64,000 bases of DNA from Adlercreutzia sp. ZJ304 (GTDB taxonomy: Bacteria > Actinomycetota > Coriobacteriia > Coriobacteriales > Eggerthellaceae), in contig NZ_JAAKEG010000001.1 of NCBI RefSeq assembly GCF_011039075.1, positions 62,001 through 126,000 of the forward strand, written 5' to 3'. Of this stretch, positions 1 to 64,000 are shown piece after piece (position 1 is the stretch's first letter; each line of letters begins with the position of its first letter). Both the position numbers and the translations under genes were made by a program. The notes beneath the pieces are model-generated. The model ran no database searches. It was not told the DNA's origin and saw nothing but the letters and a program-made list of their open reading frames with translations.

Positions 1-543
1 AACACCAGCGGATATGAAACAGTGGATGCTATACGTGCTAACAGCGGTTATGTAGATGTGTATTTAACAGATTATAAGTATGCAGATTCTAATCTTGCGG
101 CTTCACTTTCTGGGGTAGCCGATTACGCAGATGTTGCGGCGGCGGCAATTGGGGCAATGATAGATCAGGTGGGGGCTCCTACATATGACGAATTTGGGGG
201 CGTTCAGCGGATGGTGTCTGGAGTTGTGGTGCGTCACTTGGTGTTGCCCGGTCATGTAGATGAGTCGATTGAGGCTGTCCGGCGTGTTCATGAGGAATTT
301 GGAGATAGCGTGCGACTGTCGATAATGAATCAGTACACTCCCGTATTGCCCCGCTTGGCGCAGCAAGGAAACAGTAGGGCTGCTGCATGTTTGCGGCGTT
401 TTCCAGAACTTGCTAGATGCGTGAGCGATAGTGAATATGAGGCGGTACTAGATTTCGCTGATACAATAGGAATTGAAGATTATTTTTGGCAACAAGGTGT
501 TGCTGCTAGCGAAAGTTTTATTCCCGATTTTTGTTGCGATTAG
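1..543 (+). CDS. Radical SAM protein, PflX/COG1313-like, C-terminal part
   Basis: The frame is open from the first base and ends at a TAG, so the 5' part, including any radical-SAM CxxxCxxC motif, lies outside the window. The visible 180 residues carry patterns typical of the C-terminal half of COG1313 (PflX-like) radical SAM proteins: NTSGYET at the left edge, VDVYLTDYKYAD, a VVVRHLVLPGH block near the middle, and LSIMNQYTPV. These proteins resemble pyruvate formate-lyase activating enzymes, but their substrate is generally unknown. A GTG at 22 could be mistaken for the start, but family-like sequence continues upstream of it. About 210 bases without a gene follow. Confidence 0.8.
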   Translation, partial: NTSGYETVDAIRANSGYVDVYLTDYKYADSNLAASLSGVADYADVAAAAIGAMIDQVGAPTYDEFGGVQRMVSGVVVRHLVLPGHVDESIEAVRRVHEEFGDSVRLSIMNQYTPVLPRLAQQGNSRAAACLRRFPELARCVSDSEYEAVLDFADTIGIEDYFWQQGVAASESFIPDFCCD

Positions 544-757
544 AGCTATTCTGCGTTGATTTGGTAAAAGCCAAATGTGTGTTTAATACAGAAAACCTGC
601 ACTCAATTGACTTAAAAAATACACATACGCTGGTATTTTGTGAAGAAAATGTTGCAAACCTGTAGTTGAATTGTAGGAATGTTGGTTCTGAAGGCAATGA
701 AAGGCAATTGCAAGGTAGCCTTATTTGCGCAATTGTAGGCGAGGTTAGGATATCTAT

Positions 758-1330
758 TTGTATTTAATGAAAAGGGTTAGGTCCCAATTCATAACGTTTT
801 GCATTCTTCTAGCGCTTCTTCTTACTACTATGTTATATGTGTCTCAGTGGGCGGAATCTCCTCTTGTGCAGTTGGCGTTTGCCGATCCTGTTGCTGCAGC
901 GGACGATAAAGCCAGCGGCGAAAATACGCTAGGAAATATGGTTGGAAGTCAGATTAATGGTGTTGCCGAGACTGCTAAGGTAGAGGCTTTGGTGTCTGTG
1001 GCTGAAAACAATATTGGTGCAAGATATGTGCGCGGCGGGCGCACGCCTTCTGGTTTCGATTGTTCTGGTCTTGTGCAATATTGCGCTGGCGAAGCGTTAG
1101 GGATTGAGCTTCCGCGCACCAGTTATTCTCAGGCACAATATGGAATAGATGTGCCAATGGATCAACTGCAGCGTGGAGACATTTTGTTTTGGGGTTCGCG
1201 CGGCGGTGCGCATCATGTAGGTATTTATGTGGGCGACAACACTTATATACATGCTGCCGGCAGAGGGGAAGGTGTATGTTATTCCACTTTTGATACCTAT
1301 AAGCCATCGTTTGCTAAGCGAATAATATAG
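758..1330 (+). CDS. Secreted NlpC/P60 family cell-wall hydrolase
   Basis: The product is about 190 residues. A short basic N-terminus is followed by a hydrophobic segment (about residues 9-29) acting as signal peptide or anchor, then a linker and a C-terminal NlpC/P60 domain from about residue 77. The catalytic Cys sits in FDCSG (residue 102 from the TTG start), the His in AHHVGIYVG (about 152-153), and the third polar site in HAAGRG. NlpC/P60 enzymes cleave peptidoglycan stem peptides outside the membrane. The TTG at 758 has AGGA at a good distance; an ATG at 767 is the alternative and would remove three residues. The domain is close to minimal length, with no SH3 or coiled-coil module, so the exact cut site cannot be told. 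It appears monocistronic. Confidence 0.88.
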   Translation: MYLMKRVRSQFITFCILLALLLTTMLYVSQWAESPLVQLAFADPVAAADDKASGENTLGNMVGSQINGVAETAKVEALVSVAENNIGARYVRGGRTPSGFDCSGLVQYCAGEALGIELPRTSYSQAQYGIDVPMDQLQRGDILFWGSRGGAHHVGIYVGDNTYIHAAGRGEGVCYSTFDTYKPSFAKRII

Positions 1331-1407
1331 GCGCAGGCTATAGGCGCAGGCGCATTTTAGAGATTTTAGAGATTTCGAAAATTTCTACCGACGAATACTA
1401 AGTGTTG

Positions 1408-1436
1408 TTATCAGTTTCGATTATGTAGGCTATAAT
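1408..1436 (+). promoter_or_regulatory. Probable promoter of tRNA-Thr
   Basis: A perfect TATAAT lies at 1431-1436, thirteen bases before the tRNA-Thr gene. A weak -35 (TTATCA, 1408-1413) is 17 bases upstream. The -10 and its position are clear; the -35 is marginal. Confidence 0.6.
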
Positions 1437-1448
1437 ACAACCTTGTTT

Positions 1449-1523
1449 GCCAGCGTGGCTCAACGGTAGAGCAACTGATTTGTAATCAGTGGGTTGCGGG
1501 TTCGATTCCTGTCGCTGGCTCCA
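1449..1523 (+). tRNA. tRNA-Thr (anticodon TGT)
   Basis: Acceptor arms GCCAGCG and CGCTGGC pair fully and enclose a D-arm with GGCTCAACGGTAGAGC, an anticodon stem ACTGA/TCAGT with loop TTTGTAA, and a T-arm with GTTCGATTC. The anticodon is TGT, reading ACA and related Thr codons. The CCA end is encoded. The gene is followed at once by a strong hairpin. Confidence 0.96.
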
Positions 1524-1532
1524 GAATTTATC

Positions 1533-1570
1533 GCAGGTCAAGTGAGATTTCTTGCTTGACCTGCTTTGCT
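1533..1570 (+). terminator. Terminator after tRNA-Thr
   Basis: A perfect 10-bp inverted repeat (GCAGGTCAAG at 1533-1542 and CTTGACCTGC at 1555-1564) with a 12-base loop starts ten bases after the tRNA and is followed by a T-rich tail. It probably ends the single-tRNA transcript. Confidence 0.75.
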
Positions 1571-1597
1571 TCTGATATTTGCGCAACCTGTTCAAAT

Positions 1598-1738
1598 CTG
1601 CAGATTGCTGCGATATTCACCTATGAATCCGGCGAAGAAATTGCAGTCACATTTCCCGATCTAGACGTAGCTACCAGCGGATAGACAAACGAAGATGCTC
1701 TGCTTTCGGCACGTGAGCTTCTAGGATGTGTGATATAG
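1598..1738 (+). pseudogene. HicB-type antitoxin remnant, N-terminal half
   Basis: Translation in one frame gives IAAIFTYESGEEIAVTFPDL followed by DVATSG, which matches the N-terminal partial RNase H-fold of HicB antitoxins. The frame meets TAG at 1682-1684, resumes as TNEDALLSARELLGCVI and ends at a second TAG at 1736. No start codon or ribosome site precedes it. The last 52 bases are repeated at 2333-2384, where the C-terminal half of the same family continues. No HicA-like toxin is visible nearby, so this reads as a broken toxin-antitoxin gene. Confidence 0.72.
1686..1737 (+). repeat. 52-bp direct repeat, copy 1 (inside hicB remnant)
   Basis: This stretch recurs at 2333-2384 with one mismatch (T at 1713 against C in copy 2), an offset of 647 bases. 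It encodes the same NEDALLSARELLGCVI segment in both places, so the duplication lies inside the coding sequence of the former antitoxin. Confidence 0.92.
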
Positions 1739-1848
1739 GCAGAAAGGTGTGTCTGTTTTAGTCGATTGCATATGGATAGGGCGCGCTGTTGTGGAACTCT
1801 GACCAAACCAGACCGTGTGTTGCCTTCGTCACTTTTTAGGCGAAAAGT

Positions 1849-1999
1849 GGTCAAAACTTTCGACTTTCCACGGTCCTGAACACAAAACCCTGCCTGCTAA
1901 GGCATCAAAAAAGCGTCAAATTTTCTGTTTGCCCAGTGTTCTCCACAATTCAAGTTAGCCATGTAGCGCTATGACCATGGAAAGTCGGAAGTTTTGACC
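1849..1999. repeat. Imperfect 27-bp inverted repeat, MITE-like
   Basis: Arms at 1849-1875 and 1973-1999 are reverse complements with two mismatches and enclose a 97-base spacer without coding potential. The structure lies between the two HicB fragments. It may be a small non-autonomous element or the remains of a larger insertion, since the rest of 1738-2332 shows no convincing gene. No flanking short target duplication was found next to the arms themselves. Confidence 0.6.
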
Positions 2000-2325
2000 A
2001 TTTTTCTAACTTTTTTGAACTAGTATGTGGATGAGTTGAATCGTAATCTAGCGTCAACTTTGAGAGAGTTTACCCAAAAGCCATCCAACAAACACTTTAG
2101 GCTATCTTGCGGAGGTATCGCTTTTCCTAACACTATAGCCTCCGCACAAGGTGCATCTCCACCTCTGCCTTCTTGCTTTAGTGAATTTGTTCTTTGACAT
2201 TTTGCTGCCGCAAATGCTGCATTTTGAGACAGACACAGCTCACCCCTGTTTATAACTGATTTTTTCTTAGAAAAAGCTTGCCTGAACAGGGATGTCAAGT
2301 GAGAATCCTACACACTTTTCTGCCT

Positions 2326-2502
2326 ATATGCCCAAACGAAGATGCTCTGCTTTCGGCACGCGAGCTTCTAGGATGTGTGATATACGGATTGGAAGAAGAT
2401 GGCGAGGATATTCCCGAACCTACGCCTTTAGAGGCTGTGGAAATAGAAGCCAATGATATACGGAAGCTTGATGCCCTGATCGCCTCTTACGTATTATCTT
2501 AG
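2326..2502 (+). pseudogene. HicB-type antitoxin remnant, C-terminal half
   Basis: The frame reads NEDALLSARELLGCVIYGLE, then an acidic EDGEDIPEPTPLEAVEIE stretch, and ends with LDALIASYVLS. This is the usual continuation of a HicB N-terminal domain (an EALxxAREAL helix, then an acidic region with P-x-P). Its first 52 bases duplicate 1686-1737. Joining the two pieces at the repeat would give an almost complete antitoxin of about 85-90 residues, apart from the TAG in the first copy. A preceding ATG could allow a 74-residue product, but that would lack the family's N-terminal half. Confidence 0.68.
2333..2384 (+). repeat. 52-bp direct repeat, copy 2
   Basis: Second copy of the segment at 1686-1737, with one mismatch. 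The two copies bracket about 595 bases of non-coding sequence holding the inverted repeat at 1849-1999. Confidence 0.92.
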
Positions 2503-2525
2503 GATTGAAGATAGGGAGATTTCGT

Positions 2526-2702
2526 CTAAGCCATAGCCGTTTTCTTGGGTTGTCCTGCACTTCGAGAGGTGGAAAGACTCTTGTTAATCGACTTTGTAGT
2601 GGTGTAGGTGTGACGACCGTTTCTAAAGCCATCTAATAGCCCCGAATCGAGCATGTGCGTGACGCGTCCGGCACTGACGCCTATAACCCGCAAATTGCGA
2701 CC
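2526..2702 (-). pseudogene. Excisionase-like HTH protein fragment
   Basis: The reverse strand reads VIGVSAGRVTHMLDSGLLDG and then FRNGRHTYTTTKSINKSL, ending in a basic AGQPKK tail. This is the usual pattern of short excisionase/MerR-like winged-helix proteins (helix-turn-helix, glycine turn, wing). Stop codons lie just upstream, and the first helix that normally precedes GVS is missing, so the gene looks truncated at its 5' end. A related, more decayed copy of the same stretch occurs near 4790-4826 on the same strand. A 60-residue product remains possible but would be an incomplete domain. Confidence 0.5.
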
Positions 2703-2725
2703 CCTCGCCAATCAGGAATCTTAAG

Positions 2726-3316
2726 CTATTCAGAAGGTTGGAGAAGGTTATTTTTTCCCGTATCTGACACGGCATTTAAACAGGAAAAAGCTAAAGTACG
2801 TGCCAACGGTACCAATTCTTCAATGGGCAAGGTCTGCTTGTCTTCATACCAATGACTATAGAAGCCAAGAAGTCCGCTTGTAACGAACTTAGATACATAA
2901 GGAAGCTCTTGAGGATTCACCTTTTCTTCCAAGGTGTTTGCAAGGAGCGGCATGAGTACGCTTTTAACACGAGATGTGAAGTACGAGGTGCTTTGCTGGC
3001 TAAGGAAAAGGCCGATGAGATCCCCGTGCTTCACATAGGCATTCATGACAAGATCTACGAGATCAGCATTTTTGCCTGAGTCAAGTGCATTTTGTGCGGT
3101 GGATACCATAGTCTCAATAAGGTTGTCCTCAACAGCGCGTTTTAAATCACCAACATTGTCGAAATACTCATAGAAAGTAGATCGGTTGACGGCAGCTTGT
3201 TCTATGACAGCGCTTGCCGTGATCGGATTCTCTGAATCTGTTTTCAAAAGGGTGATGTAGGCATCCATTAACCTTTGTTTTGTTCGGGCTCTTTTTTCAG
3301 GATTAGGTTTTGCCAT
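2726..3316 (-). CDS. TetR/AcrR family transcriptional regulator
   Basis: A 196-residue protein with an N-terminal TetR helix-turn-helix: basic KPNPEKRARTKQRLMDAY, then ITASAVIEQAAVNRSTFYEY with the characteristic STFYEYF recognition helix, followed by a helical ligand/dimer domain of usual length. The ATG at 3316 is preceded by GGAGAG six bases upstream; an in-frame ATG at 3337 lacks such a site. The gene is divergent from the HXXEE genes that begin at 3437, so it most likely controls them and itself. A palindrome (3393-3407) in the intergenic stretch is a candidate operator. The ligand is unknown. Confidence 0.9.
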   Translation of the reverse strand: MAKPNPEKRARTKQRLMDAYITLLKTDSENPITASAVIEQAAVNRSTFYEYFDNVGDLKRAVEDNLIETMVSTAQNALDSGKNADLVDLVMNAYVKHGDLIGLFLSQQSTSYFTSRVKSVLMPLLANTLEEKVNPQELPYVSKFVTSGLLGFYSHWYEDKQTLPIEELVPLARTLAFSCLNAVSDTGKNNLLQPSE

Positions 3317-3392
3317 CTGCTCTCCAAAAACCGACATTCTATTGGTTTTTGCTGGTTGATGAATCAGAAGAACCGGCGCATCATATAATCAA

Positions 3393-3407
3393 CCAACACG
3401 ATGTTGG
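3393..3407. promoter_or_regulatory. Candidate TetR operator palindrome
   Basis: CCAACA-CGA-TGTTGG is a perfect 6+3+6 palindrome between the divergent TetR gene (start 3316) and the first HXXEE gene (start 3437). Position and symmetry fit a TetR dimer site; binding is inferred only. Confidence 0.5.
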
Positions 3408-3436
3408 ATTATAGAACATCTTATAAGGAGTCCGCC

Positions 3437-3868
3437 ATGCGAATGTGGATCGCAAAATACAATATTGAAGTGCTTACCTTTATTGCAGTCACCTTTATCG
3501 TTTGCGTTGCTGTATTCATGCCAACGTTGAGCATCATTCAGAAGTTCATCATCGGATTCTTGTGGCTTTTCACTATGCATGAGTGGGAGGAAGGGAAATT
3601 CCCCGGAGGATTCCTGAACCTCATAGGAGACAATCTTTTGAAGATTAAGGTGACTGATGAGTTGGCAGGACTATCCCGAATCCCTACCATGTGCCTCATC
3701 TTGGGATTTACTATCATCCCGTTCTTTTTCGACACCGCGTGGTGGCTCGTTATGCTTCCCGTATGTCTTTCCATCATGGAAGGCATCGTCCATATGATAT
3801 CCTGTTTCGCCAGTTTCCCAAGATCATGCGTGGTCGTATGCTTGCGCTGATCCGTGGCGAAGCATAGG
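3437..3868 (+). pseudogene. HXXEE-domain membrane protein, internally deleted and frameshifted
   Basis: The ATG at 3437 follows AAGGAG. The N-terminal 115 or so residues match the intact neighbour at 3883-4503: hydrophobic segments, the HEWEEGKFPGGF motif (His 48, Glu 51-52), and a second hydrophobic block ending in SIMEGIVHMI. The frame then leaves the family pattern and stops at 3850. In another frame, 3799-3868 encodes DILFRQFPKIMRGRMLALIR ending GEA, which resembles the neighbour's end (FPKIAKRARAYVLGKKS). About 60 residues (roughly 180 bases plus a frame change) seem to have been lost. A 137-residue product could still be made, but it lacks the last membrane segments. Confidence 0.7.
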
Positions 3869-3882
3869 TTGGGAGTGCAATC

Positions 3883-4503
3883 ATGACTTGGTGGGATCGT
3901 AGCAACATCTATATCCTCACTTTTGGTGGTATAGCTGTTCTTATCTACATGATCATCAATTGGGCTGCGCTCACGCCCTTACAGATCGCCCTTTCATTTT
4001 TCATATTCGGAATCACTTTGCATGAATGGGAAGAGACGAGGTTTCCTGGAGGCTTCTACAAGCTGATGACAGGAATGATTGGTGTCAACAATTCAGATCA
4101 AGCAAAGATAGAGTGTTCCCATGGGTGTGTGGTTATCGCCATTGTGTTTTTCGCATACATACCGTTTTTCTTCAACGGAGTCCATTGGCTTGCGCTGGTC
4201 CCAGCAATCCTCGGGATATTTGAATCATTCATACATATTGTTGGAATCAAGATCCACCATTTGAAGCATTTCTATTCTCCTGGAATGCTTACCGCATTGT
4301 TATTCTTATTGCCTCCTTCTATTTTCATCATCGTCTATGCAGCTCCAGGAGTAGGCTGGGAATGGGTGCTGACATTTGTTTATTATTTCGCAGTGTTTTT
4401 CTGCATGGAACTCGCCGTTTGGGGTGTCTTTGGCATAAAGCCGAAGGATTTTCCGAAAATTGCCAAGCGTGCTCGTGCTTATGTTCTTGGTAAGAAAAGT
4501 TAG
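3883..4503 (+). CDS. HXXEE-domain membrane protein
   Basis: A 206-residue protein of about five or six hydrophobic segments with the family motif HEWEETRFPGGF (His 47, Glu 50-51), where the His and acidic residues probably bind metal. The function of HXXEE proteins is unknown. GGGAG sits seven bases before the ATG. It lies 14 bases after the damaged paralogue and is presumably co-transcribed with it from the promoter facing the TetR gene. TetR control suggests a response to a small molecule, perhaps a transport or detoxification role; that is inference. Confidence 0.82.
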   Translation: MTWWDRSNIYILTFGGIAVLIYMIINWAALTPLQIALSFFIFGITLHEWEETRFPGGFYKLMTGMIGVNNSDQAKIECSHGCVVIAIVFFAYIPFFFNGVHWLALVPAILGIFESFIHIVGIKIHHLKHFYSPGMLTALLFLLPPSIFIIVYAAPGVGWEWVLTFVYYFAVFFCMELAVWGVFGIKPKDFPKIAKRARAYVLGKKS

Positions 4504-4920
4504 AGGCATATCAAGCTAATTTTTATAGTGCTTTGATTCGGAAGTCGCCCGAACAAGGAAATCATTGCAGCGCGTCAAGTATTTGAGACTCTTCGAGAGG
4601 ATTTTTGTCTGCTTCTTGGGTTTGAGATGAGTCTCTGCATCTTGTTCCATTGCTTCATCGTTCTCGCTTCAAAGAATACATATCCATCAGAGTTCGTAGC
4701 AACCGTGACCAAAAGCCTCATCGTGGGTGATATGCATTGCAAGCAAGGTAGGATATTGCCGCTTGTGGATAGGATAGTGGCTGCGCATGGCGCGAGCATG
4801 TGCATGACGTGTTCGGCACCAACCCTATATCCCTACTTTCGGGTTTTTTCTTGACTGTGTCGAAGCGCTAGGCTAATATACAAACATATATTCGTTAGAA
4901 CAAATGTTTGTGGTGGTCGT
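4504..4920. other. Gene-poor gap with decayed HTH remnant
   Basis: No convincing gene. On the reverse strand near 4790-4826 the bases align with the HTH fragment at 2647-2690 (shared CGAGCATGTGC-TGACG core, several mismatches) and translate as VGAEHVMHML against VSAGRVTHML there. The rest of the reverse frame does not hold the domain. A promoter for the gene at 4921 may lie in the AT-rich stretch around 4870-4905. Confidence 0.45.
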
Positions 4921-6297
4921 ATGGATGTTGTGCAGAAGCTTCAGGTATTGGCGGATGCCGCTAAGTATGATGTTGCATGCACATCTTCTGGCGTAAATCG
5001 TTCGGGAAAAAGGGGGCAGCTTGGTTCTACTAGCAATGCGGGGTGCTGTCATAGTTTTACTCCAGATGGGCGCTGCGTAACATTACTAAAAGTGCTTATG
5101 ACAAATGTATGTATATACGACTGTGCTTACTGCGTGAACCGTTCAAGCAATGCTGAAATACAGCGTGTATGTTTTACCCCGCGTGAATTGGCTGACTTAA
5201 CTATAGGCTTCTATAGGCGCAACTATATAGAAGGGCTTTTTGTAAGTAGCGGGGTTATAAAAAGCCCAGACGATACAACTGAATTAATGCTGCGCACGTT
5301 GCGCATTTTGCGTGAAGAATACAAATTTCGCGGTTATATACACGCGAAGGCTGTCCCCGGAACTTCACCAGAACTCCTAAATCGTTTGGGCCTTTTGGCT
5401 GATAGGCTTTCAGTTAATATGGAGCTTCCGTCTGAGCAAAGCTTGCGTCTTTTGTGCCCGCAGAAAAGCAAGACTGACATTCTTTTGCCTATGCGACAAA
5501 TATCGGAATTCATTGCAGAAGATAGCGAATCGCGCGCTATGGTTCGGAAAAGTAAAACCGTTTATATGTCTACCTCAAGACCCAAACAAGCTACACGTGC
5601 ATTTGCTCCTGCTGGGCAATCTACTCAAATGATAATTGGCGCTACCCCCGAGAGCGATTATCAAATACTTAACCTTGCGGCTTCGCTGTACAAGAAAATG
5701 CAGTTGAAACGAGTTTTCTTTAGTGCGTATTTGCCAGTGGTGCAAGATGTTCGCTTGCCTTCAAACGATGCAGTGCAGCTCAATCGCGAACATAGACTGT
5801 ATCAGGCAGATTGGCTTTTACGTTTTTATGGTTTTCATGTAGACGAAATAATAGATGAGCAGAATCCGTTTTTGGAAGAGGGGGTAGATCCTAAAGCAAA
5901 TTGGGCATTGAATCATCTAGATCATTTTCCCGTAGAGGTGAATACGTGCGAACAAGAGATGCTTTTGCGTGTGCCGGGCATAGGTGTTAGAGGTGCAAAA
6001 CTGATAATGCGGGCTAGACGTCAAAGTACTCTTGGGGAATACGAATTGCGAAAGCTGGGCATTGCGTTTAATAGGGCACGCTACTTTATAACTTGCAATG
6101 GTACTTATTGCGGGCAAGGGTATGAATATAGTAGAGATTCACTTTTGGCTGCGCTGCAAAAACCTATAGAAGGCGGTCGCCACGGCAGACGCGCTGACCG
6201 TGCAATTAAAGGACAGATGAGTTTATTTGAGTCTTTAGCAGAAGTTACAGCGCTTCCCGAGAATAATACGCAAGCACTTATGGGGGCTTCTGCATGA
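4921..6297 (+). CDS. Putative DNA modification/repair radical SAM protein (TIGR03916-like)
   Basis: A 458-residue protein. After a conserved N-terminal block (SGVNRSGKRG, then GCCHSFTPDGRC), the radical-SAM cluster motif CIYDCAYC places the [4Fe-4S] ligands at Cys 64, 68 and 71. A helix-hairpin-helix (LLRVPGIGVRGAKLIMRAR) near residue 350 fits DNA contact. This architecture matches the family linked to uracil-DNA glycosylases and named a putative DNA modification/repair protein (TIGR03916). It overlaps the next gene by ATGA, and that gene is the family's usual partner. Start: ATG at 4921; no strong Shine-Dalgarno is visible before it. Its biochemical reaction is not established. Confidence 0.9.
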   Translation: MDVVQKLQVLADAAKYDVACTSSGVNRSGKRGQLGSTSNAGCCHSFTPDGRCVTLLKVLMTNVCIYDCAYCVNRSSNAEIQRVCFTPRELADLTIGFYRRNYIEGLFVSSGVIKSPDDTTELMLRTLRILREEYKFRGYIHAKAVPGTSPELLNRLGLLADRLSVNMELPSEQSLRLLCPQKSKTDILLPMRQISEFIAEDSESRAMVRKSKTVYMSTSRPKQATRAFAPAGQSTQMIIGATPESDYQILNLAASLYKKMQLKRVFFSAYLPVVQDVRLPSNDAVQLNREHRLYQADWLLRFYGFHVDEIIDEQNPFLEEGVDPKANWALNHLDHFPVEVNTCEQEMLLRVPGIGVRGAKLIMRARRQSTLGEYELRKLGIAFNRARYFITCNGTYCGQGYEYSRDSLLAALQKPIEGGRHGRRADRAIKGQMSLFESLAEVTALPENNTQALMGASA

Positions 6298-7127
6298 GTG
6301 AAGTATGTTCATCTACTGTGGAAGTTTTTGATGATGTTGCCTATGTATATGACGGCACGTTAGAGGGTTTGCTGTCTTCTGTGTTTGAGGCTTATATTAA
6401 TAAGGAAGACCCAGCAGATGTAGTGCCAGCTGGGCTCATTCAGCTAAGATTAGCTCAGCGTATATTCTCGGTTTCTACAAATTGGGAATATGCTGAAAGA
6501 GTTCGACGTGGCATAATTCGCAAATGTGGTAGGCGGACGTTTTTCCAAATTGCTAAAGCGTCGGTATCATCTAGGGCAGATGCTGGTGTATCGATATATA
6601 GATTTATTCGCTATGCGATGGACAAACATAAGGGGCGAAGCCAAGCTATATCTAACATATCGCATCCGGCGGTATCGCATTTGTTTGAAATAACTCGCAG
6701 CGTAGATAACGAATGCGAACACATAAGGCAATTTGCTCGCTTTGAACATTTGAAAGATGATGGTGTACAGGTATGGTTTGCAAAAGTTAATCCAAAAGAT
6801 TCTGTTGTGCCGTTAGTGCTAGGTCACTTTGTAGAACGTTTCAATGTGCAGCCATTTATTATATTTGACGAGGTTCATGGTGTGGCAGGTGTATGGGACG
6901 GTATCAAGAAGCGCCTTGTTCAAACAGACAGTGCCGATATATTGTCTGTTATGCCAATGCGTTCGGCGACAGAAATAGATATGCAAGAAGCGTGGCGTAC
7001 TTTTTATAGGTCGGTTTCCATAGATTCTAGATATAATCCCGAATTGCGCAGGCATTTTATGCCTATGCGTTTTTGGAGGAATATAACCGAAATGCAAATT
7101 GACGAAACAGGATTAAAGAAAATATAA
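6294..7127 (+). CDS. TIGR03915-family probable DNA metabolism protein (DUF4130)
   Basis: A 277-residue protein opening with VYDGTLEGLLSSVFEAY, the signature of the DUF4130 / TIGR03915 proteins that accompany the radical SAM protein encoded just upstream. In some genomes this domain is fused to a uracil-DNA-glycosylase-like domain; here it is stand-alone, and no UDG domain follows in the 277 residues. The start overlaps the stop of the preceding gene by four bases, so the two are translationally coupled. The function is unknown beyond a proposed role in nucleic acid repair or modification. Confidence 0.87.
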   Translation: MSEVCSSTVEVFDDVAYVYDGTLEGLLSSVFEAYINKEDPADVVPAGLIQLRLAQRIFSVSTNWEYAERVRRGIIRKCGRRTFFQIAKASVSSRADAGVSIYRFIRYAMDKHKGRSQAISNISHPAVSHLFEITRSVDNECEHIRQFARFEHLKDDGVQVWFAKVNPKDSVVPLVLGHFVERFNVQPFIIFDEVHGVAGVWDGIKKRLVQTDSADILSVMPMRSATEIDMQEAWRTFYRSVSIDSRYNPELRRHFMPMRFWRNITEMQIDETGLKKI

Positions 7128-7230
7128 GGTAGTAGTTATTTGCTTGATTTTGCACTTTGATAATAAGAAATAATTTGTGTTTTTAGTGGGCATGAAGCTG
7201 TTACATTTCGAAAACATTTTTATATTTATC

Positions 7231-7258
7231 TTGACTTCACCTGTGCTCGGCGTAGAAT
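7231..7258 (+). promoter_or_regulatory. Promoter of ssrA
   Basis: TTGACT (7231-7236), a 16-base spacer and TAGAAT (7253-7258) stand 15 bases before the tmRNA 5' end, a good sigma-70 type arrangement. Confidence 0.75.
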
Positions 7259-7273
7259 GCAATCCACACATCA

Positions 7274-7651
7274 GGGGCCGACTGGTTTCGACATGGTAGG
7301 TCTGAGATGAGGAGCAAGTCGTGGTCGTCTCGCCACGTTAAATAGGGGCAATGTCAAAGTTAATTGGCAAAACTAACACTTCTAAGGCTGGCTACTATAT
7401 GCCAGCTGCCATGGCTGCTTAGATTCAGCCATCCGTCGAGCCTGAAACTTCCCCGATTCAGGTAAGACGTCAGATTAGGGGAATGCTCTGTATCACGTAG
7501 TCGGTATGGGTGCAGAAAAGATTGAACCGACTAGGGAATCTGACGCTCGTCTGCGAACCGAAGATTCCCGAATATTGAACGCAGACTAAGCTTGTAGAGC
7601 CTCATTGGGGATCTAGTATGGACCGGAGTTCGATTCTCCGCGGCTCCACCA
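7274..7651 (+). ncRNA. ssrA: tmRNA (ssrA)
   Basis: The 5' end GGGGCCG ACTGGTTTCGAC and the 3' end with T-arm GTTCGATTC and CGGCTCC ACCA pair as the tRNA-like acceptor, giving a molecule of about 378 nt. The likely tag frame starts at 7366 and ends with TAG at 7420-7422, coding GKTNTSKAGYYMPAAMAA; the hydrophobic, Ala-rich end fits a degradation tag. tmRNA rescues stalled ribosomes together with SmpB, whose gene lies 2 kb downstream on the other strand. The tag start is inferred from the frame leading to the stop; the resume codon is therefore less certain than the RNA itself. Confidence 0.96.
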
Positions 7652-7716
7652 TAAGAGACAGACGCGAACACCTTCTGAACAGGGGTGTTCGCGTTTCTTT
7701 TGAGTGAGTGAGGCAT

Positions 7717-8154
7717 ATGAAATTTAAATTGAATGATTTTGCTGGTGCTAAAGAAGTACGTGAGCGCGTATTCATGCAGGAACAAGGCTTCAAGAACGAA
7801 TTTGATGAAATAGATTCCGATAGGCGATGCATTCATATATGCGCATACGAAAATGACTCTCTTGTAGGATGTTCTCGCATTTTCCCGTCCGAAATGGAAC
7901 CGAATACAGATACTATTAAAGGGAAGTGGGTATTTGGGAGGCTTGCTGTGCTTCCCGAGTATCGTAAAGGTGGGAGAGGGTCTGAAATACTTGCAGAATC
8001 TGAACGAGCTGCTAAAAATGCTGGTGCTACCGAGATACATTTACATGCTCAATGCAGCGCAATGCCGTTTTATGAGCGCAGCGGATATGCAGCATACGGA
8101 CCCGTTGAATTCGACGAACATGTAGAGCATCGTTGGATGAGCAAAAAATTGTAA
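7717..8154 (+). CDS. GNAT family N-acetyltransferase
   Basis: About 145 residues forming a single GNAT domain: the N-terminal AGAKEVRERVFMQEQGF resembles ElaA-like acetyltransferases, and the acetyl-CoA loop appears as GRLAVLPEYRKGGRGSEIL (R-x-x-G-x-G/A pattern as RKGGRGS), followed by the HAQCSAMPFYERSGY strand-helix of the fold. Substrate unknown. The ATG at 7717 is preceded by GTGAGG at short distance; an in-frame GTG at 7708 is an alternative. It begins 66 bases after ssrA and ends 29 bases before pyrE, so it may share a transcript with pyrE. Confidence 0.86.
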   Translation: MKFKLNDFAGAKEVRERVFMQEQGFKNEFDEIDSDRRCIHICAYENDSLVGCSRIFPSEMEPNTDTIKGKWVFGRLAVLPEYRKGGRGSEILAESERAAKNAGATEIHLHAQCSAMPFYERSGYAAYGPVEFDEHVEHRWMSKKL

Positions 8155-8183
8155 GCTACACGGCGCAAAGACAGGAGATTGTA

Positions 8184-8867
8184 ATGGAAACATATAAACG
8201 TGAATTCATAGAATTTATGGTTGAATGCGATGTGCTGAAATTTGGTGATTTCACTCTTAAAAGCGGGCGTAAATCTCCTTTCTTTATGAATGCGGGGGCT
8301 TACGTTACCGGAGATCAGCTGCATCGCTTGGGATTGTATTATGCGCAAGCCATCAACGATCACTTCGGCTTAGATTTTGATGTGGTATTTGGACCAGCTT
8401 ATAAGGGTATTCCGCTGTCTGTTATTACCGCAATGGCAATAAACGAACTTTACGGAAAGCAAGTGCGTTATTGCAGCAATCGTAAAGAGATAAAAGACCA
8501 CGGTGATACCGGTGTGCTTTTGGGAAGCAACCTAAAAGATGGCGATCGTGTTCTTATAGTTGAAGATGTAACTACGTCGGGTAAATCTATAGATGAAACA
8601 TATCCCATTTTGAAGGCTGCAGCAGATGTTCAGGTTGTTGGGCTTATGGTTTCGCTTAATCGCGAAGAGATTGGCAAGGGTGGAACTATTAGTGCTTTAG
8701 AAGAGGTTAGCGAAACATATAGTATGCCCACTGCGGCTATAGTTACTATGTCGGAAGTGGTTGATTATTTACTTGATCGGCAGATGGGTAATCGTGTTGT
8801 AATAGATGGCGAAATGAAAGCCTCTATTGATGCATATTATGAAAAGTATGGTGCAAAGCGGGCTTAG
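8184..8867 (+). CDS. pyrE: Orotate phosphoribosyltransferase
   Basis: A 227-residue enzyme that condenses orotate with PRPP to give OMP in pyrimidine synthesis. The PRPP-binding motif is VLIVEDVTTSGKS around residues 126-138, preceded by FGPAYKGIPL and the lysine-rich loop containing SNRKEIKDHGD typical of PyrE. The ATG at 8184 follows AGGAGATTGTA; an upstream in-frame TTG at 8133 would overlap the acetyltransferase gene and lacks a site. No other pyr gene is visible here. A long hairpin follows. Confidence 0.93.
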   Translation: METYKREFIEFMVECDVLKFGDFTLKSGRKSPFFMNAGAYVTGDQLHRLGLYYAQAINDHFGLDFDVVFGPAYKGIPLSVITAMAINELYGKQVRYCSNRKEIKDHGDTGVLLGSNLKDGDRVLIVEDVTTSGKSIDETYPILKAAADVQVVGLMVSLNREEIGKGGTISALEEVSETYSMPTAAIVTMSEVVDYLLDRQMGNRVVIDGEMKASIDAYYEKYGAKRA

Positions 8868-8889
8868 TTTTATTTAGTGTATTAATGCA

Positions 8890-8948
8890 ATGCCGGTTCT
8901 ACTTGCGTTGTTAATTGCGGTAATGTTAAACGCAATTTGAACCGGCAT
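8890..8948. terminator. Bidirectional hairpin between convergent genes
   Basis: A perfect 10-bp stem (ATGCCGGTTC at 8890-8899 with GAACCGGCAT at 8939-8948) contains a nested TTGCGTT/AACGCAA stem. It sits between pyrE and the convergent acidic-protein gene. No clear T-run flanks it, so it may act as a transcript barrier or 3' stabiliser rather than a textbook terminator. Confidence 0.6.
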
Positions 8949-8969
8949 ATTTGGGCAACTTTAGCGACT

Positions 8970-9386
8970 TTAACGCTTCTTCAGGAAACTAAGTTCTTCC
9001 TGTATGTCGCTCAATGTCTCTTTAAGTTCCACCGCCACTTGGGCACCTTCTTTGTAAATGTCATTCATATCGGCAGTTGCTTCAGCTACACCTTCGCGAG
9101 TTATGCCAAGGTCGAAATCGTCTTCGTCGTTTTTGCTCGACAATTTCGAATCAGATTTTGATTTGGGTTTATCGGTGGATACATCTTCGCTGTCTATAAT
9201 TTCGTATTCACTCATATCAACATAATAGTATTCCTGTTCATTTCCGGCTTCGTCAATAATTATGAAGCCTATTTCGTTGTCTTCGTCATCGACCAAATAA
9301 GCGTATATGTCATCTTCTGCAATTTCCATTTCGAAGACTTCTTCAACAGTTTCTTCAGAGGAATTTACGTCGTTATCTTTTTCCAT
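8970..9386 (-). CDS. Acidic hypothetical protein
   Basis: A 138-residue, strongly acidic protein not assigned to a named family. Residues 10-70 hold alternating acidic and hydrophobic strands (VFEMEIAEDDIYAYLVDDED, IGFIIIDEAG, EYYYVDMSEYEII), resembling a small beta domain like those annotated DUF1292 in Firmicutes. A Ser/Lys/Asp linker follows, then a C-terminal amphipathic helix (EGAQVAVELKETLSDIQEEL) that could be a coiled coil. It is the last gene of a four-gene operon after smpB (27-base gap). DUF1292 similarity is a suggestion from pattern only. Confidence 0.72.
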   Translation of the reverse strand: MEKDNDVNSSEETVEEVFEMEIAEDDIYAYLVDDEDNEIGFIIIDEAGNEQEYYYVDMSEYEIIDSEDVSTDKPKSKSDSKLSSKNDEDDFDLGITREGVAEATADMNDIYKEGAQVAVELKETLSDIQEELSFLKKR

Positions 9387-9413
9387 TGTTTACCCCTAAT
9401 TCGTGGATGGTTT

Positions 9414-9884
9414 CTAGTTACGTGAATGATCTTTCAGTGCTCTGTCTATATCTCTTTTCATATCGCGTTCGCGCATGCTTTGCCGCTTGTCGTGAAGTTT
9501 TTTGCCGCGCGCCAGTGCCAATTCAACTTTAACAAGACCGTTTTTGTTGAAATATATTTTTAGCGGAACAAGTGCAAAACCTTTTTCTTGGGTCTTGCTA
9601 GCCAAATAACGTATCTGCTTTTTATGCAGAAGTAACTTACGCCGCCTATCTGGGTCAACATTGGCTATATTGCCGTTTGCATAAGGCGATATATGGAAAT
9701 TTGAGAGCCAAGTTTCTCCGCGACGAATAAGCGCAAAGGCATCTGTTAGCTGGGCGTTATTATCTCGCAACGATCGAACTTCGGTGCCTGTAAGCTCTAT
9801 GCCGGCTTCGAAAGTTTCCAGTATTTCGTATTCGTGAAATGCACGGCGGTTTTTGGCGATAGTTTTAGAATCCTGTTTAGCCAT
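9414..9884 (-). CDS. smpB: SsrA-binding protein SmpB
   Basis: A 156-residue protein with the full SmpB pattern: KTIAKNRRAFHEYEILETFE, AGIELTGTEVRSLR, YLASKTQEKGFALVPLKIYF, and the basic tail ALARGKKLHDKRQSMRERDM. SmpB binds tmRNA and places it in the stalled ribosome. The ATG at 9884 is preceded by GGAG at the right distance; the longer reading back to 9941 would overlap the upstream peptidase gene. It lies 10 bases after that gene and is co-transcribed. ssrA is on the opposite strand about 2 kb away. Confidence 0.95.
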   Translation of the reverse strand: MAKQDSKTIAKNRRAFHEYEILETFEAGIELTGTEVRSLRDNNAQLTDAFALIRRGETWLSNFHISPYANGNIANVDPDRRRKLLLHKKQIRYLASKTQEKGFALVPLKIYFNKNGLVKVELALARGKKLHDKRQSMRERDMKRDIDRALKDHSRN

Positions 9885-9894
9885 TTTTCTCCAT

Positions 9895-11421
9895 CTATAA
9901 TTCGGGACGCAGCGATTCGTCTTTAGGTTCGCACGCTTCAAGACTTGGGTCTGCGCCGGGAAAGCCCGCCGGTGCGCAAGCGCTGGTTTCGTTCATCACT
10001 TCGGCATCGCTTGCGTATTCGAACGCTACATTATCAAGGTTACGCGCTATATTTAATGTGCTGTCGCCAGATTCATCAGACAGCTCTGCGACTCGCGCCG
10101 CATCCATGGTGGGACCCGGCATAACATTTGTGCCCGTAATTTCACGGGTAAGCTTTTTGGTTTCCTCTGCCATGGCGATAAGCTCTTTCATTTCTTCGGT
10201 AAATTCTGCTGCACTACGCGCCACATCGTGGAAGCTACTGCTGCTTTGGTCGGGTTCATCTAGCGCATAGCTGTTTTCGCCAGCTTCGCCATCCGTTTCG
10301 CTATTTTTACGCATGCCACAAAACATGTCGTCTACGATATCTAAGCCAATATTGTCTATACCGGGAATGAAGCTTGAATCTCTGTCAAGGTTCATAGCGA
10401 AAGTTGTTATAAGCTTTATTGCATTTTGTACATCTTTTAGAGATATAACTTCGGTGGGTGTATGCATATATCGCAAAGGTATTGATATAAGCCCTGTAGG
10501 AATGCCGTCTTGCGATATTTGTATAGCACGCGCATCGGTGCCGGTAACAGACGGTTCTGCCTCAATTTGATATGGGATGTTCTTCTCCTTTGCGGCTGCC
10601 ACTAAGCGCTCAAACACGCAGGGATTAATATTGGGACCGCGCGCTATGACAGGACCTTTTCCAAGTCGTATATCGCCGTATTTCGATTTGTCTATTCCGG
10701 GATAGTCAGTGGCGTGTGTAACATCGAAAGCTAGTGCAATGTCAGGGTTAATTGAATGTGCGCTGGTTATTGCGCCCCGTGTTCCGATTTCTTCTTGTAC
10801 AGTTATTGCTGCGGTGAAGTCTCCGGAACTGCGACCAAGTTGTAGCAAGTTTTCCATTACTCTGCACGCAATGAATACTCCAACTTTATCATCGAAGCCT
10901 CGCGAAACAGCAAGACCATTGCCGTAGCGTTCGAACCCAACGCCATAAGTTATGGCATCGCCTATGCGAATACGCTGTTTAACTTCTTTGGTGGAAAGCC
11001 CTACATCTATTACCAGTTTGTCGAGTGGGGTAACTTGTTTCCTGTCGTCGGCTTCTATTAGATGTATTGGTTTTCTTCCTACAACTCCGCGCACTTTGCC
11101 AGAGGATGTGTGTACATCAACGCGCATTCCGGGCAATATTGCTGCATCTACTCCTCCGATAGACGCCACAGAAAGAAAGCCTTCATCGGATATGTAAGTT
11201 ACCATCAGACCTACTTCATCCATATGCGCTGAAAGCATTAGAGAAGGACCGTCGTCGCGCCCATCTAGTGTTAAGTGGACAGAGCCCATGGTATCGGTGC
11301 TTATCCAGTCAGCTGTGTACGCCATGCGCTCGCGAACAATTTCGGCAACATGCTCTTCCGATCCTGTTGGGGAAGGCGTTTCAACCAGTTTTTTCAAGAA
11401 TTTTATTTGCTTTTTCTTCAT
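9895..11421 (-). CDS. M42 family metallopeptidase with long acidic C-terminal extension
   Basis: Residues 1-345 form a complete M42 aminopeptidase (glutamyl/deblocking type, binuclear metal): LVETPSPTGSEEHVAE at the start, metal ligand blocks SAHMDEVGLMV, GFDDKVG, QEEIGTRGA, AFDVTHATDYPG and RYMHTPTEVISLKD. The family is usually about 340-360 residues. Here some 150 further residues follow, rich in Glu, Asp, Ser and Ala, with a helical EFTEEMKELIAMAEETKKL stretch and no recognised domain. The extension reaches to 10 bases before smpB. The enzyme is cytoplasmic and trims N-terminal residues from peptides. Confidence 0.9.
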   Translation of the reverse strand: MKKKQIKFLKKLVETPSPTGSEEHVAEIVRERMAYTADWISTDTMGSVHLTLDGRDDGPSLMLSAHMDEVGLMVTYISDEGFLSVASIGGVDAAILPGMRVDVHTSSGKVRGVVGRKPIHLIEADDRKQVTPLDKLVIDVGLSTKEVKQRIRIGDAITYGVGFERYGNGLAVSRGFDDKVGVFIACRVMENLLQLGRSSGDFTAAITVQEEIGTRGAITSAHSINPDIALAFDVTHATDYPGIDKSKYGDIRLGKGPVIARGPNINPCVFERLVAAAKEKNIPYQIEAEPSVTGTDARAIQISQDGIPTGLISIPLRYMHTPTEVISLKDVQNAIKLITTFAMNLDRDSSFIPGIDNIGLDIVDDMFCGMRKNSETDGEAGENSYALDEPDQSSSSFHDVARSAAEFTEEMKELIAMAEETKKLTREITGTNVMPGPTMDAARVAELSDESGDSTLNIARNLDNVAFEYASDAEVMNETSACAPAGFPGADPSLEACEPKDESLRPEL

Positions 11422-11429
11422 TTAGTCTC

Positions 11430-11756
11430 CTATACGCATCCGCGTTTTGTGTCGGTTTTGCGCCGTCGTGTGGGCTTTCGAAAATCCAGTTCTTGTTGCC
11501 CGTTTATTTGTTGAGAGTCGCCTCGTTTGCGGTCTATCTTATAAATGTTCCACGAAAGTGCTGTGTTTCCAAAATCTTCCAACATGTGCATGCGGGCATC
11601 GTGCGCGTTTGCTTTTGTTCCTAATCGCGCGCTGCTTTCAAACTCAAAAAGACCGCTTATATGTTCGGCGGCAGAGTTGAGCGATCTATAGTGAGCTATG
11701 TATGTTGCCATCTTGCTACTAACGCCATTCCTTTCGAGAAAAATACTGAGATTCAT
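11430..11756 (-). CDS. Hypothetical protein, first gene of smpB operon
   Basis: About 108 residues (MNLSIFLERNGVSSKMATYI onward) with no family recognised. It has a helical N-terminal part, HAHDARMHMLEDFGNTAL-like features in the middle and a very basic C-terminus (KPTRRRKTDTKRG). An upstream in-frame start at 11882 would add 42 residues of poor coding character, so the ATG at 11756 was preferred although no clear Shine-Dalgarno precedes it. The stop lies eight bases before the peptidase start, so it belongs to the same transcript. The basic tail suggests nucleic-acid contact; that is only a guess. Confidence 0.5.
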   Translation of the reverse strand: MNLSIFLERNGVSSKMATYIAHYRSLNSAAEHISGLFEFESSARLGTKANAHDARMHMLEDFGNTALSWNIYKIDRKRGDSQQINGQQELDFRKPTRRRKTDTKRGCV

Positions 11757-11939
11757 CTTATCATTTGCGCTGCATAATGCATCCTTATAGGTGTTATATG
11801 ATGGATATGATGGCATGCTGTAAACATGCTGTATAAAACTGTTTTTGAAAAGTAATAAGCCACACACGAAAGAATCACACACCTAGGTTTGTATTTCTGT
11901 ACAATGAAATAATTGTTGGACCGTGTTCGAAAGTGCATC

Positions 11940-13730
11940 ATGGCTAAGCATTCAAAAGGAAAACATGTTGCGTCGTCTGTGAAGGGCGGAAATGCTGCTG
12001 AGCAGGCTTCGGTTTCTGCAGAGATTGCTGATTCGAAAGATGTTGAGGCGGCAAAAGAATCGGGTCTTGCTAGCCAATCTGAAGAACCCAAAAACTCTGA
12101 AAAAGTAGAAAACGCTGACGCGCCTGCTGTTGATGCGCCTGAGCAAGCGGTTGAGTTTGCGGCTTCGTCCGCTGACGCGCCTGCTGATGCGCCAGCTGTT
12201 GATGCGCCTGCCGGCACACCCGCTGGCACACCTGCCGGCACATCTGCGAACACCTCAGTGTCTTCGCCTGCACAGCCAGACCGTGGTGTGTCACCTTCTT
12301 CTGAAGCTGCGCAAGGAAAGCGTCACAATTTGCGTACAGCTCTTATAGCTAGCGCATGTGTTGTAGTTGTTCTCGGCGGGCTATATCTTGGTGGGGTGGC
12401 GTTGTTCTCAACGCATTTCATGCCAAACACCAATGTGGCAGGAATAGATTTTTCTTTAAAGACACCGCAAGACATGCAAGCTACACTTGATAATACATTG
12501 GCAAATCATACATTCAGCGTTGTAGGGAAGGGCTTGAACTTCAAGGTTTCTTCCGAGGATGTTGGGCTGACTTCCGATAATGCTGCCGTTGCGCAAGACA
12601 TAATAAGCAAAGAAAACCCTTGGATGTGGCCGGTTGAAATTTTCAACCAGCACGACTGCACCGATTCTTTCACGGAGTCAATGCATGCAGATGGGCTTGA
12701 TGCAGTAGTGTCTTCGCAACTGGAAGTTGTAAATGCCGATGCTGTGCAGCCTACAAATGCCACTATTGCATTCGATGAAGGCGAAAACAAATTTGTTTGT
12801 GTTGAAGAGATAAAAGGTACAGCTATAGACGCTGATGCTCTAAAAAATACGATTCTTGAAGGGCTACTACATTTAGAAGACAAAATAACATTAACCGATG
12901 CCGTGCTAGTTCAGCCTACTATCTTAGTGGACGATCCTCGCGTGCAGGCTGCTGCCGATCAAGCAAACGAATACGTGAAAGCGGAATTTGATGTTGTGAT
13001 GTCAGACACTCCTGTAGTCCATGTTGATCCGAAGTTAACATCGCAATGGGTTTCGGTTAGCCCTGAGCTAGAGGTTGGGTTTGATGAAGCTGCCCTTTCC
13101 GCATGGGCGGCAGACGTTGCATCTGCTTGCAATACGGTTGGAAGTAAGCGCACATATACACGCCCCGATGGTAAACAGATAACGGTTTCGGGTGGCACCT
13201 ATGGTTGGAAGATTGACCGAGATGCATTGGTAACACAGGTGACTGAAGCGGTAAAAGCAGGCAGCACTCAGCCGCTGACTGTTCCGGTTTTGCAAAGTGG
13301 TACTGGGTTTAATGGTTTGGGTGGTCAAGATTGGGGATCGCGCTACATCGATGTAGATTTGTCAGAGCAATATGCTCGTTTCTACGACAATGGGTCGCTA
13401 ATTTGGGAGAGCGTTATAGTTTCAGGAAACCCAAATAAGGGTAAATCTACACCTACCGGGGTATATTCGGCAAATCAAAAAGCCAGCCCAACGGTATTGC
13501 GCGGGCGCATCCAAAGCGATGGAAAACCAGAATATGAATCGCCTGTTAAATACTGGATGCCATTTATAGGTAACTCGGTAGGATTCCATGATGCGTCGTG
13601 GCAATCGGCATACGGCGGTGGGCGCTATCTGACGAATGGTTCGCGCGGTTGCATCAACCTTCCATATAATGCAGCTGAATCGCTTTATGGCATTATAAAA
13701 ACTGGCGATGTTGTGGTGGTACACGGTTGA
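11940..13730 (+). CDS. L,D-transpeptidase (YkuD) with peptidoglycan-binding domain
   Basis: About 596 residues from the ATG at 11940 (weak ribosome site; a TTG at 11913 is possible). The cytoplasmic N-terminus is low-complexity Ala/Pro/Asp, with repeated DAPA and GTPAGTPAG units (about residues 60-105). One membrane helix follows (about 140-162), then an extracellular region of the PG_binding_4 type, and a C-terminal YkuD domain from about residue 460. The active site is GFHDASW ... NGSRGCINL with catalytic Cys near 571. Such enzymes make 3-3 cross-links in peptidoglycan or attach proteins. The stop overlaps the murI start, coupling two cell-wall genes. Confidence 0.92.
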   Translation: MAKHSKGKHVASSVKGGNAAEQASVSAEIADSKDVEAAKESGLASQSEEPKNSEKVENADAPAVDAPEQAVEFAASSADAPADAPAVDAPAGTPAGTPAGTSANTSVSSPAQPDRGVSPSSEAAQGKRHNLRTALIASACVVVVLGGLYLGGVALFSTHFMPNTNVAGIDFSLKTPQDMQATLDNTLANHTFSVVGKGLNFKVSSEDVGLTSDNAAVAQDIISKENPWMWPVEIFNQHDCTDSFTESMHADGLDAVVSSQLEVVNADAVQPTNATIAFDEGENKFVCVEEIKGTAIDADALKNTILEGLLHLEDKITLTDAVLVQPTILVDDPRVQAAADQANEYVKAEFDVVMSDTPVVHVDPKLTSQWVSVSPELEVGFDEAALSAWAADVASACNTVGSKRTYTRPDGKQITVSGGTYGWKIDRDALVTQVTEAVKAGSTQPLTVPVLQSGTGFNGLGGQDWGSRYIDVDLSEQYARFYDNGSLIWESVIVSGNPNKGKSTPTGVYSANQKASPTVLRGRIQSDGKPEYESPVKYWMPFIGNSVGFHDASWQSAYGGGRYLTNGSRGCINLPYNAAESLYGIIKTGDVVVVHG

Positions 13731-14611
13731 GTACAGCGGAATTCAATTATGCCGATGCACCAATAGGAGTTTTCGATTCCGGGTTTGGTGGACTAACTGT
13801 TTTATCCGAACTTATACGGAAGATGCCCAATGAAGATATTTTGTTTGTGGGCGATTCTGCACGATGTCCATATGGTCCTCGTAATTTGGACGAAGTTCGA
13901 GGGTTTGTACTTCAGATATGCGAGTGGTTATTTCGCCGGGGATGCAAGCTGATCATAATAGCTTGCAATACTGCTACGGCTGCTGGTTTGCAGGCGGCGC
14001 AGATGCAATTTCCAATTCCCATAATTGGTGTTGTTGAGCCCGGAGCGCGGGCGGCGGCTCATGCTACACGAACGCGAAAGGTGGGTGTAATAGCCACTCA
14101 GGGGACGGTAAATTCTGGTGCATATGAGCGAGCCATTCATAATATAGATGCAGGAATTAATATCACTTCGCTTGCCACGCCTTCTTTTGTGGAAATGGTG
14201 GAACAGCGCTTTCGCGACAAGGATATTTGTGAGCGATTTGACGGCGAAGTGCCGCAATTGTTTGAAGATGAGACTTATAGGCGTGTTGTTGCGGATGTAT
14301 TAGCGCCGCTTTGCAATGCGTCTATAGATACGCTTGTTTTGGGGTGCACACATTTTCCGATAATTCGCGATTTGATTGCAGATGTTATGGGTAATAAGAC
14401 CACTTTGGTTTCTTCTGCTGAAGAGGCTGCGTGCGATGCGCAGGAAATTTTGCGCAGACGGGGAGAAATTGCCAACAACGGTCGCATTCCAAAGCGTAAT
14501 TTTTACACAACTGGAAACGATGTGCGCGATTTCGAGCGGTTCGGCAGCTTGGTTTTAGGCAGACCTATGATGGGTGCTTGCCATTTGGATTTGCCCGAGT
14601 GTACCAATTAG
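13727..14611 (+). CDS. murI: Glutamate racemase
   Basis: A 294-residue enzyme making D-glutamate for peptidoglycan. IGVFDSGFGGLTVL (Asp 17), the first catalytic Cys in IIACNTATAA (Cys 80) and the second in LGCTHFP (Cys 207) are all present. The TTG start at 13727 overlaps the stop of the L,D-transpeptidase gene, with GGTGG upstream as ribosome site. Length is typical, with a slightly longer N-terminus of about ten residues. The next gene rdgB follows after 33 bases, an arrangement often seen (murI-rdgB). Confidence 0.94.
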   Translation: MSTAEFNYADAPIGVFDSGFGGLTVLSELIRKMPNEDILFVGDSARCPYGPRNLDEVRGFVLQICEWLFRRGCKLIIIACNTATAAGLQAAQMQFPIPIIGVVEPGARAAAHATRTRKVGVIATQGTVNSGAYERAIHNIDAGINITSLATPSFVEMVEQRFRDKDICERFDGEVPQLFEDETYRRVVADVLAPLCNASIDTLVLGCTHFPIIRDLIADVMGNKTTLVSSAEEAACDAQEILRRRGEIANNGRIPKRNFYTTGNDVRDFERFGSLVLGRPMMGACHLDLPECTN

Positions 14612-14644
14612 AGTGTACCCATTAAGAAGAAAGGTAAGGGCGCT

Positions 14645-15253
14645 TTGAAGGTTTTATTAGCAACCAATAATGCGCATAAGGCAGACGAAATACGCAATGC
14701 GCTAAATTTTAAGGGTTGGGAATTTGTCACCTTGCGCGAAGCTGGTGTGGAGTCTGACCCTGTAGAGGATGCTGATTCATTTGTGGGTAACGCGCGCATA
14801 AAGGCACAGGCTGCACATGTTGCATCTGGGGGGATGTGCGTGTTAGCTGACGACTCCGGACTTGAGGTTGATGCACTTTCGGGGCAGCCCGGCGTTTATT
14901 CGTCGCGCTATTCTGGCTTAGATGGCAACGATGCTGCCAATAATGCACTTTTGATGAAAAATTTAGAAGGTATTCCGAATTATTTACGGACAGCCAGATT
15001 TGTATGCACGCTTGTTTTTTTAGATGCTGACGGTGCGGAAGTGGTTGCGCACGGTAAAGTGGAAGGTTATATAGGGCAAGAAGCGCGCGGCGAAGACGGT
15101 TTTGGATACGATCCGCTTTTTTACCCCATAGAGTTGGGTGGACAGTTGTCGTTTGCCGAAATACCACAAGAGCGAAAAAGTAGCATATCTCACAGAGGTC
15201 GTGCGCTATGTGAGCTTAAAGATAAGCTAGAGTTGGTTTATAATCGCGCATAG
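14645..15253 (+). CDS. rdgB: XTP/dITP diphosphatase (RdgB/HAM1)
   Basis: A 202-residue house-cleaning pyrophosphatase that hydrolyses non-canonical purine nucleotides. Typical blocks: KVLLATNNAHKADEIRNAL, VEDADSFVGNARIKA, LADDSGLEVDALSGQPGVYS and GEDGFGYDPLFY, ending in SHRGRALCELKDKL. The start is TTG at 14645 after an AAGG-containing stretch; no ATG fits the N-terminus. It ends 43 bases before the tRNA-Arg gene. Confidence 0.95.
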   Translation: MKVLLATNNAHKADEIRNALNFKGWEFVTLREAGVESDPVEDADSFVGNARIKAQAAHVASGGMCVLADDSGLEVDALSGQPGVYSSRYSGLDGNDAANNALLMKNLEGIPNYLRTARFVCTLVFLDADGAEVVAHGKVEGYIGQEARGEDGFGYDPLFYPIELGGQLSFAEIPQERKSSISHRGRALCELKDKLELVYNRA

Positions 15254-15296
15254 CGGTTTTACTGCACGGCGATTTTCACTGCTGAGAAGTGGAAGA

Positions 15297-15372
15297 GCGC
15301 CCATGGCTCAATGGATAGAGCATCGGACTTCTAATCCGGCGGTTGCAGGTTCGAGTCCTGCTGGGCGCACCA
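15297..15372 (+). tRNA. tRNA-Arg (anticodon TCT)
   Basis: GCGCCCA pairs with TGGGCGC; the anticodon stem CGGAC/ATCCG region holds loop CTTCTAA with anticodon TCT; T-arm GGTTCGAGTCC; encoded ACCA end. It reads AGA/AGG codons. Confidence 0.95.
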
Positions 15373-15401
15373 CATTTTTGTGGTAGAATGCTTGTCTGGA
15401 T

Positions 15402-15478
15402 CGGGACGTGGCGCAGTCTGGTAGCGCGCCTGCTTTGGGAGCAGGATGTCGCAGGTTCGAATCCTGTCGTCCCGACCA
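15402..15478 (+). tRNA. tRNA-Pro (anticodon TGG)
   Basis: CGGGACG pairs with CGTCCCG; anticodon loop TTTGGGA between CTGCT and GCAG gives anticodon TGG; T-arm with GGTTCGAATCC; encoded ACCA end. It lies 29 bases after tRNA-Arg, likely on the same transcript. Confidence 0.95.
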
Positions 15479-15573
15479 TCTTTTTCTATCTCAATTAATG
15501 TAAGTTCCAAATTGTTCCAATCCGCCCATTAAAGCCGCCTGTTTTGTCAAAAAGAACAACAGGAGGAAAAATA

Positions 15574-16416
15574 ATGGTAGATTCCGAAATCGTTCAGCTT
15601 ATTGCAGCCGCTGTTCGCAGCGTGCGTGAATCGAATCAGCTTGCAGGTTCTGTTACCAATGGGGTAACTATGGATTTTGTTGCGAATGCGCAGCTAGCTG
15701 TGGGTGGATCTGCTGCTATGGTTTACCTTCCAGATGAAGCGGAGTTTTTAATAGAGGCTAGTGGGGCTTTCTACATAAATATGGGCACATTAATGCCAAT
15801 ATACGAACAAACTATTCCTGCTGCTACCAAGAAGGCTGCCGAACTGAACAAGCCATGGGTGCTTGATCCTGTAGGAATAGGTATTGGTAGCCTTCGTACA
15901 AAGCTGCTTTCCGACATGGCAGGTTGCAAGCCTTCTATTATTCGCGGAAACGCTTCCGAGATAATGGCCCTTGCGGATTTGTGGGGTTTGCTGGACGATT
16001 CTTCGGCGCGTGGAAATGTGCGTGGAGTTGATGCTACCGATTCTGTGTCGTCTGCTGCTGAAGCAGCGGTTGCTCTTGCCCGTTGGACAAGGGGTGCGGT
16101 TGCAGTATCGGGCGAAGAGGATCTTGTTAGCGACGGTCAGTTGATTGCACGTAGCTATGGCGGTTCATCGCTGATGGAAAAAGTGACCGGTTTTGGGTGT
16201 TCACTTGGTGGTGTTATGGCAGTGTATGCGGCATCTGCTAGCCCTTTTATAGCTGCGCTAGCATCGGTTGCGTTATATAACTTGGCGGGGTTGCGCGCTG
16301 CTCAAAAGGCAAGCACGCCCGCCAGTTTCAAGGCTGCTTTTATTGACGAGCTATTTTCTGCGGAAGCAGAAGATGTTGCCGGCAGTCAATTTAGAATAGA
16401 GAGGTGTGACGCATGA
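15574..16416 (+). CDS. thiM: Hydroxyethylthiazole kinase
   Basis: A 280-residue salvage enzyme that phosphorylates the thiazole moiety of thiamine. Signature parts: VTNGVTMDFVANAQLAVGGS, FYINMGTLMP, WVLDPVGIGIGSLRT, IIRGNASEIMAL and VTGFGCSLGGVMAVY (the catalytic Cys is in GFGCSLG). The ATG at 15574 follows AGGAGG at ideal spacing. It is the first gene of a three-gene thiamine cluster and overlaps the next gene by ATGA. The 95-base leader is too short for a TPP riboswitch and none of its conserved boxes is seen. Confidence 0.95.
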   Translation: MVDSEIVQLIAAAVRSVRESNQLAGSVTNGVTMDFVANAQLAVGGSAAMVYLPDEAEFLIEASGAFYINMGTLMPIYEQTIPAATKKAAELNKPWVLDPVGIGIGSLRTKLLSDMAGCKPSIIRGNASEIMALADLWGLLDDSSARGNVRGVDATDSVSSAAEAAVALARWTRGAVAVSGEEDLVSDGQLIARSYGGSSLMEKVTGFGCSLGGVMAVYAASASPFIAALASVALYNLAGLRAAQKASTPASFKAAFIDELFSAEAEDVAGSQFRIERCDA

Positions 16417-16715
16417 ATGTATTAGTGGCTGTAGCGATAGCGCCTTTCGGCGTTGGAGACGAACTGTCTGAGGAAGTGGCGCAAGCTGTTCGCATTATCC
16501 GGCAAAGTGGGCTGCCGTATAGACTAGGTTCAATGTTCACTGAAATAGAGGGTGAATGGGATGAGGTCATGCAAGTTGTGAAGGATGCTACATTCGTGTT
16601 AGCGGAAAAGGGCATTCGTACTGAAGTTATTTTGAAAGCCGATTTACGTCCCGGCTTCACAAACACTATAGTTGAGAAAGTTGCTAAGGTTGACAACATA
16701 CTAGGTGGTGAATAG
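16413..16715 (+). CDS. Thiamine-binding protein, MTH1187/YkoF-like
   Basis: A 100-residue protein: MNVLVAVAIAPFGVG, EVAQAVRIIRQSGLPYRLGS, FTEIEGEWDEVMQVVKDA and RTEVILKADLRPGF match the small ferredoxin-like PF01910 fold (MTH1187/YkoF), which binds thiamine or its hydroxymethylpyrimidine precursor. It sits between thiM and thiE, overlapping thiM by four bases and ending at the thiE start, so the genomic context supports a role in thiamine salvage or intermediate channelling. Confidence 0.88.
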   Translation: MNVLVAVAIAPFGVGDELSEEVAQAVRIIRQSGLPYRLGSMFTEIEGEWDEVMQVVKDATFVLAEKGIRTEVILKADLRPGFTNTIVEKVAKVDNILGGE

Positions 16716-16716
16716 T

Positions 16717-17412
16717 GTGGCTAAGCACGTAGATGTTTCAGCATATTTGGTATTAGGTCCCGAGAATACGCGCGCTCGTCCTGTGCCAGACATTGTGGCA
16801 CAGGCGCTTGACGGTGGTTTTACATGTATACAAATACGTTCAAAAGAATGTTCAGCTAGAGAGCTGATAGAGTGTGCGCAAAAAACCGCTGAAGTTATAG
16901 CAGATGCTAGAAAAGCTAATGACGTGGCACTTCTTGTTGATGATAGGCTAGATGTTGTACTGGCGGCACGTGCGCGTGGAATTAATGTTGACGGCATACA
17001 CGTTGGGCAAAGCGATATTCCGGTTGATATATGTCGGAAGCTTCTGGGTGCGAATTCGATAGTTGGTTTGTCGGCGCCTGCTGAAGAAATGATCGAATAT
17101 GTGAAATCTTCTGAATTGTCTGCGGTAGATTATTTGGGGGTGGGACCGCTTCATCCGACCGATACAAAGCGCGATTGTGGGATGGATAGCGCTGGTAACA
17201 TTTTGACTAAGAGCCTTGCTGATATATCGAAACTTGCGACAATAAGCCCTGTGCCCATTGTGGTGGGTGGCGGTGTGAAGTTGGCTGATATTCCTGCGCT
17301 GGCGCGTACTGGTGCGGATGGCTTTTTTGTGGTTTCCGCTGTGTGCTCGGCTGATAACCCTTATAAAGCCGCATGTGAACTTGTTAGCGCATGGCGTGCA
17401 AACAGTAACTAG
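16717..17412 (+). CDS. thiE: Thiamine-phosphate synthase
   Basis: About 231 residues. ThiE joins HMP-pyrophosphate and thiazole phosphate. Visible motifs: CIQIRSKECSARELIE, ALLVDDRLDVVLAARARG, DGIHVGQSDIPVD, DYLGVGPLHPTDTKRD and PIVVGGGVKLADIPALARTGADGFFVVSA. The proposed GTG start at 16717 is just after the previous stop, with AGGTGG upstream; GTGs at 16705 and 16708 are also possible. ThiD is absent from the window, so HMP phosphorylation must be encoded elsewhere. Confidence 0.92.
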   Translation: MAKHVDVSAYLVLGPENTRARPVPDIVAQALDGGFTCIQIRSKECSARELIECAQKTAEVIADARKANDVALLVDDRLDVVLAARARGINVDGIHVGQSDIPVDICRKLLGANSIVGLSAPAEEMIEYVKSSELSAVDYLGVGPLHPTDTKRDCGMDSAGNILTKSLADISKLATISPVPIVVGGGVKLADIPALARTGADGFFVVSAVCSADNPYKAACELVSAWRANSN

Positions 17413-17446
17413 AGGCGCGTTGTGAATCTGAAGTACAGATGGCGAT

Positions 17447-17650
17447 ATGCTGTCTTCTAGTCTTGAACCTGCACCTATACATATTGAAGATGATGTCTGG
17501 ATCGGTTCGGGTGCCATCGTGTTGCCCGGCGTGCGCATCGGGCGCGGATCGGTGGTTGCCGCTGGTGCTGTTGTTACTAAGGATGTGCCCTCTATGACCG
17601 TAGTTGGCGGCATTCCTGCCAAACCCATTAAGAGGATTGCTACCAAATAG
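17447..17650 (+). pseudogene. Hexapeptide-repeat acetyltransferase, C-terminal fragment
   Basis: The frame encodes about 66 residues: [37 protein letters not shown] and [13 protein letters not shown]. This is the C-terminal left-handed beta helix of maltose/galactoside O-acetyltransferases (normally about 185-215 residues). The N-terminal two thirds, including the catalytic His region, are missing, and only 34 bases separate it from thiE. It looks like a truncated leftover. Confidence 0.82.
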
Positions 17651-17829
17651 ATGGCATAGAAGCTTGTTGGATAGCATTTGAACTTCCTTTTAACCATACG
17701 TATAAGTATTAATATTCCTATTAACTATAGCTAATAAAACTATTGAATACCTTTCTTTGCCTATTTAGATTGAAAATAAATGCAGATTAAAATTCAGAAA
17801 TTATATTATTGGGCAGTTAAGGTTAGTTC

Positions 17830-19137
17830 ATGGATCAGTCAAAAACTTTTCAAGGCAAACTTGCATCTTATGGTGTAGTGAATAGGGAATTATCTACCGG
17901 TGAAAGCTGGATGACATTTTGGTGCTTATTTTGTTTTTGCACAATGACTATGTATAACTCCATAAGGGTTACTCCGGTTTTAACAGATTTAGGAACGATT
18001 TTTGGTTTCACATTATCTAGTTCTGCATTTATTGTTTCAGCATTTGCAGTTGCTGGCTTAATCTTTGCTTTTCCAAGTGCGTGGATTATGAGAACTTTTG
18101 GCATCAAAAGTACGTTATTGGTAGCCGCTATTGTTTCAATTATTGGTACCGTAATGGGCTTATTAGTCTCCGACCCAACACTTTTTCTTTTTTCAAGAGC
18201 CTTAGAAGGCTGTGCATTTGGAATTGCTTCTGTAGTTGTACCAAATGTAATCCCTCGTATTTTTACTCCGGATAAGATGGGATTAGTTAGTGGTATATGG
18301 TCTTTATGGGTGACACCGGGACTAGTACTTGGATTTGTGACAACACCAATTCTGTTTACATCTTTTGGGTATTTATCACTTTGGATTGTTTCGTTGGCCC
18401 TAGAAGTTATATGTACTGTATGGTTAGTTTGTTGTGTGAAGTTGCCAGCTATTCCGAAAAATGCAATTGAGATGGAGCAAACATCAAAGAAAGTTACTTA
18501 CAAGCATGTGCATTGGGTATCCACTTTAGCTATTGCTCTCTCGATGTTTTGTTGGGGTATTGTCTATGGAGCTGTAAACACGTTTTATCCCACCTATCTT
18601 CAGGTTGTAAAAGATATGCCACTAGCAATGTCGAGCATTGTTCCGTTGATTCTTGCATTGGTAACTGCTCCGTTCGGAATCATTTTTGGAATTATTGCAG
18701 GTAAAACTCGTACACGAAAATGGTTTTTAGTTATTCCTTATCTTGTGGCTGCTGTTTTGTATGCAACTATAGGATTTGCGGAAAACAGTAATAGTGTTGA
18801 GCCTTGGATTTTTGCAATCGGAATAGGTATTTGCGCGGGTGGTATTCCTATGGCTACCTATGCGTTAGTGCCAATCTTAGCTGAAGATCCTAAAAAAGCT
18901 GATTACGGAATGGCTGTTCTTGCATTTTCTTTGCAGCTTGCCAATGTTCTAATTGGGTTCTTTGGGGGTATTGTAGAAGCCTTAGGGTTTTATATGGCAT
19001 CGCTGTTGGTGCTTGTTCCCTTCGCAATTTTAGGTGCAGTGATTGCTTTGGTATCAGTAGGTGATAAAAAAGCACTGGCAGAACAAGATCAAGAACGTAT
19101 GGATGATCAAGTTTTGCTAAAAGAAGAGTTAGCGTAA
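17830..19137 (+). CDS. MFS transporter
   Basis: A 435-residue major facilitator with twelve predicted membrane segments in two six-helix halves separated by a charged loop (about residues 200-225). The N-terminal half has SAFIVSAFAVAGLIFAFPSA and FSRALEGCAFG; it ends in an acidic tail. It is a paralogue of the MFS gene at 20309, and both carry the WxxxWVTPGxxxG block after a conserved PxxMGLVSGIW-like segment. The context (LysR gene, second MFS, molybdoenzyme) suggests it moves the substrate or product of the oxidoreductase. Its last 31 bases overlap the end of the convergent LysR gene. Confidence 0.88.
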   Translation: MDQSKTFQGKLASYGVVNRELSTGESWMTFWCLFCFCTMTMYNSIRVTPVLTDLGTIFGFTLSSSAFIVSAFAVAGLIFAFPSAWIMRTFGIKSTLLVAAIVSIIGTVMGLLVSDPTLFLFSRALEGCAFGIASVVVPNVIPRIFTPDKMGLVSGIWSLWVTPGLVLGFVTTPILFTSFGYLSLWIVSLALEVICTVWLVCCVKLPAIPKNAIEMEQTSKKVTYKHVHWVSTLAIALSMFCWGIVYGAVNTFYPTYLQVVKDMPLAMSSIVPLILALVTAPFGIIFGIIAGKTRTRKWFLVIPYLVAAVLYATIGFAENSNSVEPWIFAIGIGICAGGIPMATYALVPILAEDPKKADYGMAVLAFSLQLANVLIGFFGGIVEALGFYMASLLVLVPFAILGAVIALVSVGDKKALAEQDQERMDDQVLLKEELA

Positions 19138-20057
19138 ATAGTTTTCTTCTTTATCTGTAATTGCGCTTCATCTTTGAAACACTGAGCGAAGGCTCTTAAT
19201 GATTCGCAATCTTCAGATTTTGGATACAGAATACTCACGGGAAATTTTATATGAGACGTTTCCTTTAAAGGTATAGCCACAATATCATCATCAAGAATAT
19301 TTTTAAGATGATTGAATGTAAAGTAAAGTGAGTTGTGATTTTTCATGAGCATCCTCATGCTTAAAACGTCAAGTAGTCCATATCTAATTTCTAGTTGATC
19401 CCATATGGGGCTTAGATATGACTTCATCACGTTTGAATCATTTGTCATAAACGGAGCTGCTGTAATAGTTATCTTTTCACCCTTTAAATCATAAATTGAG
19501 ATCTGATCTCTTTTTGCTAATGGATGATCTTCAGGCAAAAAAATAGAAAGGGAATCTTCGTAAAGAGGGATTATGCAATAGGATTCTTTAAGAAAAGATT
19601 CATCGATATTAAAAAGTGTAGTTAAGGCAACATCGATGGTGCTATTTGTTAGTTCTGGAATTACTTCATCAAATTCTAAAGCCTTGAGAGATACAAAAAT
19701 GTCTGGGTATCGTTTCGAAAATCGATTCAGCGCAGGAATTAAAAGAGAACGCGCTGCACCATATAAATAACCTAAAACAAAAAACTTTTCTAGTCCGGCT
19801 TTAGCTAATTCGATGTGGTCACGTGCAATATCATATTCGCGTACAATTCGGCTTGCGTGTTTTAAAAAAATGTTGCCAATTTTTGTTAGCTCTACACCGT
19901 TTGAAGCTCGAATAAAGAGTTTCGCATCAAGTTCGTTTTCCATATTGACAATATGTTTTGAAAGAACTGGCTGAGTTATATAAAATTCTCTAGCAGTAGT
20001 AGTGTAGTTCAGTGTTTCACTCAATCTCATGAATTCCCGAAGATCGCTTATTTTCAT
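19107..20057 (-). CDS. LysR family transcriptional regulator
   Basis: About 316 residues with an N-terminal winged HTH: MKISDLREFMRLSETLNYTT, AREFYITQPVLSKHIVNMENEL, then LFIRASNGVELTKIG, followed by a type-2 periplasmic-binding fold effector domain. The ATG at 20057 is preceded by GGGGGAT; an in-frame start at 20075 is less well placed. It lies between two MFS genes, is divergent from that at 20309 and convergent with that at 17830, so it most likely regulates the 20309-24465 block. The inducer is unknown but probably the substrate of the oxidoreductase. Confidence 0.92.
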   Translation of the reverse strand: MKISDLREFMRLSETLNYTTTAREFYITQPVLSKHIVNMENELDAKLFIRASNGVELTKIGNIFLKHASRIVREYDIARDHIELAKAGLEKFFVLGYLYGAARSLLIPALNRFSKRYPDIFVSLKALEFDEVIPELTNSTIDVALTTLFNIDESFLKESYCIIPLYEDSLSIFLPEDHPLAKRDQISIYDLKGEKITITAAPFMTNDSNVMKSYLSPIWDQLEIRYGLLDVLSMRMLMKNHNSLYFTFNHLKNILDDDIVAIPLKETSHIKFPVSILYPKSEDCESLRAFAQCFKDEAQLQIKKKTIYANSSFSKT

Positions 20058-20069
20058 AATGATCCCCCT

Positions 20070-20082
20070 ACTCATTATGAGT
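20070..20082. promoter_or_regulatory. Candidate LysR-site palindrome
   Basis: ACTCAT-T-ATGAGT is a perfect 6+1+6 palindrome just before the LysR start, followed closely by a shorter GATTGTAATC palindrome. Both could be autoregulatory sites. Inference from symmetry and position. Confidence 0.4.
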
Positions 20083-20308
20083 GATTGTAATCAATACTCC
20101 CTAAGTAATTAATTGTTACAAATTCATCTAGTAGTGTGCCATTGTTTTTTTGAATGGGCTATAGATAAAGCAATGGAATCAAAAAAATATTTTGTAGTTA
20201 GTCTATCAAAAGGGGGAAATCGCAAAGAATAGTTTTATTCATTCAGACTCCGATAGCATTGCGATTTTCTAATACTTATATCGCTTTTAGACTTACGAGG
20301 AGGTTTTT

Positions 20309-21592
20309 ATGGCAAGCTCTAATACGGTCGATAAAAGCGCCTATGGAAATAATAAACTTGCACAATGGGGAATCGCAAATGACCAGATGACAAAGCTTCG
20401 TAAGTGGCTTTGCTTCTGGGTGTTATTTGCTTTTGGTGCAACCTGTGTCTATCAATGGCAAATGATGGCTCCCGTTATTGCTCCAATTGCAGAGGTTTTC
20501 GGTATAGATCCTGCTAATATGGGCTTTTTAATGTCTGTTTACACTATTGCTGGTTTAATCCTTGCTTATCCATGCACATGGTTGATGCAGCACTTTGGTA
20601 TTAAATTTTCTCTATTAGTTACTGCCGTTTTGGCAGTTTTAGGAAACTTGATTTGCTTGTTTGCGGTTGATTCAACCGTCTTTTTAGTAGGACGCGCAAT
20701 TCAAGGTTGTGGCTTTGGTCTTATAGCTGTTTTGGGTCCAAACATTATGCCTCGTTTGTTCCCGCTTGAAGAACAGGGTTTAGTAATGGGCATTTGGTCT
20801 CAATGGGTAACACCGGGTATTGCTATGGGTGCATTGAGTACTCCTATCCTATTCCAGGCATTTGGCTGGCAATCTATATTCTATCTTTCTACTGTTCTTA
20901 CTGTAATCACCACTATTCTTTTGATTATCTTTGTGCAACTTCCATTAGTTCCCGAGAATCTTTTACGTGAAGATAATCTTGAAAAAGAAGATAAACCAGC
21001 ATCGGCTAAAAAGATTTATGTTCGCGATGCAGTAATCGTTGGCTTTGGTTTTGTAGCATGGGCTACAGTATACGGTTGCTACAATAGCTTCTTCCCAACT
21101 TATCTTCAGCAGACACTAGGCATGGATCTCATGTCTTCTTCAATGACTACTTTGGTAACTGCATTAGTAACCATTCCGTCTGGTATCTTTATTGGATGGC
21201 TTGCAGATAAGATTCGTCAGCGCAAACTTATATTAATCATTGGTTATATTTGCACTGGTATTCTTTTCGCATTCTTTATTTGGCAAGATGCCGGATCCGT
21301 AGCACTTGCTTGGACTTGTGCGGTTCTCCTTGGTTTCATTTGCGCAGGTATAGTGCCGACGATGACTCGTGCAATTATCCCTGTTTTGGCACAGCGTCCA
21401 AAACAAACCGACTGGGCTTTGACTGGTATGGCGTTTGTGACCCAATTGGGATCTCTTATCGCCACTTTCTTTGCTACGGTTATGGTTGCAACTTCTTGGG
21501 GAACTGCTGGTATGGTTTATGGCATTATCGGTGGCTTAGTTGGTCTTGCAAGTATCGTCTTTGTTAAGAACGATCACAACATTGATGTGTAA
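20309..21592 (+). CDS. MFS transporter
   Basis: A 427-residue major facilitator with twelve hydrophobic segments and the same overall arrangement as the protein at 17830, including QWVTPGIAMGALSTPILFQ (QWVTPG against LWVTPG there) and GRAIQGCGFG. A charged linker (about residues 215-230) divides the halves. Ribosome site GAGGAGG precedes the ATG. It is transcribed toward the molybdoenzyme genes but a strong terminator (21662-21693) separates them, so their levels can differ. Likely uptake of the small molecule acted on by the oxidoreductase, by context. Confidence 0.88.
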   Translation: MASSNTVDKSAYGNNKLAQWGIANDQMTKLRKWLCFWVLFAFGATCVYQWQMMAPVIAPIAEVFGIDPANMGFLMSVYTIAGLILAYPCTWLMQHFGIKFSLLVTAVLAVLGNLICLFAVDSTVFLVGRAIQGCGFGLIAVLGPNIMPRLFPLEEQGLVMGIWSQWVTPGIAMGALSTPILFQAFGWQSIFYLSTVLTVITTILLIIFVQLPLVPENLLREDNLEKEDKPASAKKIYVRDAVIVGFGFVAWATVYGCYNSFFPTYLQQTLGMDLMSSSMTTLVTALVTIPSGIFIGWLADKIRQRKLILIIGYICTGILFAFFIWQDAGSVALAWTCAVLLGFICAGIVPTMTRAIIPVLAQRPKQTDWALTGMAFVTQLGSLIATFFATVMVATSWGTAGMVYGIIGGLVGLASIVFVKNDHNIDV

Positions 21593-21661
21593 TTTGTAAA
21601 CCATATAGGAAGAACTCGCTCTTTTTTCTTTTAAAAAACTCTTTTGGATTCAGCTCTTATC

Positions 21662-21693
21662 ATCCCTTCCGATTTAATCGGAAGGGATTTTTT
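21662..21693 (+). terminator. Strong rho-independent terminator after MFS gene
   Basis: A perfect 12-bp stem (ATCCCTTCCGAT at 21662-21673 and ATCGGAAGGGAT at 21677-21688) with a three-base loop is followed by a T-run. It ends the MFS transcript before the molybdoenzyme gene. Confidence 0.9.
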
Positions 21694-21792
21694 ACTATAA
21701 GGTATTCCATTTAAGACTAATTAATCATAAATGTGCCGCCATATACTAATTGTGCTATCGGAGAATTTCATATTTTTTGGAGAGGAGAGAAT

Positions 21793-24102
21793 ATGGAGTC
21801 CGAGGAAAACATCAATGCTGAACATACGACGTACTTTGGTGTTGTTGAAGATCACTCAAATGAAGTTCCTCAAGATGATGCTACCGGACGCTTAAGTTCG
21901 TGGGAAGAGGATGGTTTTACCGTAATTCGCGCAAATGCACGTACTGCACCTGGTTGCCATAATAACTGCGGCGTTTTGGTATATGTAAAAGATGGAAAAG
22001 TGGATCATATTGAAGGTGATCCAGAAAATCCGCATAATCAAGGTCGTCTTTGCTTGCGTTGCCTTGCTTTACCCGAGATGATCTACCATCCTGATCGTAT
22101 TACTCACCCAATGAAACGTGCGCGCGCTGACCGTGGTGAAGATAAATGGGAGCGCATTTCTTGGGATGAGGCGTGGGACATCATCTACGAAGAAATGAAC
22201 AAAGTTATTGATAAATATGGCGCCCAATCTATTTTGGTCACTCAAGGGACTGGTCGCGATATTAATGGTTATTTACCATTGGCGGCTTATTATCTTGGTA
22301 CCCCTAACCAAGGTATGGGATTCCTTTCAGGTGAAGCTTGTTATGCACCACGCTTTGCAAGTACTTCCATGAAAATTGGCGATTTCTTTGTATGCGACTA
22401 TAGCCAATTCTTCCCTGATCGCTTTGACGATCCTCGCTGGCAGCCACCTGGATACATTCTGATTTGGGGCAACAATCCACTCGTTGCAAACTCAGATGGT
22501 ATGCTTGGATATTGGGTTGTAGAGTGCATGAAGCGCGGATCCAAGCTTCTCACAGTAGATCCTAAACTTACATGGCTTGCTGGTAAATCTGAATACTGGT
22601 TCCAGCTACGTCCTGGTACTGACCTTGCGCTTCTTCTTGGCATGTGTAACGTTATTGTTGAGGAAGAGCTCTATGATGCTGAATTCTGCGAGCGCTGGAC
22701 TTATGGTTTCGAGGAATTTTGCGAGCACGTTAAACAATATACTCCTGAATGGGCTGCTGAAGTTTGTGGTGTAGATGCCGAAAAGATTAAAGATGCAGCC
22801 CGTGCAGTAGCCAAGGCTCCGAGTGCCTGCATGCAATGGGGCGTTGCGGTTGATCATGCAACTTCCGGTTACATTACTGGTATGGCGTGCTTCGATCTCA
22901 TGGCGTTAACAGGTAACTTCGAAAAACCAGGCTCAATGGTTAGTGCACGTCCGTGCTTTGGTGTTGGTGAAACATGGATGCCCGGCGATGGGTTGTTTGA
23001 AAAGATTCCACAACCTGAATGGGCTGTTGGACCTGAAAAGCGCATGAATCAAGATTACCCGGTACTTCAAGTTGGCGGAATGAAGAGTTCCGACATGGCT
23101 TTGAAGGCATTGGAGACTGGCGAGCCTTATCCTATCAAGGCTTGGTGGAGCCAGACTAATAATGCAGTTACAAATATGGGTGCTGAGCCCCAGCGTTTAA
23201 TCCCTGCACTTAAGAGTACCGATTTTAACGTTTATGTTGATCTCTTTATGACCCCAACTGCTATGGCTGTTGCTGATATATTCTTACCAGCATGTACCTA
23301 TGTAGAACGTGCAGGCATTAGTGGACATCAACCCTATCAAATAGGCGCTATCAAAAAGGCTATTGAGCCATTAGGTGAGTCTAAGTCCGACATGCAAATA
23401 ATCTATGAACTTGGTCGCCGCTTTATGGGTGAAGAGGGCAGCTGGTGGAAAGACCCCGAAGAGTTCTTTGATTACGTATTACGCCATACTCCATACACCT
23501 ATGATGAGCTTAAAGAGAGAACTTGGGCTTACCCGCAGTTTGAGTATCATAAGCACGAGACTGGTAAACTGCGTCCTGATAAGGAACCGGGTTTCAGCTC
23601 ACAATATGGTCGCTATAATTTCTATTGCATTCCTATGGCGAATCTTGGTTTTGAAGCATTTGCAACTTATGAAGAGCCAGAGGAAAGCCCCGTTTCCACT
23701 CCTGAGCTTGCAAAAGAATATCCGCTCATACTTACCACGGGCGCTCGTCGTTGGGGTCTGTTCCATTCGGAGCATCGCCAGTCTCCATCTATGCGTCAAA
23801 TCCATAAAGAACCATTGGTTATGATTCATCCAGAAACAGCCGCAGAATATGGCATTAAAGATGGCGACATGGTTAAGATCGAGAATCGTTATGGTTCTTG
23901 TATTCAAAAAGCAGAACTTTCTACTCGGTTGCGTAAAGGTGTTGTGTCTGCTGATCATGGTTGGTGGTTCCCTGAGCGTAAAGATGAAGAATTGTTTGGC
24001 ATGATGGATGTAAACATCAACAAACTCTTGCCTATGAAACCTGGCAAAACAGGTCTTGGAAATTCCTATAAATCACAATTATGTCGTGTGAGCAAGGCTT
24101 AA
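21793..24102 (+). CDS. Molybdopterin-dependent oxidoreductase, catalytic subunit (locus A)
   Basis: About 769 residues of the DMSO-reductase superfamily (bis-MGD Mo or W). The N-terminal cluster motif is GCHNNCG ... GRLCLRC (Cys 55, 59, 87 and 90). It continues with RGEDKWERISWDEAWDIIYE and the likely metal-ligand Cys 183 in GEACYAPRF, the MGD-binding ILIWGNNPLVANSD, and a C-terminal molybdopterin dinucleotide domain (LILTTGARRWGLFHSEHRQS, DHGWWFPE). No twin-arginine signal is seen, so the enzyme is probably cytoplasmic. GAGGAG precedes the ATG at 21793. A single 4Fe-4S partner follows; no membrane anchor gene is present. Size and layout resemble the soluble dehydroxylase / acetylene-hydratase branch; the substrate cannot be told. 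Confidence 0.92.
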   Translation: MESEENINAEHTTYFGVVEDHSNEVPQDDATGRLSSWEEDGFTVIRANARTAPGCHNNCGVLVYVKDGKVDHIEGDPENPHNQGRLCLRCLALPEMIYHPDRITHPMKRARADRGEDKWERISWDEAWDIIYEEMNKVIDKYGAQSILVTQGTGRDINGYLPLAAYYLGTPNQGMGFLSGEACYAPRFASTSMKIGDFFVCDYSQFFPDRFDDPRWQPPGYILIWGNNPLVANSDGMLGYWVVECMKRGSKLLTVDPKLTWLAGKSEYWFQLRPGTDLALLLGMCNVIVEEELYDAEFCERWTYGFEEFCEHVKQYTPEWAAEVCGVDAEKIKDAARAVAKAPSACMQWGVAVDHATSGYITGMACFDLMALTGNFEKPGSMVSARPCFGVGETWMPGDGLFEKIPQPEWAVGPEKRMNQDYPVLQVGGMKSSDMALKALETGEPYPIKAWWSQTNNAVTNMGAEPQRLIPALKSTDFNVYVDLFMTPTAMAVADIFLPACTYVERAGISGHQPYQIGAIKKAIEPLGESKSDMQIIYELGRRFMGEEGSWWKDPEEFFDYVLRHTPYTYDELKERTWAYPQFEYHKHETGKLRPDKEPGFSSQYGRYNFYCIPMANLGFEAFATYEEPEESPVSTPELAKEYPLILTTGARRWGLFHSEHRQSPSMRQIHKEPLVMIHPETAAEYGIKDGDMVKIENRYGSCIQKAELSTRLRKGVVSADHGWWFPERKDEELFGMMDVNINKLLPMKPGKTGLGNSYKSQLCRVSKA

Positions 24103-24117
24103 CAGGAGGGTTTTAAG

Positions 24118-24465
24118 ATGACTTACGGTTTATTATTTGACTATAAATGGTGCACTGGGTGTCATTCCTGTGAAATCGCTTGCCAACAGGTTCATCATTT
24201 TGCACCAAAAAAAGTAGGCGAACAGGGTAAGCGTGGTATTTTGCCTTACGAGATTGGACCTTATGAGCTTGCAGAAGATAAATATCAATATGAATTTTTG
24301 CCAGTTCCTACCTCTTTGTGTGACCATTGCAAAGACCGTGTAGAAAAAGGCAAGCTTCCTAGCTGTGTTAAACATTGCCAAACTGCTTGTATTGAATTTG
24401 GCGAAATTGAGGAATTAGCTAAAAAAATGGATTCAGAAAGCATGGCTCTTTTTGTGGTTCACTAA
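24118..24465 (+). CDS. 4Fe-4S electron-transfer subunit (locus A)
   Basis: A 115-residue ferredoxin-like protein related to DmsB/NrfC-type subunits but short. Cluster motifs: WCTGCHSCEIAC near the N-terminus and CDHCKDRVEKGKLPSC ... CVKHCQTAC in the second half, enough for two to three clusters in part. It probably passes electrons to the adjacent catalytic subunit; the gap to that gene is only 15 bases with GGAGGG as ribosome site. The C-terminus ends abruptly (MALFVVH), as does the locus B homologue, so this is the normal size here. Confidence 0.9.
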   Translation: MTYGLLFDYKWCTGCHSCEIACQQVHHFAPKKVGEQGKRGILPYEIGPYELAEDKYQYEFLPVPTSLCDHCKDRVEKGKLPSCVKHCQTACIEFGEIEELAKKMDSESMALFVVH

Positions 24466-24545
24466 AAGTGTTTTGAAACTTAAAGGAGTATCTGGAAAAC
24501 TGCTTTAAATTTTCAGAACAGCAAACAATATAGTTTCTCTTAAAC

Positions 24546-24585
24546 GAAGGGAGGGGTCGAAATATAGATCCCTTCCTTTTTCTTT
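24546..24585. terminator. Terminator after locus A, possibly bidirectional
   Basis: GAAGGGA (24546-24552) pairs with TCCCTTC (24569-24575), followed by CTTTTTCTTT on the plus strand. The convergent zinc-ribbon gene ends at 24619 and may use the same hairpin. Confidence 0.72.
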
Positions 24586-24618
24586 AAAGCAAAACTTAAG
24601 GAAAATATACGGTTGAAT

Positions 24619-24825
24619 CTAATTATCATCTCTTTGGTTACGAAAAGCTTTTTTGGTCCGCGATACTCCCGGAGGAGCTGGTGGCTTTGGGCGCTTGTAT
24701 CCGCATTTTTCGCAGATGTAATCATCATCTGTCCAAGGCTCCTTGCACATAGGACATTGGAGTTCTATAGCGCGAAGTTTTTCTAATTTCCCACAGCGAT
24801 TACAGCGTGAACATGGGTAACACAT
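24619..24825 (-). CDS. Small zinc-ribbon protein
   Basis: A 68-residue protein with at least eight cysteines in CxxC-like pairs: CYPCSRCNRCG at the N-terminus, then LQCPMCKEPW and YICEKCGY, followed by a Pro-rich and basic tail. The pairs fit two zinc ribbons (or an iron-binding rubredoxin-like knuckle). No family is recognised. It lies between the two molybdoenzyme loci on the opposite strand. A role as a small nucleic-acid-binding or redox accessory protein is possible but not shown. Confidence 0.68.
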   Translation of the reverse strand: MCYPCSRCNRCGKLEKLRAIELQCPMCKEPWTDDDYICEKCGYKRPKPPAPPGVSRTKKAFRNQRDDN

Positions 24826-25015
24826 AAAATTCTCTGCTATCTATTTAGTGCTATCGTTTGGTTCAGTTCGTATCGAAGTGAAATAGCCGAAGATACATTT
24901 TCCATACAGATCTCCCAGACCAGAAATGTCATGTAAGTTGATTAGTTATCATTATGAGAAGAAAATCAATTTCTAGTGATAGTAATTTAAGATGGGCTAT
25001 TCTAATCACAAATGA

Positions 25016-25939
25016 TTAAGGGAAATTAATATCATCCTCGGAAAGCAGCAGTGTTTTGTATGCAGATACGAATTCGATGTCCGATTGGGTTATCTCAAGT
25101 TCACCTGAACGAACTAGTCCGAAAACGCTGTGCATAATCTTCTTGATGGGAATGAACCTAATATGAGCATTTCGATGGATCTCGTCAGTAAAACAACGCC
25201 ACGAGAAAGAATCGCAAAGAAGCGCTAATTCGCCCTTGCTCAAGGAGCGTTCAAGCACATTGTTGTTGGCTGATTTCAATCTTATGGATTCAGGTTTCAG
25301 CTCCTTGAACAGCTCGTCGTATATCTCCACCGATGCGTCGCAGTCAAATATTCCCAAGGGCAGAGTCTTAAGGGACTCCCAGATAGGGTTTTCCGCGCCC
25401 TCAGGTAAGAGTCTGCCATGCACTACTATACCTATACGCCCTGAAGCAATAGGAAGAAAGCTGTGTGTAGAATCGAAATCAGGATAGATGTCAGGGGAGA
25501 TGTCCGCGATCACAATACAATCGGGATCGGAGTCAAAATAACCAAGATCTGATAAACCGATCTCGATGATCTCGGCGTTACCGAGGTATCCACGATCAAG
25601 AAGTCGTGCACCTATCGAAACCATGCATGCATTTGTGAAAACGATTCTTCCAGAATAGTCACTCAAGATGTTTGCAAGAGTCGAGATGTCGTGAAGTTCA
25701 AGCATCGCCGCATCATACTCAGCGAGAATAAGTTTGGCATGCCTCATGAAGGCTTTTCCCTTGTCGGTAAGATGCGAGCCGTTTCTTCCTCGGTTGACCA
25801 ATTTGCATCCGACTTCGCTCTCGAGAGCAGCCATAGCCCGACTGTAACCTTGTTGGCTGATATTAGCCAACTTCGCCGCTTCCGAAAATGATCGTACATC
25901 GTCGAGTGAAGCGAAATATCTCAAATGATCCATGCGCAA
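25016..25939 (-). CDS. LysR family transcriptional regulator (locus B)
   Basis: About 307 residues: N-terminal HTH MDHLRYFASLDDVRSFSEAA, KLANISQQGYSRAMAALESEVG, then VNRGRNGSHLTDKG, and a C-terminal substrate-binding-like effector domain (IVIADISPDIYPDF and LPLGIFDCD blocks). Start is TTG at 25939 with GAGG eight bases upstream, or ATG at 25933. It is divergent from the catalytic gene at 26103 and probably its activator. The G+C and codon choice match the locus B genes rather than locus A, consistent with joint acquisition. Confidence 0.88.
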   Translation of the reverse strand: MRMDHLRYFASLDDVRSFSEAAKLANISQQGYSRAMAALESEVGCKLVNRGRNGSHLTDKGKAFMRHAKLILAEYDAAMLELHDISTLANILSDYSGRIVFTNACMVSIGARLLDRGYLGNAEIIEIGLSDLGYFDSDPDCIVIADISPDIYPDFDSTHSFLPIASGRIGIVVHGRLLPEGAENPIWESLKTLPLGIFDCDASVEIYDELFKELKPESIRLKSANNNVLERSLSKGELALLCDSFSWRCFTDEIHRNAHIRFIPIKKIMHSVFGLVRSGELEITQSDIEFVSAYKTLLLSEDDINFP

Positions 25940-25970
25940 AGATTACACCTCTTCTCTTAGAGATATTAAC

Positions 25971-25985
25971 ACAACAACTTGTTGT
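25971..25985. promoter_or_regulatory. Perfect palindrome in divergent LysR/oxidoreductase promoter
   Basis: ACAACAA-C-TTGTTGT is a perfect 7+1+7 palindrome in the 163-base gap between the divergent LysR gene and the locus B oxidoreductase. It is the best operator candidate in this gap; binding is inferred. Confidence 0.55.
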
Positions 25986-26102
25986 AGAACGTTCCCAACA
26001 CTGATTATTCCTGTCTTTGTATATCCCTTCTAGTCTTTAGAACAAGGCAATACTCAGGTGTGGATAGCCGCGGTCTAGACACATCAGTAGAAAGGAGAAA
26101 TT

Positions 26103-28349
26103 GTGGAAGGAATGACGTTCGTCGAGCACAAAAAGCCTTTCCGATATCAGGAGGGCAACTTGACCGTAACTCGCGGTAGTGCTTGGTCAGCCCCCGGATG
26201 CCATCTCGGATGCGGTGTTCTCATGTATACCGATGCCGATGGCAAGTTGGTTAAAGTGGAGGGCGATCCTGAGAACCCCTTCAACCATGGGCGTCTTTGC
26301 GTGCGTTGTCTGGCTGTGCCTGATGCGGTCAACAATCTCGAGCGCATCCGAAAGCCGATGCGTCGTATGGGCGAGCGCGGCGAAGACAAATGGAAGGAAA
26401 TGTCGTGGGATGAGGCATTCGATCTCATCGAAGAGAAATTCAAGTATTACAAGGAAAAGTACGGAGCTGAGTCTGTCACATTTTGGCAGGGAACCGGTCG
26501 TGATATCGCCGCATGGATCACACGACTTGCATGGTCATTCGGGAGCCCGAACCACGGTCCATCTCTGAACGGCCTTGCGTGCTATGCCCCTCGCGTGTAT
26601 GGCTGTATCGCGCTTTCCGGCTCTTTCTGGGTGGGCGACTTCTCGCAACAGTTTGCCGATCGCTATGATAATCCCGAGTGGAAATGTCCCGATATCATTA
26701 TGGTGTGGGGCAACAATCCGCTCGTAGCTAATTCCGATGGTGCCTATGGTCACTGGGTTACAGACTGCATGCGGCGTGGAAGCAAACTCATCACAGTGGA
26801 CCCGAAGGTCACGTGGCTCGGCTCGCGTTCCGAAGTCATGTTGCAGATTCGCCCTGGCACCGATGCTGCTCTCGCACTGGCTATGGGTCATGTGATGATC
26901 GAAGAAGGAATCTACGATAAGGAGTTCGTGAATCTGTGGTGCTATGGCTTCGATGAGTATGCAGAAGTCGTCAAAGACTGGACTCCCGAGCGTGCAGCCG
27001 AAGTGTGTTGGACCGATGCTGATTCCATCCGTGAGGCAGCTCGCGTTTTCGCCAAGGCTGACGGTGCTTGCATCCAGTGGGGCGTGGCACTCGACCAGAA
27101 GGAAGAGGCTGTCACCGCATGTCAGGCAGTGGCTTCACTTCTGATGATTACGGGCAACATCGACAATCCTGGTGGTATGATCAAACCACCCGAGGTACTC
27201 ATGTACCTGAATGGATGGGGATTCGATCTTATCTCAGAAGAACAGTATGCGAAAAGACTCGGTCCCGAGAAGTATAAGTTTTACAACGTGGGTGTTGTGG
27301 CTGCATCTGCCGAGTGCATGATTGAGGCCATGGAGACCGGAGAGCCCTATCCACTCAAGGCTGCATGGATCCAGACGACCAACCCGCTTACTTGCATGGG
27401 CGTCGATCCGCAACGCACGCTGGAGGCGTTCAAGAAACTTGAGTTCATCGTTGTTGTTGACCCGTTCAAGACACCAACGCTCATAGCGCTTGCGGACGTT
27501 GTTCTGCCGGTGGCTATGTTCCCTGAGCGCAACGGCATCCGCTGCGGTGATGGTGCTCAGCGCATTGAGACCATTAACAAAGCGATTGATGACCCAAGCC
27601 TCAAGTCCGACATGGAGATCAACCTAGAGCTCGGTCGTCGCTTGGCTCCGGATGCATGGCCTTGGGATAACGTGGAGGATATGTTCAGCGCTGTTTACGA
27701 TTCGATCGGCATTACCTTTGAAGAAGCGCAGAAGCAAGCACCGGGATATATGCCCTTTGAGTATTATAAGTACAAGACAGGAAAACTTCGTCCTGACGGG
27801 CAGCCGGGATTCCCAACTCCGACAGGTCGGTTGGAGCTTTGGTCCAACATGATGCATTCCGTTGATCTGCCGCAGCTTCCTGTATTCGAGGAACCGGTTC
27901 CCGGTCCCGTGACTACACCGAATCTGTACGAGGAATTCCCGCTCGTGCTTACCACTGGAGCTCGTCGGTGGAATACGTTTCACGCAGAGAACCGCGAGAA
28001 CAGGTATCTTCGTCGCATCCATCCTGAGCCCGCCGTTCAGATCAATCCTAAAGATGCTGAGAAGCTCGGTTTGAGCGAAGGCGAATGGGTATGGGTCGAA
28101 GGTCCCAAAGGGCTGTCCGGCGAGACCGGAAGGTGCAAGCGTGTTGTTGAGATTACACCGACCATTTTGGAAGGCGTGGTCAGCACCGACCATGCTTGGT
28201 GGCATCCGGAAGGCGACCCTGAGAAGCTCTACGACGTTTTTGATCTCAACGTCAACCAGCTCATGCCTTGGGGATGCGGACCTTCCGGTATGGGTGCAAA
28301 TTATAAGTGCCTTCTATGCAAGATCTACAAAGTGGATGGAGGGGAATAA
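26103..28349 (+). CDS. Molybdopterin-dependent oxidoreductase, catalytic subunit (locus B)
   Basis: A 748-residue relative of the locus A enzyme. Iron-sulfur ligands GCHLGCG ... GRLCVRC (Cys 33, 37, 66 and 69), likely Mo/W ligand Cys 160 in GLACYAPRV, cofactor-binding IIMVWGNNPLVANSD and VDPKVTWLGSRSE, and a C-terminal dinucleotide-binding domain (LVLTTGARRWNTFHAENREN). No signal peptide, so cytoplasmic. The GTG at 26103 follows AGGAG; an ATG at 26112 is the alternative. The coding sequence has clearly more G/C at third positions than locus A. It is followed at two bases by its 4Fe-4S partner. Substrate unknown; the family includes dehydroxylases and hydratases of small aromatic or unsaturated compounds. 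Confidence 0.92.
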   Translation: MEGMTFVEHKKPFRYQEGNLTVTRGSAWSAPGCHLGCGVLMYTDADGKLVKVEGDPENPFNHGRLCVRCLAVPDAVNNLERIRKPMRRMGERGEDKWKEMSWDEAFDLIEEKFKYYKEKYGAESVTFWQGTGRDIAAWITRLAWSFGSPNHGPSLNGLACYAPRVYGCIALSGSFWVGDFSQQFADRYDNPEWKCPDIIMVWGNNPLVANSDGAYGHWVTDCMRRGSKLITVDPKVTWLGSRSEVMLQIRPGTDAALALAMGHVMIEEGIYDKEFVNLWCYGFDEYAEVVKDWTPERAAEVCWTDADSIREAARVFAKADGACIQWGVALDQKEEAVTACQAVASLLMITGNIDNPGGMIKPPEVLMYLNGWGFDLISEEQYAKRLGPEKYKFYNVGVVAASAECMIEAMETGEPYPLKAAWIQTTNPLTCMGVDPQRTLEAFKKLEFIVVVDPFKTPTLIALADVVLPVAMFPERNGIRCGDGAQRIETINKAIDDPSLKSDMEINLELGRRLAPDAWPWDNVEDMFSAVYDSIGITFEEAQKQAPGYMPFEYYKYKTGKLRPDGQPGFPTPTGRLELWSNMMHSVDLPQLPVFEEPVPGPVTTPNLYEEFPLVLTTGARRWNTFHAENRENRYLRRIHPEPAVQINPKDAEKLGLSEGEWVWVEGPKGLSGETGRCKRVVEITPTILEGVVSTDHAWWHPEGDPEKLYDVFDLNVNQLMPWGCGPSGMGANYKCLLCKIYKVDGGE

Positions 28350-28351
28350 CA

Positions 28352-28690
28352 ATGGCGCGTCTTGGAATGCTTATCGATTACAACTGGTGCACCGGTTGCC
28401 ATTCCTGTGAGGTGGCATGCCAGATGGAATACGGCTTTCCACCTGATCAGAGTGGTATAGCCGTGCATCAGGTTGGTCCTTGGAAGATAGCGGATAACGA
28501 TTGGCAATATGACTATACGCCCACGTTGTCGAAACAATGTACATTGTGCGCATCGCGTCTTGCCGAAGGCAAGAAGGCAGCATGCGAACAGCATTGCCAA
28601 GCACAGTGTATCAAGATTGGGCCCGTGGAAGAACTTCTCGCTGTACTCGATACAGACGCTCAATCCCGTAAAGCACTACTTGTTATTTAA
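28352..28690 (+). CDS. 4Fe-4S electron-transfer subunit (locus B)
   Basis: A 112-residue protein homologous to that at 24118: LIDYNWCTGCHSCEVACQME, then CTLCASRLAEGKKAACEQHC and QAQCIKIG. The cysteine spacing fits ferredoxin-type clusters. ATG at 28352 with GGAGGGG upstream, two bases after the catalytic gene stop, so they form a coupled pair. No membrane anchor or chaperone gene follows. Confidence 0.9.
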   Translation: MARLGMLIDYNWCTGCHSCEVACQMEYGFPPDQSGIAVHQVGPWKIADNDWQYDYTPTLSKQCTLCASRLAEGKKAACEQHCQAQCIKIGPVEELLAVLDTDAQSRKALLVI

Positions 28691-28846
28691 TCTAGGATAA
28701 TATCAATGTAACGAACGGAAAAATGCCGCGCATGCTCCTATGGGTTCTCGCGATGCAGAAGATACGTTAAAGCGGCTCTCGTTCCCAACTAGAGATGCGG
28801 TTGTCTGTGCCAAAGGGTTGATGTGATCTTTTGGCACTCTCGAAAC

Positions 28847-29104
28847 CTATATCAAAACGTCGTTTTTAGCGTTTCTGCCAGATTGCAACGGATGATTCTG
28901 ATTGCTCTCACAAAGTTTGCTAGCATGACAAGAATCAAGATAATCCCTATATAAGCTAGCAGCACGCCATAAGGGAACTGAACTAAAAAGTCCGAAAGGG
29001 GCTGCCGCCACACGTTGCTGCTGCCCGCCGGAAAGCTCGTGAGGAATGGCATCTAGGCGCGAAGCGATTCCCAGCGCAAAAAGAATGGTGCAGTATACAG
29101 GCAA
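28847..29104 (-). pseudogene. ABC transporter remnant (ATPase plus FtsX-like permease end)
   Basis: On the reverse strand one frame encodes [20 protein letters not shown], the signature region of a LolD/MacB-type ATPase, and the overlapping frame encodes the end of an FtsX-like permease (FPYGVLLAYIGIILILVMLA, then AIRIIRCNLAETLK). The Walker B half of the ATPase and most of the permease are gone, so a large internal deletion joined the pieces out of frame. It is a non-functional leftover in the 630-base gap between the locus B genes and the thioredoxin gene; nothing else coding is seen there. Confidence 0.72.
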
Positions 29105-29321
29105 GATATACAGTACCGCTAATATTCCTAGGAACCCTTTTCATAGCTCTAACCTGTCTAGCGATGAGGTAATACACAGTATCAATTTTGCAATTGTAAG
29201 CGCTTTGTTACAATTAAGTTCAAAGAGGTACTGAAGATATGCCGGTAGTTCCTTACGGACGAATATATGGAACGCCGCTTCAAAAGTTCTTTAGCGCCAA
29301 AACGATAACAGAGGAAGCTCC

Positions 29322-29681
29322 ATGATTTATGAGATAACCGACAGTACCTTCAATCAAGAGGTGGCTGATAGCAATGTTCCCTGCGTAATTCTCTTTACTG
29401 CAGGCTGGTGTACCTTTTGCGGCGATATGGTTCCGCGTGTGGAAAACCTGTCAGATAAGTTCGACAACACCGTGAAATTCTGCATTGTGAACAGCGACGA
29501 GCAACGTGCCCTACGCATCGCCTTTGCCGTAGCTGCCGTTCCTTACATTGTGCTTATCTACAAAGGCATGAAGATTCCGCTTTTCGATGAGATAGTCACT
29601 GAAAAAAGACTGGAAGAGCGCATCATATGTGTTCTAAACGGCGGCGAGACTCCAACTGCCACGCCACTAAAACGGCTTTAA
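29322..29681 (+). CDS. Thioredoxin-like protein
   Basis: A 119-residue protein with the thioredoxin fold order: ITDSTFNQEV, CVILFTAGWCTFCGDMVPRV, VKFCIVNSDEQRALRIAFAV, and a cis-Pro site in AAVPYIVLIYKG. The active site is WCTFC instead of the usual WCGPC, which alters redox potential. No signal peptide, so cytoplasmic. ATG at 29322 is preceded by GAGGAAG. It may serve redox balance or reduce a partner protein, but no specific client is suggested by context. Confidence 0.88.
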   Translation: MIYEITDSTFNQEVADSNVPCVILFTAGWCTFCGDMVPRVENLSDKFDNTVKFCIVNSDEQRALRIAFAVAAVPYIVLIYKGMKIPLFDEIVTEKRLEERIICVLNGGETPTATPLKRL

Positions 29682-29856
29682 GCTAGCATTACTTTATGGA
29701 AAGATACTTTAATTATCCAATTATAGCTAGACCCCTGAGACAACTTAATGATTGAGTTTTTGAAACGTTGACGATTGTTCCGATTAATCATTGCCGGTCT
29801 TTCACAAAAGAGAGAATAGTAGTGTCAACTAAATTGGGGTAAGTTCAAGTCCACAA

Positions 29857-30039
29857 GTGGTAAATGGGGAGGCAATGGGGTGCCGCTTCCAACACGAAGA
29901 CTGCATCGACCGCCACAGACACGACTTCGAGATCGTCGTGGATGGCGTGTCCTATTCCTCAATGGCTGATCTGGTTTGCGGACTCATTAAGTCAGAATGC
30001 GTTGATTCCGGTGAAAATCGGGGAGTCTCTTATTCCTAA
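29857..30039 (+). CDS. Short hypothetical ORF, doubtful
   Basis: A 60-codon frame (GCRFQHEDCIDRHRHDFEIV, then VDGVSYSSMADLVCGL) with no family recognised. The HDFEIVVDGVSY pattern looks protein-like, but the length and lack of a good ribosome site leave it doubtful; it may be the end of a lost gene. The rest of the gap 29682-30113 holds the promoter noted at 30037-30089. Confidence 0.3.
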   Translation: MVNGEAMGCRFQHEDCIDRHRHDFEIVVDGVSYSSMADLVCGLIKSECVDSGENRGVSYS

Positions 30040-30089
30040 ATTATGTCAACGAAATGATATAATAGTTGAGTTCAATAAATTATGTCAAC
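30037..30089 (+). promoter_or_regulatory. Extended -10 promoter between 14-bp direct repeats
   Basis: TAAATTATGTCAAC occurs at 30037-30050 and again at 30076-30089. Between them lies TGATATAAT (30055-30063), an extended -10 element. The arrangement suggests a promoter for the downstream ATPase gene with two binding sites for a regulator. No good -35 is seen, which fits an extended -10 promoter. Confidence 0.5.
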
Positions 30090-30113
30090 ACATTGAGAAT
30101 TATGGTGATTCGG

Positions 30114-31307
30114 ATGATAGGCCGCCCAACATATATAGAGAAACTGCAACGCTGGAAGGATAGAGATGTCATCAAGGTTGTGACTGGCGTGCGCAGATGC
30201 GGGAAGTCAACGCTGCTAAAGCTCTTCGCTGACGAGCTCAGAGCCGAAGGCGTGAAGCGGGACCACGTCATCACATTGAACCTTGAGCAACTGGAAAACG
30301 AGAGCTTGCTTGACTACCATGCACTACACGATGAGGTGCTTAGCCGAGTGAATGACGACCAGATGCATTACGTCTTCATAGACGAGGTTCAAAACGTACC
30401 CGATTTCCAGAAAGCAGTCGATAGCCTCTATACCAGAGAAAACATAGACCTGTACATCACTGGCTCCAACGCGATGATGCTCGAAGGCACGCTTGCCACT
30501 CTGCTTTCCGGTCGCTATGTAGAGATCAGCATGTTACCGCTGTCCTTCTCGGAGTATGTTTCCACCAATACATCAGGCGAATCCTTGAGGCGCTTGTACA
30601 GCCGATACATCTCGCAGGGTTCATTCCCTGCCACGGTCGATTTCGCGCAGGACTCACTGGCTCTTCATGACTATCTGGAAGGCATCCTCAATACGGTGCT
30701 GTTCAAGGACGTGGCGCAGCGCTTGAATATTGCCAACACGCTTGGGCTCGGTTCCCTCGTCGATTTCATGTTCGACAACGTCGGCAACCTCACATCAGTG
30801 AAGGGCATAGCCGATGCGCTTGCATCGAATGGAACCAAGGTATCTCGCAACACCATCGACGAATATCTGTCAGCGCTGGTCAATAGCTTCATAATCTACT
30901 CAGCGAAATGCTTCGACCTTCGTGGAAAGCGACTGCTGAAACAGCAGCAGAAGTTCTATGCGATTGATATGGGGATGCGGCGGATGATCCTATCCAATCA
31001 AGTTCGCGATACAGGGCGTATCCTTGAGAACATCGTGTTCCTAGAGCTGAAGCGAAGATTCAAGTCGGTGCAGGTGGGGCGCATCGGGGATTTGGAAGTC
31101 GATTTTGTGGTTGAGGGCGATAGCGGGCGCGCATATTTCCAAGTAGCTGAGAGCATCTCAAGCGAGAAGGTGTTGGAACGCGAGCTTGCTCCTTTCAGGA
31201 AGATCGAGGATAACCACCCGAAGCTTCTGCTTACCCTAGATGATGTAGACCCGGTAAACCACGAAGGCATCATGCAGATGAATGTCCTCGAATGGATGAT
31301 GAGGTAA
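30114..31307 (+). CDS. AAA ATPase with DUF4143 domain
   Basis: About 397 residues from the ATG at 30114 (upstream in-frame starts at 30066 and 30102 are possible; no clear ribosome site decides). N-terminal AAA_14 ATPase: IEKLQRWKDRDVIKVVTGVR, Walker A GVRRCGKST, Walker B HYVFIDEVQNV, sensor-like ITGSNAMML, followed by arginine-containing SGRYVEISMLPLSFSEYV. The C-terminal DUF4143 part has an end resembling a PD-(D/E)XK nuclease core (VGRIGDLEVDFVVE, AYFQVAESI). These ATPases are scattered in gut bacteria and of unknown role. G+C is higher than in the neighbours, suggesting transfer. Confidence 0.88.
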   Translation: MIGRPTYIEKLQRWKDRDVIKVVTGVRRCGKSTLLKLFADELRAEGVKRDHVITLNLEQLENESLLDYHALHDEVLSRVNDDQMHYVFIDEVQNVPDFQKAVDSLYTRENIDLYITGSNAMMLEGTLATLLSGRYVEISMLPLSFSEYVSTNTSGESLRRLYSRYISQGSFPATVDFAQDSLALHDYLEGILNTVLFKDVAQRLNIANTLGLGSLVDFMFDNVGNLTSVKGIADALASNGTKVSRNTIDEYLSALVNSFIIYSAKCFDLRGKRLLKQQQKFYAIDMGMRRMILSNQVRDTGRILENIVFLELKRRFKSVQVGRIGDLEVDFVVEGDSGRAYFQVAESISSEKVLERELAPFRKIEDNHPKLLLTLDDVDPVNHEGIMQMNVLEWMMR

Positions 31308-31342
31308 GTCTACATTTCCTTTCCTAGCCCTTGGGTTGCAGT

Positions 31343-31359
31343 TCGAATCGCAATCAAGG
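31343..31359 (+). repeat. 17-bp direct repeat, left copy
   Basis: TCGAATCGCAATCAAGG is identical to 33208-33224, 1865 bases away. The pair brackets the ABC-F gene and could be the scar of integration or recombination. Confidence 0.75.
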
Positions 31360-31375
31360 ACACGTTCTCAACTAA

Positions 31376-31405
31376 GTCCGTCGGTCAGAAGGTCGGCGGG
31401 CTTTT
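31376..31405 (+). terminator. Terminator of the DUF4143 ATPase gene
   Basis: GTCCGTCGG (31376-31384) pairs with TCGGCGGGC's complementary face (31393-31401) through nine pairs, three of them G-U, followed by TTTT. It stands about 70 bases after the ATPase stop. Confidence 0.55.
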
Positions 31406-31648
31406 GTGAGCACCTCTGATTCCGTGATATAATTTTTTCAATATTCCAGCGGAGCCTTTGGCAAGCAACGCTTCGAGTAAGGTTAGGTGAATGAAGAACT
31501 AGCGATGCCCTTTTTGGGCGCCCAATTTACGACCTTTCTGTTTCATGGTCGCGCTTTGAAGGTGCCGCATCGCTGTGCGTTCTTAATCTATACAACCGCC
31601 AATCGTATGCCTGACCCTTGCGCGGCCTCCTATCAAAGGAGTGCTGCT

Positions 31649-33136
31649 ATGCACCTGAATCTCTCCCATATAAGTTATACATATCCAGGTGCCAGTTTTC
31701 CGGCGCTCGACAGCATCAATGCCGTTTTCCCTCAAGGCTGGACTGGCATAATCGGCGATAATGGCTGCGGCAAGACCACACTTGCTCTCATTGCGGCACA
31801 ACAGATTGCACCCATCTCGGGGTCTATCACGCCGTCGCTCTATGCGTCCTATTGCTCTCAAGATGCTAGCGTGACTCCATCGAATCTGTATGAGCTTGCA
31901 GACAACTGGAGTCACGAAGGGCGACACTTTCGGGAGCTTTTGAGCATTGACGAGGAATGGTTCTGGCGCTACGAGACGCTTTCTGGCGGTCAACAACGAC
32001 GCATACAGATTGCGTGCGCATTGTTCTCTGCACCGGATGTTCTGGTGATGGATGAACCCACCAACGATCTTGACAGTGAGACTAGAACTATCATTAAGGA
32101 AGCTCTCGCTTCTTTTAAGGGAATTGGTCTTCTCATATCTCATGATCGCGACCTGCTCGATAGTCTTGTCTCGCAGAGCCTCATCTTTGATGACAGACAA
32201 GTAATTATGCGTCATGGAGGCTATACCAAAGCAACTGACCAAGCGGCAAATGACCGTATGTCGACGCTTAGGAGACGTGAAAAGGCTAAACGCGAGGTGA
32301 AGAGAATTGAAGTTGAGGCACAGCGCCGCCGACAAGAGGCTTCGCGACAAAAAGCCAAGCGCAGCGGTCGTGGTCTGGGCAATAAGGACAATGACGCGCG
32401 AGAACGTATCGGGCGTGCCATCATATCGGGAAAAGATGGCGTGGCAGGAAAACTCTCATCCAATATGGATCGAAGGCTTGCAAGAGCAAACGAATCGCTA
32501 GCTGACATTTATGTTGGTAAGCGCTATGAGCATCGTCTTGGGGACTGGGGGACCGTTGCTCGATCTAGTATTGTGTCGCATGTTGTGTCAACTACGCTGC
32601 AAGCTGGCGATTTTTCTGTCTATGTCCCTGAGCTTTGGATAGATTCGACTGATCATGTAACGCTCTCCGGTCGAAACGGAACGGGAAAGAGTCTCGTTGT
32701 GCACTACATTGTGAAATCAACCTCTCCCAACATCAAAGTTGCCTATATCCCACAAGGAATAGGTAAAGAAGAACGCGAACGTGCTCTCAAAATGCTTAGA
32801 AACTGCACTCCAGATAAACGCGGTCGTATTTTGTCTGTTGTGGCGCATCTCAATTCTGACCCTGAGCGATTACTCGATGGCAGCGAGGTCAGTCCTGGCG
32901 AACTGCGCAAACTATTGTTAGCTGAGCAGCTTATTAATGATCCCAATTTTCTCGTGCTCGATGAGCCAACCAATCATCTGGACATTGGATCCATTGAAGC
33001 CCTCCAAAACTTGCTCGTTCAGTTTCCGGGTGCAGTTCTGCTTGTTTCGCATGATGCCGCCCTGCTGGATGCCGTATCCGAAATAGAATGGAGTATGACG
33101 GGTTCAGAAAGCCGTTGGCAACTGGAGATATATTGA
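31649..33136 (+). CDS. ABC-F family ATP-binding protein
   Basis: A 495-residue protein with two ABC domains and no membrane segments. First domain: Walker A GDNGCGKTT, signature LSGGQQRR, Walker B LVMDEPTNDLD. A basic interdomain linker with RRREKAKREVKRIEVEAQRR and a SGKDGVAGK stretch follows. Second domain: SGRNGTGKS, a degenerate signature VSPGELRKL, and LVLDEPTNHLDI. ABC-F proteins act on the ribosome; the linker type recalls members that protect against antibiotics, but no resistance class can be assigned. ATG at 31649 with AAGGAG. It sits between 17-bp direct repeats next to a tRNA gene. Confidence 0.9.
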   Translation: MHLNLSHISYTYPGASFPALDSINAVFPQGWTGIIGDNGCGKTTLALIAAQQIAPISGSITPSLYASYCSQDASVTPSNLYELADNWSHEGRHFRELLSIDEEWFWRYETLSGGQQRRIQIACALFSAPDVLVMDEPTNDLDSETRTIIKEALASFKGIGLLISHDRDLLDSLVSQSLIFDDRQVIMRHGGYTKATDQAANDRMSTLRRREKAKREVKRIEVEAQRRRQEASRQKAKRSGRGLGNKDNDARERIGRAIISGKDGVAGKLSSNMDRRLARANESLADIYVGKRYEHRLGDWGTVARSSIVSHVVSTTLQAGDFSVYVPELWIDSTDHVTLSGRNGTGKSLVVHYIVKSTSPNIKVAYIPQGIGKEERERALKMLRNCTPDKRGRILSVVAHLNSDPERLLDGSEVSPGELRKLLLAEQLINDPNFLVLDEPTNHLDIGSIEALQNLLVQFPGAVLLVSHDAALLDAVSEIEWSMTGSESRWQLEIY

Positions 33137-33207
33137 ATCTTCGACTGTCATTATAACTCTCAGACAACGTGCAATGTTGCGTTTTAACCACAATACAATA
33201 GGAGTAA

Positions 33208-33224
33208 TCGAATCGCAATCAAGG
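33208..33224 (+). repeat. 17-bp direct repeat, right copy
   Basis: Identical to 31343-31359. It lies 71 bases after the ABC-F stop and 79 bases before tRNA-Gly. Confidence 0.75.
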
Positions 33225-33302
33225 CACATAGGCGTCGCTTGCGATGTTTTGCTGAAAAAAATAGAGGCTTTTAAGGGGGTTGGAGTATAATAACTTCACA
33301 TT

Positions 33303-33376
33303 GCGGGCGTGGTTCAATGGTAGAACTCGAGCTTCCCAAGCTCGCTACGCGGGTTCGATTCCCGTCGCCCGCTCCA
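33303..33376 (+). tRNA. tRNA-Gly (anticodon CCC)
   Basis: GCGGGCG pairs with CGCCCGC; anticodon stem CGAGC/GCTCG with loop TTCCCAA gives anticodon CCC; T-arm GGGTTCGATTCCC; CCA encoded. A TATAAT lies at 33286-33291, only 12 bases before the gene. Confidence 0.95.
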
Positions 33377-33691
33377 CAAGATCAATGTTAGCGTCGTCAA
33401 TTCTTGGCGACGCTTGGAGAAATCCTCAATATCAAAAACCGATTTCTTTGGCTTTGCTGCAGCATGAATGATAGTGTTAAAGAAAAGAAGGAATAAACGC
33501 GCTGCTACCATATTGTTAGATAAAATCTAGTAATTGGTATATCCGCAAAGAATAAGTTTGGATGTGAATGGGTGAATCGTAAGAACGCTAATACAGAAAA
33601 TCAAGAACAAGGTCCTAAGTCTGATACGGTTAACGGTCGGCGCATCGTTTTTGTATAAGACATGTCTTTGTGGGCTCGGTATTCGCACACC

Positions 33692-34867
33692 ATGAATAAA
33701 ACAACAAAAACCAGCATATGGTCTGTGCCTTATGTAATTTTATTGCTGGCAAACTTTTTTCAATCTACAGCTGCTTTTATGACTATGGCAACCTTGCCAC
33801 TTTATGCAACGGTGCTTGGGGCTTCGGCTGCTATGGTAGGCGTGGTATCCAGTTCTTTTGCTCTATCATCGTTGTTGATTAGACCTATTGCAGGTCCGGC
33901 ATTTGATAGTTTTTCAAGGCGACGAATGCTTATACTTTCTCAGGTAATTATTACTATTTGCATGTTTTTGTATGGTTTTGTCCAATCGTTAGAAGTACTC
34001 GTTGTTGTCAGGTTGTTCCATGGCATAGGGGTTGGATGCTCAGGTCCATTAGCTATGTCAATGCTTACCGAATACTTACCTAAAGATAAATTTGCAAGTG
34101 GGGTAAGTATTTATACCTTGGCACAATCTTTTGCTCAGGTTATTGGTCCTGCAGCTGGTTTAACGCTTATAGATTTAATAGGCTTTACGTGGTCGTATAT
34201 ATTGGCAGCTCTTTCAGTTTTAATTGCTATTATTGGGGTTATTTTTCTTAAAGAACCCTCTTATCAAAAACTGCCATATAAATTACGCTTTGATCGTATG
34301 TTTGCGCCTCAGGTAATTAGCAAGGCTATTGCATTAATGTGCATTTCAACTTCATTTGCATGTATGGGCTCCTATATAGTTCTTTACGGTCTTGAACGAG
34401 GAATTGAGAACCTTGGTTTTTACTTTATTGTTTATTCTTTTGGTTTAGTTATTACGCGACCAATTTATGGCAATCTGGCTGATAAATATGGAACTCCAAG
34501 GTTTGTTGCGGTCGGTGTCTTGTTCTTTTTAGCATCTTATATAGCGTTATCAGTAGCTACGGGTGTTTCGGGGTTTGTCATAGCTGCAATTCTCGGTGCG
34601 TTTGGTTTTGGCTGTTGTGCTCCACTTTTGCAATCGTTTGCTTTAGCTTCGGTATCGGCATCGCATCGCGGAGCTGCAAGCAATACCATGTTCACTGGTC
34701 TTGATCTAGGATCTCTTATAGGTCCGGTTATAGGTGGCTTTATTGTTGAAGGCATTTATGGACAAACGGGCAACATGGCTCTTGCTTACAGCAATCTATG
34801 GCTTTATATGCTTATCCCTGCACTGGGAACATTAATTCTTTCAATACGTTGGGCGTTTCATAAGTAG
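33692..34867 (+). CDS. MFS transporter
   Basis: About 391 residues from the ATG at 33692 (an ATG at 33662 adds ten residues; neither has a strong ribosome site). Twelve hydrophobic segments; SFALSSLLIRPIAGPAFDSF with RRR between helices 2 and 3 is the MFS loop motif, and GFGCCAPLLQSFAL is in the second half. It resembles drug-efflux or sugar-efflux type carriers of the MFS-1 group. It is unlike the two MFS proteins at 17830 and 20309. A hairpin-rich leader and the MOSC gene follow. Confidence 0.86.
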   Translation: MNKTTKTSIWSVPYVILLLANFFQSTAAFMTMATLPLYATVLGASAAMVGVVSSSFALSSLLIRPIAGPAFDSFSRRRMLILSQVIITICMFLYGFVQSLEVLVVVRLFHGIGVGCSGPLAMSMLTEYLPKDKFASGVSIYTLAQSFAQVIGPAAGLTLIDLIGFTWSYILAALSVLIAIIGVIFLKEPSYQKLPYKLRFDRMFAPQVISKAIALMCISTSFACMGSYIVLYGLERGIENLGFYFIVYSFGLVITRPIYGNLADKYGTPRFVAVGVLFFLASYIALSVATGVSGFVIAAILGAFGFGCCAPLLQSFALASVSASHRGAASNTMFTGLDLGSLIGPVIGGFIVEGIYGQTGNMALAYSNLWLYMLIPALGTLILSIRWAFHK

Positions 34868-34938
34868 GCGTGCATCGCCTTCACAGACCGGACCCAATAT
34901 ATCCTGCAGATTGCAAGACAGACTTGCTTGCTTTTCGC

Positions 34939-35063
34939 TATAATTTGCTTGCGCTAATAATGCTTGTTTGCCGTAGTGCAGCGGCGGCAAGTCAAAATAT
35001 TGTTGCACCGGGTATATCGAAGTAGCGCACGATATATCGCCTCTTAGCAAAGGAGTGTGCAAC
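34939..35063 (+). promoter_or_regulatory. Promoter and structured leader of the MOSC gene
   Basis: TATAAT at 34939-34944 begins a leader of about 115 bases with a TTGCCG...CGGCAA stem around 34968-34991 and further GC-rich pairs. Because the gene behind it belongs to molybdenum-cofactor biology, a Moco-type riboswitch was considered, but the conserved boxes could not be recognised by eye. The -10 is clear, the riboswitch idea is not. Confidence 0.4.
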
Positions 35064-35492
35064 ATGGGCGTGGTCAAAGCCGTTTGCACAAGCAATGTAA
35101 AAGGTATCCAAAAATCTGAAGTTCCTACAATAGAATTACGCGATAATTGGGGCGTTGAGGGCGACGCGCATGCGGGTTTGTGGCATAGGCAGGTAAGCCT
35201 TTTAAGTTTTGAGAAAATTGAAGAATTCAAAGCTCGGGGTGCCGATGTAGTGAATGGCTCATTCGGAGAAAACATTATTGTTGAGGGCTTTGACTTAAAG
35301 AATCTACCTATTGGAACGCGCTTTCGTTCGGGAGATGTTGTTCTTGAACTTACGCAAATTGGCAAACAATGCCATGCTCACTGTGCTATTTATCACAAAA
35401 TGGGGGACTGCATTATGCCTCGTGAAGGGGTGTTTTGCAAAGTTATTCACGGTGGTGAAATTGCCGTTGGTGCTCAGATTGACATCGTGTAG
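35064..35492 (+). CDS. MOSC domain protein
   Basis: A 142-residue stand-alone MOSC domain: GVVKAVCTSNVKGIQKSEVP, NWGVEGDAHAGLWHRQVSLL, GSFGENIIVEGFDL, and a conserved Cys in IGKQCHAHCAIY (Cys 103). MOSC domains bind or transfer the molybdenum cofactor or its sulfur, which fits a genome using several molybdoenzymes such as those at 21793 and 26103. ATG at 35064 is preceded by AAGGAG; an upstream in-frame start at 35055 lacks it. It is not in an operon with moa/moe genes here. Confidence 0.9.
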   Translation: MGVVKAVCTSNVKGIQKSEVPTIELRDNWGVEGDAHAGLWHRQVSLLSFEKIEEFKARGADVVNGSFGENIIVEGFDLKNLPIGTRFRSGDVVLELTQIGKQCHAHCAIYHKMGDCIMPREGVFCKVIHGGEIAVGAQIDIV

Positions 35493-35506
35493 CTTCGTAT
35501 TAATTG

Positions 35507-35542
35507 TTTGTGACTGCAGTCAAGCTTTGTGGCTGCAGTCAA
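35507..35542 (+). repeat. Tandem 17-bp repeat upstream of pst operon
   Basis: TTTGTGACTGCAGTCAA (35507-35523) and TTTGTGGCTGCAGTCAA (35526-35542) differ at one base and are spaced 19 bases apart. The first contains the perfect palindrome GACTGCAGTC. They sit about 145 bases before the pstS start, where binding sites of the PhoB-like regulator would be expected. Confidence 0.6.
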
Positions 35543-35687
35543 ATTACTAAGCCTTTTCTACACACTGATTTTACAAATTCTTTGCAATTGCCTTACTTAT
35601 GCCTGATTTTCTCCTGCGAATATGAACATCGTTTTTATTTGACTGTATTGAGCGGTTAAACAAGCTGTTCAATCGAAAGGAGAAACA

Positions 35688-36611
35688 GTGGTGAATAAAA
35701 AAGCGGGAGTGCTAGCTGTTGTTTGTACAACTTTTGCGCTAGCTTTTGGTGCGATAGCGCTAAGTGGATGCGGTCCGCAGCAGGCTTCAGAGGGCAGCAG
35801 TAACGGCGAATCTGCATCCTCGAATACAGACGAGCTAATTTCGGTGTATTCTCGCGAAGATGGATCGGGCACGCGTGGTGCTTTCATCGAACTGTTCGGA
35901 ATTGAGCAGAAAGACGATAGCGGCAAAAAAGTTGACATGACTACAGACACCGCAGCTATTACGAATTCCACCTCAGTTATGATGACTTCGGTAGCAGGTG
36001 ATCCAGCTGGTATAGGTTACATATCGCTAGGTTCACTAAACGACACGGTTAAGGCTTTGAACATAGACGGCGTTGAAGCTACAACTGAAAATGTCAAAAA
36101 CGGAAGCTATGCTATATCACGTCCATTCAATATCGTGACTGGTGCTTCTCTTAGCGAAGCAGCGCAGGATTTTGTTAAATTCATTATGAGCGCCGATGGT
36201 CAGAAAGTCGTTTCCGAAAACGATTTCATCTCTGTAGACGACGCTGCAGCTGCTTATTCCCCAAGTGGTCTTAGCGGCAAGGTTGTTGTGGCGGGCTCAT
36301 CTTCCGTAACTCCAGTTATGGAAAAGCTGGCAGAGGCTTACAAAGCACTTAACCCAGATATGGTTGTTGAAGTGCAGCAATCAGATTCTACGACTGGTGT
36401 AAACATGGCAGTCGAGGGTACGTGCGATATCGGAATGGCATCGCGTGAACTCAAAGATTCCGAAACTGCCGCTGGCGTAAGCTCAACAGCTATAGCGCTA
36501 GATGGAATCGCAGTTATCGTTGCACCTGAGTCTTCTGTGACTAATCTCACGGCGGATCAAGTGATGCGCATCTACACTGGAGAAATTCTCTCTTGGAGCG
36601 AGGTCGCCTAA
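35688..36611 (+). CDS. pstS: Phosphate-binding lipoprotein PstS, circularly permuted
   Basis: A 307-residue lipoprotein: signal peptide with lipobox ALSGC (Cys 28), then a Ser-rich linker. The order of the two PstS halves is reversed. Residues 50-185 carry what is normally the C-terminal half (SREDGSGTRGAF, GIGYISLGSLNDTVKALNID, then FIMSADGQKVVSENDFI). Residues 197-307 carry the normal N-terminal half (VVVAGSSSVTPVMEKLAEAY, VQQSDSTTGVNMAVEGTCDI, SRELKD) and stop right after IYTGEILSWSEVA. All phosphate-binding blocks are present. GTG at 35688 follows AAAGGAG. pstCAB follow directly. Confidence 0.9.
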   Translation: MVNKKAGVLAVVCTTFALAFGAIALSGCGPQQASEGSSNGESASSNTDELISVYSREDGSGTRGAFIELFGIEQKDDSGKKVDMTTDTAAITNSTSVMMTSVAGDPAGIGYISLGSLNDTVKALNIDGVEATTENVKNGSYAISRPFNIVTGASLSEAAQDFVKFIMSADGQKVVSENDFISVDDAAAAYSPSGLSGKVVVAGSSSVTPVMEKLAEAYKALNPDMVVEVQQSDSTTGVNMAVEGTCDIGMASRELKDSETAAGVSSTAIALDGIAVIVAPESSVTNLTADQVMRIYTGEILSWSEVA

Positions 36612-37472
36612 ATGCGTCCCGCGTCTGTTAAGGAGGCCGCAGCAAAAATTATGTTTGCTGCGGCTGCCACCATCTCAATTCTTGCTGTGGCTTTAATTTG
36701 TGTGTTTTTGTTTGCTAACGGTGTGCCTGCTATAGCCGAAATTGGACTGCCTGAATTTCTGCTGGGTACAACATGGAAGCCTAACTCGGGAATGTACGGC
36801 ATTTTCCCTATGATAGTTGGCTCTATTTATGTTACGGCGGGAGCAATTATTATAGGTGTGCCAGCTGGTGTTGCCTGTGCTATATTCCTTTCTCGTTTTG
36901 CAAGTGGTAAGGTGGCTTCAGTTTTGGTGCCCGGCATAGAACTGCTAGCAGGTATTCCAAGTGTTGTTTACGGTTTCTTCGGTCTAATGCTGGTCGTTCC
37001 TTTCATTCGAAACACAATGCCCTCTCGCGGTCTTTCGCTTTTGGCGGCGGCATTCATTTTGGGAATCATGATTCTTCCAACAATTATTACCGTGTCAAAA
37101 AGCGCGCTAGATGCTGTGCCATCGAAATACTACGAGGGTGCACTTGCCTTAGGCGCAACACACGAGCGCTCGGTGTTCCGGGTTCTTGTTCCTGCGGCTG
37201 TATCTGGAATTATGGCTGCTATCGTGCTTGGTGTAGGGCGTGCAATTGGTGAAACTATGGCTGTGGTTATGGTCGCGGGCAATCAGCCTATTATACCCAC
37301 ATCCATATTTGAAGGTGTTCGTACTATGACTTCAAATATTGTGCTGGAAATGGGCTATGCTGCCGATTTACATCGCGGCGCACTTATTGCAACCGGCGTT
37401 GTTCTATTTGTTTTCATAATGCTTATTACCGCACTCTTCAATGCGATTAAGAAGAATGAGGTATCTCGATGA
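36612..37472 (+). CDS. pstC: Phosphate ABC transporter permease PstC
   Basis: A 286-residue membrane protein with six hydrophobic segments; GSIYVTAGAIIIGVPAGVAC and IPSVVYGFFGLMLVVP are typical, and the permease loop EGALALGATHERSVFRVLVPAA interacts with the ATPase. The start ATG abuts the pstS stop. Its end overlaps pstA. Imports phosphate with PstS, PstA and PstB. Confidence 0.95.
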   Translation: MRPASVKEAAAKIMFAAAATISILAVALICVFLFANGVPAIAEIGLPEFLLGTTWKPNSGMYGIFPMIVGSIYVTAGAIIIGVPAGVACAIFLSRFASGKVASVLVPGIELLAGIPSVVYGFFGLMLVVPFIRNTMPSRGLSLLAAAFILGIMILPTIITVSKSALDAVPSKYYEGALALGATHERSVFRVLVPAAVSGIMAAIVLGVGRAIGETMAVVMVAGNQPIIPTSIFEGVRTMTSNIVLEMGYAADLHRGALIATGVVLFVFIMLITALFNAIKKNEVSR

Positions 37473-38437
37473 TGGGAAAAAATGATACACCGCTTGAATT
37501 GTCGGCGGTAGGCGCAACTGGCGCAGCTGGCGCAAATGCGGTGGGAAATATGCCACCAATTTCAAAATACGACAACGTGTCGCCGCGCCATAATATGTCT
37601 GTGCGAATTGCGTCATTAGTTATGCGTGGTGTTGTTTATTTAGGAGCTATTGTTGCTACAGCGGTACTCCTGCTTATAGTTGGCTACATTCTAATAAACG
37701 GAGTGCCCTACATAACACCTAGCTTATTTGAATGGGAATACACTTCTGAAAATGTATCGCTTATGCCCGCGCTTATTGATACGGTGCTTATGGCTGCATG
37801 TTCCCTAATTATTGCAGTACCTATTGGTGTTGGAAGTGCAGTTTACCTTGTGGAATATGCTCCGCGTGGGTCGCGTTTTGTTCGCATTGTACGTATAACA
37901 ACGGAAACACTTCAGGGAATTCCTTCGATCATATATGGTCTGTTTGGAATGCTCTTCTTTGTGACTGCACTACATTGGGGATTATCGCTGCTTTCGGGTG
38001 CATGCACATTGGCAATTATGATTCTACCTACAATTATGCGCACTACTGAAGAGGCGCTTTTAGCGGTACCTGATTCATATCGTGAAGGCGGTTTCGGTTT
38101 GGGCGCGGGGCGTTTGCGCACGGTGATGCGCTGCGTTATGCCCTCGGCGGCTCCCGGAATTACAAGTGGAATTATTTTGGCGCTTGGTCGATGTGTTGGG
38201 GAAGTGGCGGCACTGTTATTTACAGCTGGAACCATAGCGCAAATACCTAATTTTGTTGGGCAGGGTGCGTTTGCGTTCCTAGATTCTTGCAGAACACTTG
38301 CGGTGCATATGTATGTACTTGCAAGCGAGGGTCTTCATATGAACGAAACTTACGCTACGGCTGTTGTACTTCTTGTGGTAGTAACAGTTCTCAACTTAGC
38401 CGCAAATGTTGCTATAAAGAAATTGAGAAAGGACTAG
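37469..38437 (+). CDS. pstA: Phosphate ABC transporter permease PstA
   Basis: A 322-residue permease with a 45-residue polar N-terminal extension before the first membrane helix. Conserved segments: [36 protein letters not shown] and the coupling loop [20 protein letters not shown]. The start overlaps the pstC end; ATG at 37469 or 37472. Forms the channel with PstC. Confidence 0.95.
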
Positions 38438-38442
38438 ATAAT

Positions 38443-39297
38443 ATGAACGACAATGGTGCTGCTGTGCTTCCGTCTAAAACAGAACCGAGCCGCACTGAAC
38501 TAGACAGCCTAGTTAGTTTGGAAATTGAGCAAGAACTTGACAGTGCGTTCTCTAAAATGGAAGTAAACAACCTTAATCTGTACTATGGTGAATTTCATGC
38601 GCTTAAAGATGTTTCGCTTTCATTCCCTAAAAACGAAGTAACGGCGCTTATTGGACCGTCTGGTTGCGGTAAATCTACCTTATTAAAGACGCTTAACCGT
38701 ATGAACGATCTTGTGGTGGGTTGTCGTGTAGATGGAAAAATTACACTTGACGGAGAAGACGCCTATCGCGATATTTCTGTTAACGATCTGCGTCGGCGTG
38801 TCGGTATGGTATTTCAACAGCCGAACCCATTTCCAATGAGCGTGTACGACAATATTGCGTTTGGACCACGAACTCATGGCATAAAAAAGCATGCCGACTT
38901 AGATGAGATAGTAGAACAGAGTTTGAGACGTGCTGCTATTTGGGACGAATTGAAGGATCGTCTTAAAAAGAGTGCGCTTGGGCTTTCCGGCGGTCAGCAG
39001 CAGCGTCTATGTATTGCGCGTGCTTTGGCAGTACAGCCTGAGGTGCTGTTGCTAGACGAATCGACCAGTGCGCTTGACCCTATTTCGACTGCAAAAATTG
39101 AGGAATTGGTAAGCGAATTAAAGAATGACTATACGGTAATTATGGTTACTCATAATATGATGCAAGCACTTCGCGTGTCCGACAAAACGGCATTTTTCCT
39201 ATTGGGAGACATGGTGGAATTCGGGAATACCGACGAGCTGTTTACAAACCCCGTTGACCCGCGTACTGCTGATTACGTTTCGGGGCGCTTCGGATAG
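38443..39297 (+). CDS. pstB: Phosphate ABC transporter ATP-binding protein PstB
   Basis: A 284-residue ATPase. A 35-residue N-terminal extension precedes [20 protein letters not shown]. Walker [11 protein letters not shown]-loop [11 protein letters not shown], signature LSGGQQQR, Walker [13 protein letters not shown] and His-loop [10 protein letters not shown] are intact. ATG at 38443 has an AAGGA box about ten bases upstream; the longer frame into pstA is a spurious overlap. PhoU, often next, is missing here; a hairpin follows instead. Confidence 0.95.
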
Positions 39298-39299
39298 AG

Positions 39300-39322
39300 C
39301 AAGATGCCTTTTGGCATGCTTG
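39300..39322 (+). terminator. Hairpin after pstB
   Basis: CAAGATGCC (39300-39308), loop TTTT, and GGCATGCTTG (39313-39322) form a nine-pair stem with one bulged G. No strong T-run follows, so it may attenuate rather than fully end transcription into the two-component genes. Confidence 0.5.
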
Positions 39323-39465
39323 GAGGTGTCTTTTATTGCATTTCGTATGTTTTGAGTAGTGTTGTTTTGCATAAACCTTACAATGGCAGTACGCACTATT
39401 GCGCTGCTGTGGTTTTACAATAAAGATGTGGATCGATATGCGACGCGTTAGGAGTTTTCTTTAGC

Positions 39466-40167
39466 ATGCTCTACTACGTTGAAGATGACGAGCATATCCG
39501 CGATCTTGCCATCTACGCACTGCGTCAGGCGGGCTTTGAAACAATCGGGTTTGCTCACGCTAATGATTTCTTTAAAGAATGTTCAGTGGCTTTGCCTGAT
39601 GCAGTGTTGTTAGATATTATGTTGCCAGATATAGATGGTCTTGAAATACTGCGCCGTTTGCGCGAAGATACGCGCACTCATTCCATTCCTGTCATGATGC
39701 TGACTGCGAAGGGTACAGAGATAGATACTGTATCCGGTTTAGACGCTGGCGCTGATGATTATCTAGCTAAGCCGTTTGGGATGATGGAATTAGTGTCGCG
39801 TGTGCGTGCGCTTTTAAGGCGTGCAAGTTCTTCTAGTGCAGCTAATATAAACATTATGTCGAACGCTGGCATAGAGCTTGACCTGTCTGCTCATACTGTC
39901 AAAGTCTGCGAAACTCCTGTGCAACTTACTCTTAAAGAATTTGAACTGTTGCATGCGCTTATGGCGAATGTTGGCAATGTGCTAAGCAGGGTGCAGCTTC
40001 TTGAGCGCGTTTGGGGTACTTCTTTTATGGGCAGTTCGCGTACTGTGGACGTGCATATTCAGACGCTGCGTCAGAAATTAGGAGCAGTTTGCAGCGACGC
40101 GGAAAATAGCATAGAAACTGTGCGCGGCGTGGGGTACCGCATGAGGCGTGAAGGCGATTCATCGTGA
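39466..40167 (+). CDS. PhoB-like OmpR-family response regulator
   Basis: A 233-residue regulator: receiver with acidic pocket ED/D at residues 6-8, phospho-acceptor Asp 50 in LLDIMLPDIDG, Thr 80 and Lys 102, followed by an OmpR winged-helix DNA-binding domain (LTLKEFELLHALMANVGNVL, RTVDVHIQTLRQKLG, GVGYRM). It lies after pstSCAB and overlaps the kinase gene, so it most likely controls the phosphate uptake genes. The repeats at 35507-35542 are candidate sites. Confidence 0.93.
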   Translation: MLYYVEDDEHIRDLAIYALRQAGFETIGFAHANDFFKECSVALPDAVLLDIMLPDIDGLEILRRLREDTRTHSIPVMMLTAKGTEIDTVSGLDAGADDYLAKPFGMMELVSRVRALLRRASSSSAANINIMSNAGIELDLSAHTVKVCETPVQLTLKEFELLHALMANVGNVLSRVQLLERVWGTSFMGSSRTVDVHIQTLRQKLGAVCSDAENSIETVRGVGYRMRREGDSS

Positions 40168-41561
40168 GCCAGCGTCGTCTTTCATCAACAGTAAATTCGC
40201 TTTTGCTGGCATTTACGCTTTCGGTTGTGCTGGCTTTAACTCTAGTTTTTACAGCTCTTTATTATTTTATATTTGAGGGCTTTGAAGAGTCGCGTCTTGA
40301 AAAACTTGCGCAAAACATTGCTAGCGAGATGAATGTCATAGATGAAAGTGAACGCTTGGCTTTGATGGATGCACAGGTGTCAGCTGATCTTCGCTATACA
40401 CTTATTGACGAAAACGGCGAGGTTGTTTTTGATAGCGCACAGAGTCAGCTTAACAATGGTGAGTATATCCTTAAAGAACTAGACAACCATTCAAATCGTC
40501 CAGAATTTCAGGGTGCTGTACGTGAGGGTACAGCTTATGTAATTCGTTATTCGGACACACTTAAAAAAGATATGCTTTACGCTGCGGTTCGTTTAGATGA
40601 CGGTGCAATTGTCCGTTTGGCGGAGCCGCGCGAGTCTCTTATTGCTTTTGCTGCAAGGTTTGTTGTGCCAATAGTGATAGTTATTCTTGTTGTAGCTGTA
40701 TTGGTTGTTGTTTTCTCAAAATTGCTTACAAAAAGAATTATGCGACCTTTAGATAATATGGATGTAACTGAACCTTTGAAAGGCGAGGGGTATAGCGAAA
40801 TGAGTCCGCTTCTTGCAAGAATAGATGATCAGCGATTGATGTTGGAGCGTCAAAATGAAGATCTTGCGCGCGCTGACAGCATGCGTCGCGATTTTTCCGC
40901 GAATGTGTCGCATGAACTAAAAACTCCTCTACAAGTAATTGTGGGTTATACAGAGTTGATGGAAGGCGGTCTTGTAAGCCAAGAAGATATTCCGAAATTT
41001 TCGCGCATTATTCACGAAGAAGCAGAGAATATGCGTAGCCTTATTGATGATGTGCTTACTTTGTCGCGCTTGGATAGCGGTTCAATTTCTGCGTCAAATT
41101 TGAAGGATGTTGATCTATTTATTTTGGCAAAACAGGTGGCTGATAGGCTTGCTCCAATAGCCAACAAAAAAGATGTCGATATTCGCGTTAGTGGTGAATC
41201 GGTATTTATTGAAGGTGACGAATCGCTGCTTGACGAGATGATGTCAAATCTAATTACAAATGCAATTCGCTATAACGTTGATAATGGATATGTTGATGTG
41301 ATAGTGGGCGAGCGTGTTCAACCCGCAAAAGAGGCTGTCGTAGTTGTAAGAGATGCAGGTATTGGCATGCCAGAAGACGAACTAACCAAGATATTCGAGA
41401 GGTTTTATCGTATAGATAAAAGCCGCTCGAAAGAAACAGGGGGAACAGGACTTGGGCTTGCTATTGTAAAACATGCTGCACTTAGCCATAACGGGCAAGT
41501 GCAGGTGGAAAGCAAGCTAGGTCAAGGATCCACCTTCACTGTAACTATACCAATAAAATAA
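40164..41561 (+). CDS. PhoR-like sensor histidine kinase
   Basis: A 465-residue kinase. Two membrane helices (about 12-38 and 165-187) frame an extracellular domain of some 125 residues, followed by a HAMP-like region, HisKA with phospho-acceptor His 250 in SANVSHELKTPLQ, and an HATPase domain (ITNAIRYN, DAGIGMPEDEL, FERFYRID, GGTGLGLAIVKH). GTG start overlaps the regulator stop by four bases. No PAS domain is seen. Signal probably phosphate limitation via the adjacent Pst system. Confidence 0.92.
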   Translation: MSQRRLSSTVNSLLLAFTLSVVLALTLVFTALYYFIFEGFEESRLEKLAQNIASEMNVIDESERLALMDAQVSADLRYTLIDENGEVVFDSAQSQLNNGEYILKELDNHSNRPEFQGAVREGTAYVIRYSDTLKKDMLYAAVRLDDGAIVRLAEPRESLIAFAARFVVPIVIVILVVAVLVVVFSKLLTKRIMRPLDNMDVTEPLKGEGYSEMSPLLARIDDQRLMLERQNEDLARADSMRRDFSANVSHELKTPLQVIVGYTELMEGGLVSQEDIPKFSRIIHEEAENMRSLIDDVLTLSRLDSGSISASNLKDVDLFILAKQVADRLAPIANKKDVDIRVSGESVFIEGDESLLDEMMSNLITNAIRYNVDNGYVDVIVGERVQPAKEAVVVVRDAGIGMPEDELTKIFERFYRIDKSRSKETGGTGLGLAIVKHAALSHNGQVQVESKLGQGSTFTVTIPIK

Positions 41562-41578
41562 AAAGCAGCTTTTCTTTT

Positions 41579-42436
41579 TTAGCTGGCGGCTAGTCCTGCT
41601 GCCTTCATATACGATTCTAGATCGTCTTCCCATGTTGGCAATTCTGCCCCAAACATCTCTAGCATCAAGCTCTCTAATACTACATTCTCGGCAGTTTTTG
41701 GGTCGGCTTCGGGTACTAGTATGCTTTCTGGGTTATAGCCGGCTAACTCTAGTACTTTTGCTGCAAAATCGTATCGGCTAGCCTGACCGCGCGATGCAAT
41801 ATGGAATGTGCCCGTTCCACCACGTTCTAGGACTTTAATCATAAATTTGACATAGGTATCAACGCTTGTTGGGGCAGCAAATTGATCGGTGCGCGCCGGG
41901 CATTTTGCGCCTGCTTCTGCGGCATCTAAAACTTCTCTTAGGCGACCACCGCTTGTATGGTATAGCCAAGACGAGCGAATAATTATATGGTCTGATGTTA
42001 TGTTTCTTACCATCATTTCGCCGGCGCGTTTAGATTTACCATAAGGTGTGTTTGGATGCGGATTATCGAATTCGTTTACGGGCTCATCTAGTTTGGAGGA
42101 ATAAACATCGTCGGAGGAAACTTGTATGATGGTTGCCCCTACAGTATTGGCGGCTAGTGCAACATTGCGCGCACCGATGGCATTTACTTCGTAGGCTTTT
42201 ACCCGGTTAGATAAACTGGTAGCATCGCGTCTAATTCCCGCGCAGTTTATTACGGCACGGGGTTGAATTTCCTCTGCAAACGCTTCTAAACGTTCGCTTT
42301 CGCATACTGAAAGTTCTGCATCAGTTCCCACAACTGTGAATCCTGCATTTTCTAGGCATGTGCATATCGCATTACCAATAAAACCTTTATTTCCAGTTAC
42401 CCAAATTATGTTGGTATCGTTTATAAGCTCACTCAT
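41579..42436 (-). CDS. RmlD-like dTDP-4-dehydrorhamnose reductase family (SDR)
   Basis: A 285-residue Rossmann protein: GNKGFIGNAI nucleotide loop near the N-terminus, VINCAGI, SSDDVYS, and the catalytic YGKSK (Tyr-x3-Lys). It resembles RmlD and related sugar-nucleotide reductases but also methionine adenosyltransferase-beta-like proteins. No other rhamnose genes are near, so the substrate is unsettled. It starts 33 bases after the TRAP permease gene in the same direction and may be co-transcribed. Confidence 0.82.
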   Translation of the reverse strand: MSELINDTNIIWVTGNKGFIGNAICTCLENAGFTVVGTDAELSVCESERLEAFAEEIQPRAVINCAGIRRDATSLSNRVKAYEVNAIGARNVALAANTVGATIIQVSSDDVYSSKLDEPVNEFDNPHPNTPYGKSKRAGEMMVRNITSDHIIIRSSWLYHTSGGRLREVLDAAEAGAKCPARTDQFAAPTSVDTYVKFMIKVLERGGTGTFHIASRGQASRYDFAAKVLELAGYNPESILVPEADPKTAENVVLESLMLEMFGAELPTWEDDLESYMKAAGLAAS

Positions 42437-42468
42437 AAGTTTCCTCCGTGCCTTGTGTGCTCGGCTTA

Positions 42469-44619
42469 TTAAGAGTTGTCAGTAACGGTTTCATCCAATT
42501 CCAAGTCATTCGATTTAGGTAGTGCATCTGTATTGCTAATTTCATCGGATAATGCAGAAGTGCTGTGATGCTTTTTAGACAGTATATATTGAACCGTACA
42601 CATACCAACTATGATTACCAAACCGGCAATATCTGATACTGTGCCCGGAATCATCATACCCAGTCCGCCAATAGCTAATATGATGCGGAAAACTGGGTTT
42701 AAATGATGCTGGAATAGGGTATTGGTAAGTGCGCATTGCAATCCAAATACGCCGACAAGTGCCGTGCCTGTGTTAAGAAGAACTGCAGGCAAGGTTACAT
42801 TGTCGCCCACAAGCAACAATATTGGGCTGAATGCAAAGATGTAAGGCACCACAAATTTTGCTATACCTAGTTTTGTAGCGTTAACCGCTGTTGCCATCGG
42901 GCGCGACTTCGCAATGGCGCTTGCGGCATATGCTGCCAGCGCTACTGGTGGCGTAATGTCTGCTGCAATTCCAAAGTAGAATACGAAGAAATGCGCACAT
43001 ATTGGGTCTATTCCGAGTTGAATTAAGATTGGTGCGCAAGTAGATGCCATAATGCAGTAATTTGCTGTGGTTGGTACACCCATTCCAAGAATCAAACAGC
43101 AAATCATAGTGAATATTAAGCCAATAATAATGAAGTCGCCCGCCATCAAAACTATAACGTTAATTATGGTTGAAGCTAGACCGGTTACTGTGATGCATCC
43201 GGCAATCATGCCAGCCATAGCGCAGGCAACTGCAACAGCAATTGTGTTTTTTGCTCCGGCAGAGAAAGCGTCAACAACCATTAATGCAGCAATTTTTACA
43301 GTTTCCATGAATACAGCGCCGAAACTTTCGCCTTCTGCGCGCTCACGCCAGCTGTTAAGCAAGAAGTTTATAAAACCTATTATGAATGCGCCGGCAATTG
43401 AGATAGCTGCGCTTGCCGCCATGGTGCGAGTACCAGAGGCTACAAGCCATACCAGAAGGACAAGAGGCAAAATTAGATAGCAGTTCTTAAGCAGGTAGGG
43501 AATAGTGGGAAGTTCACTTTTAGGGGTTCCTTTTAGACCTAGTTTCTTCGCTTCAAGATGTACTGCAATAAATATGCCGGCAAAATATAGCAAGGCAGGG
43601 ATAATAGCTTTTGTTGCAACTTCAATGTAGGGGATGCCTATATATTCTGCCATTAGAAACGCAGCTGCACCCATGATGGGGGGCATGATTTGTCCGCCAG
43701 ACGACGAGGCTGCTTCAACTGCGCCGGCAAATTCCGGCTTATAGCCAGTTTTTTTCATCATAGGAATAGTTACAGATCCTGTGGTTACGGTGTTTCCCAC
43801 CGATGAACCGGAAACCATTCCGCATAAAGCCGATGCTATAACAGATACCTTAGCAGCACCACCGCTTGACCAGCCCGCAATGCGATTTGCTAGCGAGATA
43901 AAGAAATTCGCAATTCCTGTACGCTCTAGGAATGCGCCAAATATAACAAACAATACTATATAGGTATAGCAAACATTAATCGGCGTGCCGATAACACCCG
44001 ATGTTGTATAGAACAGTTTTTGAACAACTTTGCGCAGCGAATTGTAGAAATCGGCGTTACTAGACGATGTCATCTGCCAGTAGAATGCGTATATAACAAG
44101 ACACGCTACAACTATTATGATCGGAAGCCCCACGCAGCGCCGGCATAATTCTGCCAGTACAAGAATCCCAATTATACCCAGCGCTACATGAATAGGTTCA
44201 ATGCGTGCTCCCATAAGTAGTATCTCGGTACAATTCATAGCGAAATACATAAATGCCCCGAAGCCTGCAAGCATTAACACTATGTCGTACCAAGGAATGT
44301 GATTTACGCGGTGATTGGTTTTACGTGCAGGATAAATCATAAATCCTATAACGATAATGAACGCCAAAAAACGAGCTAGACGCGCCTCGGCTTGTTCTGT
44401 AGATAACAGCGTCATACATATGCAATATACCGAGAATAGCACTAGGAAAGCTGTAACCACAATCTTTGGTACACCTTCCCAAATGCGCGTATTCGATTCT
44501 TTATCGTATTTGCGCATAACCTCGTCAGTGTCAATCGTGCCGTCTTTTACAACAGCTGGATCAAGTTCGGCGATTATGTCGTTAGTATCAGAATCCTTTT
44601 TCTTCTTGAAAAGAGCCAT
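42469..44619 (-). CDS. TRAP transporter fused permease (DctQM type)
   Basis: About 716 residues with many hydrophobic segments. The long DctM part includes GAFLERTGIANFFISLANR, GMVSGSSVGNTVTTGSVTIP, EAASSSGGQIMPPIMGAAAF and GMGVPTTANYCIMASTCAP, matching TRAP 4TM/12TM fusion proteins that pair with TAXI solute receptors. ATG at 44619 is preceded by AGGAGG at seven bases. Transports organic anions using ion gradients. The partner receptor gene is directly upstream, separated by a strong hairpin. Confidence 0.93.
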   Translation of the reverse strand: MALFKKKKDSDTNDIIAELDPAVVKDGTIDTDEVMRKYDKESNTRIWEGVPKIVVTAFLVLFSVYCICMTLLSTEQAEARLARFLAFIIVIGFMIYPARKTNHRVNHIPWYDIVLMLAGFGAFMYFAMNCTEILLMGARIEPIHVALGIIGILVLAELCRRCVGLPIIIVVACLVIYAFYWQMTSSSNADFYNSLRKVVQKLFYTTSGVIGTPINVCYTYIVLFVIFGAFLERTGIANFFISLANRIAGWSSGGAAKVSVIASALCGMVSGSSVGNTVTTGSVTIPMMKKTGYKPEFAGAVEAASSSGGQIMPPIMGAAAFLMAEYIGIPYIEVATKAIIPALLYFAGIFIAVHLEAKKLGLKGTPKSELPTIPYLLKNCYLILPLVLLVWLVASGTRTMAASAAISIAGAFIIGFINFLLNSWRERAEGESFGAVFMETVKIAALMVVDAFSAGAKNTIAVAVACAMAGMIAGCITVTGLASTIINVIVLMAGDFIIIGLIFTMICCLILGMGVPTTANYCIMASTCAPILIQLGIDPICAHFFVFYFGIAADITPPVALAAYAASAIAKSRPMATAVNATKLGIAKFVVPYIFAFSPILLLVGDNVTLPAVLLNTGTALVGVFGLQCALTNTLFQHHLNPVFRIILAIGGLGMMIPGTVSDIAGLVIIVGMCTVQYILSKKHHSTSALSDEISNTDALPKSNDLELDETVTDNS

Positions 44620-44751
44620 CCGCACGCCTCCTTTTCGTTAAATCTTTAAGCCTCGCGTAAACTCGTACGCTAAATTTGCCAGTTCTATTAGAAGTATCAG
44701 CAAAATGGAATCCTATTAGTTTTATGTTGATACTGCTTATAGAACTAAGTT

Positions 44752-44781
44752 GAGGGGTCGCGACTTAAATCGCGACCCCTC
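44752..44781. terminator. 12-bp hairpin between TAXI receptor and TRAP permease
   Basis: GAGGGGTCGCGA and TCGCGACCCCTC pair perfectly around loop CTTAAA. Transcription goes leftward here, and the sequence after the stem on that strand lacks a strong T-run. It likely acts as partial terminator or mRNA stabiliser, allowing more receptor than permease. Confidence 0.75.
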
Positions 44782-44830
44782 TTGTTCTCTAAAAGAGAGG
44801 TAATTATGAGTATTCAAGCAATTATATGGC

Positions 44831-45841
44831 TTAGCTTGCTACTGTAACACCCTGCTCTGAGAAGTATTTTGCAGCACCCGGATGATAAGGTACGGTGCTT
44901 ATTGAAGCAGCATCTTCTAAAACAAGTTCTTTATACTTAGCATGTGCATCTGCATTGTTTTCAGCACCGTCAAAGATTGACTTCACGAAACCATAAACTG
45001 CATCTTCAGAAATAGAGTTGTTAGCAATAACAACAGCGCCAACTGAAACAGTTGTTACGTCGCCCTCTAGACCATAAGTGTCAGCCGGAATGACTGCCTT
45101 TGCATAATAGGGAGAAGCTTCGAGCAGTTTTGCTACATGCTCATCATCCATAGAAACCAGATATGCGGTCTTTGTGGTAGATAGGTCGGTAATAGCGGTT
45201 GTAGGTGCGCCTGCAACGATAAATGCTGCGTCAATCTTGTTGTCTTTCAGAGAATCGGTGGAATCGGCGAAGCTCTGATACACAGGAGAGATGTCATCAA
45301 GTGTTAAATCGTAAGCTGAAAGCACGTCTACTGCATTGAAATACACACCAGAACCTGCTGCGCCTACAGAAACAGTTTTGCCAGCAAGGTCGGCAACTGT
45401 CTTAATGTTCGGGTCGCAAGTTACAATCTGGACCTGTTCTTGATAAAGGTCAGCCACTATTGAGAAATCTTTGTATGCGGCATTTTCGAAAAGATTAGTG
45501 CCCTCATAAGCATATGCTAAAACGTCTGACTGGCAGAATGCAATATCGGCATCTCCGTCTTCAAGAGCTTGTACATTAGCTTGGCTGCCGTTGCCCGATA
45601 GTGCTGTAACAGCAACGCCATAATCGCCATTGGTTGCATACTGTGCAAGTACATTGCCGTATGCGTAATAAGTTCCCGACTCACCGCCGGTAACAAAACG
45701 CAGGTTAGATGATTCGCTGGCAGGCGCATCTGAACTTGCTGCGCTGCTAGAACCGGCAGAACCGCCAGAACAACCAGCAAGACCTAGAGCTAGCGCGCCA
45801 GCAACCACGGCCACTGAAAGCGCACGAAGTTTTTTCTTCAT
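44831..45841 (-). CDS. TAXI family TRAP transporter receptor
   Basis: A 336-residue lipoprotein: signal with lipobox LGLAGC (Cys 24), a Ser/Ala linker, and the TAXI solute-binding domain (FVTGGESGTYYAYGNVLAQY, DADIAFCQSDV, KTVSVGAAGSGVYFNAVDVL). The ATG at 45841 follows AAGGAG. It delivers ligand to the permease at 42469. The ligand is unknown; TAXI receptors often bind dicarboxylates or amino acids such as glutamate. Confidence 0.93.
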   Translation of the reverse strand: MKKKLRALSVAVVAGALALGLAGCSGGSAGSSSAASSDAPASESSNLRFVTGGESGTYYAYGNVLAQYATNGDYGVAVTALSGNGSQANVQALEDGDADIAFCQSDVLAYAYEGTNLFENAAYKDFSIVADLYQEQVQIVTCDPNIKTVADLAGKTVSVGAAGSGVYFNAVDVLSAYDLTLDDISPVYQSFADSTDSLKDNKIDAAFIVAGAPTTAITDLSTTKTAYLVSMDDEHVAKLLEASPYYAKAVIPADTYGLEGDVTTVSVGAVVIANNSISEDAVYGFVKSIFDGAENNADAHAKYKELVLEDAASISTVPYHPGAAKYFSEQGVTVAS

Positions 45842-45950
45842 ACTTGTTTCTCCTTTTCCCTCGTTAAGCACAAGTGGTCTGAAACGTGTGTTTCTAAACT
45901 AGAACTAGAAACCATGTTCTATTCACGCTGTATTTTAGCCGTAAAAGTTT

Positions 45951-45969
45951 GTTATTTTGTCGACATAAC
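45951..45969. promoter_or_regulatory. Candidate LysR operator in TRAP/LysR divergent gap
   Basis: GTTAT-N9-ATAAC forms a dyad centred on GTCGAC in the gap between the TAXI gene (start 45841) and the LysR gene (start 46048). A second dyad (AACCATGTT at 45910-45918, AACATGGTT at 46007-46015) flanks it. Both fit LysR-type binding; binding is inferred. Confidence 0.45.
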
Positions 45970-46047
45970 AAAGATGTAACAATATTTTTCGGTAGGATTA
46001 CGAAAAAACATGGTTGCACATGTAGCGAACAACAAGCAGGAGGGCTA

Positions 46048-46971
46048 ATGTCACTAGAGTCGTGGGATTGGTTTTTGCGGCTGGTCGAGAAAGGCACATT
46101 TACTCGGGCGGCAGAAGAATTGCAAATTCCGCAGCAGACGCTTTCAGCGCGTTTGGCTTCGTTGGAAAACGAGCTTGGGGGCAAACTCATAGATAGAACT
46201 ACTCCGCTTACTCTTACTAGAGCAGGCGAGGCTTTTATATCTTATGCGCGTGAACAAGAGGCGTCGCGTTTGCGGATGTTGCGCCAAGTAAGCGAAGTAA
46301 CTATTGGTGGTTTTGGCGAATTGAAGATTGGCATATCGAATATGCGCGGAAGGGTTTTGATGCCCCACATTGTAAAGCAGTTTCATCGAAGCATGCCCGG
46401 TGTGCGTATCAAATTGATAGAGGGCACCAATGAAGAACTTGTGCATTTAGCCGAGCGAAGCGAAGCTGACATAGTAGTGGCTAGTTTTGGGAATGTGCAT
46501 CCCGGGGTGGCGGTGCGTCCTTTATATAAAGAAGAGATAGTTTTGATACTGGACCCACAACTTTTGGAATCTATTGTTGGCATGGAAGCTGAAAAAGCAA
46601 TTACAGCCGTTGAAGAAAACGGTTTAAGTCTTCTTGACAATTGCCCGTTTCTTCTTGAAACCATCGATGACATTTCGGGAAGTATTGCGCGGGTCGAATT
46701 GCAGAAGGCTGGTATAAAGCCAAAAGGACTTGTAGAGTCGGAGAATATGATGACTCTTCTGGCAATGTGTGAAGCCGGGCTTGGCGGAGTGTTTTGTCCT
46801 ACAAACATGCTAGATGCTACAGCGGATTTAACCGGTGGGCTTGCGCGAATTCATCTATCCGATGAGGCGTGCTACGAGATAGGCATTGGCACGCCTGCAT
46901 CGGCGCAGCCTTGGATTCCCGCTCAGATGTTTGAAGATGTTATAGGAGCATTATTTGCGGACACACACTAG
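46048..46971 (+). CDS. LysR family transcriptional regulator
   Basis: A 307-residue regulator with HTH MSLESWDWFLRLVEKGTFTR, AAEELQIPQQTLSARLASLE, DRTTPLTLTRAG, and an effector domain. ATG at 46048 follows AGGAGG; the longer upstream frame lies in the promoter region. Divergent from the TRAP-TAXI genes, which it probably regulates in response to the transported compound. Confidence 0.92.
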   Translation: MSLESWDWFLRLVEKGTFTRAAEELQIPQQTLSARLASLENELGGKLIDRTTPLTLTRAGEAFISYAREQEASRLRMLRQVSEVTIGGFGELKIGISNMRGRVLMPHIVKQFHRSMPGVRIKLIEGTNEELVHLAERSEADIVVASFGNVHPGVAVRPLYKEEIVLILDPQLLESIVGMEAEKAITAVEENGLSLLDNCPFLLETIDDISGSIARVELQKAGIKPKGLVESENMMTLLAMCEAGLGGVFCPTNMLDATADLTGGLARIHLSDEACYEIGIGTPASAQPWIPAQMFEDVIGALFADTH

Positions 46972-47009
46972 GCTCTGTGGCGTTTTATATGGTCAAAACT
47001 GCCAAAGCC

Positions 47010-47360
47010 TTAGCGTTCAACAGGGCGAGAGCTATCCATTATCCAATTAATCCAGCTTCCTTCATAGCAATACACCTCTGTAAACCCTTTAGATTCCAGC
47101 AAATCGCATGCCTCGTGGGCAAGCCCTCCATCGTGGCAGTAGATAATAATTGGGTTGTCCTTTTTAATGCCTAGTGCTTCTACGCTTTTTTCAATTATGG
47201 CAGCAACATCGCCACCTTCTTCTTTTGCTGCCATTAGTGGTACAGATTTGGCATTTGGAATATGTCCGTTTTCATACATTTCAATTGGTCGCACATCTAC
47301 TATATGTATCTTATCTAGGTTTTCTAATACATAATCTGCATTAACAATCTTACTTGCCAT
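47010..47360 (-). CDS. Rhodanese-like protein
   Basis: A 116-residue single rhodanese domain: HIVDVRPIEMYENGHIPNAK and active-site loop YCHDGGLA with Cys 75, followed by KGFTEVYCYEGSW. It could carry a persulfide and pass sulfur to a partner. ATG at 47360 with AAGGAGG. It stands alone; no molybdopterin or thiamine gene is adjacent. Confidence 0.9.
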   Translation of the reverse strand: MASKIVNADYVLENLDKIHIVDVRPIEMYENGHIPNAKSVPLMAAKEEGGDVAAIIEKSVEALGIKKDNPIIIYCHDGGLAHEACDLLESKGFTEVYCYEGSWINWIMDSSRPVER

Positions 47361-47681
47361 TTTTGCCTCCTTTTTATTCACCGAGTGCGCTTTGAAATGG
47401 TGTTTTAAGGTTTTAAATAAGGCTATTCTAGTGCGATTTTGTTTTCATAAGAAAACGGGGTGTCAACGTATTATTACGGTTTGATGAAACTGGCTTATAA
47501 TCGCCTTATCTTTAGTGTTGGTTGCGCTTCAAATCGTCGTGCTACCTGCTATAATGACCCGACGGAGCAGCGCTGATTTTACAAAATGTAAGTGATGCGT
47601 ATTTTCTGGCGTTACGTTTTATTTTGTTAAGTGCGCATGTTCTAAATCTATGTAAGCTCAACTTGAATCGGAGTTTGACTA
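47361..47681. other. Gap between rhodanese and argS genes
   Basis: No gene. Two TATAAT boxes point toward argS (47496-47501 and 47550-47555), neither with a good -35. The first part must also hold the rhodanese promoter on the other strand. Confidence 0.5.
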
Positions 47682-49412
47682 ATGGAGATTCGTGAACAGC
47701 TTGAAAAGATATTTGAAACAGCCATTGAAGCTGCTATGGCTGATGGTTCTATTTCGTTGGAAGATTCAGCGGCTACTCCTGAACCTGCGCTTGAACGTCC
47801 GCGCGACGAAGCTAATGGTGACTGGGCATCTACGGTGGCTATGCGCACGGCAAAGTTGGCGCATAAAAGTCCGCGCGATATAGCGCAGACTATAGTTGAC
47901 CATTTGCCCGAAAACAATGTTATTGAATCGGTGGAAATAGCGGGTCCAGGGTTCATTAATATACGTTTGGCTGATGCGGTATTGCAAAATGTTGTGCATA
48001 CGGTGCGACAGCTTGGCGAAGACTACGGGCGTGGTACCATTGCAGAAGGTCAGCGCAAGATAAATCTAGAGTACGTTTCGGCGAACCCTACTGGTCCTTT
48101 GCATGTAGGGCATGGTCGCTGGGGTGCATTAGGCGATGCTATGGCGCGAGTTATGCGTCACGCCGGTTACGATGTTTACGAAGAGTTCTACATCAACGAC
48201 CACGGAACCCAAATGGACGTATTCGGGAATTCTGTATCTGTGCGATATATGCAGCTTCTAGGTCACGACGTAGAAATGCCAGAACAGTGTTATGGCGGCA
48301 GTTATGTTGCCGACATTGCACAAGAGATAATAGACCGCGATGGCAATAAGTATGAGGATATGTCTGAGCAAGAGCGCATGGAGGCATTTCGCGAAATAGC
48401 CTATCAAGAAATGCTTGACTTGCAGCATAAAGTGCTTGGTCGTTTGGGTACTACTTTTGATTGCTGGTTTAGTGAGCGCAGCTTATATGTTGAAGACGAA
48501 AATGGTGAAAGTGCAGTATCTCGTAGTCTTAAAGCTATGGAAGACAAGGGCTATGTAAAAGAAGAACAGGGTGCCATTTGGTTTCGTTCCTCAGCGCTGG
48601 GGGATGAAAAAGATCGCGTTATGATAAAAGCCAATGGCGAGATGACTTATTTTATGAGCGATGTTGCTTATCACTACGATAAGAAAATGCGCGGTTTTGA
48701 TCATCTTATAAACATTTGGGGCGCCGATCATCATGGTTATGTGAAGCGTTGTGAATGCATGTTAGAGGCTTGGGGCTGGCCGGGCAATTTAGAGATAGTC
48801 TTAGGTCAGCTGGTGAATTTATATCGAGATGGCGAAGCTGTGCGCATGAGCAAGCGCACAGGCGAGATGGTTACGCTCGAAGAGCTAATAGATGAAGTGG
48901 GTGTAGATGCTACGCGTTATCTCATGCTTTCTCGTTCGAGCGATCAGCCTATCGACTTCGATATTGAGCAAGCCAAGAAAAAAGATTCATCTAATCCTGT
49001 TTACTATGTTCAGTATGCACATGCGCGCATTTGTTCCATAATTCGTAAGGCTTACGAAGCGGCGGGGCAGGGCAGCACAGATGGCAAGTCTATTGCGCAA
49101 TTGGCTGAAATTGTTGCACCAGATGGCTGCGATTTGTCAATGCTAACGCACAATACAGAGCTTGCATTAATGCGCAAAATGGCTGACTTTGGGAATTTGA
49201 TAGCTTTGGCAGCGCGCGATCGTGAACCGTTCCGACTAACACACTATGCGCAAGATTTAGCATCGCTGTTCCATAGCTTCTATACCGAGTGTAAAGTGCT
49301 AACCGATAATGTAGAACTAACAAAGGCGCGTTTGGCGTTATGTGATGCAACTCGCATAATGTTGGCTCTTACGCTTAGCCTGCTTGGAGTAAGCGCTCCC
49401 GAGAAGATGTAG
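47682..49412 (+). CDS. argS: Arginyl-tRNA synthetase
   Basis: A 576-residue class I synthetase: N-terminal Add1 domain, HIGH motif as NPTGPLHVGHGRWG, a KMSKS-like RMSKRTGEMVTL, and a C-terminal all-helical anticodon-binding (DALR) domain. It charges tRNA-Arg. ATG at 47682 follows GGAG at about nine bases. It ends upstream of the tRNA-His promoter. Confidence 0.96.
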   Translation: MEIREQLEKIFETAIEAAMADGSISLEDSAATPEPALERPRDEANGDWASTVAMRTAKLAHKSPRDIAQTIVDHLPENNVIESVEIAGPGFINIRLADAVLQNVVHTVRQLGEDYGRGTIAEGQRKINLEYVSANPTGPLHVGHGRWGALGDAMARVMRHAGYDVYEEFYINDHGTQMDVFGNSVSVRYMQLLGHDVEMPEQCYGGSYVADIAQEIIDRDGNKYEDMSEQERMEAFREIAYQEMLDLQHKVLGRLGTTFDCWFSERSLYVEDENGESAVSRSLKAMEDKGYVKEEQGAIWFRSSALGDEKDRVMIKANGEMTYFMSDVAYHYDKKMRGFDHLINIWGADHHGYVKRCECMLEAWGWPGNLEIVLGQLVNLYRDGEAVRMSKRTGEMVTLEELIDEVGVDATRYLMLSRSSDQPIDFDIEQAKKKDSSNPVYYVQYAHARICSIIRKAYEAAGQGSTDGKSIAQLAEIVAPDGCDLSMLTHNTELALMRKMADFGNLIALAARDREPFRLTHYAQDLASLFHSFYTECKVLTDNVELTKARLALCDATRIMLALTLSLLGVSAPEKM

Positions 49413-49419
49413 AAAATGC

Positions 49420-49448
49420 TTGCATAGATAGCAGCGCAAACGTATAAT
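49420..49448 (+). promoter_or_regulatory. Promoter of tRNA-His
   Basis: TTGCAT (49420-49425), a 17-base spacer and a perfect TATAAT (49443-49448) lie 26 bases before the tRNA. Confidence 0.75.
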
Positions 49449-49473
49449 CCTACCTTGCGCGAAAACGCAACAC

Positions 49474-49551
49474 GGTGGCTGTAGTTCAGTCGGCTAGAAT
49501 GCCAGATTGTGGCTCTGGAGGTCGTGGGTTCAAGTCCCATCAGCCACCCCA
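49474..49551 (+). tRNA. tRNA-His (anticodon GTG)
   Basis: GTGGCTG pairs with CAGCCAC; the extra G-1 at 49474 faces C73, a His-tRNA hallmark. Anticodon loop TTGTGGC gives GTG. T-arm GGTTCAAGTCC; CCA encoded. Confidence 0.95.
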
Positions 49552-49641
49552 TAAACCTATTTTACGAGCCCTGTTTGAACTGCGAAGTTCGGCAGGGTTC
49601 GTTTTTCTCTTTGAGTACATAAAAAATATGAGGAAATCTGC

Positions 49642-49670
49642 TTGCATGAAGTGCGGTATTCGCCTACAAT
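49642..49670 (+). promoter_or_regulatory. Promoter of tRNA-Lys
   Basis: TTGCAT (49642-49647), 17-base spacer, TACAAT (49665-49670), 27 bases before the tRNA. The -35 hexamer is the same as for tRNA-His. Confidence 0.7.
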
Positions 49671-49696
49671 GTCAAATCGCTTTGTGTTCGACTGAT

Positions 49697-49772
49697 GCGC
49701 CATTAGCTTAGTTGGTAGAGCAGGGGACTCTTAATCCCAAGGTCGAAGGTTCGAGTCCTTCATGGCGCACCA
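49697..49772 (+). tRNA. tRNA-Lys (anticodon CTT)
   Basis: GCGCCAT pairs with ATGGCGC; anticodon loop CTCTTAA gives CTT; T-arm GGTTCGAGTCC; ACCA end. Reads AAG. Confidence 0.94.
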
Positions 49773-49792
49773 CCTTTATTAAGTTCTGCTTT

Positions 49793-49867
49793 GGGCCCTT
49801 AGCTCAATGGTGGAGCAGAGGACTCATAATCCTTTGGTTGCAGGTTCGAATCCTGCAGGGCCCACCA
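49793..49867 (+). tRNA. tRNA with CAT anticodon (elongator Met or Ile2)
   Basis: GGGCCCT pairs with AGGGCCC; anticodon loop CTCATAA gives CAT; T-arm GGTTCGAATCC; ACCA end. The initiator-type three G-C pairs in the anticodon stem are absent. Methionine elongator or lysidine-modified Ile2 cannot be separated by eye. Confidence 0.92.
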
Positions 49868-49900
49868 CCTTTTAAATTCATTAAATGTTGAATCGGTGAA

Positions 49901-49920
49901 CGGCGTGTATACGCCGAAAT
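49901..49920 (+). terminator. Hairpin after the tRNA pair
   Basis: CGGCGT and ACGCCG pair around a four-base loop, followed by AAATTTT. It probably ends the tRNA-Lys/tRNA-CAT transcript before the rpsA promoter region. Confidence 0.5.
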
Positions 49921-50076
49921 TTTACATCGCGCAACAGACCTACGTGATATACTCGGAAGGCTTGTAAAAACATATAAGCAAATGAAATATTGGCCCCCGA
50001 GGAATGTAAGTTTCGACTGTATTCAAGACGACTGCTTATTGAAACGGGGTCCCTAAAAATCTGAAAGGGGTCCGTT

Positions 50077-51381
50077 TTGACCGAGATAAAGAACACGTCT
50101 GTTATCCAATTCGACGATGTATCTGATGATCAGCTAAATGCCATGATTGATGGCACCCTCACAGATTTCGACGAGGGAGATCTGGTAGAGGGAACTGTAG
50201 TGAAGCTAGAGCACGACGAAGTGCTTGTAGACATTGGCTTCAAAAGTGAAGGCGTTATTCCGCTGCGCGAGCTTTCCATTCGCAAAGATATTGATCCTTC
50301 CGAGATAGTAAACTTGGGCGATCATATCGAAGCTCTCGTTCTGCAAAAAGAAGATAAAGACGGTCGTCTGATTCTATCCAAAAAGCGTGCAGAGTACGAG
50401 CGTGCATGGAATCGTGTGGAAGAGAAATTCAAGGCTGGCGAAATTGTTACTGGTGAAGTTATTGAAGTTGTTAAGGGCGGTCTAATTCTTGACATTGGTC
50501 TGCGTGGCTTCTTACCTGCTTCTCTGGTTGATCTTCGTCGCGTAAAAGATCTTGATATGTATCTGAACACCGAGATTGAAGCGCGCGTCATTGAAATGGA
50601 TCGCAATCGCAACAATGTTGTTCTGTCGCGTCGTGTGCTGCTCGAAGAGGGTCGCAGAGCTGAGCGTACAGAAATTCTTTCTAAGCTGTCTAAGGGCATG
50701 CGCCTGAAAGGTAACGTTTCTAGCATCGTAGACTTTGGTGCATTTGTTGACCTTGGCGGAATAGATGGTTTGGTACATATTTCCGAGCTGTCTTGGAACC
50801 ATGTAAATCATCCTAGCGAAGTTGTAAAAGTTGGAGATGAAGTAGAGGTTGAGGTTCTAGACGTTGATCTGCAGCGTGAGCGCATATCGCTTGGCTTAAA
50901 GCAGACCACCGACGATCCGTGGATCGAACTTGTGGATAGCTATCCGGTAGGTACTATCGTTGATGGCGTTGTAACAAAGATCGTTCCATTTGGCGCTTTT
51001 GTTGAACTCGGCAGTTCTATCGAGGGTCTTGTGCACATTTCCGAAATGGCTTCTCGCCATGTTGAAACTCCAGCTCAGGTAGTTAAGCAAGGGCAGGAAG
51101 TGAAAGTGAAGGTTATGGAGATTAATCCTGACCGCCGCCGCATTTCTTTGTCTATGAAGGCTGCTGCTGAAGAGCTTGGTTATGAGATTGAGATAGATGA
51201 AACCGTAGCGGTTGATGAAGCGAAGTCTCGCCGTAAGAGCGAAGATGAAGAGTCTACAGAAACAGCTAATGTAGAAGTAGAACAGAGCGAGGAAGCTAAT
51301 TCTGAGGCTTCAGTTGCTACAGAGGTTGTTGCAGAGCAGGAAGAGCCTGCTGCTGAAGGTTCCGCTGAAGCTGCTGAATAG
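50077..51381 (+). CDS. rpsA: 30S ribosomal protein S1
   Basis: A 434-residue protein with four S1 RNA-binding domains, starting at about residues 30 ([20 protein letters not shown]), 115 ([20 protein letters not shown]), 207 ([20 protein letters not shown]) and 292 ([20 protein letters not shown]), then an acidic Glu/Ala-rich tail. TTG start at 50077 with a GGGG-rich ribosome site. Four domains is the usual count in actinobacteria. coaE follows closely. Confidence 0.93.
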
Positions 51382-51389
51382 TTAGGGAA

Positions 51390-52001
51390 GTGCAGGTATC
51401 GTCTGTGGAAAAGATCTTCGTAATCGGGGGCATGGGAGCGGGTAAATCTACCGCTCGTAAAGCGCTCACCGATCAGGGGTTAGATTTTATTGATCTTGAT
51501 CAGGTCGGTCATGATGTCCTTAAATGGGAGATTGTGAAAGAAGAACTTACCGAAGCATTTGGTGAAGATATTTTAGGAGACGATGGCGAGATAGTGCGTT
51601 CGCGCTTGGCTGCTAAAGCTTTCCTAAGCCCCGCAGAGACTCGTAAACTCAACCGCATAACGATGCCTCGCATTGAAGAGTCTTATGCCGATATGATAGA
51701 TGAACTAGAAGCTAATGGCTCAGAAGCGGTGGTTATTGAATATTCCGTATTCAAGAATCGTTCTACTTCGCTTGCTTGGTCGGCAGATATAGTTATGGCG
51801 GTGTTGGCTCCAATAGATATGCGGATTCAGCGTGCTGTGGCTTCTGGCTTCGAAGAAGGTGATGTTAGGCGTCGTATTAGTCAACAAATTACCGATGCTG
51901 AGCGTATTGAAGCTGCTGATGTTGTTTTCAATAACGATTCCACAAAGGAAGAGCTATATAACGAGGTTACTGCTTGGTGGATTAGACGTAAGCAATCATA
52001 G
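51390..52001 (+). CDS. coaE: Dephospho-CoA kinase
   Basis: About 203 residues: P-loop VIGGMGAGKSTARKAL, DLDQVGHDVL, and a C-terminal DVVFNNDSTKEEL, matching CoaE, which performs the last step of coenzyme A synthesis. GTG at 51390, eight bases after rpsA, or GTG at 51405. The rpsA-coaE-uvrB order is common in actinobacteria. Confidence 0.92.
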   Translation: MQVSSVEKIFVIGGMGAGKSTARKALTDQGLDFIDLDQVGHDVLKWEIVKEELTEAFGEDILGDDGEIVRSRLAAKAFLSPAETRKLNRITMPRIEESYADMIDELEANGSEAVVIEYSVFKNRSTSLAWSADIVMAVLAPIDMRIQRAVASGFEEGDVRRRISQQITDAERIEAADVVFNNDSTKEELYNEVTAWWIRRKQS

Positions 52002-52025
52002 CGGTTCTATAGATTTATTAATTAA

Positions 52026-52060
52026 CCCGGTGGAAGTGTATTTCCACCGGGCTTTTCTTT
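52026..52060 (+). terminator. Terminator between coaE and uvrB
   Basis: CCCGGTGGAA (52026-52035) and TTCCACCGGG (52042-52051) form a 10-bp stem with a six-base loop and a CTTTTCTTT tail, ending the rpsA-coaE transcript just before the uvrB ribosome site. Confidence 0.85.
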
Positions 52061-52072
52061 ATCAGGAGCGCC

Positions 52073-54226
52073 ATGTCTAGTCATCTGAAAAACATTGAAG
52101 GTACAGCTATGCAGGGCAAACTTAACCCGGATATGCTTGGAGGTGCGCCGCTTCGAGTGGTGTCTCCTTACGAGCCTGCCGGAGATCAGGTGCAAGCCAT
52201 AGTATCTTTGGCAGATGGCGTAAATGAAAACTTGCGCTATCAGACGCTTTTGGGCGTTACGGGTTCTGGCAAAACCTTCACCATGGCTAAAGTTATAGAG
52301 GCTGTACAAAAGCCGACACTTATTATGGCTCCCAACAAGACGCTTGCGGCGCAGCTTGCAGCTGAGTTGCGCGAGTTTTTTCCAGACAATGCAGTGGTGT
52401 ATTTTGTATCGTATTACGATTATTATCAGCCTGAAGCTTATGTGCCATCTTCCGATACGTTTATAGAAAAAGATGCTTCTATAAATGAGGAAGTTGAGAA
52501 ATTGCGCCATGCTGCCACAAGTGCGCTTTTGTCGCGCCGAGACGTAATTGTAGTTGCGTCGGTTAGCTGTATATACGGTATAGGTAGTCCGCAAGATTAT
52601 GCCGGTATGGCTGTATTCTTGGATAAAGATACGCCATCGGATCGTGATGAGGTTATATATGGTTTGATTGATATCCAGTATGACCGCAACGATTACGAAT
52701 TAAAGCGCGGTACATTTCGTGTTCGCGGCGATTCGCTAGATATTTTTCCGCCCTATGCAGACAATCCAATTCGCGTTGAATTTTGGGGAGACGAAATAGA
52801 AAGCATAGATGAAGTCGATTCTGTTACCGGAGAGGTTTTAAGCAGTTTTCATGCTGTGCCTATATGGCCTGCCTCGCATTACGTTACAGCGCGTCCAAAA
52901 ATGGATAAGGCGCTTGGCACGATTCGCGAAGAATTACGTCAGCGTTTAGAGCAGTTTAACAAGGAAGGTAAACTGCTTGAGGCTCAGCGTTTAGAAATGC
53001 GTACCAATTATGATTTAGAGATGCTAGAAACAATGGGTTTTTGCTCGGGTATAGAAAACTACTCACGGCATTTAGATGGTCGCGCTGCAGGAGAGCCGCC
53101 GTACACATTAATAGATTATTTTCCAGATGATTTTCTGTGCATTATTGACGAGAGTCATGTTACCGTGCCGCAGATTAGAGGAATGCATGAAGGTGATCGT
53201 TCGCGCAAAGTAACGTTGGCGGAGCATGGTTTTAGATTGCCTTCGGCTTTAGACAACAGACCTTTACGCTTCGATGAATTTGAAGATAGGGTTCCGCAAT
53301 TTATATACGTAAGCGCCACGCCGGGCGATTATGAGGAAAAAGTTAGCCAGAAGCAGACCGAACAGATAATTAGACCTACTGGATTGCTTGACCCGGAGAT
53401 AATTCTACGCCCTACAAAAAGCCAGATTGACGACATAATAGATGAAGCAAAACAGCGCGCCGAGCGTAATGAGCGCGTTTTGATTACAACGCTTACAAAG
53501 AGGATGGCTGAAGATTTAACCGACCATTTGCTAGACCGAGGCGTGAAAGCGCGCTATATGCATTCAGATATAGGTACGCTTGAGCGCGTTGAGATATTGC
53601 GCGACCTTCGCAAAGGCGAATTTGATGTGCTTGTAGGCATAAATCTTTTACGAGAAGGCTTAGATTTGCCAGAGGTAAGCCTTGTGGCAATTTTGGATGC
53701 TGATAAAGAAGGGTTTTTGCGTAACCACCGCTCTCTTGTGCAAACTATAGGACGCGCGGCTAGGAATGTTTCGGGTCAGGTAATAATGTATGCCGATAAG
53801 ATTACCGATTCAATGAAGCGGGCTATAGACGAAACGCGCCGTCGTCGCGATATCCAAATGGCTTATAACGAAGAGCACGGCATAGAGCCTAAAACCATTC
53901 GCAAAAAAATAAATGACATTATGGATTCCATAGTGGAGGAATCGAAGGGGATTAGTGCGGAAGATATTAATCGCGAATTGGCAGAACTTTCGCGGGATGA
54001 AGTTATGCGCATTATTATGTCTATGGAAGAAGAAATGCAGGCAGCTTCTGCTGGTATGGATTTTGAAGAGGCGGCTCGTTTGCGTGATCAGGTTGTTAAA
54101 TTGCGAACCACCGTTGACAATATGAGCGAAAAAGACGTTTTGGCGGATCTGAAAAAGAATGCACGCAAAGGTAGCGCGTATGGGAATAGAAAAAATGCGG
54201 CTTATGGTTCTAGTCGTAGAAGCTGA
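52073..54226 (+). CDS. uvrB: Excinuclease ABC subunit B
   Basis: A 717-residue repair helicase: Walker [11 protein letters not shown], the beta-hairpin region with [20 protein letters not shown], helicase motif [22 protein letters not shown], and motif [11 protein letters not shown]-terminal UVR domain ([17 protein letters not shown]) binds UvrC. ATG at 52073 with AGGAG four bases ahead. A basic, Gly/Ser tail follows the UVR motif. Confidence 0.96.
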
Positions 54227-54264
54227 TATACACGCACGCGGCATGTTTTGAATAGGATGAGCTA

Positions 54265-55884
54265 ATGATAGATGAGATACATGTTCAAAATTTAGCTTTG
54301 ATAGCCGATGCTAGCATTGAACCTTCATCTGGTCTTACCGTGCTTACTGGCGAGACAGGAGCCGGCAAGACAGCGCTTCTTACATCGTGCAAACTTTTGA
54401 TGGGTGCGCGTGGCGAGCGTTCCTGTGTGCGTGAAGGAACGGACGAAGCGTGTGTGCAGGGTAGGTTCTTTATAGACGGCGATGCCGAATATGTGGTTGT
54501 TCGCCGCGTGTCTGCGGACGGTAAGTCGCGCGTGCAATTAAATGGACAAATGGTAAGTGTGGGAGAGCTTGCAGATGCGTTAGCTGCGAGCATAGACCTA
54601 TGCAGTCAACACGATAGCCAAGAGTTGTTGAAAGCTTCAACGCATTTAAGGCTTTTAGATGCTTGGGCTGGCAATGAGGGGCTTGTAAGCGCATATGCGC
54701 AGGCTTATCAGCACTACTCAGAATGTTTTGCGCATTTGGAAGAAATACGTGCGGGCGGAAAAGCGTCTGCCGAGCAGCTGGAACAGGCAACATTTGTATT
54801 GCGTCAAATAGATGCCGTTTCTCCAGATGTAGGGGAATATGAAGAATTGATAGCTGCTTTATCTAAGGCTGAAAATGCCGAAGCACTAGCTCGCGCTGCC
54901 AGTGTAGCCAGAGAAGCGCTTTCTGGCGACGATGGTGCGCTTACGTATCTTGGGCAAGCCGTATCGTCGCTAGATGATGGCGCGCGCCACGACGAAACAT
55001 TGGCGAAATTTGCCGATACTTTGCGTGAGTCTGTATACATTATTGAAGATGTTGCGCGAGATGTTGCTGCTTATGTAGATGGAATAGAATTCGAGCAGGA
55101 TGCCCTTGATAGGATGCAGCAGCGTATTGCAGCATATCAGGGGCTTATGCGCGCCTACGGACCCACCGTAGCCGATGTGGTAGCGAAAGCCGATGAAGCG
55201 CGCGAGAAAATTTCGATGTTTGATAATTCCGAAAGTCTAGAGCTTGAAGCGGTTGCATCACTTGAACAGGCAAACGCGGCACTTGAACAGGCTGCTTTGG
55301 CTCTAAGTAAGTCTAGGCAGCAAGTTGCCATCGATTTCGCTTCTAAGATAGTTGACGTTATGGCAAATCTCGAAATGGGCAGCGCAGGTGTTGAATGTCA
55401 AGTAACATTGTTGCCACGCAATCAGTGGACTATGTCTGGTGCCGATAAGGTAGAGTTGGCTTTTCGACCGGCACATAACATGCAAGCACGTCCTTTGTCA
55501 CGTATAGCTTCGGGTGGTGAGCTGTCGCGCGTATTATTGGCTTTGCATGTTGTTATGGAAGACAAAGACGAGGTATCTACTCTTGTGTTTGACGAAATAG
55601 ATGCCGGTGTAGGTGGAGCTACGGCTAATGCGTTGGCTGATGTGTTAGTGCAGCTATCTTGCACTCATCAAGTGTTGGTCGTTACGCATTTAGCACAGGT
55701 TGCCGCGCGGGCTGACAAGCATTATGTAGTTCGCAAATATGAGCGCGAAGGCGTTGCTGAAACCGATATTCAGCTTGTGTGCGGACCCGACCGCGAACGC
55801 GAAATTGCACGCATGCTGTCCGGTAGTGTTACCGACACATCTATTGCCCACGCGCAAGAACTTCTGCAACATATTTCGAATTAA
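54265..55884 (+). CDS. recN: DNA repair protein RecN
   Basis: A 539-residue SMC-like ATPase: MIDEIHVQNLALIADASIEP, Walker A LTGETGAGKTALLTS, a coiled-coil middle region, and Walker B with LVFDEIDAGVGGATANAL, His switch VVTHLAQVAARADKH. Acts in double-strand-break repair. Spaced 38 bases from uvrB with GGATGA-type ribosome site. The length is near the family norm of about 550. Confidence 0.94.
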   Translation: MIDEIHVQNLALIADASIEPSSGLTVLTGETGAGKTALLTSCKLLMGARGERSCVREGTDEACVQGRFFIDGDAEYVVVRRVSADGKSRVQLNGQMVSVGELADALAASIDLCSQHDSQELLKASTHLRLLDAWAGNEGLVSAYAQAYQHYSECFAHLEEIRAGGKASAEQLEQATFVLRQIDAVSPDVGEYEELIAALSKAENAEALARAASVAREALSGDDGALTYLGQAVSSLDDGARHDETLAKFADTLRESVYIIEDVARDVAAYVDGIEFEQDALDRMQQRIAAYQGLMRAYGPTVADVVAKADEAREKISMFDNSESLELEAVASLEQANAALEQAALALSKSRQQVAIDFASKIVDVMANLEMGSAGVECQVTLLPRNQWTMSGADKVELAFRPAHNMQARPLSRIASGGELSRVLLALHVVMEDKDEVSTLVFDEIDAGVGGATANALADVLVQLSCTHQVLVVTHLAQVAARADKHYVVRKYEREGVAETDIQLVCGPDREREIARMLSGSVTDTSIAHAQELLQHISN

Positions 55885-55887
55885 TGC

Positions 55888-55915
55888 TTGCAAGACGCTA
55901 ATACAGTGATAGAAT
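55888..55915 (+). promoter_or_regulatory. Promoter of the ECF (trp) operon
   Basis: TTGCAA (55888-55893), 16-base spacer and TAGAAT (55910-55915) preceded by TGA, an extended -10. The predicted transcript starts near 55922, directly before the leader ORF. Confidence 0.7.
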
Positions 55916-55947
55916 CTGTCCAGCTCGTTAATCGAATGGAGATTGTG

Positions 55948-56031
55948 TTGACTACACTCTGCGGACATAAGGCATTACATAGCGCCCATAAGGCGTTTGC
56001 CTGCGCATGGTGGTGGCACAAGTCAAGATAG
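55948..56031 (+). CDS. Trp leader peptide (attenuator)
   Basis: A short ORF with GGAG at 55938-55941, six bases before TTG 55948 (GTG 55945 and ATG 55936 are in the same frame). It codes 27 residues ending in FACAWWWHKSR and stops at TAG 56029-56031. Three consecutive TGG codons lie at 56008-56016, seven residues from the end. A stalled ribosome there leaves 56034-56044 free to pair with the terminator's left side (56078-56088). This is the layout of trp-operon leader peptides. The gene behind encodes a TrpP-like transporter component, which matches. Confidence 0.85.
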   Translation: MTTLCGHKALHSAHKAFACAWWWHKSR

Positions 56032-56033
56032 AA

Positions 56034-56103
56034 CGGATTATCGAAGCTTAGTTGTCTACGCGCACAAATTAGGACCCTCGGTAATCCGCCGAGGGTCTTT
56101 TTT
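56034..56103 (+). terminator. Attenuator: antiterminator segment and rho-independent terminator
   Basis: Terminator: GACCCTCGG (56073-56081) pairs with CCGAGGGTC (56089-56097), loop of seven bases, then TTTTTT. Antiterminator: CGGATTATCGA (56034-56044) pairs over 11 positions with TCGGTAATCCG (56078-56088), including one G-U pair, and would dissolve the terminator. The two structures are mutually exclusive. A ribosome finishing the leader at 56031 would cover the antiterminator segment and allow termination. Confidence 0.85.
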
Positions 56104-56140
56104 ATGCGCTAAATCAAGTCTATTAAGAAAGGATAAGAAG

Positions 56141-56758
56141 ATGGAAAATGCAACAGTTACAGATAAAACAGACGAAACACCGACGGGTCAGAGTCGCACG
56201 CAAACGGTAACTGCGCAAAAGCGCGAAGTGAAAGAGACTCGTGATAAAGGGCTTTCTGTACGAGATTTAATTCTAATCGCAGTTCTTTTGGCTGCGGGCG
56301 CGGTGTTAAAACTTACAGTGTCGTCTTTCCTTAGCTTTGGAGGAATGAAGCCAAACTTCATGATAGCAATGTATTGTTTGGCGATAATTCTTGTAAGACC
56401 GAATGTGGGTCAAGCCGCAATTATAGGTTTGCTTACTGGGCTTATCAGTCAAATTCCTATGCTCAACGCTACTCCGTGGGTAAATATTGCATCAGAAACA
56501 CTAGGCGCAACTATATGCGGTTTGCTAATTCTTATTCCTATAAAAGCAGGCAAATTGGATCTGAATCCTTTAGTTACTACATTTCTTTCAACTGTAGTTT
56601 CGGGCTATACCTTCGCAATAATTGTGGGTCTTATGAACGGTCTTAATATAGGAGCCATTCTGATAACTTATGCAGTAATGGTGTTCGGTACTGCTTGTAT
56701 TAATTGCGTTATCGTTGAAATACTTGCTCTGCCTTTATCTCGCGTATTGAAGCGCTAG
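56141..56758 (+). CDS. trpP: ECF transporter S component, TrpP-like (tryptophan)
   Basis: A 205-residue membrane protein: a charged N-terminal stretch of about 45 residues, then around six hydrophobic segments. SFGGMKPNFMIAMYCLAIIL and the following GLLTGLISQIPM match TrpP-family proteins (GGMKPD/NxM is typical). ATG at 56141 with AAAGGATAAG upstream; the longer frame upstream crosses the attenuator and is not coding. The Trp leader peptide ahead independently indicates tryptophan. EcfA, EcfA' and EcfT genes follow, so it is the substrate-capture subunit of a dedicated ECF importer. Confidence 0.85.
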   Translation: MENATVTDKTDETPTGQSRTQTVTAQKREVKETRDKGLSVRDLILIAVLLAAGAVLKLTVSSFLSFGGMKPNFMIAMYCLAIILVRPNVGQAAIIGLLTGLISQIPMLNATPWVNIASETLGATICGLLILIPIKAGKLDLNPLVTTFLSTVVSGYTFAIIVGLMNGLNIGAILITYAVMVFGTACINCVIVEILALPLSRVLKR

Positions 56759-56800
56759 AATTTGCAAGGTTGATTATCTAGTTAAGAACAAGGGCTGCAA

Positions 56801-57640
56801 ATGATCTATCTGAAAGATTTTTCGTTTAAGTATGCTGAGCACGACAATTTCGCGCTGCGCGATATTAGCTTGATAATTCCCGATGGGTGCTTTGTTGGTA
56901 TAACCGGTGCTGCTGGATCGGGTAAATCTACCCTAACTTATGCCATGAATGGAATAATTCCGCATTGCTATCCCGGAGACTTTTATGGCAGCGTTGTTGT
57001 GGGTAGTCTTGATACCGTTGAAGCCAGCTTAACCGACATATCGCGCTTGGTGGGAAGCGTGTGCCAAGATATAGATTCGCAAATGGTTTCATCGGTTGTG
57101 GAAGATGAAATTCTCTACGGGTTGGAAAATTTTGGTGTCGCAAAAGATGAAATACCATCGCGTGTAAGCGAGGCGCTAGAAGCGATGGGAATAAGCGATC
57201 TTCGAAGTCGCAGTATAGATTCTTTGTCTGGTGGACAGAAGCAAAAAGTTGCTTTGGCGGCGATAATTGCCTTGAAGCCGCGCATTTTGCTTCTGGATGA
57301 GCCTACAGCGGAATTAGATCCGGCATCGTCATTCAATGTATTCAGTTTGTTGAAGAATTATGCTACCGAGCATGGTATGACTGTTGTGGTGGTTGAACAA
57401 AAGATTGCTCTTTTAGCTGATTTCGCTGACAAGCTAGTTATAGTGGACGACGGGCGCATTCGTTTTGACGGAACGCCACAAGAGGTTCTTTCGCATTCCG
57501 ATGAATTACTTGATATAGGCGTAAATGTGCCAAGGTCTACAAGTCTTATTAACCGGCTGCGCAAGCGCGGGCTTTATCGCGGGGCTGCGGTGTGCGATGT
57601 TGCGGATGCTGTGCGTGTATGTAAGGAGGTGCTGGCATGA
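56801..57640 (+). CDS. ECF transporter ATPase (EcfA1-like)
   Basis: A 279-residue ABC ATPase: FALRDISLIIPDGCFVGITG, Walker A GAAGSGKST, signature LSGGQKQKV, Walker B ILLLDEPTAELD, His replaced in VVVVEQK (Glu-Gln instead of the usual Thr-His; common in this ECF subset). One of two ATPases powering the transporter with EcfT and the S component. Ends overlapping the next gene by ATGA. Confidence 0.92.
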   Translation: MIYLKDFSFKYAEHDNFALRDISLIIPDGCFVGITGAAGSGKSTLTYAMNGIIPHCYPGDFYGSVVVGSLDTVEASLTDISRLVGSVCQDIDSQMVSSVVEDEILYGLENFGVAKDEIPSRVSEALEAMGISDLRSRSIDSLSGGQKQKVALAAIIALKPRILLLDEPTAELDPASSFNVFSLLKNYATEHGMTVVVVEQKIALLADFADKLVIVDDGRIRFDGTPQEVLSHSDELLDIGVNVPRSTSLINRLRKRGLYRGAAVCDVADAVRVCKEVLA

Positions 57641-58473
57641 TAGAGTTTAAGAATGTTAGTGCTTCTTATGATGACGAAACACCAGTAGTCGATGGGCTTT
57701 CGTTTCAAATTTCCGATGGTGATTTTGTTGCGTTTGTTGGCACGAACGGGGCAGGGAAGTCTACCACGATGCGTCTTGTGAACGGTCTTTTGAAGCCCAC
57801 TTGCGGGCAAGTGCTTATAGATGGCACTCCCACTACTAGTTTGCGCACTAGCCAATTGGCGCAGCGCGTCGGCTTTCTGTTTCAGAACCCCGATAGGCAA
57901 ATATGCTGCAATACTGTGCGCGATGAATTGCTGTTTGGCTTTACTGCTCAGGGGGTAGACAGCGCACAGGCTATTCCCCGTGTTAATGAAATGATAGAGC
58001 GCTTCGGATTTGATGGAGATGCAGAGCCGTTTCTTTTGAATAGAGGAACGCGACAGCTGTTGGCTTTGGCATCGATTGTTGTTATGCGTCCGCCTACTAT
58101 AGTGCTAGATGAACCTACTACTGGGTTGGATTATCGCGAATGCACAAAGGTAATGGATTTAATTTCCGAGCTTCATATGGCGGGTACAACTGTAATTATG
58201 GTTTGTCACGATATGGAAGTGGTTGGCGATTATGCCAAGCGCGTTATTGCTATGACAGCTAGTCATATCGTGGCAGATGGACCGACATTCGATGTGCTGC
58301 GTAACAGCGAAGTGTTGCAACGCGCGCATTTGTTGCCACCTCAGATAACTGATATTTCAATGAAGCTTACAGAAGATGTTCCAGAATTGCACCAGAGTTC
58401 TATTGCGTGCGCGGATACGCTTCAACAAATGGAAGACGCTATTGCAAGCCGGGTAGAGAAAGAGGTGCGCTAA
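57637..58473 (+). CDS. ECF transporter ATPase (EcfA2-like), atypical signature
   Basis: A 278-residue ABC ATPase: Walker A GTNGAGKST, Q-loop LFQNPDRQICCNTV, Walker B TIVLDEPTTGLD, His-loop MVCHDME. The signature LSGGQ is replaced by LNRGTRQ (about residues 144-150), keeping the RQ of ECF-type ATPases but altering the motif proper. In ABC dimers one degenerate site is tolerated when the other ATPase is canonical, as here. C-terminal tail of about 50 residues. Overlaps EcfT by one base. Confidence 0.9.
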   Translation: MIEFKNVSASYDDETPVVDGLSFQISDGDFVAFVGTNGAGKSTTMRLVNGLLKPTCGQVLIDGTPTTSLRTSQLAQRVGFLFQNPDRQICCNTVRDELLFGFTAQGVDSAQAIPRVNEMIERFGFDGDAEPFLLNRGTRQLLALASIVVMRPPTIVLDEPTTGLDYRECTKVMDLISELHMAGTTVIMVCHDMEVVGDYAKRVIAMTASHIVADGPTFDVLRNSEVLQRAHLLPPQITDISMKLTEDVPELHQSSIACADTLQQMEDAIASRVEKEVR

Positions 58474-59279
58474 TGGCGAAGTTTTTGGAATATGTACCGG
58501 GAGACAGTTTGATGCACCGGATGAATCCGGTGGCTAAAGTGCTATGTGCACTACTTATCTCTATTGCTTGTTTTTGCACGTCGAATTTAGTATTTCTTTG
58601 CGCGGTGCTTGCGATTGATTTCGCTTTAGCCGCTAGTTGCCATATGACAAAACAAGCATTAGGACTTGCGAAGGCAGTTGCAATTTTTTCTATCATATTG
58701 GCACTTATTGCACTATTAACTACCTCTACTGGCACTCAGCTTGTGGCGCTTCCTTGGGGCTACATTGGTACAGGAAGTATTTTGGCAGCAATAACGGTTG
58801 TAATTCGCCTAGTTGCCTGCGCGGTGCCCCTGTTTCTTGTTATGTATGTTACTCAGCTAAACGATTTGGCAAATTCGTTTTGCAAAATATTGCATGTGCC
58901 GTACAAATACGCTTTTACATTCACAAGTGCTGTGCATTTTATACCTGTTTTTATGAACGACATGTCGCAGATAATGCAGGCGCAGACTGCGCGCGGGGTA
59001 GAATTCGATTGCGGCTTTGTGAAGAAGATTAGGCTAATGGCACCGCTGTGTGTTCCCTTGTTAATTAGTAGTGTGCGGAAGACTAATTCAGCCGCTATTG
59101 CTGCGGAAGTGCGAGGGTTTAATCTGCGCACGCGCGATAGTGGATTTAAGGAGTATCCATTTACTTTGGTAGATGTTGTATGTATTCTTGCTTGCGCTTT
59201 GTTAATAGTTGTAGCTGTTGCTTTGAACGTTGTGTTGCCGGGTGGTACTATCTTTATGAATCTGTTAGCAAGTTTCTAA
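58473..59279 (+). CDS. ecfT: ECF transporter transmembrane component EcfT
   Basis: A 268-residue membrane protein with five or six hydrophobic segments and the two coupling motifs of the EcfT family: QTARGVEFDCG and AAEVRGFNLR, which contact the two ATPases. ATG at 58473 shares its A with the preceding stop codon TAA. Completes the S-A-A'-T operon controlled by the attenuator. Confidence 0.92.
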   Translation: MAKFLEYVPGDSLMHRMNPVAKVLCALLISIACFCTSNLVFLCAVLAIDFALAASCHMTKQALGLAKAVAIFSIILALIALLTTSTGTQLVALPWGYIGTGSILAAITVVIRLVACAVPLFLVMYVTQLNDLANSFCKILHVPYKYAFTFTSAVHFIPVFMNDMSQIMQAQTARGVEFDCGFVKKIRLMAPLCVPLLISSVRKTNSAAIAAEVRGFNLRTRDSGFKEYPFTLVDVVCILACALLIVVAVALNVVLPGGTIFMNLLASF

Positions 59280-59334
59280 TCTTGCGACATGAACTCCCGT
59301 GCCCATTTGCCATAAAAACGAGGGAGCGTTTGTT

Positions 59335-59811
59335 GTGCATGAATTAAAGGTGACATCATCGCAATTTGAAAATGAAGGATGGATGCCAGATAGCGTGGCA
59401 GGTTATGCTGAGGATAATTCTCCGGAACTTATTATCGATAATATTCCTGAAGGAACTGTTACTTTGGCTATCGTAATGGATGATTTGGACCATCCGATAG
59501 TGAAAGGGTTCAATCATTGGATTGCATGGAATTTGGCACCAAACAATAGAATACCGGGATCAATACCCAAAGGTGCAACAATAGAAAACCCGATACATAT
59601 TGAACAGGGAATAGGCTATGGAAAGCATGGTTATAGAGGACCTAAACCGCCATTTAATTGGAATCATAGGTACAGATTTATTGTATATGCGTTGGATACA
59701 AAGATTGATATAAGTGTTAATAGCAAAAAAGAAGAGTTGATGGAAGCAATTGAGGATCATGTTCTAGCTAGCGGTACGATAATAGGAAAATATCAAAGAC
59801 GCCACGCATAG
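59335..59811 (+). CDS. YbhB/YbcL family PEBP-like protein
   Basis: About 158 residues of the phosphatidylethanolamine-binding protein fold (YbhB/YbcL): SPELIIDNIPEGTVTLAIVM, DDLDHPIVKGFNHWIAWNL, GYRGPKPPFNWNHRYRFIVY. The DHP and GPxPP signatures are present. The chosen GTG at 59335 follows GGGAG by about nine bases. Role in bacteria unclear; no signal peptide. Close after ecfT (55 bases) but not clearly related to it. Confidence 0.9.
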   Translation: MHELKVTSSQFENEGWMPDSVAGYAEDNSPELIIDNIPEGTVTLAIVMDDLDHPIVKGFNHWIAWNLAPNNRIPGSIPKGATIENPIHIEQGIGYGKHGYRGPKPPFNWNHRYRFIVYALDTKIDISVNSKKEELMEAIEDHVLASGTIIGKYQRRHA

Positions 59812-59908
59812 GACAGCCGACGGCAACTACGCCTGCCAGCGGCAAGCCTACAAGCACAGAGGACTTACTGCTGGCAATAGGGGCATAGCAAAAAAACCAT
59901 ACTACAAA

Positions 59909-60328
59909 CTAGCGACCTTTACGCTTCTGTTTTTTCTTTTCCTGCTTTTGAGAGAAGCGCGCTGCCTGCGCTTCTCGCCTTGCTTGGGCACGGTAGGCTT
60001 TCGCTGCAACTTTCCTCTCTTTTCTAGCTTCTGAGAGAGCCTGCTGAGATTTGGTACTAACAGGATGTCTTGACAATTCTTTTGATGCTTCGCGCATGCG
60101 TCGTTTCGGGTTCTTCGTCACCTTAGGAGCTTTGGTTTCTGCGTTTCCATGGAAGCGAAGAGACTCCCATTTCTTAACAACAAACTGCAAAACTTCCTCA
60201 TCCGATGGTTCTGCGCCGAAGACGATACGCGCGGCGGATAGCTCGCCGTCTTCCACATGTTCCACAACGCCGACCCAAAACTGACCGTCATGAAACAGGG
60301 TCAGAGTAGATGACACGCTGATCTGCAT
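59909..60328 (-). CDS. yjdF: YjdF family protein (DUF2992)
   Basis: A 139-residue protein: TLTLFHDGQFWVGVVEHVED, SAARIVFGAEPSDEEVLQFV and a highly basic helical C-terminus (KERKVAAKAYRAQARREAQA, KQEKKKQKRKGR), matching YjdF/DUF2992. Its function is unknown, but the gene is classically preceded by the yjdF riboswitch, and a structured leader is present here (60329-60449). ATG at 60328 with GGGGGAAT. The basic tail suggests nucleic acid or ribosome contact. Confidence 0.9.
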   Translation of the reverse strand: MQISVSSTLTLFHDGQFWVGVVEHVEDGELSAARIVFGAEPSDEEVLQFVVKKWESLRFHGNAETKAPKVTKNPKRRMREASKELSRHPVSTKSQQALSEARKERKVAAKAYRAQARREAQAARFSQKQEKKKQKRKGR

Positions 60329-60449
60329 GGTTAATTCCCCCTTTATGTAGATAAACCATGCAGAGAAGGGACAACCAAGGAGGCAGGTTACTGATGCGGT
60401 TTTGCACGCCCACGACTACCCAACGGGGACTGTGTTTTTATCTCTGATG
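60329..60449 (-). promoter_or_regulatory. Candidate yjdF-type riboswitch leader
   Basis: On the reverse strand a TATAAT (plus 60456-60461) is followed by a GC-rich leader of about 120 bases holding GTCCCCGTTGGGTAG, GGGCGTGCAAAACCGCATC, GTAACCTGCC and GCATGGTTTATCTAC before the ribosome site. The arrangement of conserved-looking single strands and the gene behind it fit the yjdF motif, which senses azaaromatic compounds. Recognition is by position and general pattern; no model was scored. Confidence 0.65.
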
Positions 60450-60546
60450 AAAGGTATTATACCTTTTTCGCCCTGCCCTCTATGTGGAGGATGAGTCGTT
60501 TGACATCTCTATTAAATCGAGGAGTGAAGTTAGGACGCAACATAGG

Positions 60547-60816
60547 CTATACACCCATCGCCTCAAACATTGCATCTACTGAATCATAACCAGGATCGCC
60601 CGATGCTATGATTGCCTTAGCTTCTTCTATGGCTTCACGCGACTCGTTGTTCGGTTTGGGATACTCCAGATTTAGGGGAATGCGCTGTTCTCGAACTATC
60701 TGACGGTAAAAAGCTCTCGTAACAGATGAGAGATCGAATCCGAAATCCTCAACAATGGAAGCCGCAGCAAGCTTTGTTGCTTCGTCCACACGTACTGTGA
60801 CAGATGGTGCGCTCAT
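60547..60816 (-). CDS. RelB/DinJ family antitoxin, orphan
   Basis: An 89-residue protein: MSAPSVTVRVDEATKLAAAS (ribbon-helix-helix), ASIVEDFGFDLSSVTRAFYR, EQRIPLNLEYP. The pattern fits RelB/DinJ antitoxins. ATG at 60816 follows AAGGAG. No YafQ/RelE-like toxin frame follows downstream (toward yjdF), so it stands alone here. An inverted repeat overlapping its promoter fits autoregulation. Confidence 0.87.
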   Translation of the reverse strand: MSAPSVTVRVDEATKLAAASIVEDFGFDLSSVTRAFYRQIVREQRIPLNLEYPKPNNESREAIEEAKAIIASGDPGYDSVDAMFEAMGV

Positions 60817-60836
60817 AATAGAACTCCTTATCTTTT

Positions 60837-60864
60837 GTAAGACCATTATAGACTTATGTCTTAC
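60837..60864. promoter_or_regulatory. Operator-like inverted repeat around relB -10
   Basis: GTAAGAC (60837-60843) and GTCTTAC (60858-60864) flank the reverse-strand -10 TATAAT (60845-60850), just upstream of the antitoxin start. Typical of autoregulated antitoxin promoters. Confidence 0.6.
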
Positions 60865-61188
60865 ATAACTCAAGAATCAGTACTTAACGCATAACGGACA
60901 TATTGAGCTTCAAGAAGTCCTAACCTAAACAAAAGCTTTTGAGAAGATTTGGTTAGCATTCAAATATTCTAAGTGAACAAAATCCATACTTTTTGAATCA
61001 TAACCCTATATTCGCGTCAAAGCACGTCGTATCGACATTGCCGATTGCTTTGAAATTTCGGTATTAAGACTTCGTGTTAGTATACAAATCAACAAAGCGT
61101 TCGAGTGACGAGTATTTCACTTAAATCGGGCGCTTTAGTTTTTATATGAATAGAGCATTGGTATCTAGGGTTATAAGGTTACATCGTA
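60865..61188. other. Gap with terminator-like hairpin
   Basis: No gene. AAAGCG (61094-61099) and CGCTTT (61131-61136), with a further AGTGA/CACT pair inside, form a hairpin followed by AGTTTTTTAT on the plus strand. It lies upstream of the MmcQ gene, so it might end a small transcript or attenuate that gene; no clear promoter or ORF for it was found. Confidence 0.4.
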
Positions 61189-61545
61189 ATGAATAAAGAT
61201 CGGTTAATTGCATGGATCCAAAAAACATATAACGTTGAGCCTGAGTATCTTTGGAGAAAGTATCCAAACTATGCGGTATTTCGCCACGGGCACAATGGAA
61301 AATGGTTTGCGCTTGTTATGGATGTTGAAAAATCGAAGCTAGGATTAGCAGGAACGGGCAAGGTAGACATACTTGATGTAAAAGAAGACCCGGGGCTTGT
61401 AATTGAAATGGTAAAGCATTCAAGTTTCTATCCTGCCTACCACATGAACAAAGAAAACTGGATATCAGTTGCTTTGGATGGCACCATAGACGATGACAAG
61501 ATAGCATCAATGGTGAAGACAAGCTACGCGCTTACTTCTAAATAA
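61189..61545 (+). CDS. MmcQ/YjbR family protein
   Basis: A 118-residue protein: KYPNYAVFRHGHNGKWFALV, MDVEKSKLG, VKEDPGLVIEM, SFYPAYHMNKENWISVALDG. This matches the MmcQ/YjbR family, whose CyaY-like fold may bind DNA. No partner in context. ATG at 61189, weak ribosome site (GGTTACATCGTA upstream). Confidence 0.9.
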   Translation: MNKDRLIAWIQKTYNVEPEYLWRKYPNYAVFRHGHNGKWFALVMDVEKSKLGLAGTGKVDILDVKEDPGLVIEMVKHSSFYPAYHMNKENWISVALDGTIDDDKIASMVKTSYALTSK

Positions 61546-61738
61546 AAAGCTTCCTAGTAAAGTAGCAGATCTTCAATGACTTTAGATTCTGTTTCCTTGT
61601 AATTGTGTTGCCAATCACGTTTGTGATTTCTGTCGGCACGACGAGCTGTCAGGTGGGCGATGGTGGTTTGAGTCGTTCTTAATGCCAAAACCAAAGTCCT
61701 AGACAATTCGTTCGTGCCGACTTTAATTTATGGTGCCT

Positions 61739-63037
61739 CTACTTCTGGTTTGTCATAGAAGCTGGAGTAGGAGCCTCAGAGGTTGTGGACGGAGACTCTG
61801 GAATAGGATACGAAGAAACAGGCGACTTTGGAGTCGTAGTTTCCTGAATGGGGTCATCCGAATCTGAGGATTCCTTCGACTCTATATTGTCAGGAGAAAA
61901 ACGACGAGCGTTCCACATAGCCTGAATGATATAGCCGAGGACATATATGAATGAGGCAAGTGAAACAAGTGCGCCAAGGAAAGGAAGAATCGAAACAATT
62001 CCAAGCACGATGCCGCCAATGGCTGCAGCTCCGATGCGATTCATCTTGGGGAACACCAGACGCGATAGCGAAGCAGCTGCGAATGGAACTGCCACAATTG
62101 CCAGAACCACAAGCACAAGAAGCAATGCCAAAGCAATGGGGCTGGTAACGACGAAGCAAAGCAAGAGCACGAACAACAGTGGTGATACAAGAAGCGCAAT
62201 CGCGCCGGTGGCGAATACGTGTCCTGCATGGTTGCGCGTCATGGCAGTTGCACCTTCGACAGGACGACGGAAAAGCCATGCCAGCACAATAGCAAACAGA
62301 ATGGTTCCTACTAATCCTACGATTTTGAATAGCAGGTCTATGAATGTAGCGATTCCAAGCACTTCGCTTGCATCGACGGATGCGGCGGTGTCGGTTTCTT
62401 TCTCGTATTCAAGAGTGCCTATTTGAGCTGATTCAGAAACGATAGGCTCTATGCCCGATTCCGCATGGAGCGTGCCTGTTATGACGGCATTCGGACCTAT
62501 CTCTATAACATTGGCATATATCGAAGCGTCACCATTAATCGTTCCGTTTAGAACGACCTTACTGCCTGAAAAGAAGCCTGCTGCGGCGTTGCCCGCAAAA
62601 GAGATCGCAGACCCCGCGCAGTACACTCCGCCTTCTGCCGCACAGTTAACAAAATCTATGTTTTGTCCGGCAACCGTGAAGTTGTTGTGGGTAGACACGT
62701 TGGTGAATTTCAAGTTCATGCCAGCTGCACGAACGCTGCCGCCCGTTTTCGAGTCGGAAACACTTAGGTTCATGCCGGCAATAATGATATCTCCGCCAGT
62801 TTCGGTGGAAGTAAGGTCAAGGTCTTTGCCCGCCCAGTAGAAATCACGATCAATCTTGTTTTCTGGTAGGGAAGCATAGCCATCAGTACTAACGAATGTG
62901 TTCCCGGCACTATTCTTCATTTCATCAGGAGATACCGCCCATGCAGTTCCCGCAGTAGAGAATGCCAGCAGCATGGCAAAGATGACAGCCATCGCCGCAT
63001 TAGCGATTCCTCTGATTCTCAAACTGGTCTTTTCCAT
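61739..63037 (-). CDS. Polymer-forming (bactofilin-like) membrane protein
   Basis: A 432-residue protein. Signal peptide (about 1-34, ending AGTAWA), then about 170 residues of beta-helix-like repeats (DIIIAGMNLSV, SVRAAGMNLKF, NFTVAGQNIDF, INGDASIYANVIEIG) resembling polymer-forming cytoskeletal domains but exported, followed by about four to five membrane helices and a Ser/Pro/Glu-rich cytoplasmic or external tail. The ATG at 63037 follows AGAAGGG. It probably builds surface-exposed or membrane-linked filaments; function unknown. No operon partners. Confidence 0.82.
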   Translation of the reverse strand: MEKTSLRIRGIANAAMAVIFAMLLAFSTAGTAWAVSPDEMKNSAGNTFVSTDGYASLPENKIDRDFYWAGKDLDLTSTETGGDIIIAGMNLSVSDSKTGGSVRAAGMNLKFTNVSTHNNFTVAGQNIDFVNCAAEGGVYCAGSAISFAGNAAAGFFSGSKVVLNGTINGDASIYANVIEIGPNAVITGTLHAESGIEPIVSESAQIGTLEYEKETDTAASVDASEVLGIATFIDLLFKIVGLVGTILFAIVLAWLFRRPVEGATAMTRNHAGHVFATGAIALLVSPLLFVLLLCFVVTSPIALALLLVLVVLAIVAVPFAAASLSRLVFPKMNRIGAAAIGGIVLGIVSILPFLGALVSLASFIYVLGYIIQAMWNARRFSPDNIESKESSDSDDPIQETTTPKSPVSSYPIPESPSTTSEAPTPASMTNQK

Positions 63038-63224
63038 TGTATGGTCCCTTCTTGTTATGTTAAGGCGCTCAATTTGCCTTATTACTTTGAGTATTATTGC
63101 ACTTTCGCCATGATGATGCAGAATGCCCATGCAGCACCTTTGTAAAAGGTCAGTGATAATTCACTAGAGTCTAAACACCTTTGCCACTTTATTCAAAAAT
63201 AAGTTGAAGTCGAGCATTAGGAAC

Positions 63225-63539
63225 ATGAACATGGTCATATTTGCGGTGATTCTTCCGCTAATTGTCCTTGTAATGTTACAAGAACCGATATGGAGATTAT
63301 TTTTTCTCTTGGATCGGTGTTTTACTTCTGCGAGCCCTCGAACGGTAAGGAATCGTCTATCAGAAGGTATGCGCAATGTACCTCAAGAAGTCGCTCATAA
63401 TCCTGTTTTGGGTAGCTATAGCGGCAGCTCTGACTCCACCACTAGCCAAAATGAAAGGGAGCTAGAGCCGCAATTAGCACAGACCTCTTTAGAGGGGTCT
63501 GTCGATATCATTTTGCCAGCTGAATACTGCATCCGGTAG
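63225..63539 (+). CDS. Small membrane-anchored hypothetical protein
   Basis: About 104 residues from the ATG at 63225 (AGGAAC just ahead; ATG 63231 and TTG 63204 are alternatives). One N-terminal hydrophobic helix (MVIFAVILPLIVLVML), a basic stretch, then a polar Ser/Gln/Glu-rich tail. Not recognised. The reading frame is plausible but unsupported by homology. Confidence 0.45.
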   Translation: MNMVIFAVILPLIVLVMLQEPIWRLFFLLDRCFTSASPRTVRNRLSEGMRNVPQEVAHNPVLGSYSGSSDSTTSQNERELEPQLAQTSLEGSVDIILPAEYCIR

Positions 63540-63626
63540 AATGACCGTAAGGCTGCTGCCCTGATTGAGGAATTGCTTGATTTGAGTAACGGATGTTTCT
63601 TGGAAGAGTCGGATTAGGGGGTTGCT

Positions 63627-64000
63627 ATGTTGATGAGAGTGGTTCTTGTTTGTGGACCTTCTGGTTCGGGAAAATCCACCTACATTGCCGAAAACCTGTA
63701 CAGGGATGCGGTGGACGTTATTGATTTGTATCAGTTTCAGGAGATGAAGTCTTACCCCTCTGGTATTCATGGTGTTCTGATGGTTAGGCTGTCGTATGCT
63801 TTTCTGGAGGATGCGGTTGTTGCCGCTGTTCAGAAGCACATTCTGCTGGAAACGGAGAAGCGTCGTCAGCGTGCGCAGCAAGGCGGGGCTATCTCATCTC
63901 TTCCGGGAGGACTGGTCGTTATAGAGGGTACTTACGTCAAGGCTCGCCGCCGCGCCGACCTCATTCAGGATGTGAAGACGGTGTTTGATGGATACGAGGA
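63627..64000 (+). CDS. P-loop ATPase/kinase-like protein, 5' part
   Basis: ATG at 63627 with AGGGGG upstream opens a frame that stays open to the window end (124 codons). It begins MLMRVVLVCGPSGSGKSTYI, a Walker A motif of AAA or zeta-toxin-like kinases, followed by VDVIDLYQFQEMKSYPSG and GLVVIEGTYVKARRRADLIQ. The C-terminal part lies outside. AAA_33/uridine-kinase-like families are candidates. Confidence 0.8.
   Translation, partial: MLMRVVLVCGPSGSGKSTYIAENLYRDAVDVIDLYQFQEMKSYPSGIHGVLMVRLSYAFLEDAVVAAVQKHILLETEKRRQRAQQGGAISSLPGGLVVIEGTYVKARRRADLIQDVKTVFDGYE

Follow-up and report, generated by a model that had tools for sequence, protein, structure and literature searches.

We propose, with a probability of roughly 0.9, that the leader of the trpP operon in Adlercreutzia sp. 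ZJ304 controls an ECF-TrpP importer by ribosome-mediated transcription attenuation, with charged tRNA-Trp as the signal sensed. Within the window, by which we mean the whole stretch of 64,000 nucleotides analysed here, recN (end at 55884) is followed in order by a promoter, a GGAG, a leader ORF, an antiterminator and a terminator with its T run, and trpP begins at 56141. An earlier note, drawn from the sequence alone, had described an extended -10 promoter, a GGAG, a short ORF with three TGG codons, its spacing to the terminator, an 11-bp antiterminator, the terminator and a T run, and all of these lie at the positions it had claimed:

55888..55915, + strand: sigma-70-type promoter with extended -10 (TTGCAA at 55888, 16-nt spacer, TG at 55907, TAGAAT at 55910-55915)
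55938..55941, + strand: Shine-Dalgarno GGAG of the leader ORF, read from the sequence and kept in leaders L002 and L003
55948..56031, + strand: leader ORF of 27 aa with a TTG start, LTTLCGHKALHSAHKAFACAWWWHKSR, stop TAG at 56029-56031; C-terminal half conserved in genus mates
56008..56016, + strand: three tandem Trp (TGG) codons, the control codons, invariant in all aligned class B and class A leaders (see below)
56034..56044, + strand: left arm of the antiterminator, CGGATTATCGA, pairing with 56078-56088
56078..56088, + strand: right arm of the antiterminator, TCGGTAATCCG, overlapping the end of the terminator left arm, the loop and the first base of the right arm
56071..56099, + strand: intrinsic terminator hairpin, arms 56071-56082 and 56088-56099
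56098..56103, + strand: T run of the terminator, read from the sequence

The predicted leader peptide ends in AFACAWWWHKSR directly before its stop. Its TTG is a weak start codon, which we counted against the model, and an in-frame GTG lies just 5' of it at 55945. From the stop codon to the terminator at 56071 there are 39 nt (13 codons), and the left arm of the antiterminator begins 18 nt past the last base of the Trp codons and 3 nt past the last base of the stop. The two antiterminator arms pair at 11 of 11 positions, one of them G-U, and a helix as long as this was reached in none of 5000 dinucleotide shuffles. The terminator, whose stem of 12 bp is worth about -21 to -24 kcal/mol, shares bases with the right arm, and the two structures are mutually exclusive.

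With little charged tRNA-Trp available, the leading ribosome would stall on UGG UGG UGG (56008-56016) with its front edge short of 56034, so that the 11-bp antiterminator could form and RNA polymerase would continue through trpP-ecfA-ecfA'-ecfT. If tryptophan is plentiful, the ribosome would reach the UAG at 56029 and cover most of 56034-56044, leaving the terminator to form and transcription to end near 56100. This predicted switch, in which stalling exposes the antiterminator and completion of the peptide masks it, is the one set out in the earlier note, and both the spacing and the alternative folds agree with it. RNA from 56021 up to 56094, where the right terminator arm is incomplete, folds the antiterminator at -19.1 kcal/mol, and with RNA covered up to 56041 by a ribosome at the stop only the terminator remains, at -23.9 kcal/mol; the ribosome edges in this test were assumed from general knowledge of the footprint. 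The terminator is favoured at equilibrium even when the left arm is free. Because a complete terminator is more stable than its competitor, the choice between the two folds must be made kinetically, as it is in classical attenuators.

The genes downstream, which the earlier note had called an ECF importer operon, indeed comprise an S component, two EcfA-type ATPases and EcfT; the S component, left unidentified there, matches TrpP:

56141..56758, + strand: TrpP, predicted tryptophan-specific S component of an ECF transporter, 205 aa (PF17099, 36.6 bits, cut-off 27.2)
56801..57640, + strand: EcfA ATPase (best match TIGR04520, under its curated cut-off)
57637..58473, + strand: EcfA' ATPase (best match TIGR04521, under its curated cut-off)
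58473..59279, + strand: EcfT transmembrane coupling protein (PF02361, 93.5 bits)

We therefore predict that trpP-ecfA-ecfA'-ecfT encodes a complete ECF importer with tryptophan as its cargo, the cut-offs missed by the two ATPases being those of NCBIfam equivalogs. The name of the family, together with the two kinds of Trp-specific leader found before trpP orthologues, leads us to infer that TrpP is specific for tryptophan; with an ECF tryptophan importer as the target, the amino acid that is sensed and the one that is transported would agree, and import would be expected to raise intracellular tryptophan. No hit to trpB or trpB2 was obtained in the window genome (98% complete). The trpB model reports the TrpB-like trpB2 of relatives at about 1e-37, hence both genes appear to be absent here, and with neither detectable the organism is probably a tryptophan auxotroph that is supplied by uptake. 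Further along the window an azaaromatic (yjdF) riboswitch (60351-60451, - strand, 61.9 bits) lies upstream of a gene for a DUF2992 protein (59909-60328, - strand, PF11208), which is a known pairing.

Conservation was assessed within the genus by comparing the window species with two others, one of which is Adlercreutzia murintestinalis. Both genus mates (L002 and L003) carry the leader at the same place, complete with TTG start, GGAG, antiterminator and terminator, and a promoter TGnTATCAT is found at the matching place in each. The earlier note had looked to relatives for conserved Trp codons and compensatory changes, and would have taken a lack of conserved codons or pairings as refutation; the comparison did not refute it. 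The WWW is kept in 3/3 species compared, the peptides of the two mates ending in AFAGAWWWNKPE and AFAGAWWWSKPE, and both the antiterminator and the terminator persist, with compensatory changes, in the genus and in 13 related leaders. In the genus mates the antiterminator reads CGGATCATC/GGTGATCCG, with a compensatory C:G pair where the window has T:A. The beginning of the peptide varies freely between genomes G001 and G002, with 8 codons changed in a way that alters the residue and 3 in a way that does not, which is what one would expect if the peptide served only to time translation.

Most orthologues of trpP are preceded by a different device. Among 100 distinct trpP loci, mostly from Eggerthellaceae, the T-box motif AARGGTGGCACCGC was found within one mismatch at 88, with TGG at the specifier position in 83 of 86 by pattern and in 2 more by eye. 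Sampled orthologous loci match RF00230 at E values of 1e-8 to 1e-16, under the gathering score of the family, whereas a T-box in the window leader was rejected because neither it (L001) nor L002 or L003 matches this model. The sole T-box match in the window genome (L130, G000:C27:39263-39467, + strand) scores 72.3 bits, also under the gathering score. Three Lachnospiraceae/Clostridiales MAG contigs (L064, L066 and L067) encode a TrpP 48-49% identical to that of the window behind a T-box motif.

These comparisons bear on the possibility that the leader encodes a TnaC-like arrest peptide, in which free tryptophan rather than uncharged tRNA-Trp would stall the ribosome and tryptophan would thus induce the operon. 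The arrangement has a precedent in tnaCAB, where a Trp-containing leader peptide likewise lies ahead of a tryptophan transporter. However, three tandem UGG codons with a few codons after them, and then an intrinsic terminator that competes with an antiterminator, are the attributes of trp attenuators, the peptide before the WWW is free to vary, and the orthologues use a TGG T-box, a reader of uncharged tRNA. We consider an arrest peptide very unlikely, and retain attenuation by charged tRNA-Trp.

The nearest kin of the window element are the trpB2 leaders of other Eggerthellaceae. In this form, here called class B, an AGAWWW or similar is followed by a few codons and a stop, and it precedes trpB2 in other Eggerthellaceae, the genus mates included; the enzyme encoded by trpB2, which was typed on L212 and L215, is TrpB-like (NF009057/TIGR01415). 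A WWW leader attenuator stands before trpB2 at L221-L223, L225, L226, L229-L234, L240, L212, L213 and L215, and WWW-led trpB2 genes were found in many Eggerthellaceae and in some f4 genomes; at one locus (L224, genome G041) a T-box motif precedes trpB2 instead. Model R2, of the trpB2 type, finds the element in 34/137 genomes of Eggerthellaceae, about half of which were not used to build the model, and its copies lie mostly upstream of trpB2 hits. Among 396 genomes sampled from the phylum, its matches are confined to Coriobacteriales. The window element scores 8e-14 with R2, partly by construction, as it is one of the 16 sequences of the model.

An alignment of 16 class B leaders, that of the window among them, supports the antiterminator by covariation. 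Its cells are paired in 90.8% of cases, and 5 of the 11 pairs have both partners changed. The covariation score of 0.351 compares with 0.196 for shuffled alignments, is reached by 0/500 shuffles and exceeds that of versions slid along the alignment (at most 0.117). The outer pairs (alignment columns 37-41) are not kept in all relatives. In the aligned leaders the left arm starts some 23-28 nt after the first base of the Trp codons, so that a ribosome stalled there would just leave it free.

It is highly improbable that the hairpin is simply the ordinary terminator of recN, with a WWW ORF present by chance and trpP expressed constitutively or from another promoter. In favour of such an arrangement, the hairpin lies about 190 nt past the recN stop, TGGTGGTGG is not rare in the 2-Mb genome (41 sites, about twice the control), and the promoter scan taken alone is at chance level (8 found against 8.7 expected). 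The explanation is nevertheless disfavoured by the covariation of the antiterminator, and it sits poorly with the conservation of WWW, antiterminator and promoter and with the presence of the same motif before trpB2 at other loci. No more probable is control of the leader by translational attenuation or by a protein in a TRAP-like manner: although leader attenuators that hide a ribosome-binding site are known (PMC9413887), the competing hairpin is here a GC-rich stem followed by T6 that excludes the trpP ribosome-binding site, and this stem and T run are kept as a terminator in the aligned class B leaders.

Some Slackia, and the majority of the genomes sampled from two further families of the order, have a second class of Trp leader (class A) ahead of trpP. 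Its form, NWWWRDxxxVGR followed by a stop, occurs before trpP in families f2 and f4 (presumably Atopobiaceae and Coriobacteriaceae), as well as in three genomes that resemble Slackia (g41) and in one f10 genome. At E values under 1e-9, model R1 recovers class A leaders from well over a hundred genomes. Besides a terminator, these leaders have a hairpin surrounding the control region, and both helices covary, with 10 pairs changed on both sides. The antiterminator proposed for this class, formed with the terminator loop and right arm, is 90% paired, far above slid controls, but mostly invariant. Its covariation is hardly above that of shuffles (14/500 reach it), so we regard it as less secure than the class B antiterminator. 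We also considered, and rejected, a descent of the window element from class A, as R1 does not find it at E up to 0.01.

In Slackia-like genomes (L204-L210 and L214) a class A WWW leader stands before a sodium symporter of the SNF/NSS family, three of which were typed, and this suggests that the symporter carries tryptophan. Behind a single leader, many f2 and f4 genomes (L218, L174-L183 and others) encode a pair of neighbouring TrpP-like S components, and the two copies fall on separate branches of the TrpP tree.

On that tree the genus of the window is nested in a group that bears T-boxes, and placing every leader-controlled TrpP in one clade is rejected (p-AU 0.013). As drawn, the tree has the class B leader arise twice at trpP, a reading that we set aside given that one clade of the window genus and G354 is not rejected (p-AU 0.43). 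Together, the tree and these two values suggest that leader and T-box control have been exchanged at trpP, with at least two separate leader lineages. In G354 a class B leader precedes a trpB2-trpP gene pair and thereby serves both genes, G001 and G002 have one leader for each gene, and the window genome has only that of trpP; the simplest reading of this series is that the trpP leader was recruited from trpB2. We would put at even odds the fuller scenario, in which a trpB2-type attenuator was recruited to trpP in the genus of the window, replaced the T-box of most orthologues and belongs to a wider Trp-leader regulon of the Coriobacteriales for uptake and salvage.

The mechanism is classical ribosome-mediated attenuation, a known kind, and it is the target (uptake and salvage) and the lineage that appear new in the open-access literature. 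The earlier note knew of no description for an ECF system in Coriobacteriia and our search found none either, nor any of Trp leaders before trpP, trpB2 or NSS transporters or elsewhere in Coriobacteriia, the search covering open-access literature. Many gut Coriobacteriales look unable to make tryptophan, and we predict that classical Trp attenuation governs uptake and salvage in these organisms rather than biosynthesis. The leaders also offer independent functional evidence for tryptophan handling by TrpP and by NSS-type transporters.

Among the closest described counterparts, one group is in the same phylum. According to the available part of Seliverstov et al. 2005 (PMC1262725), Trp leader attenuators precede the trp operons of Corynebacterium and Streptomyces and trpS in some Streptomyces, and they resemble the window leader in their short ORF, 2-3 tandem UGG codons, GC-rich terminator with poly-U and overlapping antiterminator. 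They control biosynthesis and trpS, whereas the putative target here is the ECF-TrpP importer, with trpB2 and an NSS-type transporter as further targets in relatives; that part of the paper reports neither such targets nor Coriobacteriia. With the proteobacterial Trp_leader (E. coli trpL) the element shares the ribosome-mediated logic, the tandem Trp codons and the antiterminator/terminator pair. Unlike the E. coli type, it has no match to the Rfam Trp_leader model (E up to 5 for L001, up to 1 for L002 and L003), the Rfam search of the leaders returning weak, unrelated matches only, and no clear protector hairpin, a 1:2 structure hiding the left arm in the untranslated leader being no better in the window than in shuffles (z -0.16); a helix with changes on both sides does occur in class A leaders. 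The bmrCD operon of Bacillus subtilis, as described in the available part of PMC4191407, is likewise a transporter operon under ribosome-mediated transcription attenuation by a leader peptide; however, it encodes a drug transporter that answers to antibiotics, and here the codons point to tryptophan. T-boxes, which also control amino-acid transporters (PMC2494555), resemble the proposed attenuator in that those with a Trp specifier (RF00230), found before trpP in most other Eggerthellaceae, sense the charging of tRNA-Trp, but they need no leader ORF or translation. The trpP loci of this family thus offer a natural comparison, on orthologous genes, between a T-box and a ribosome-dependent switch.
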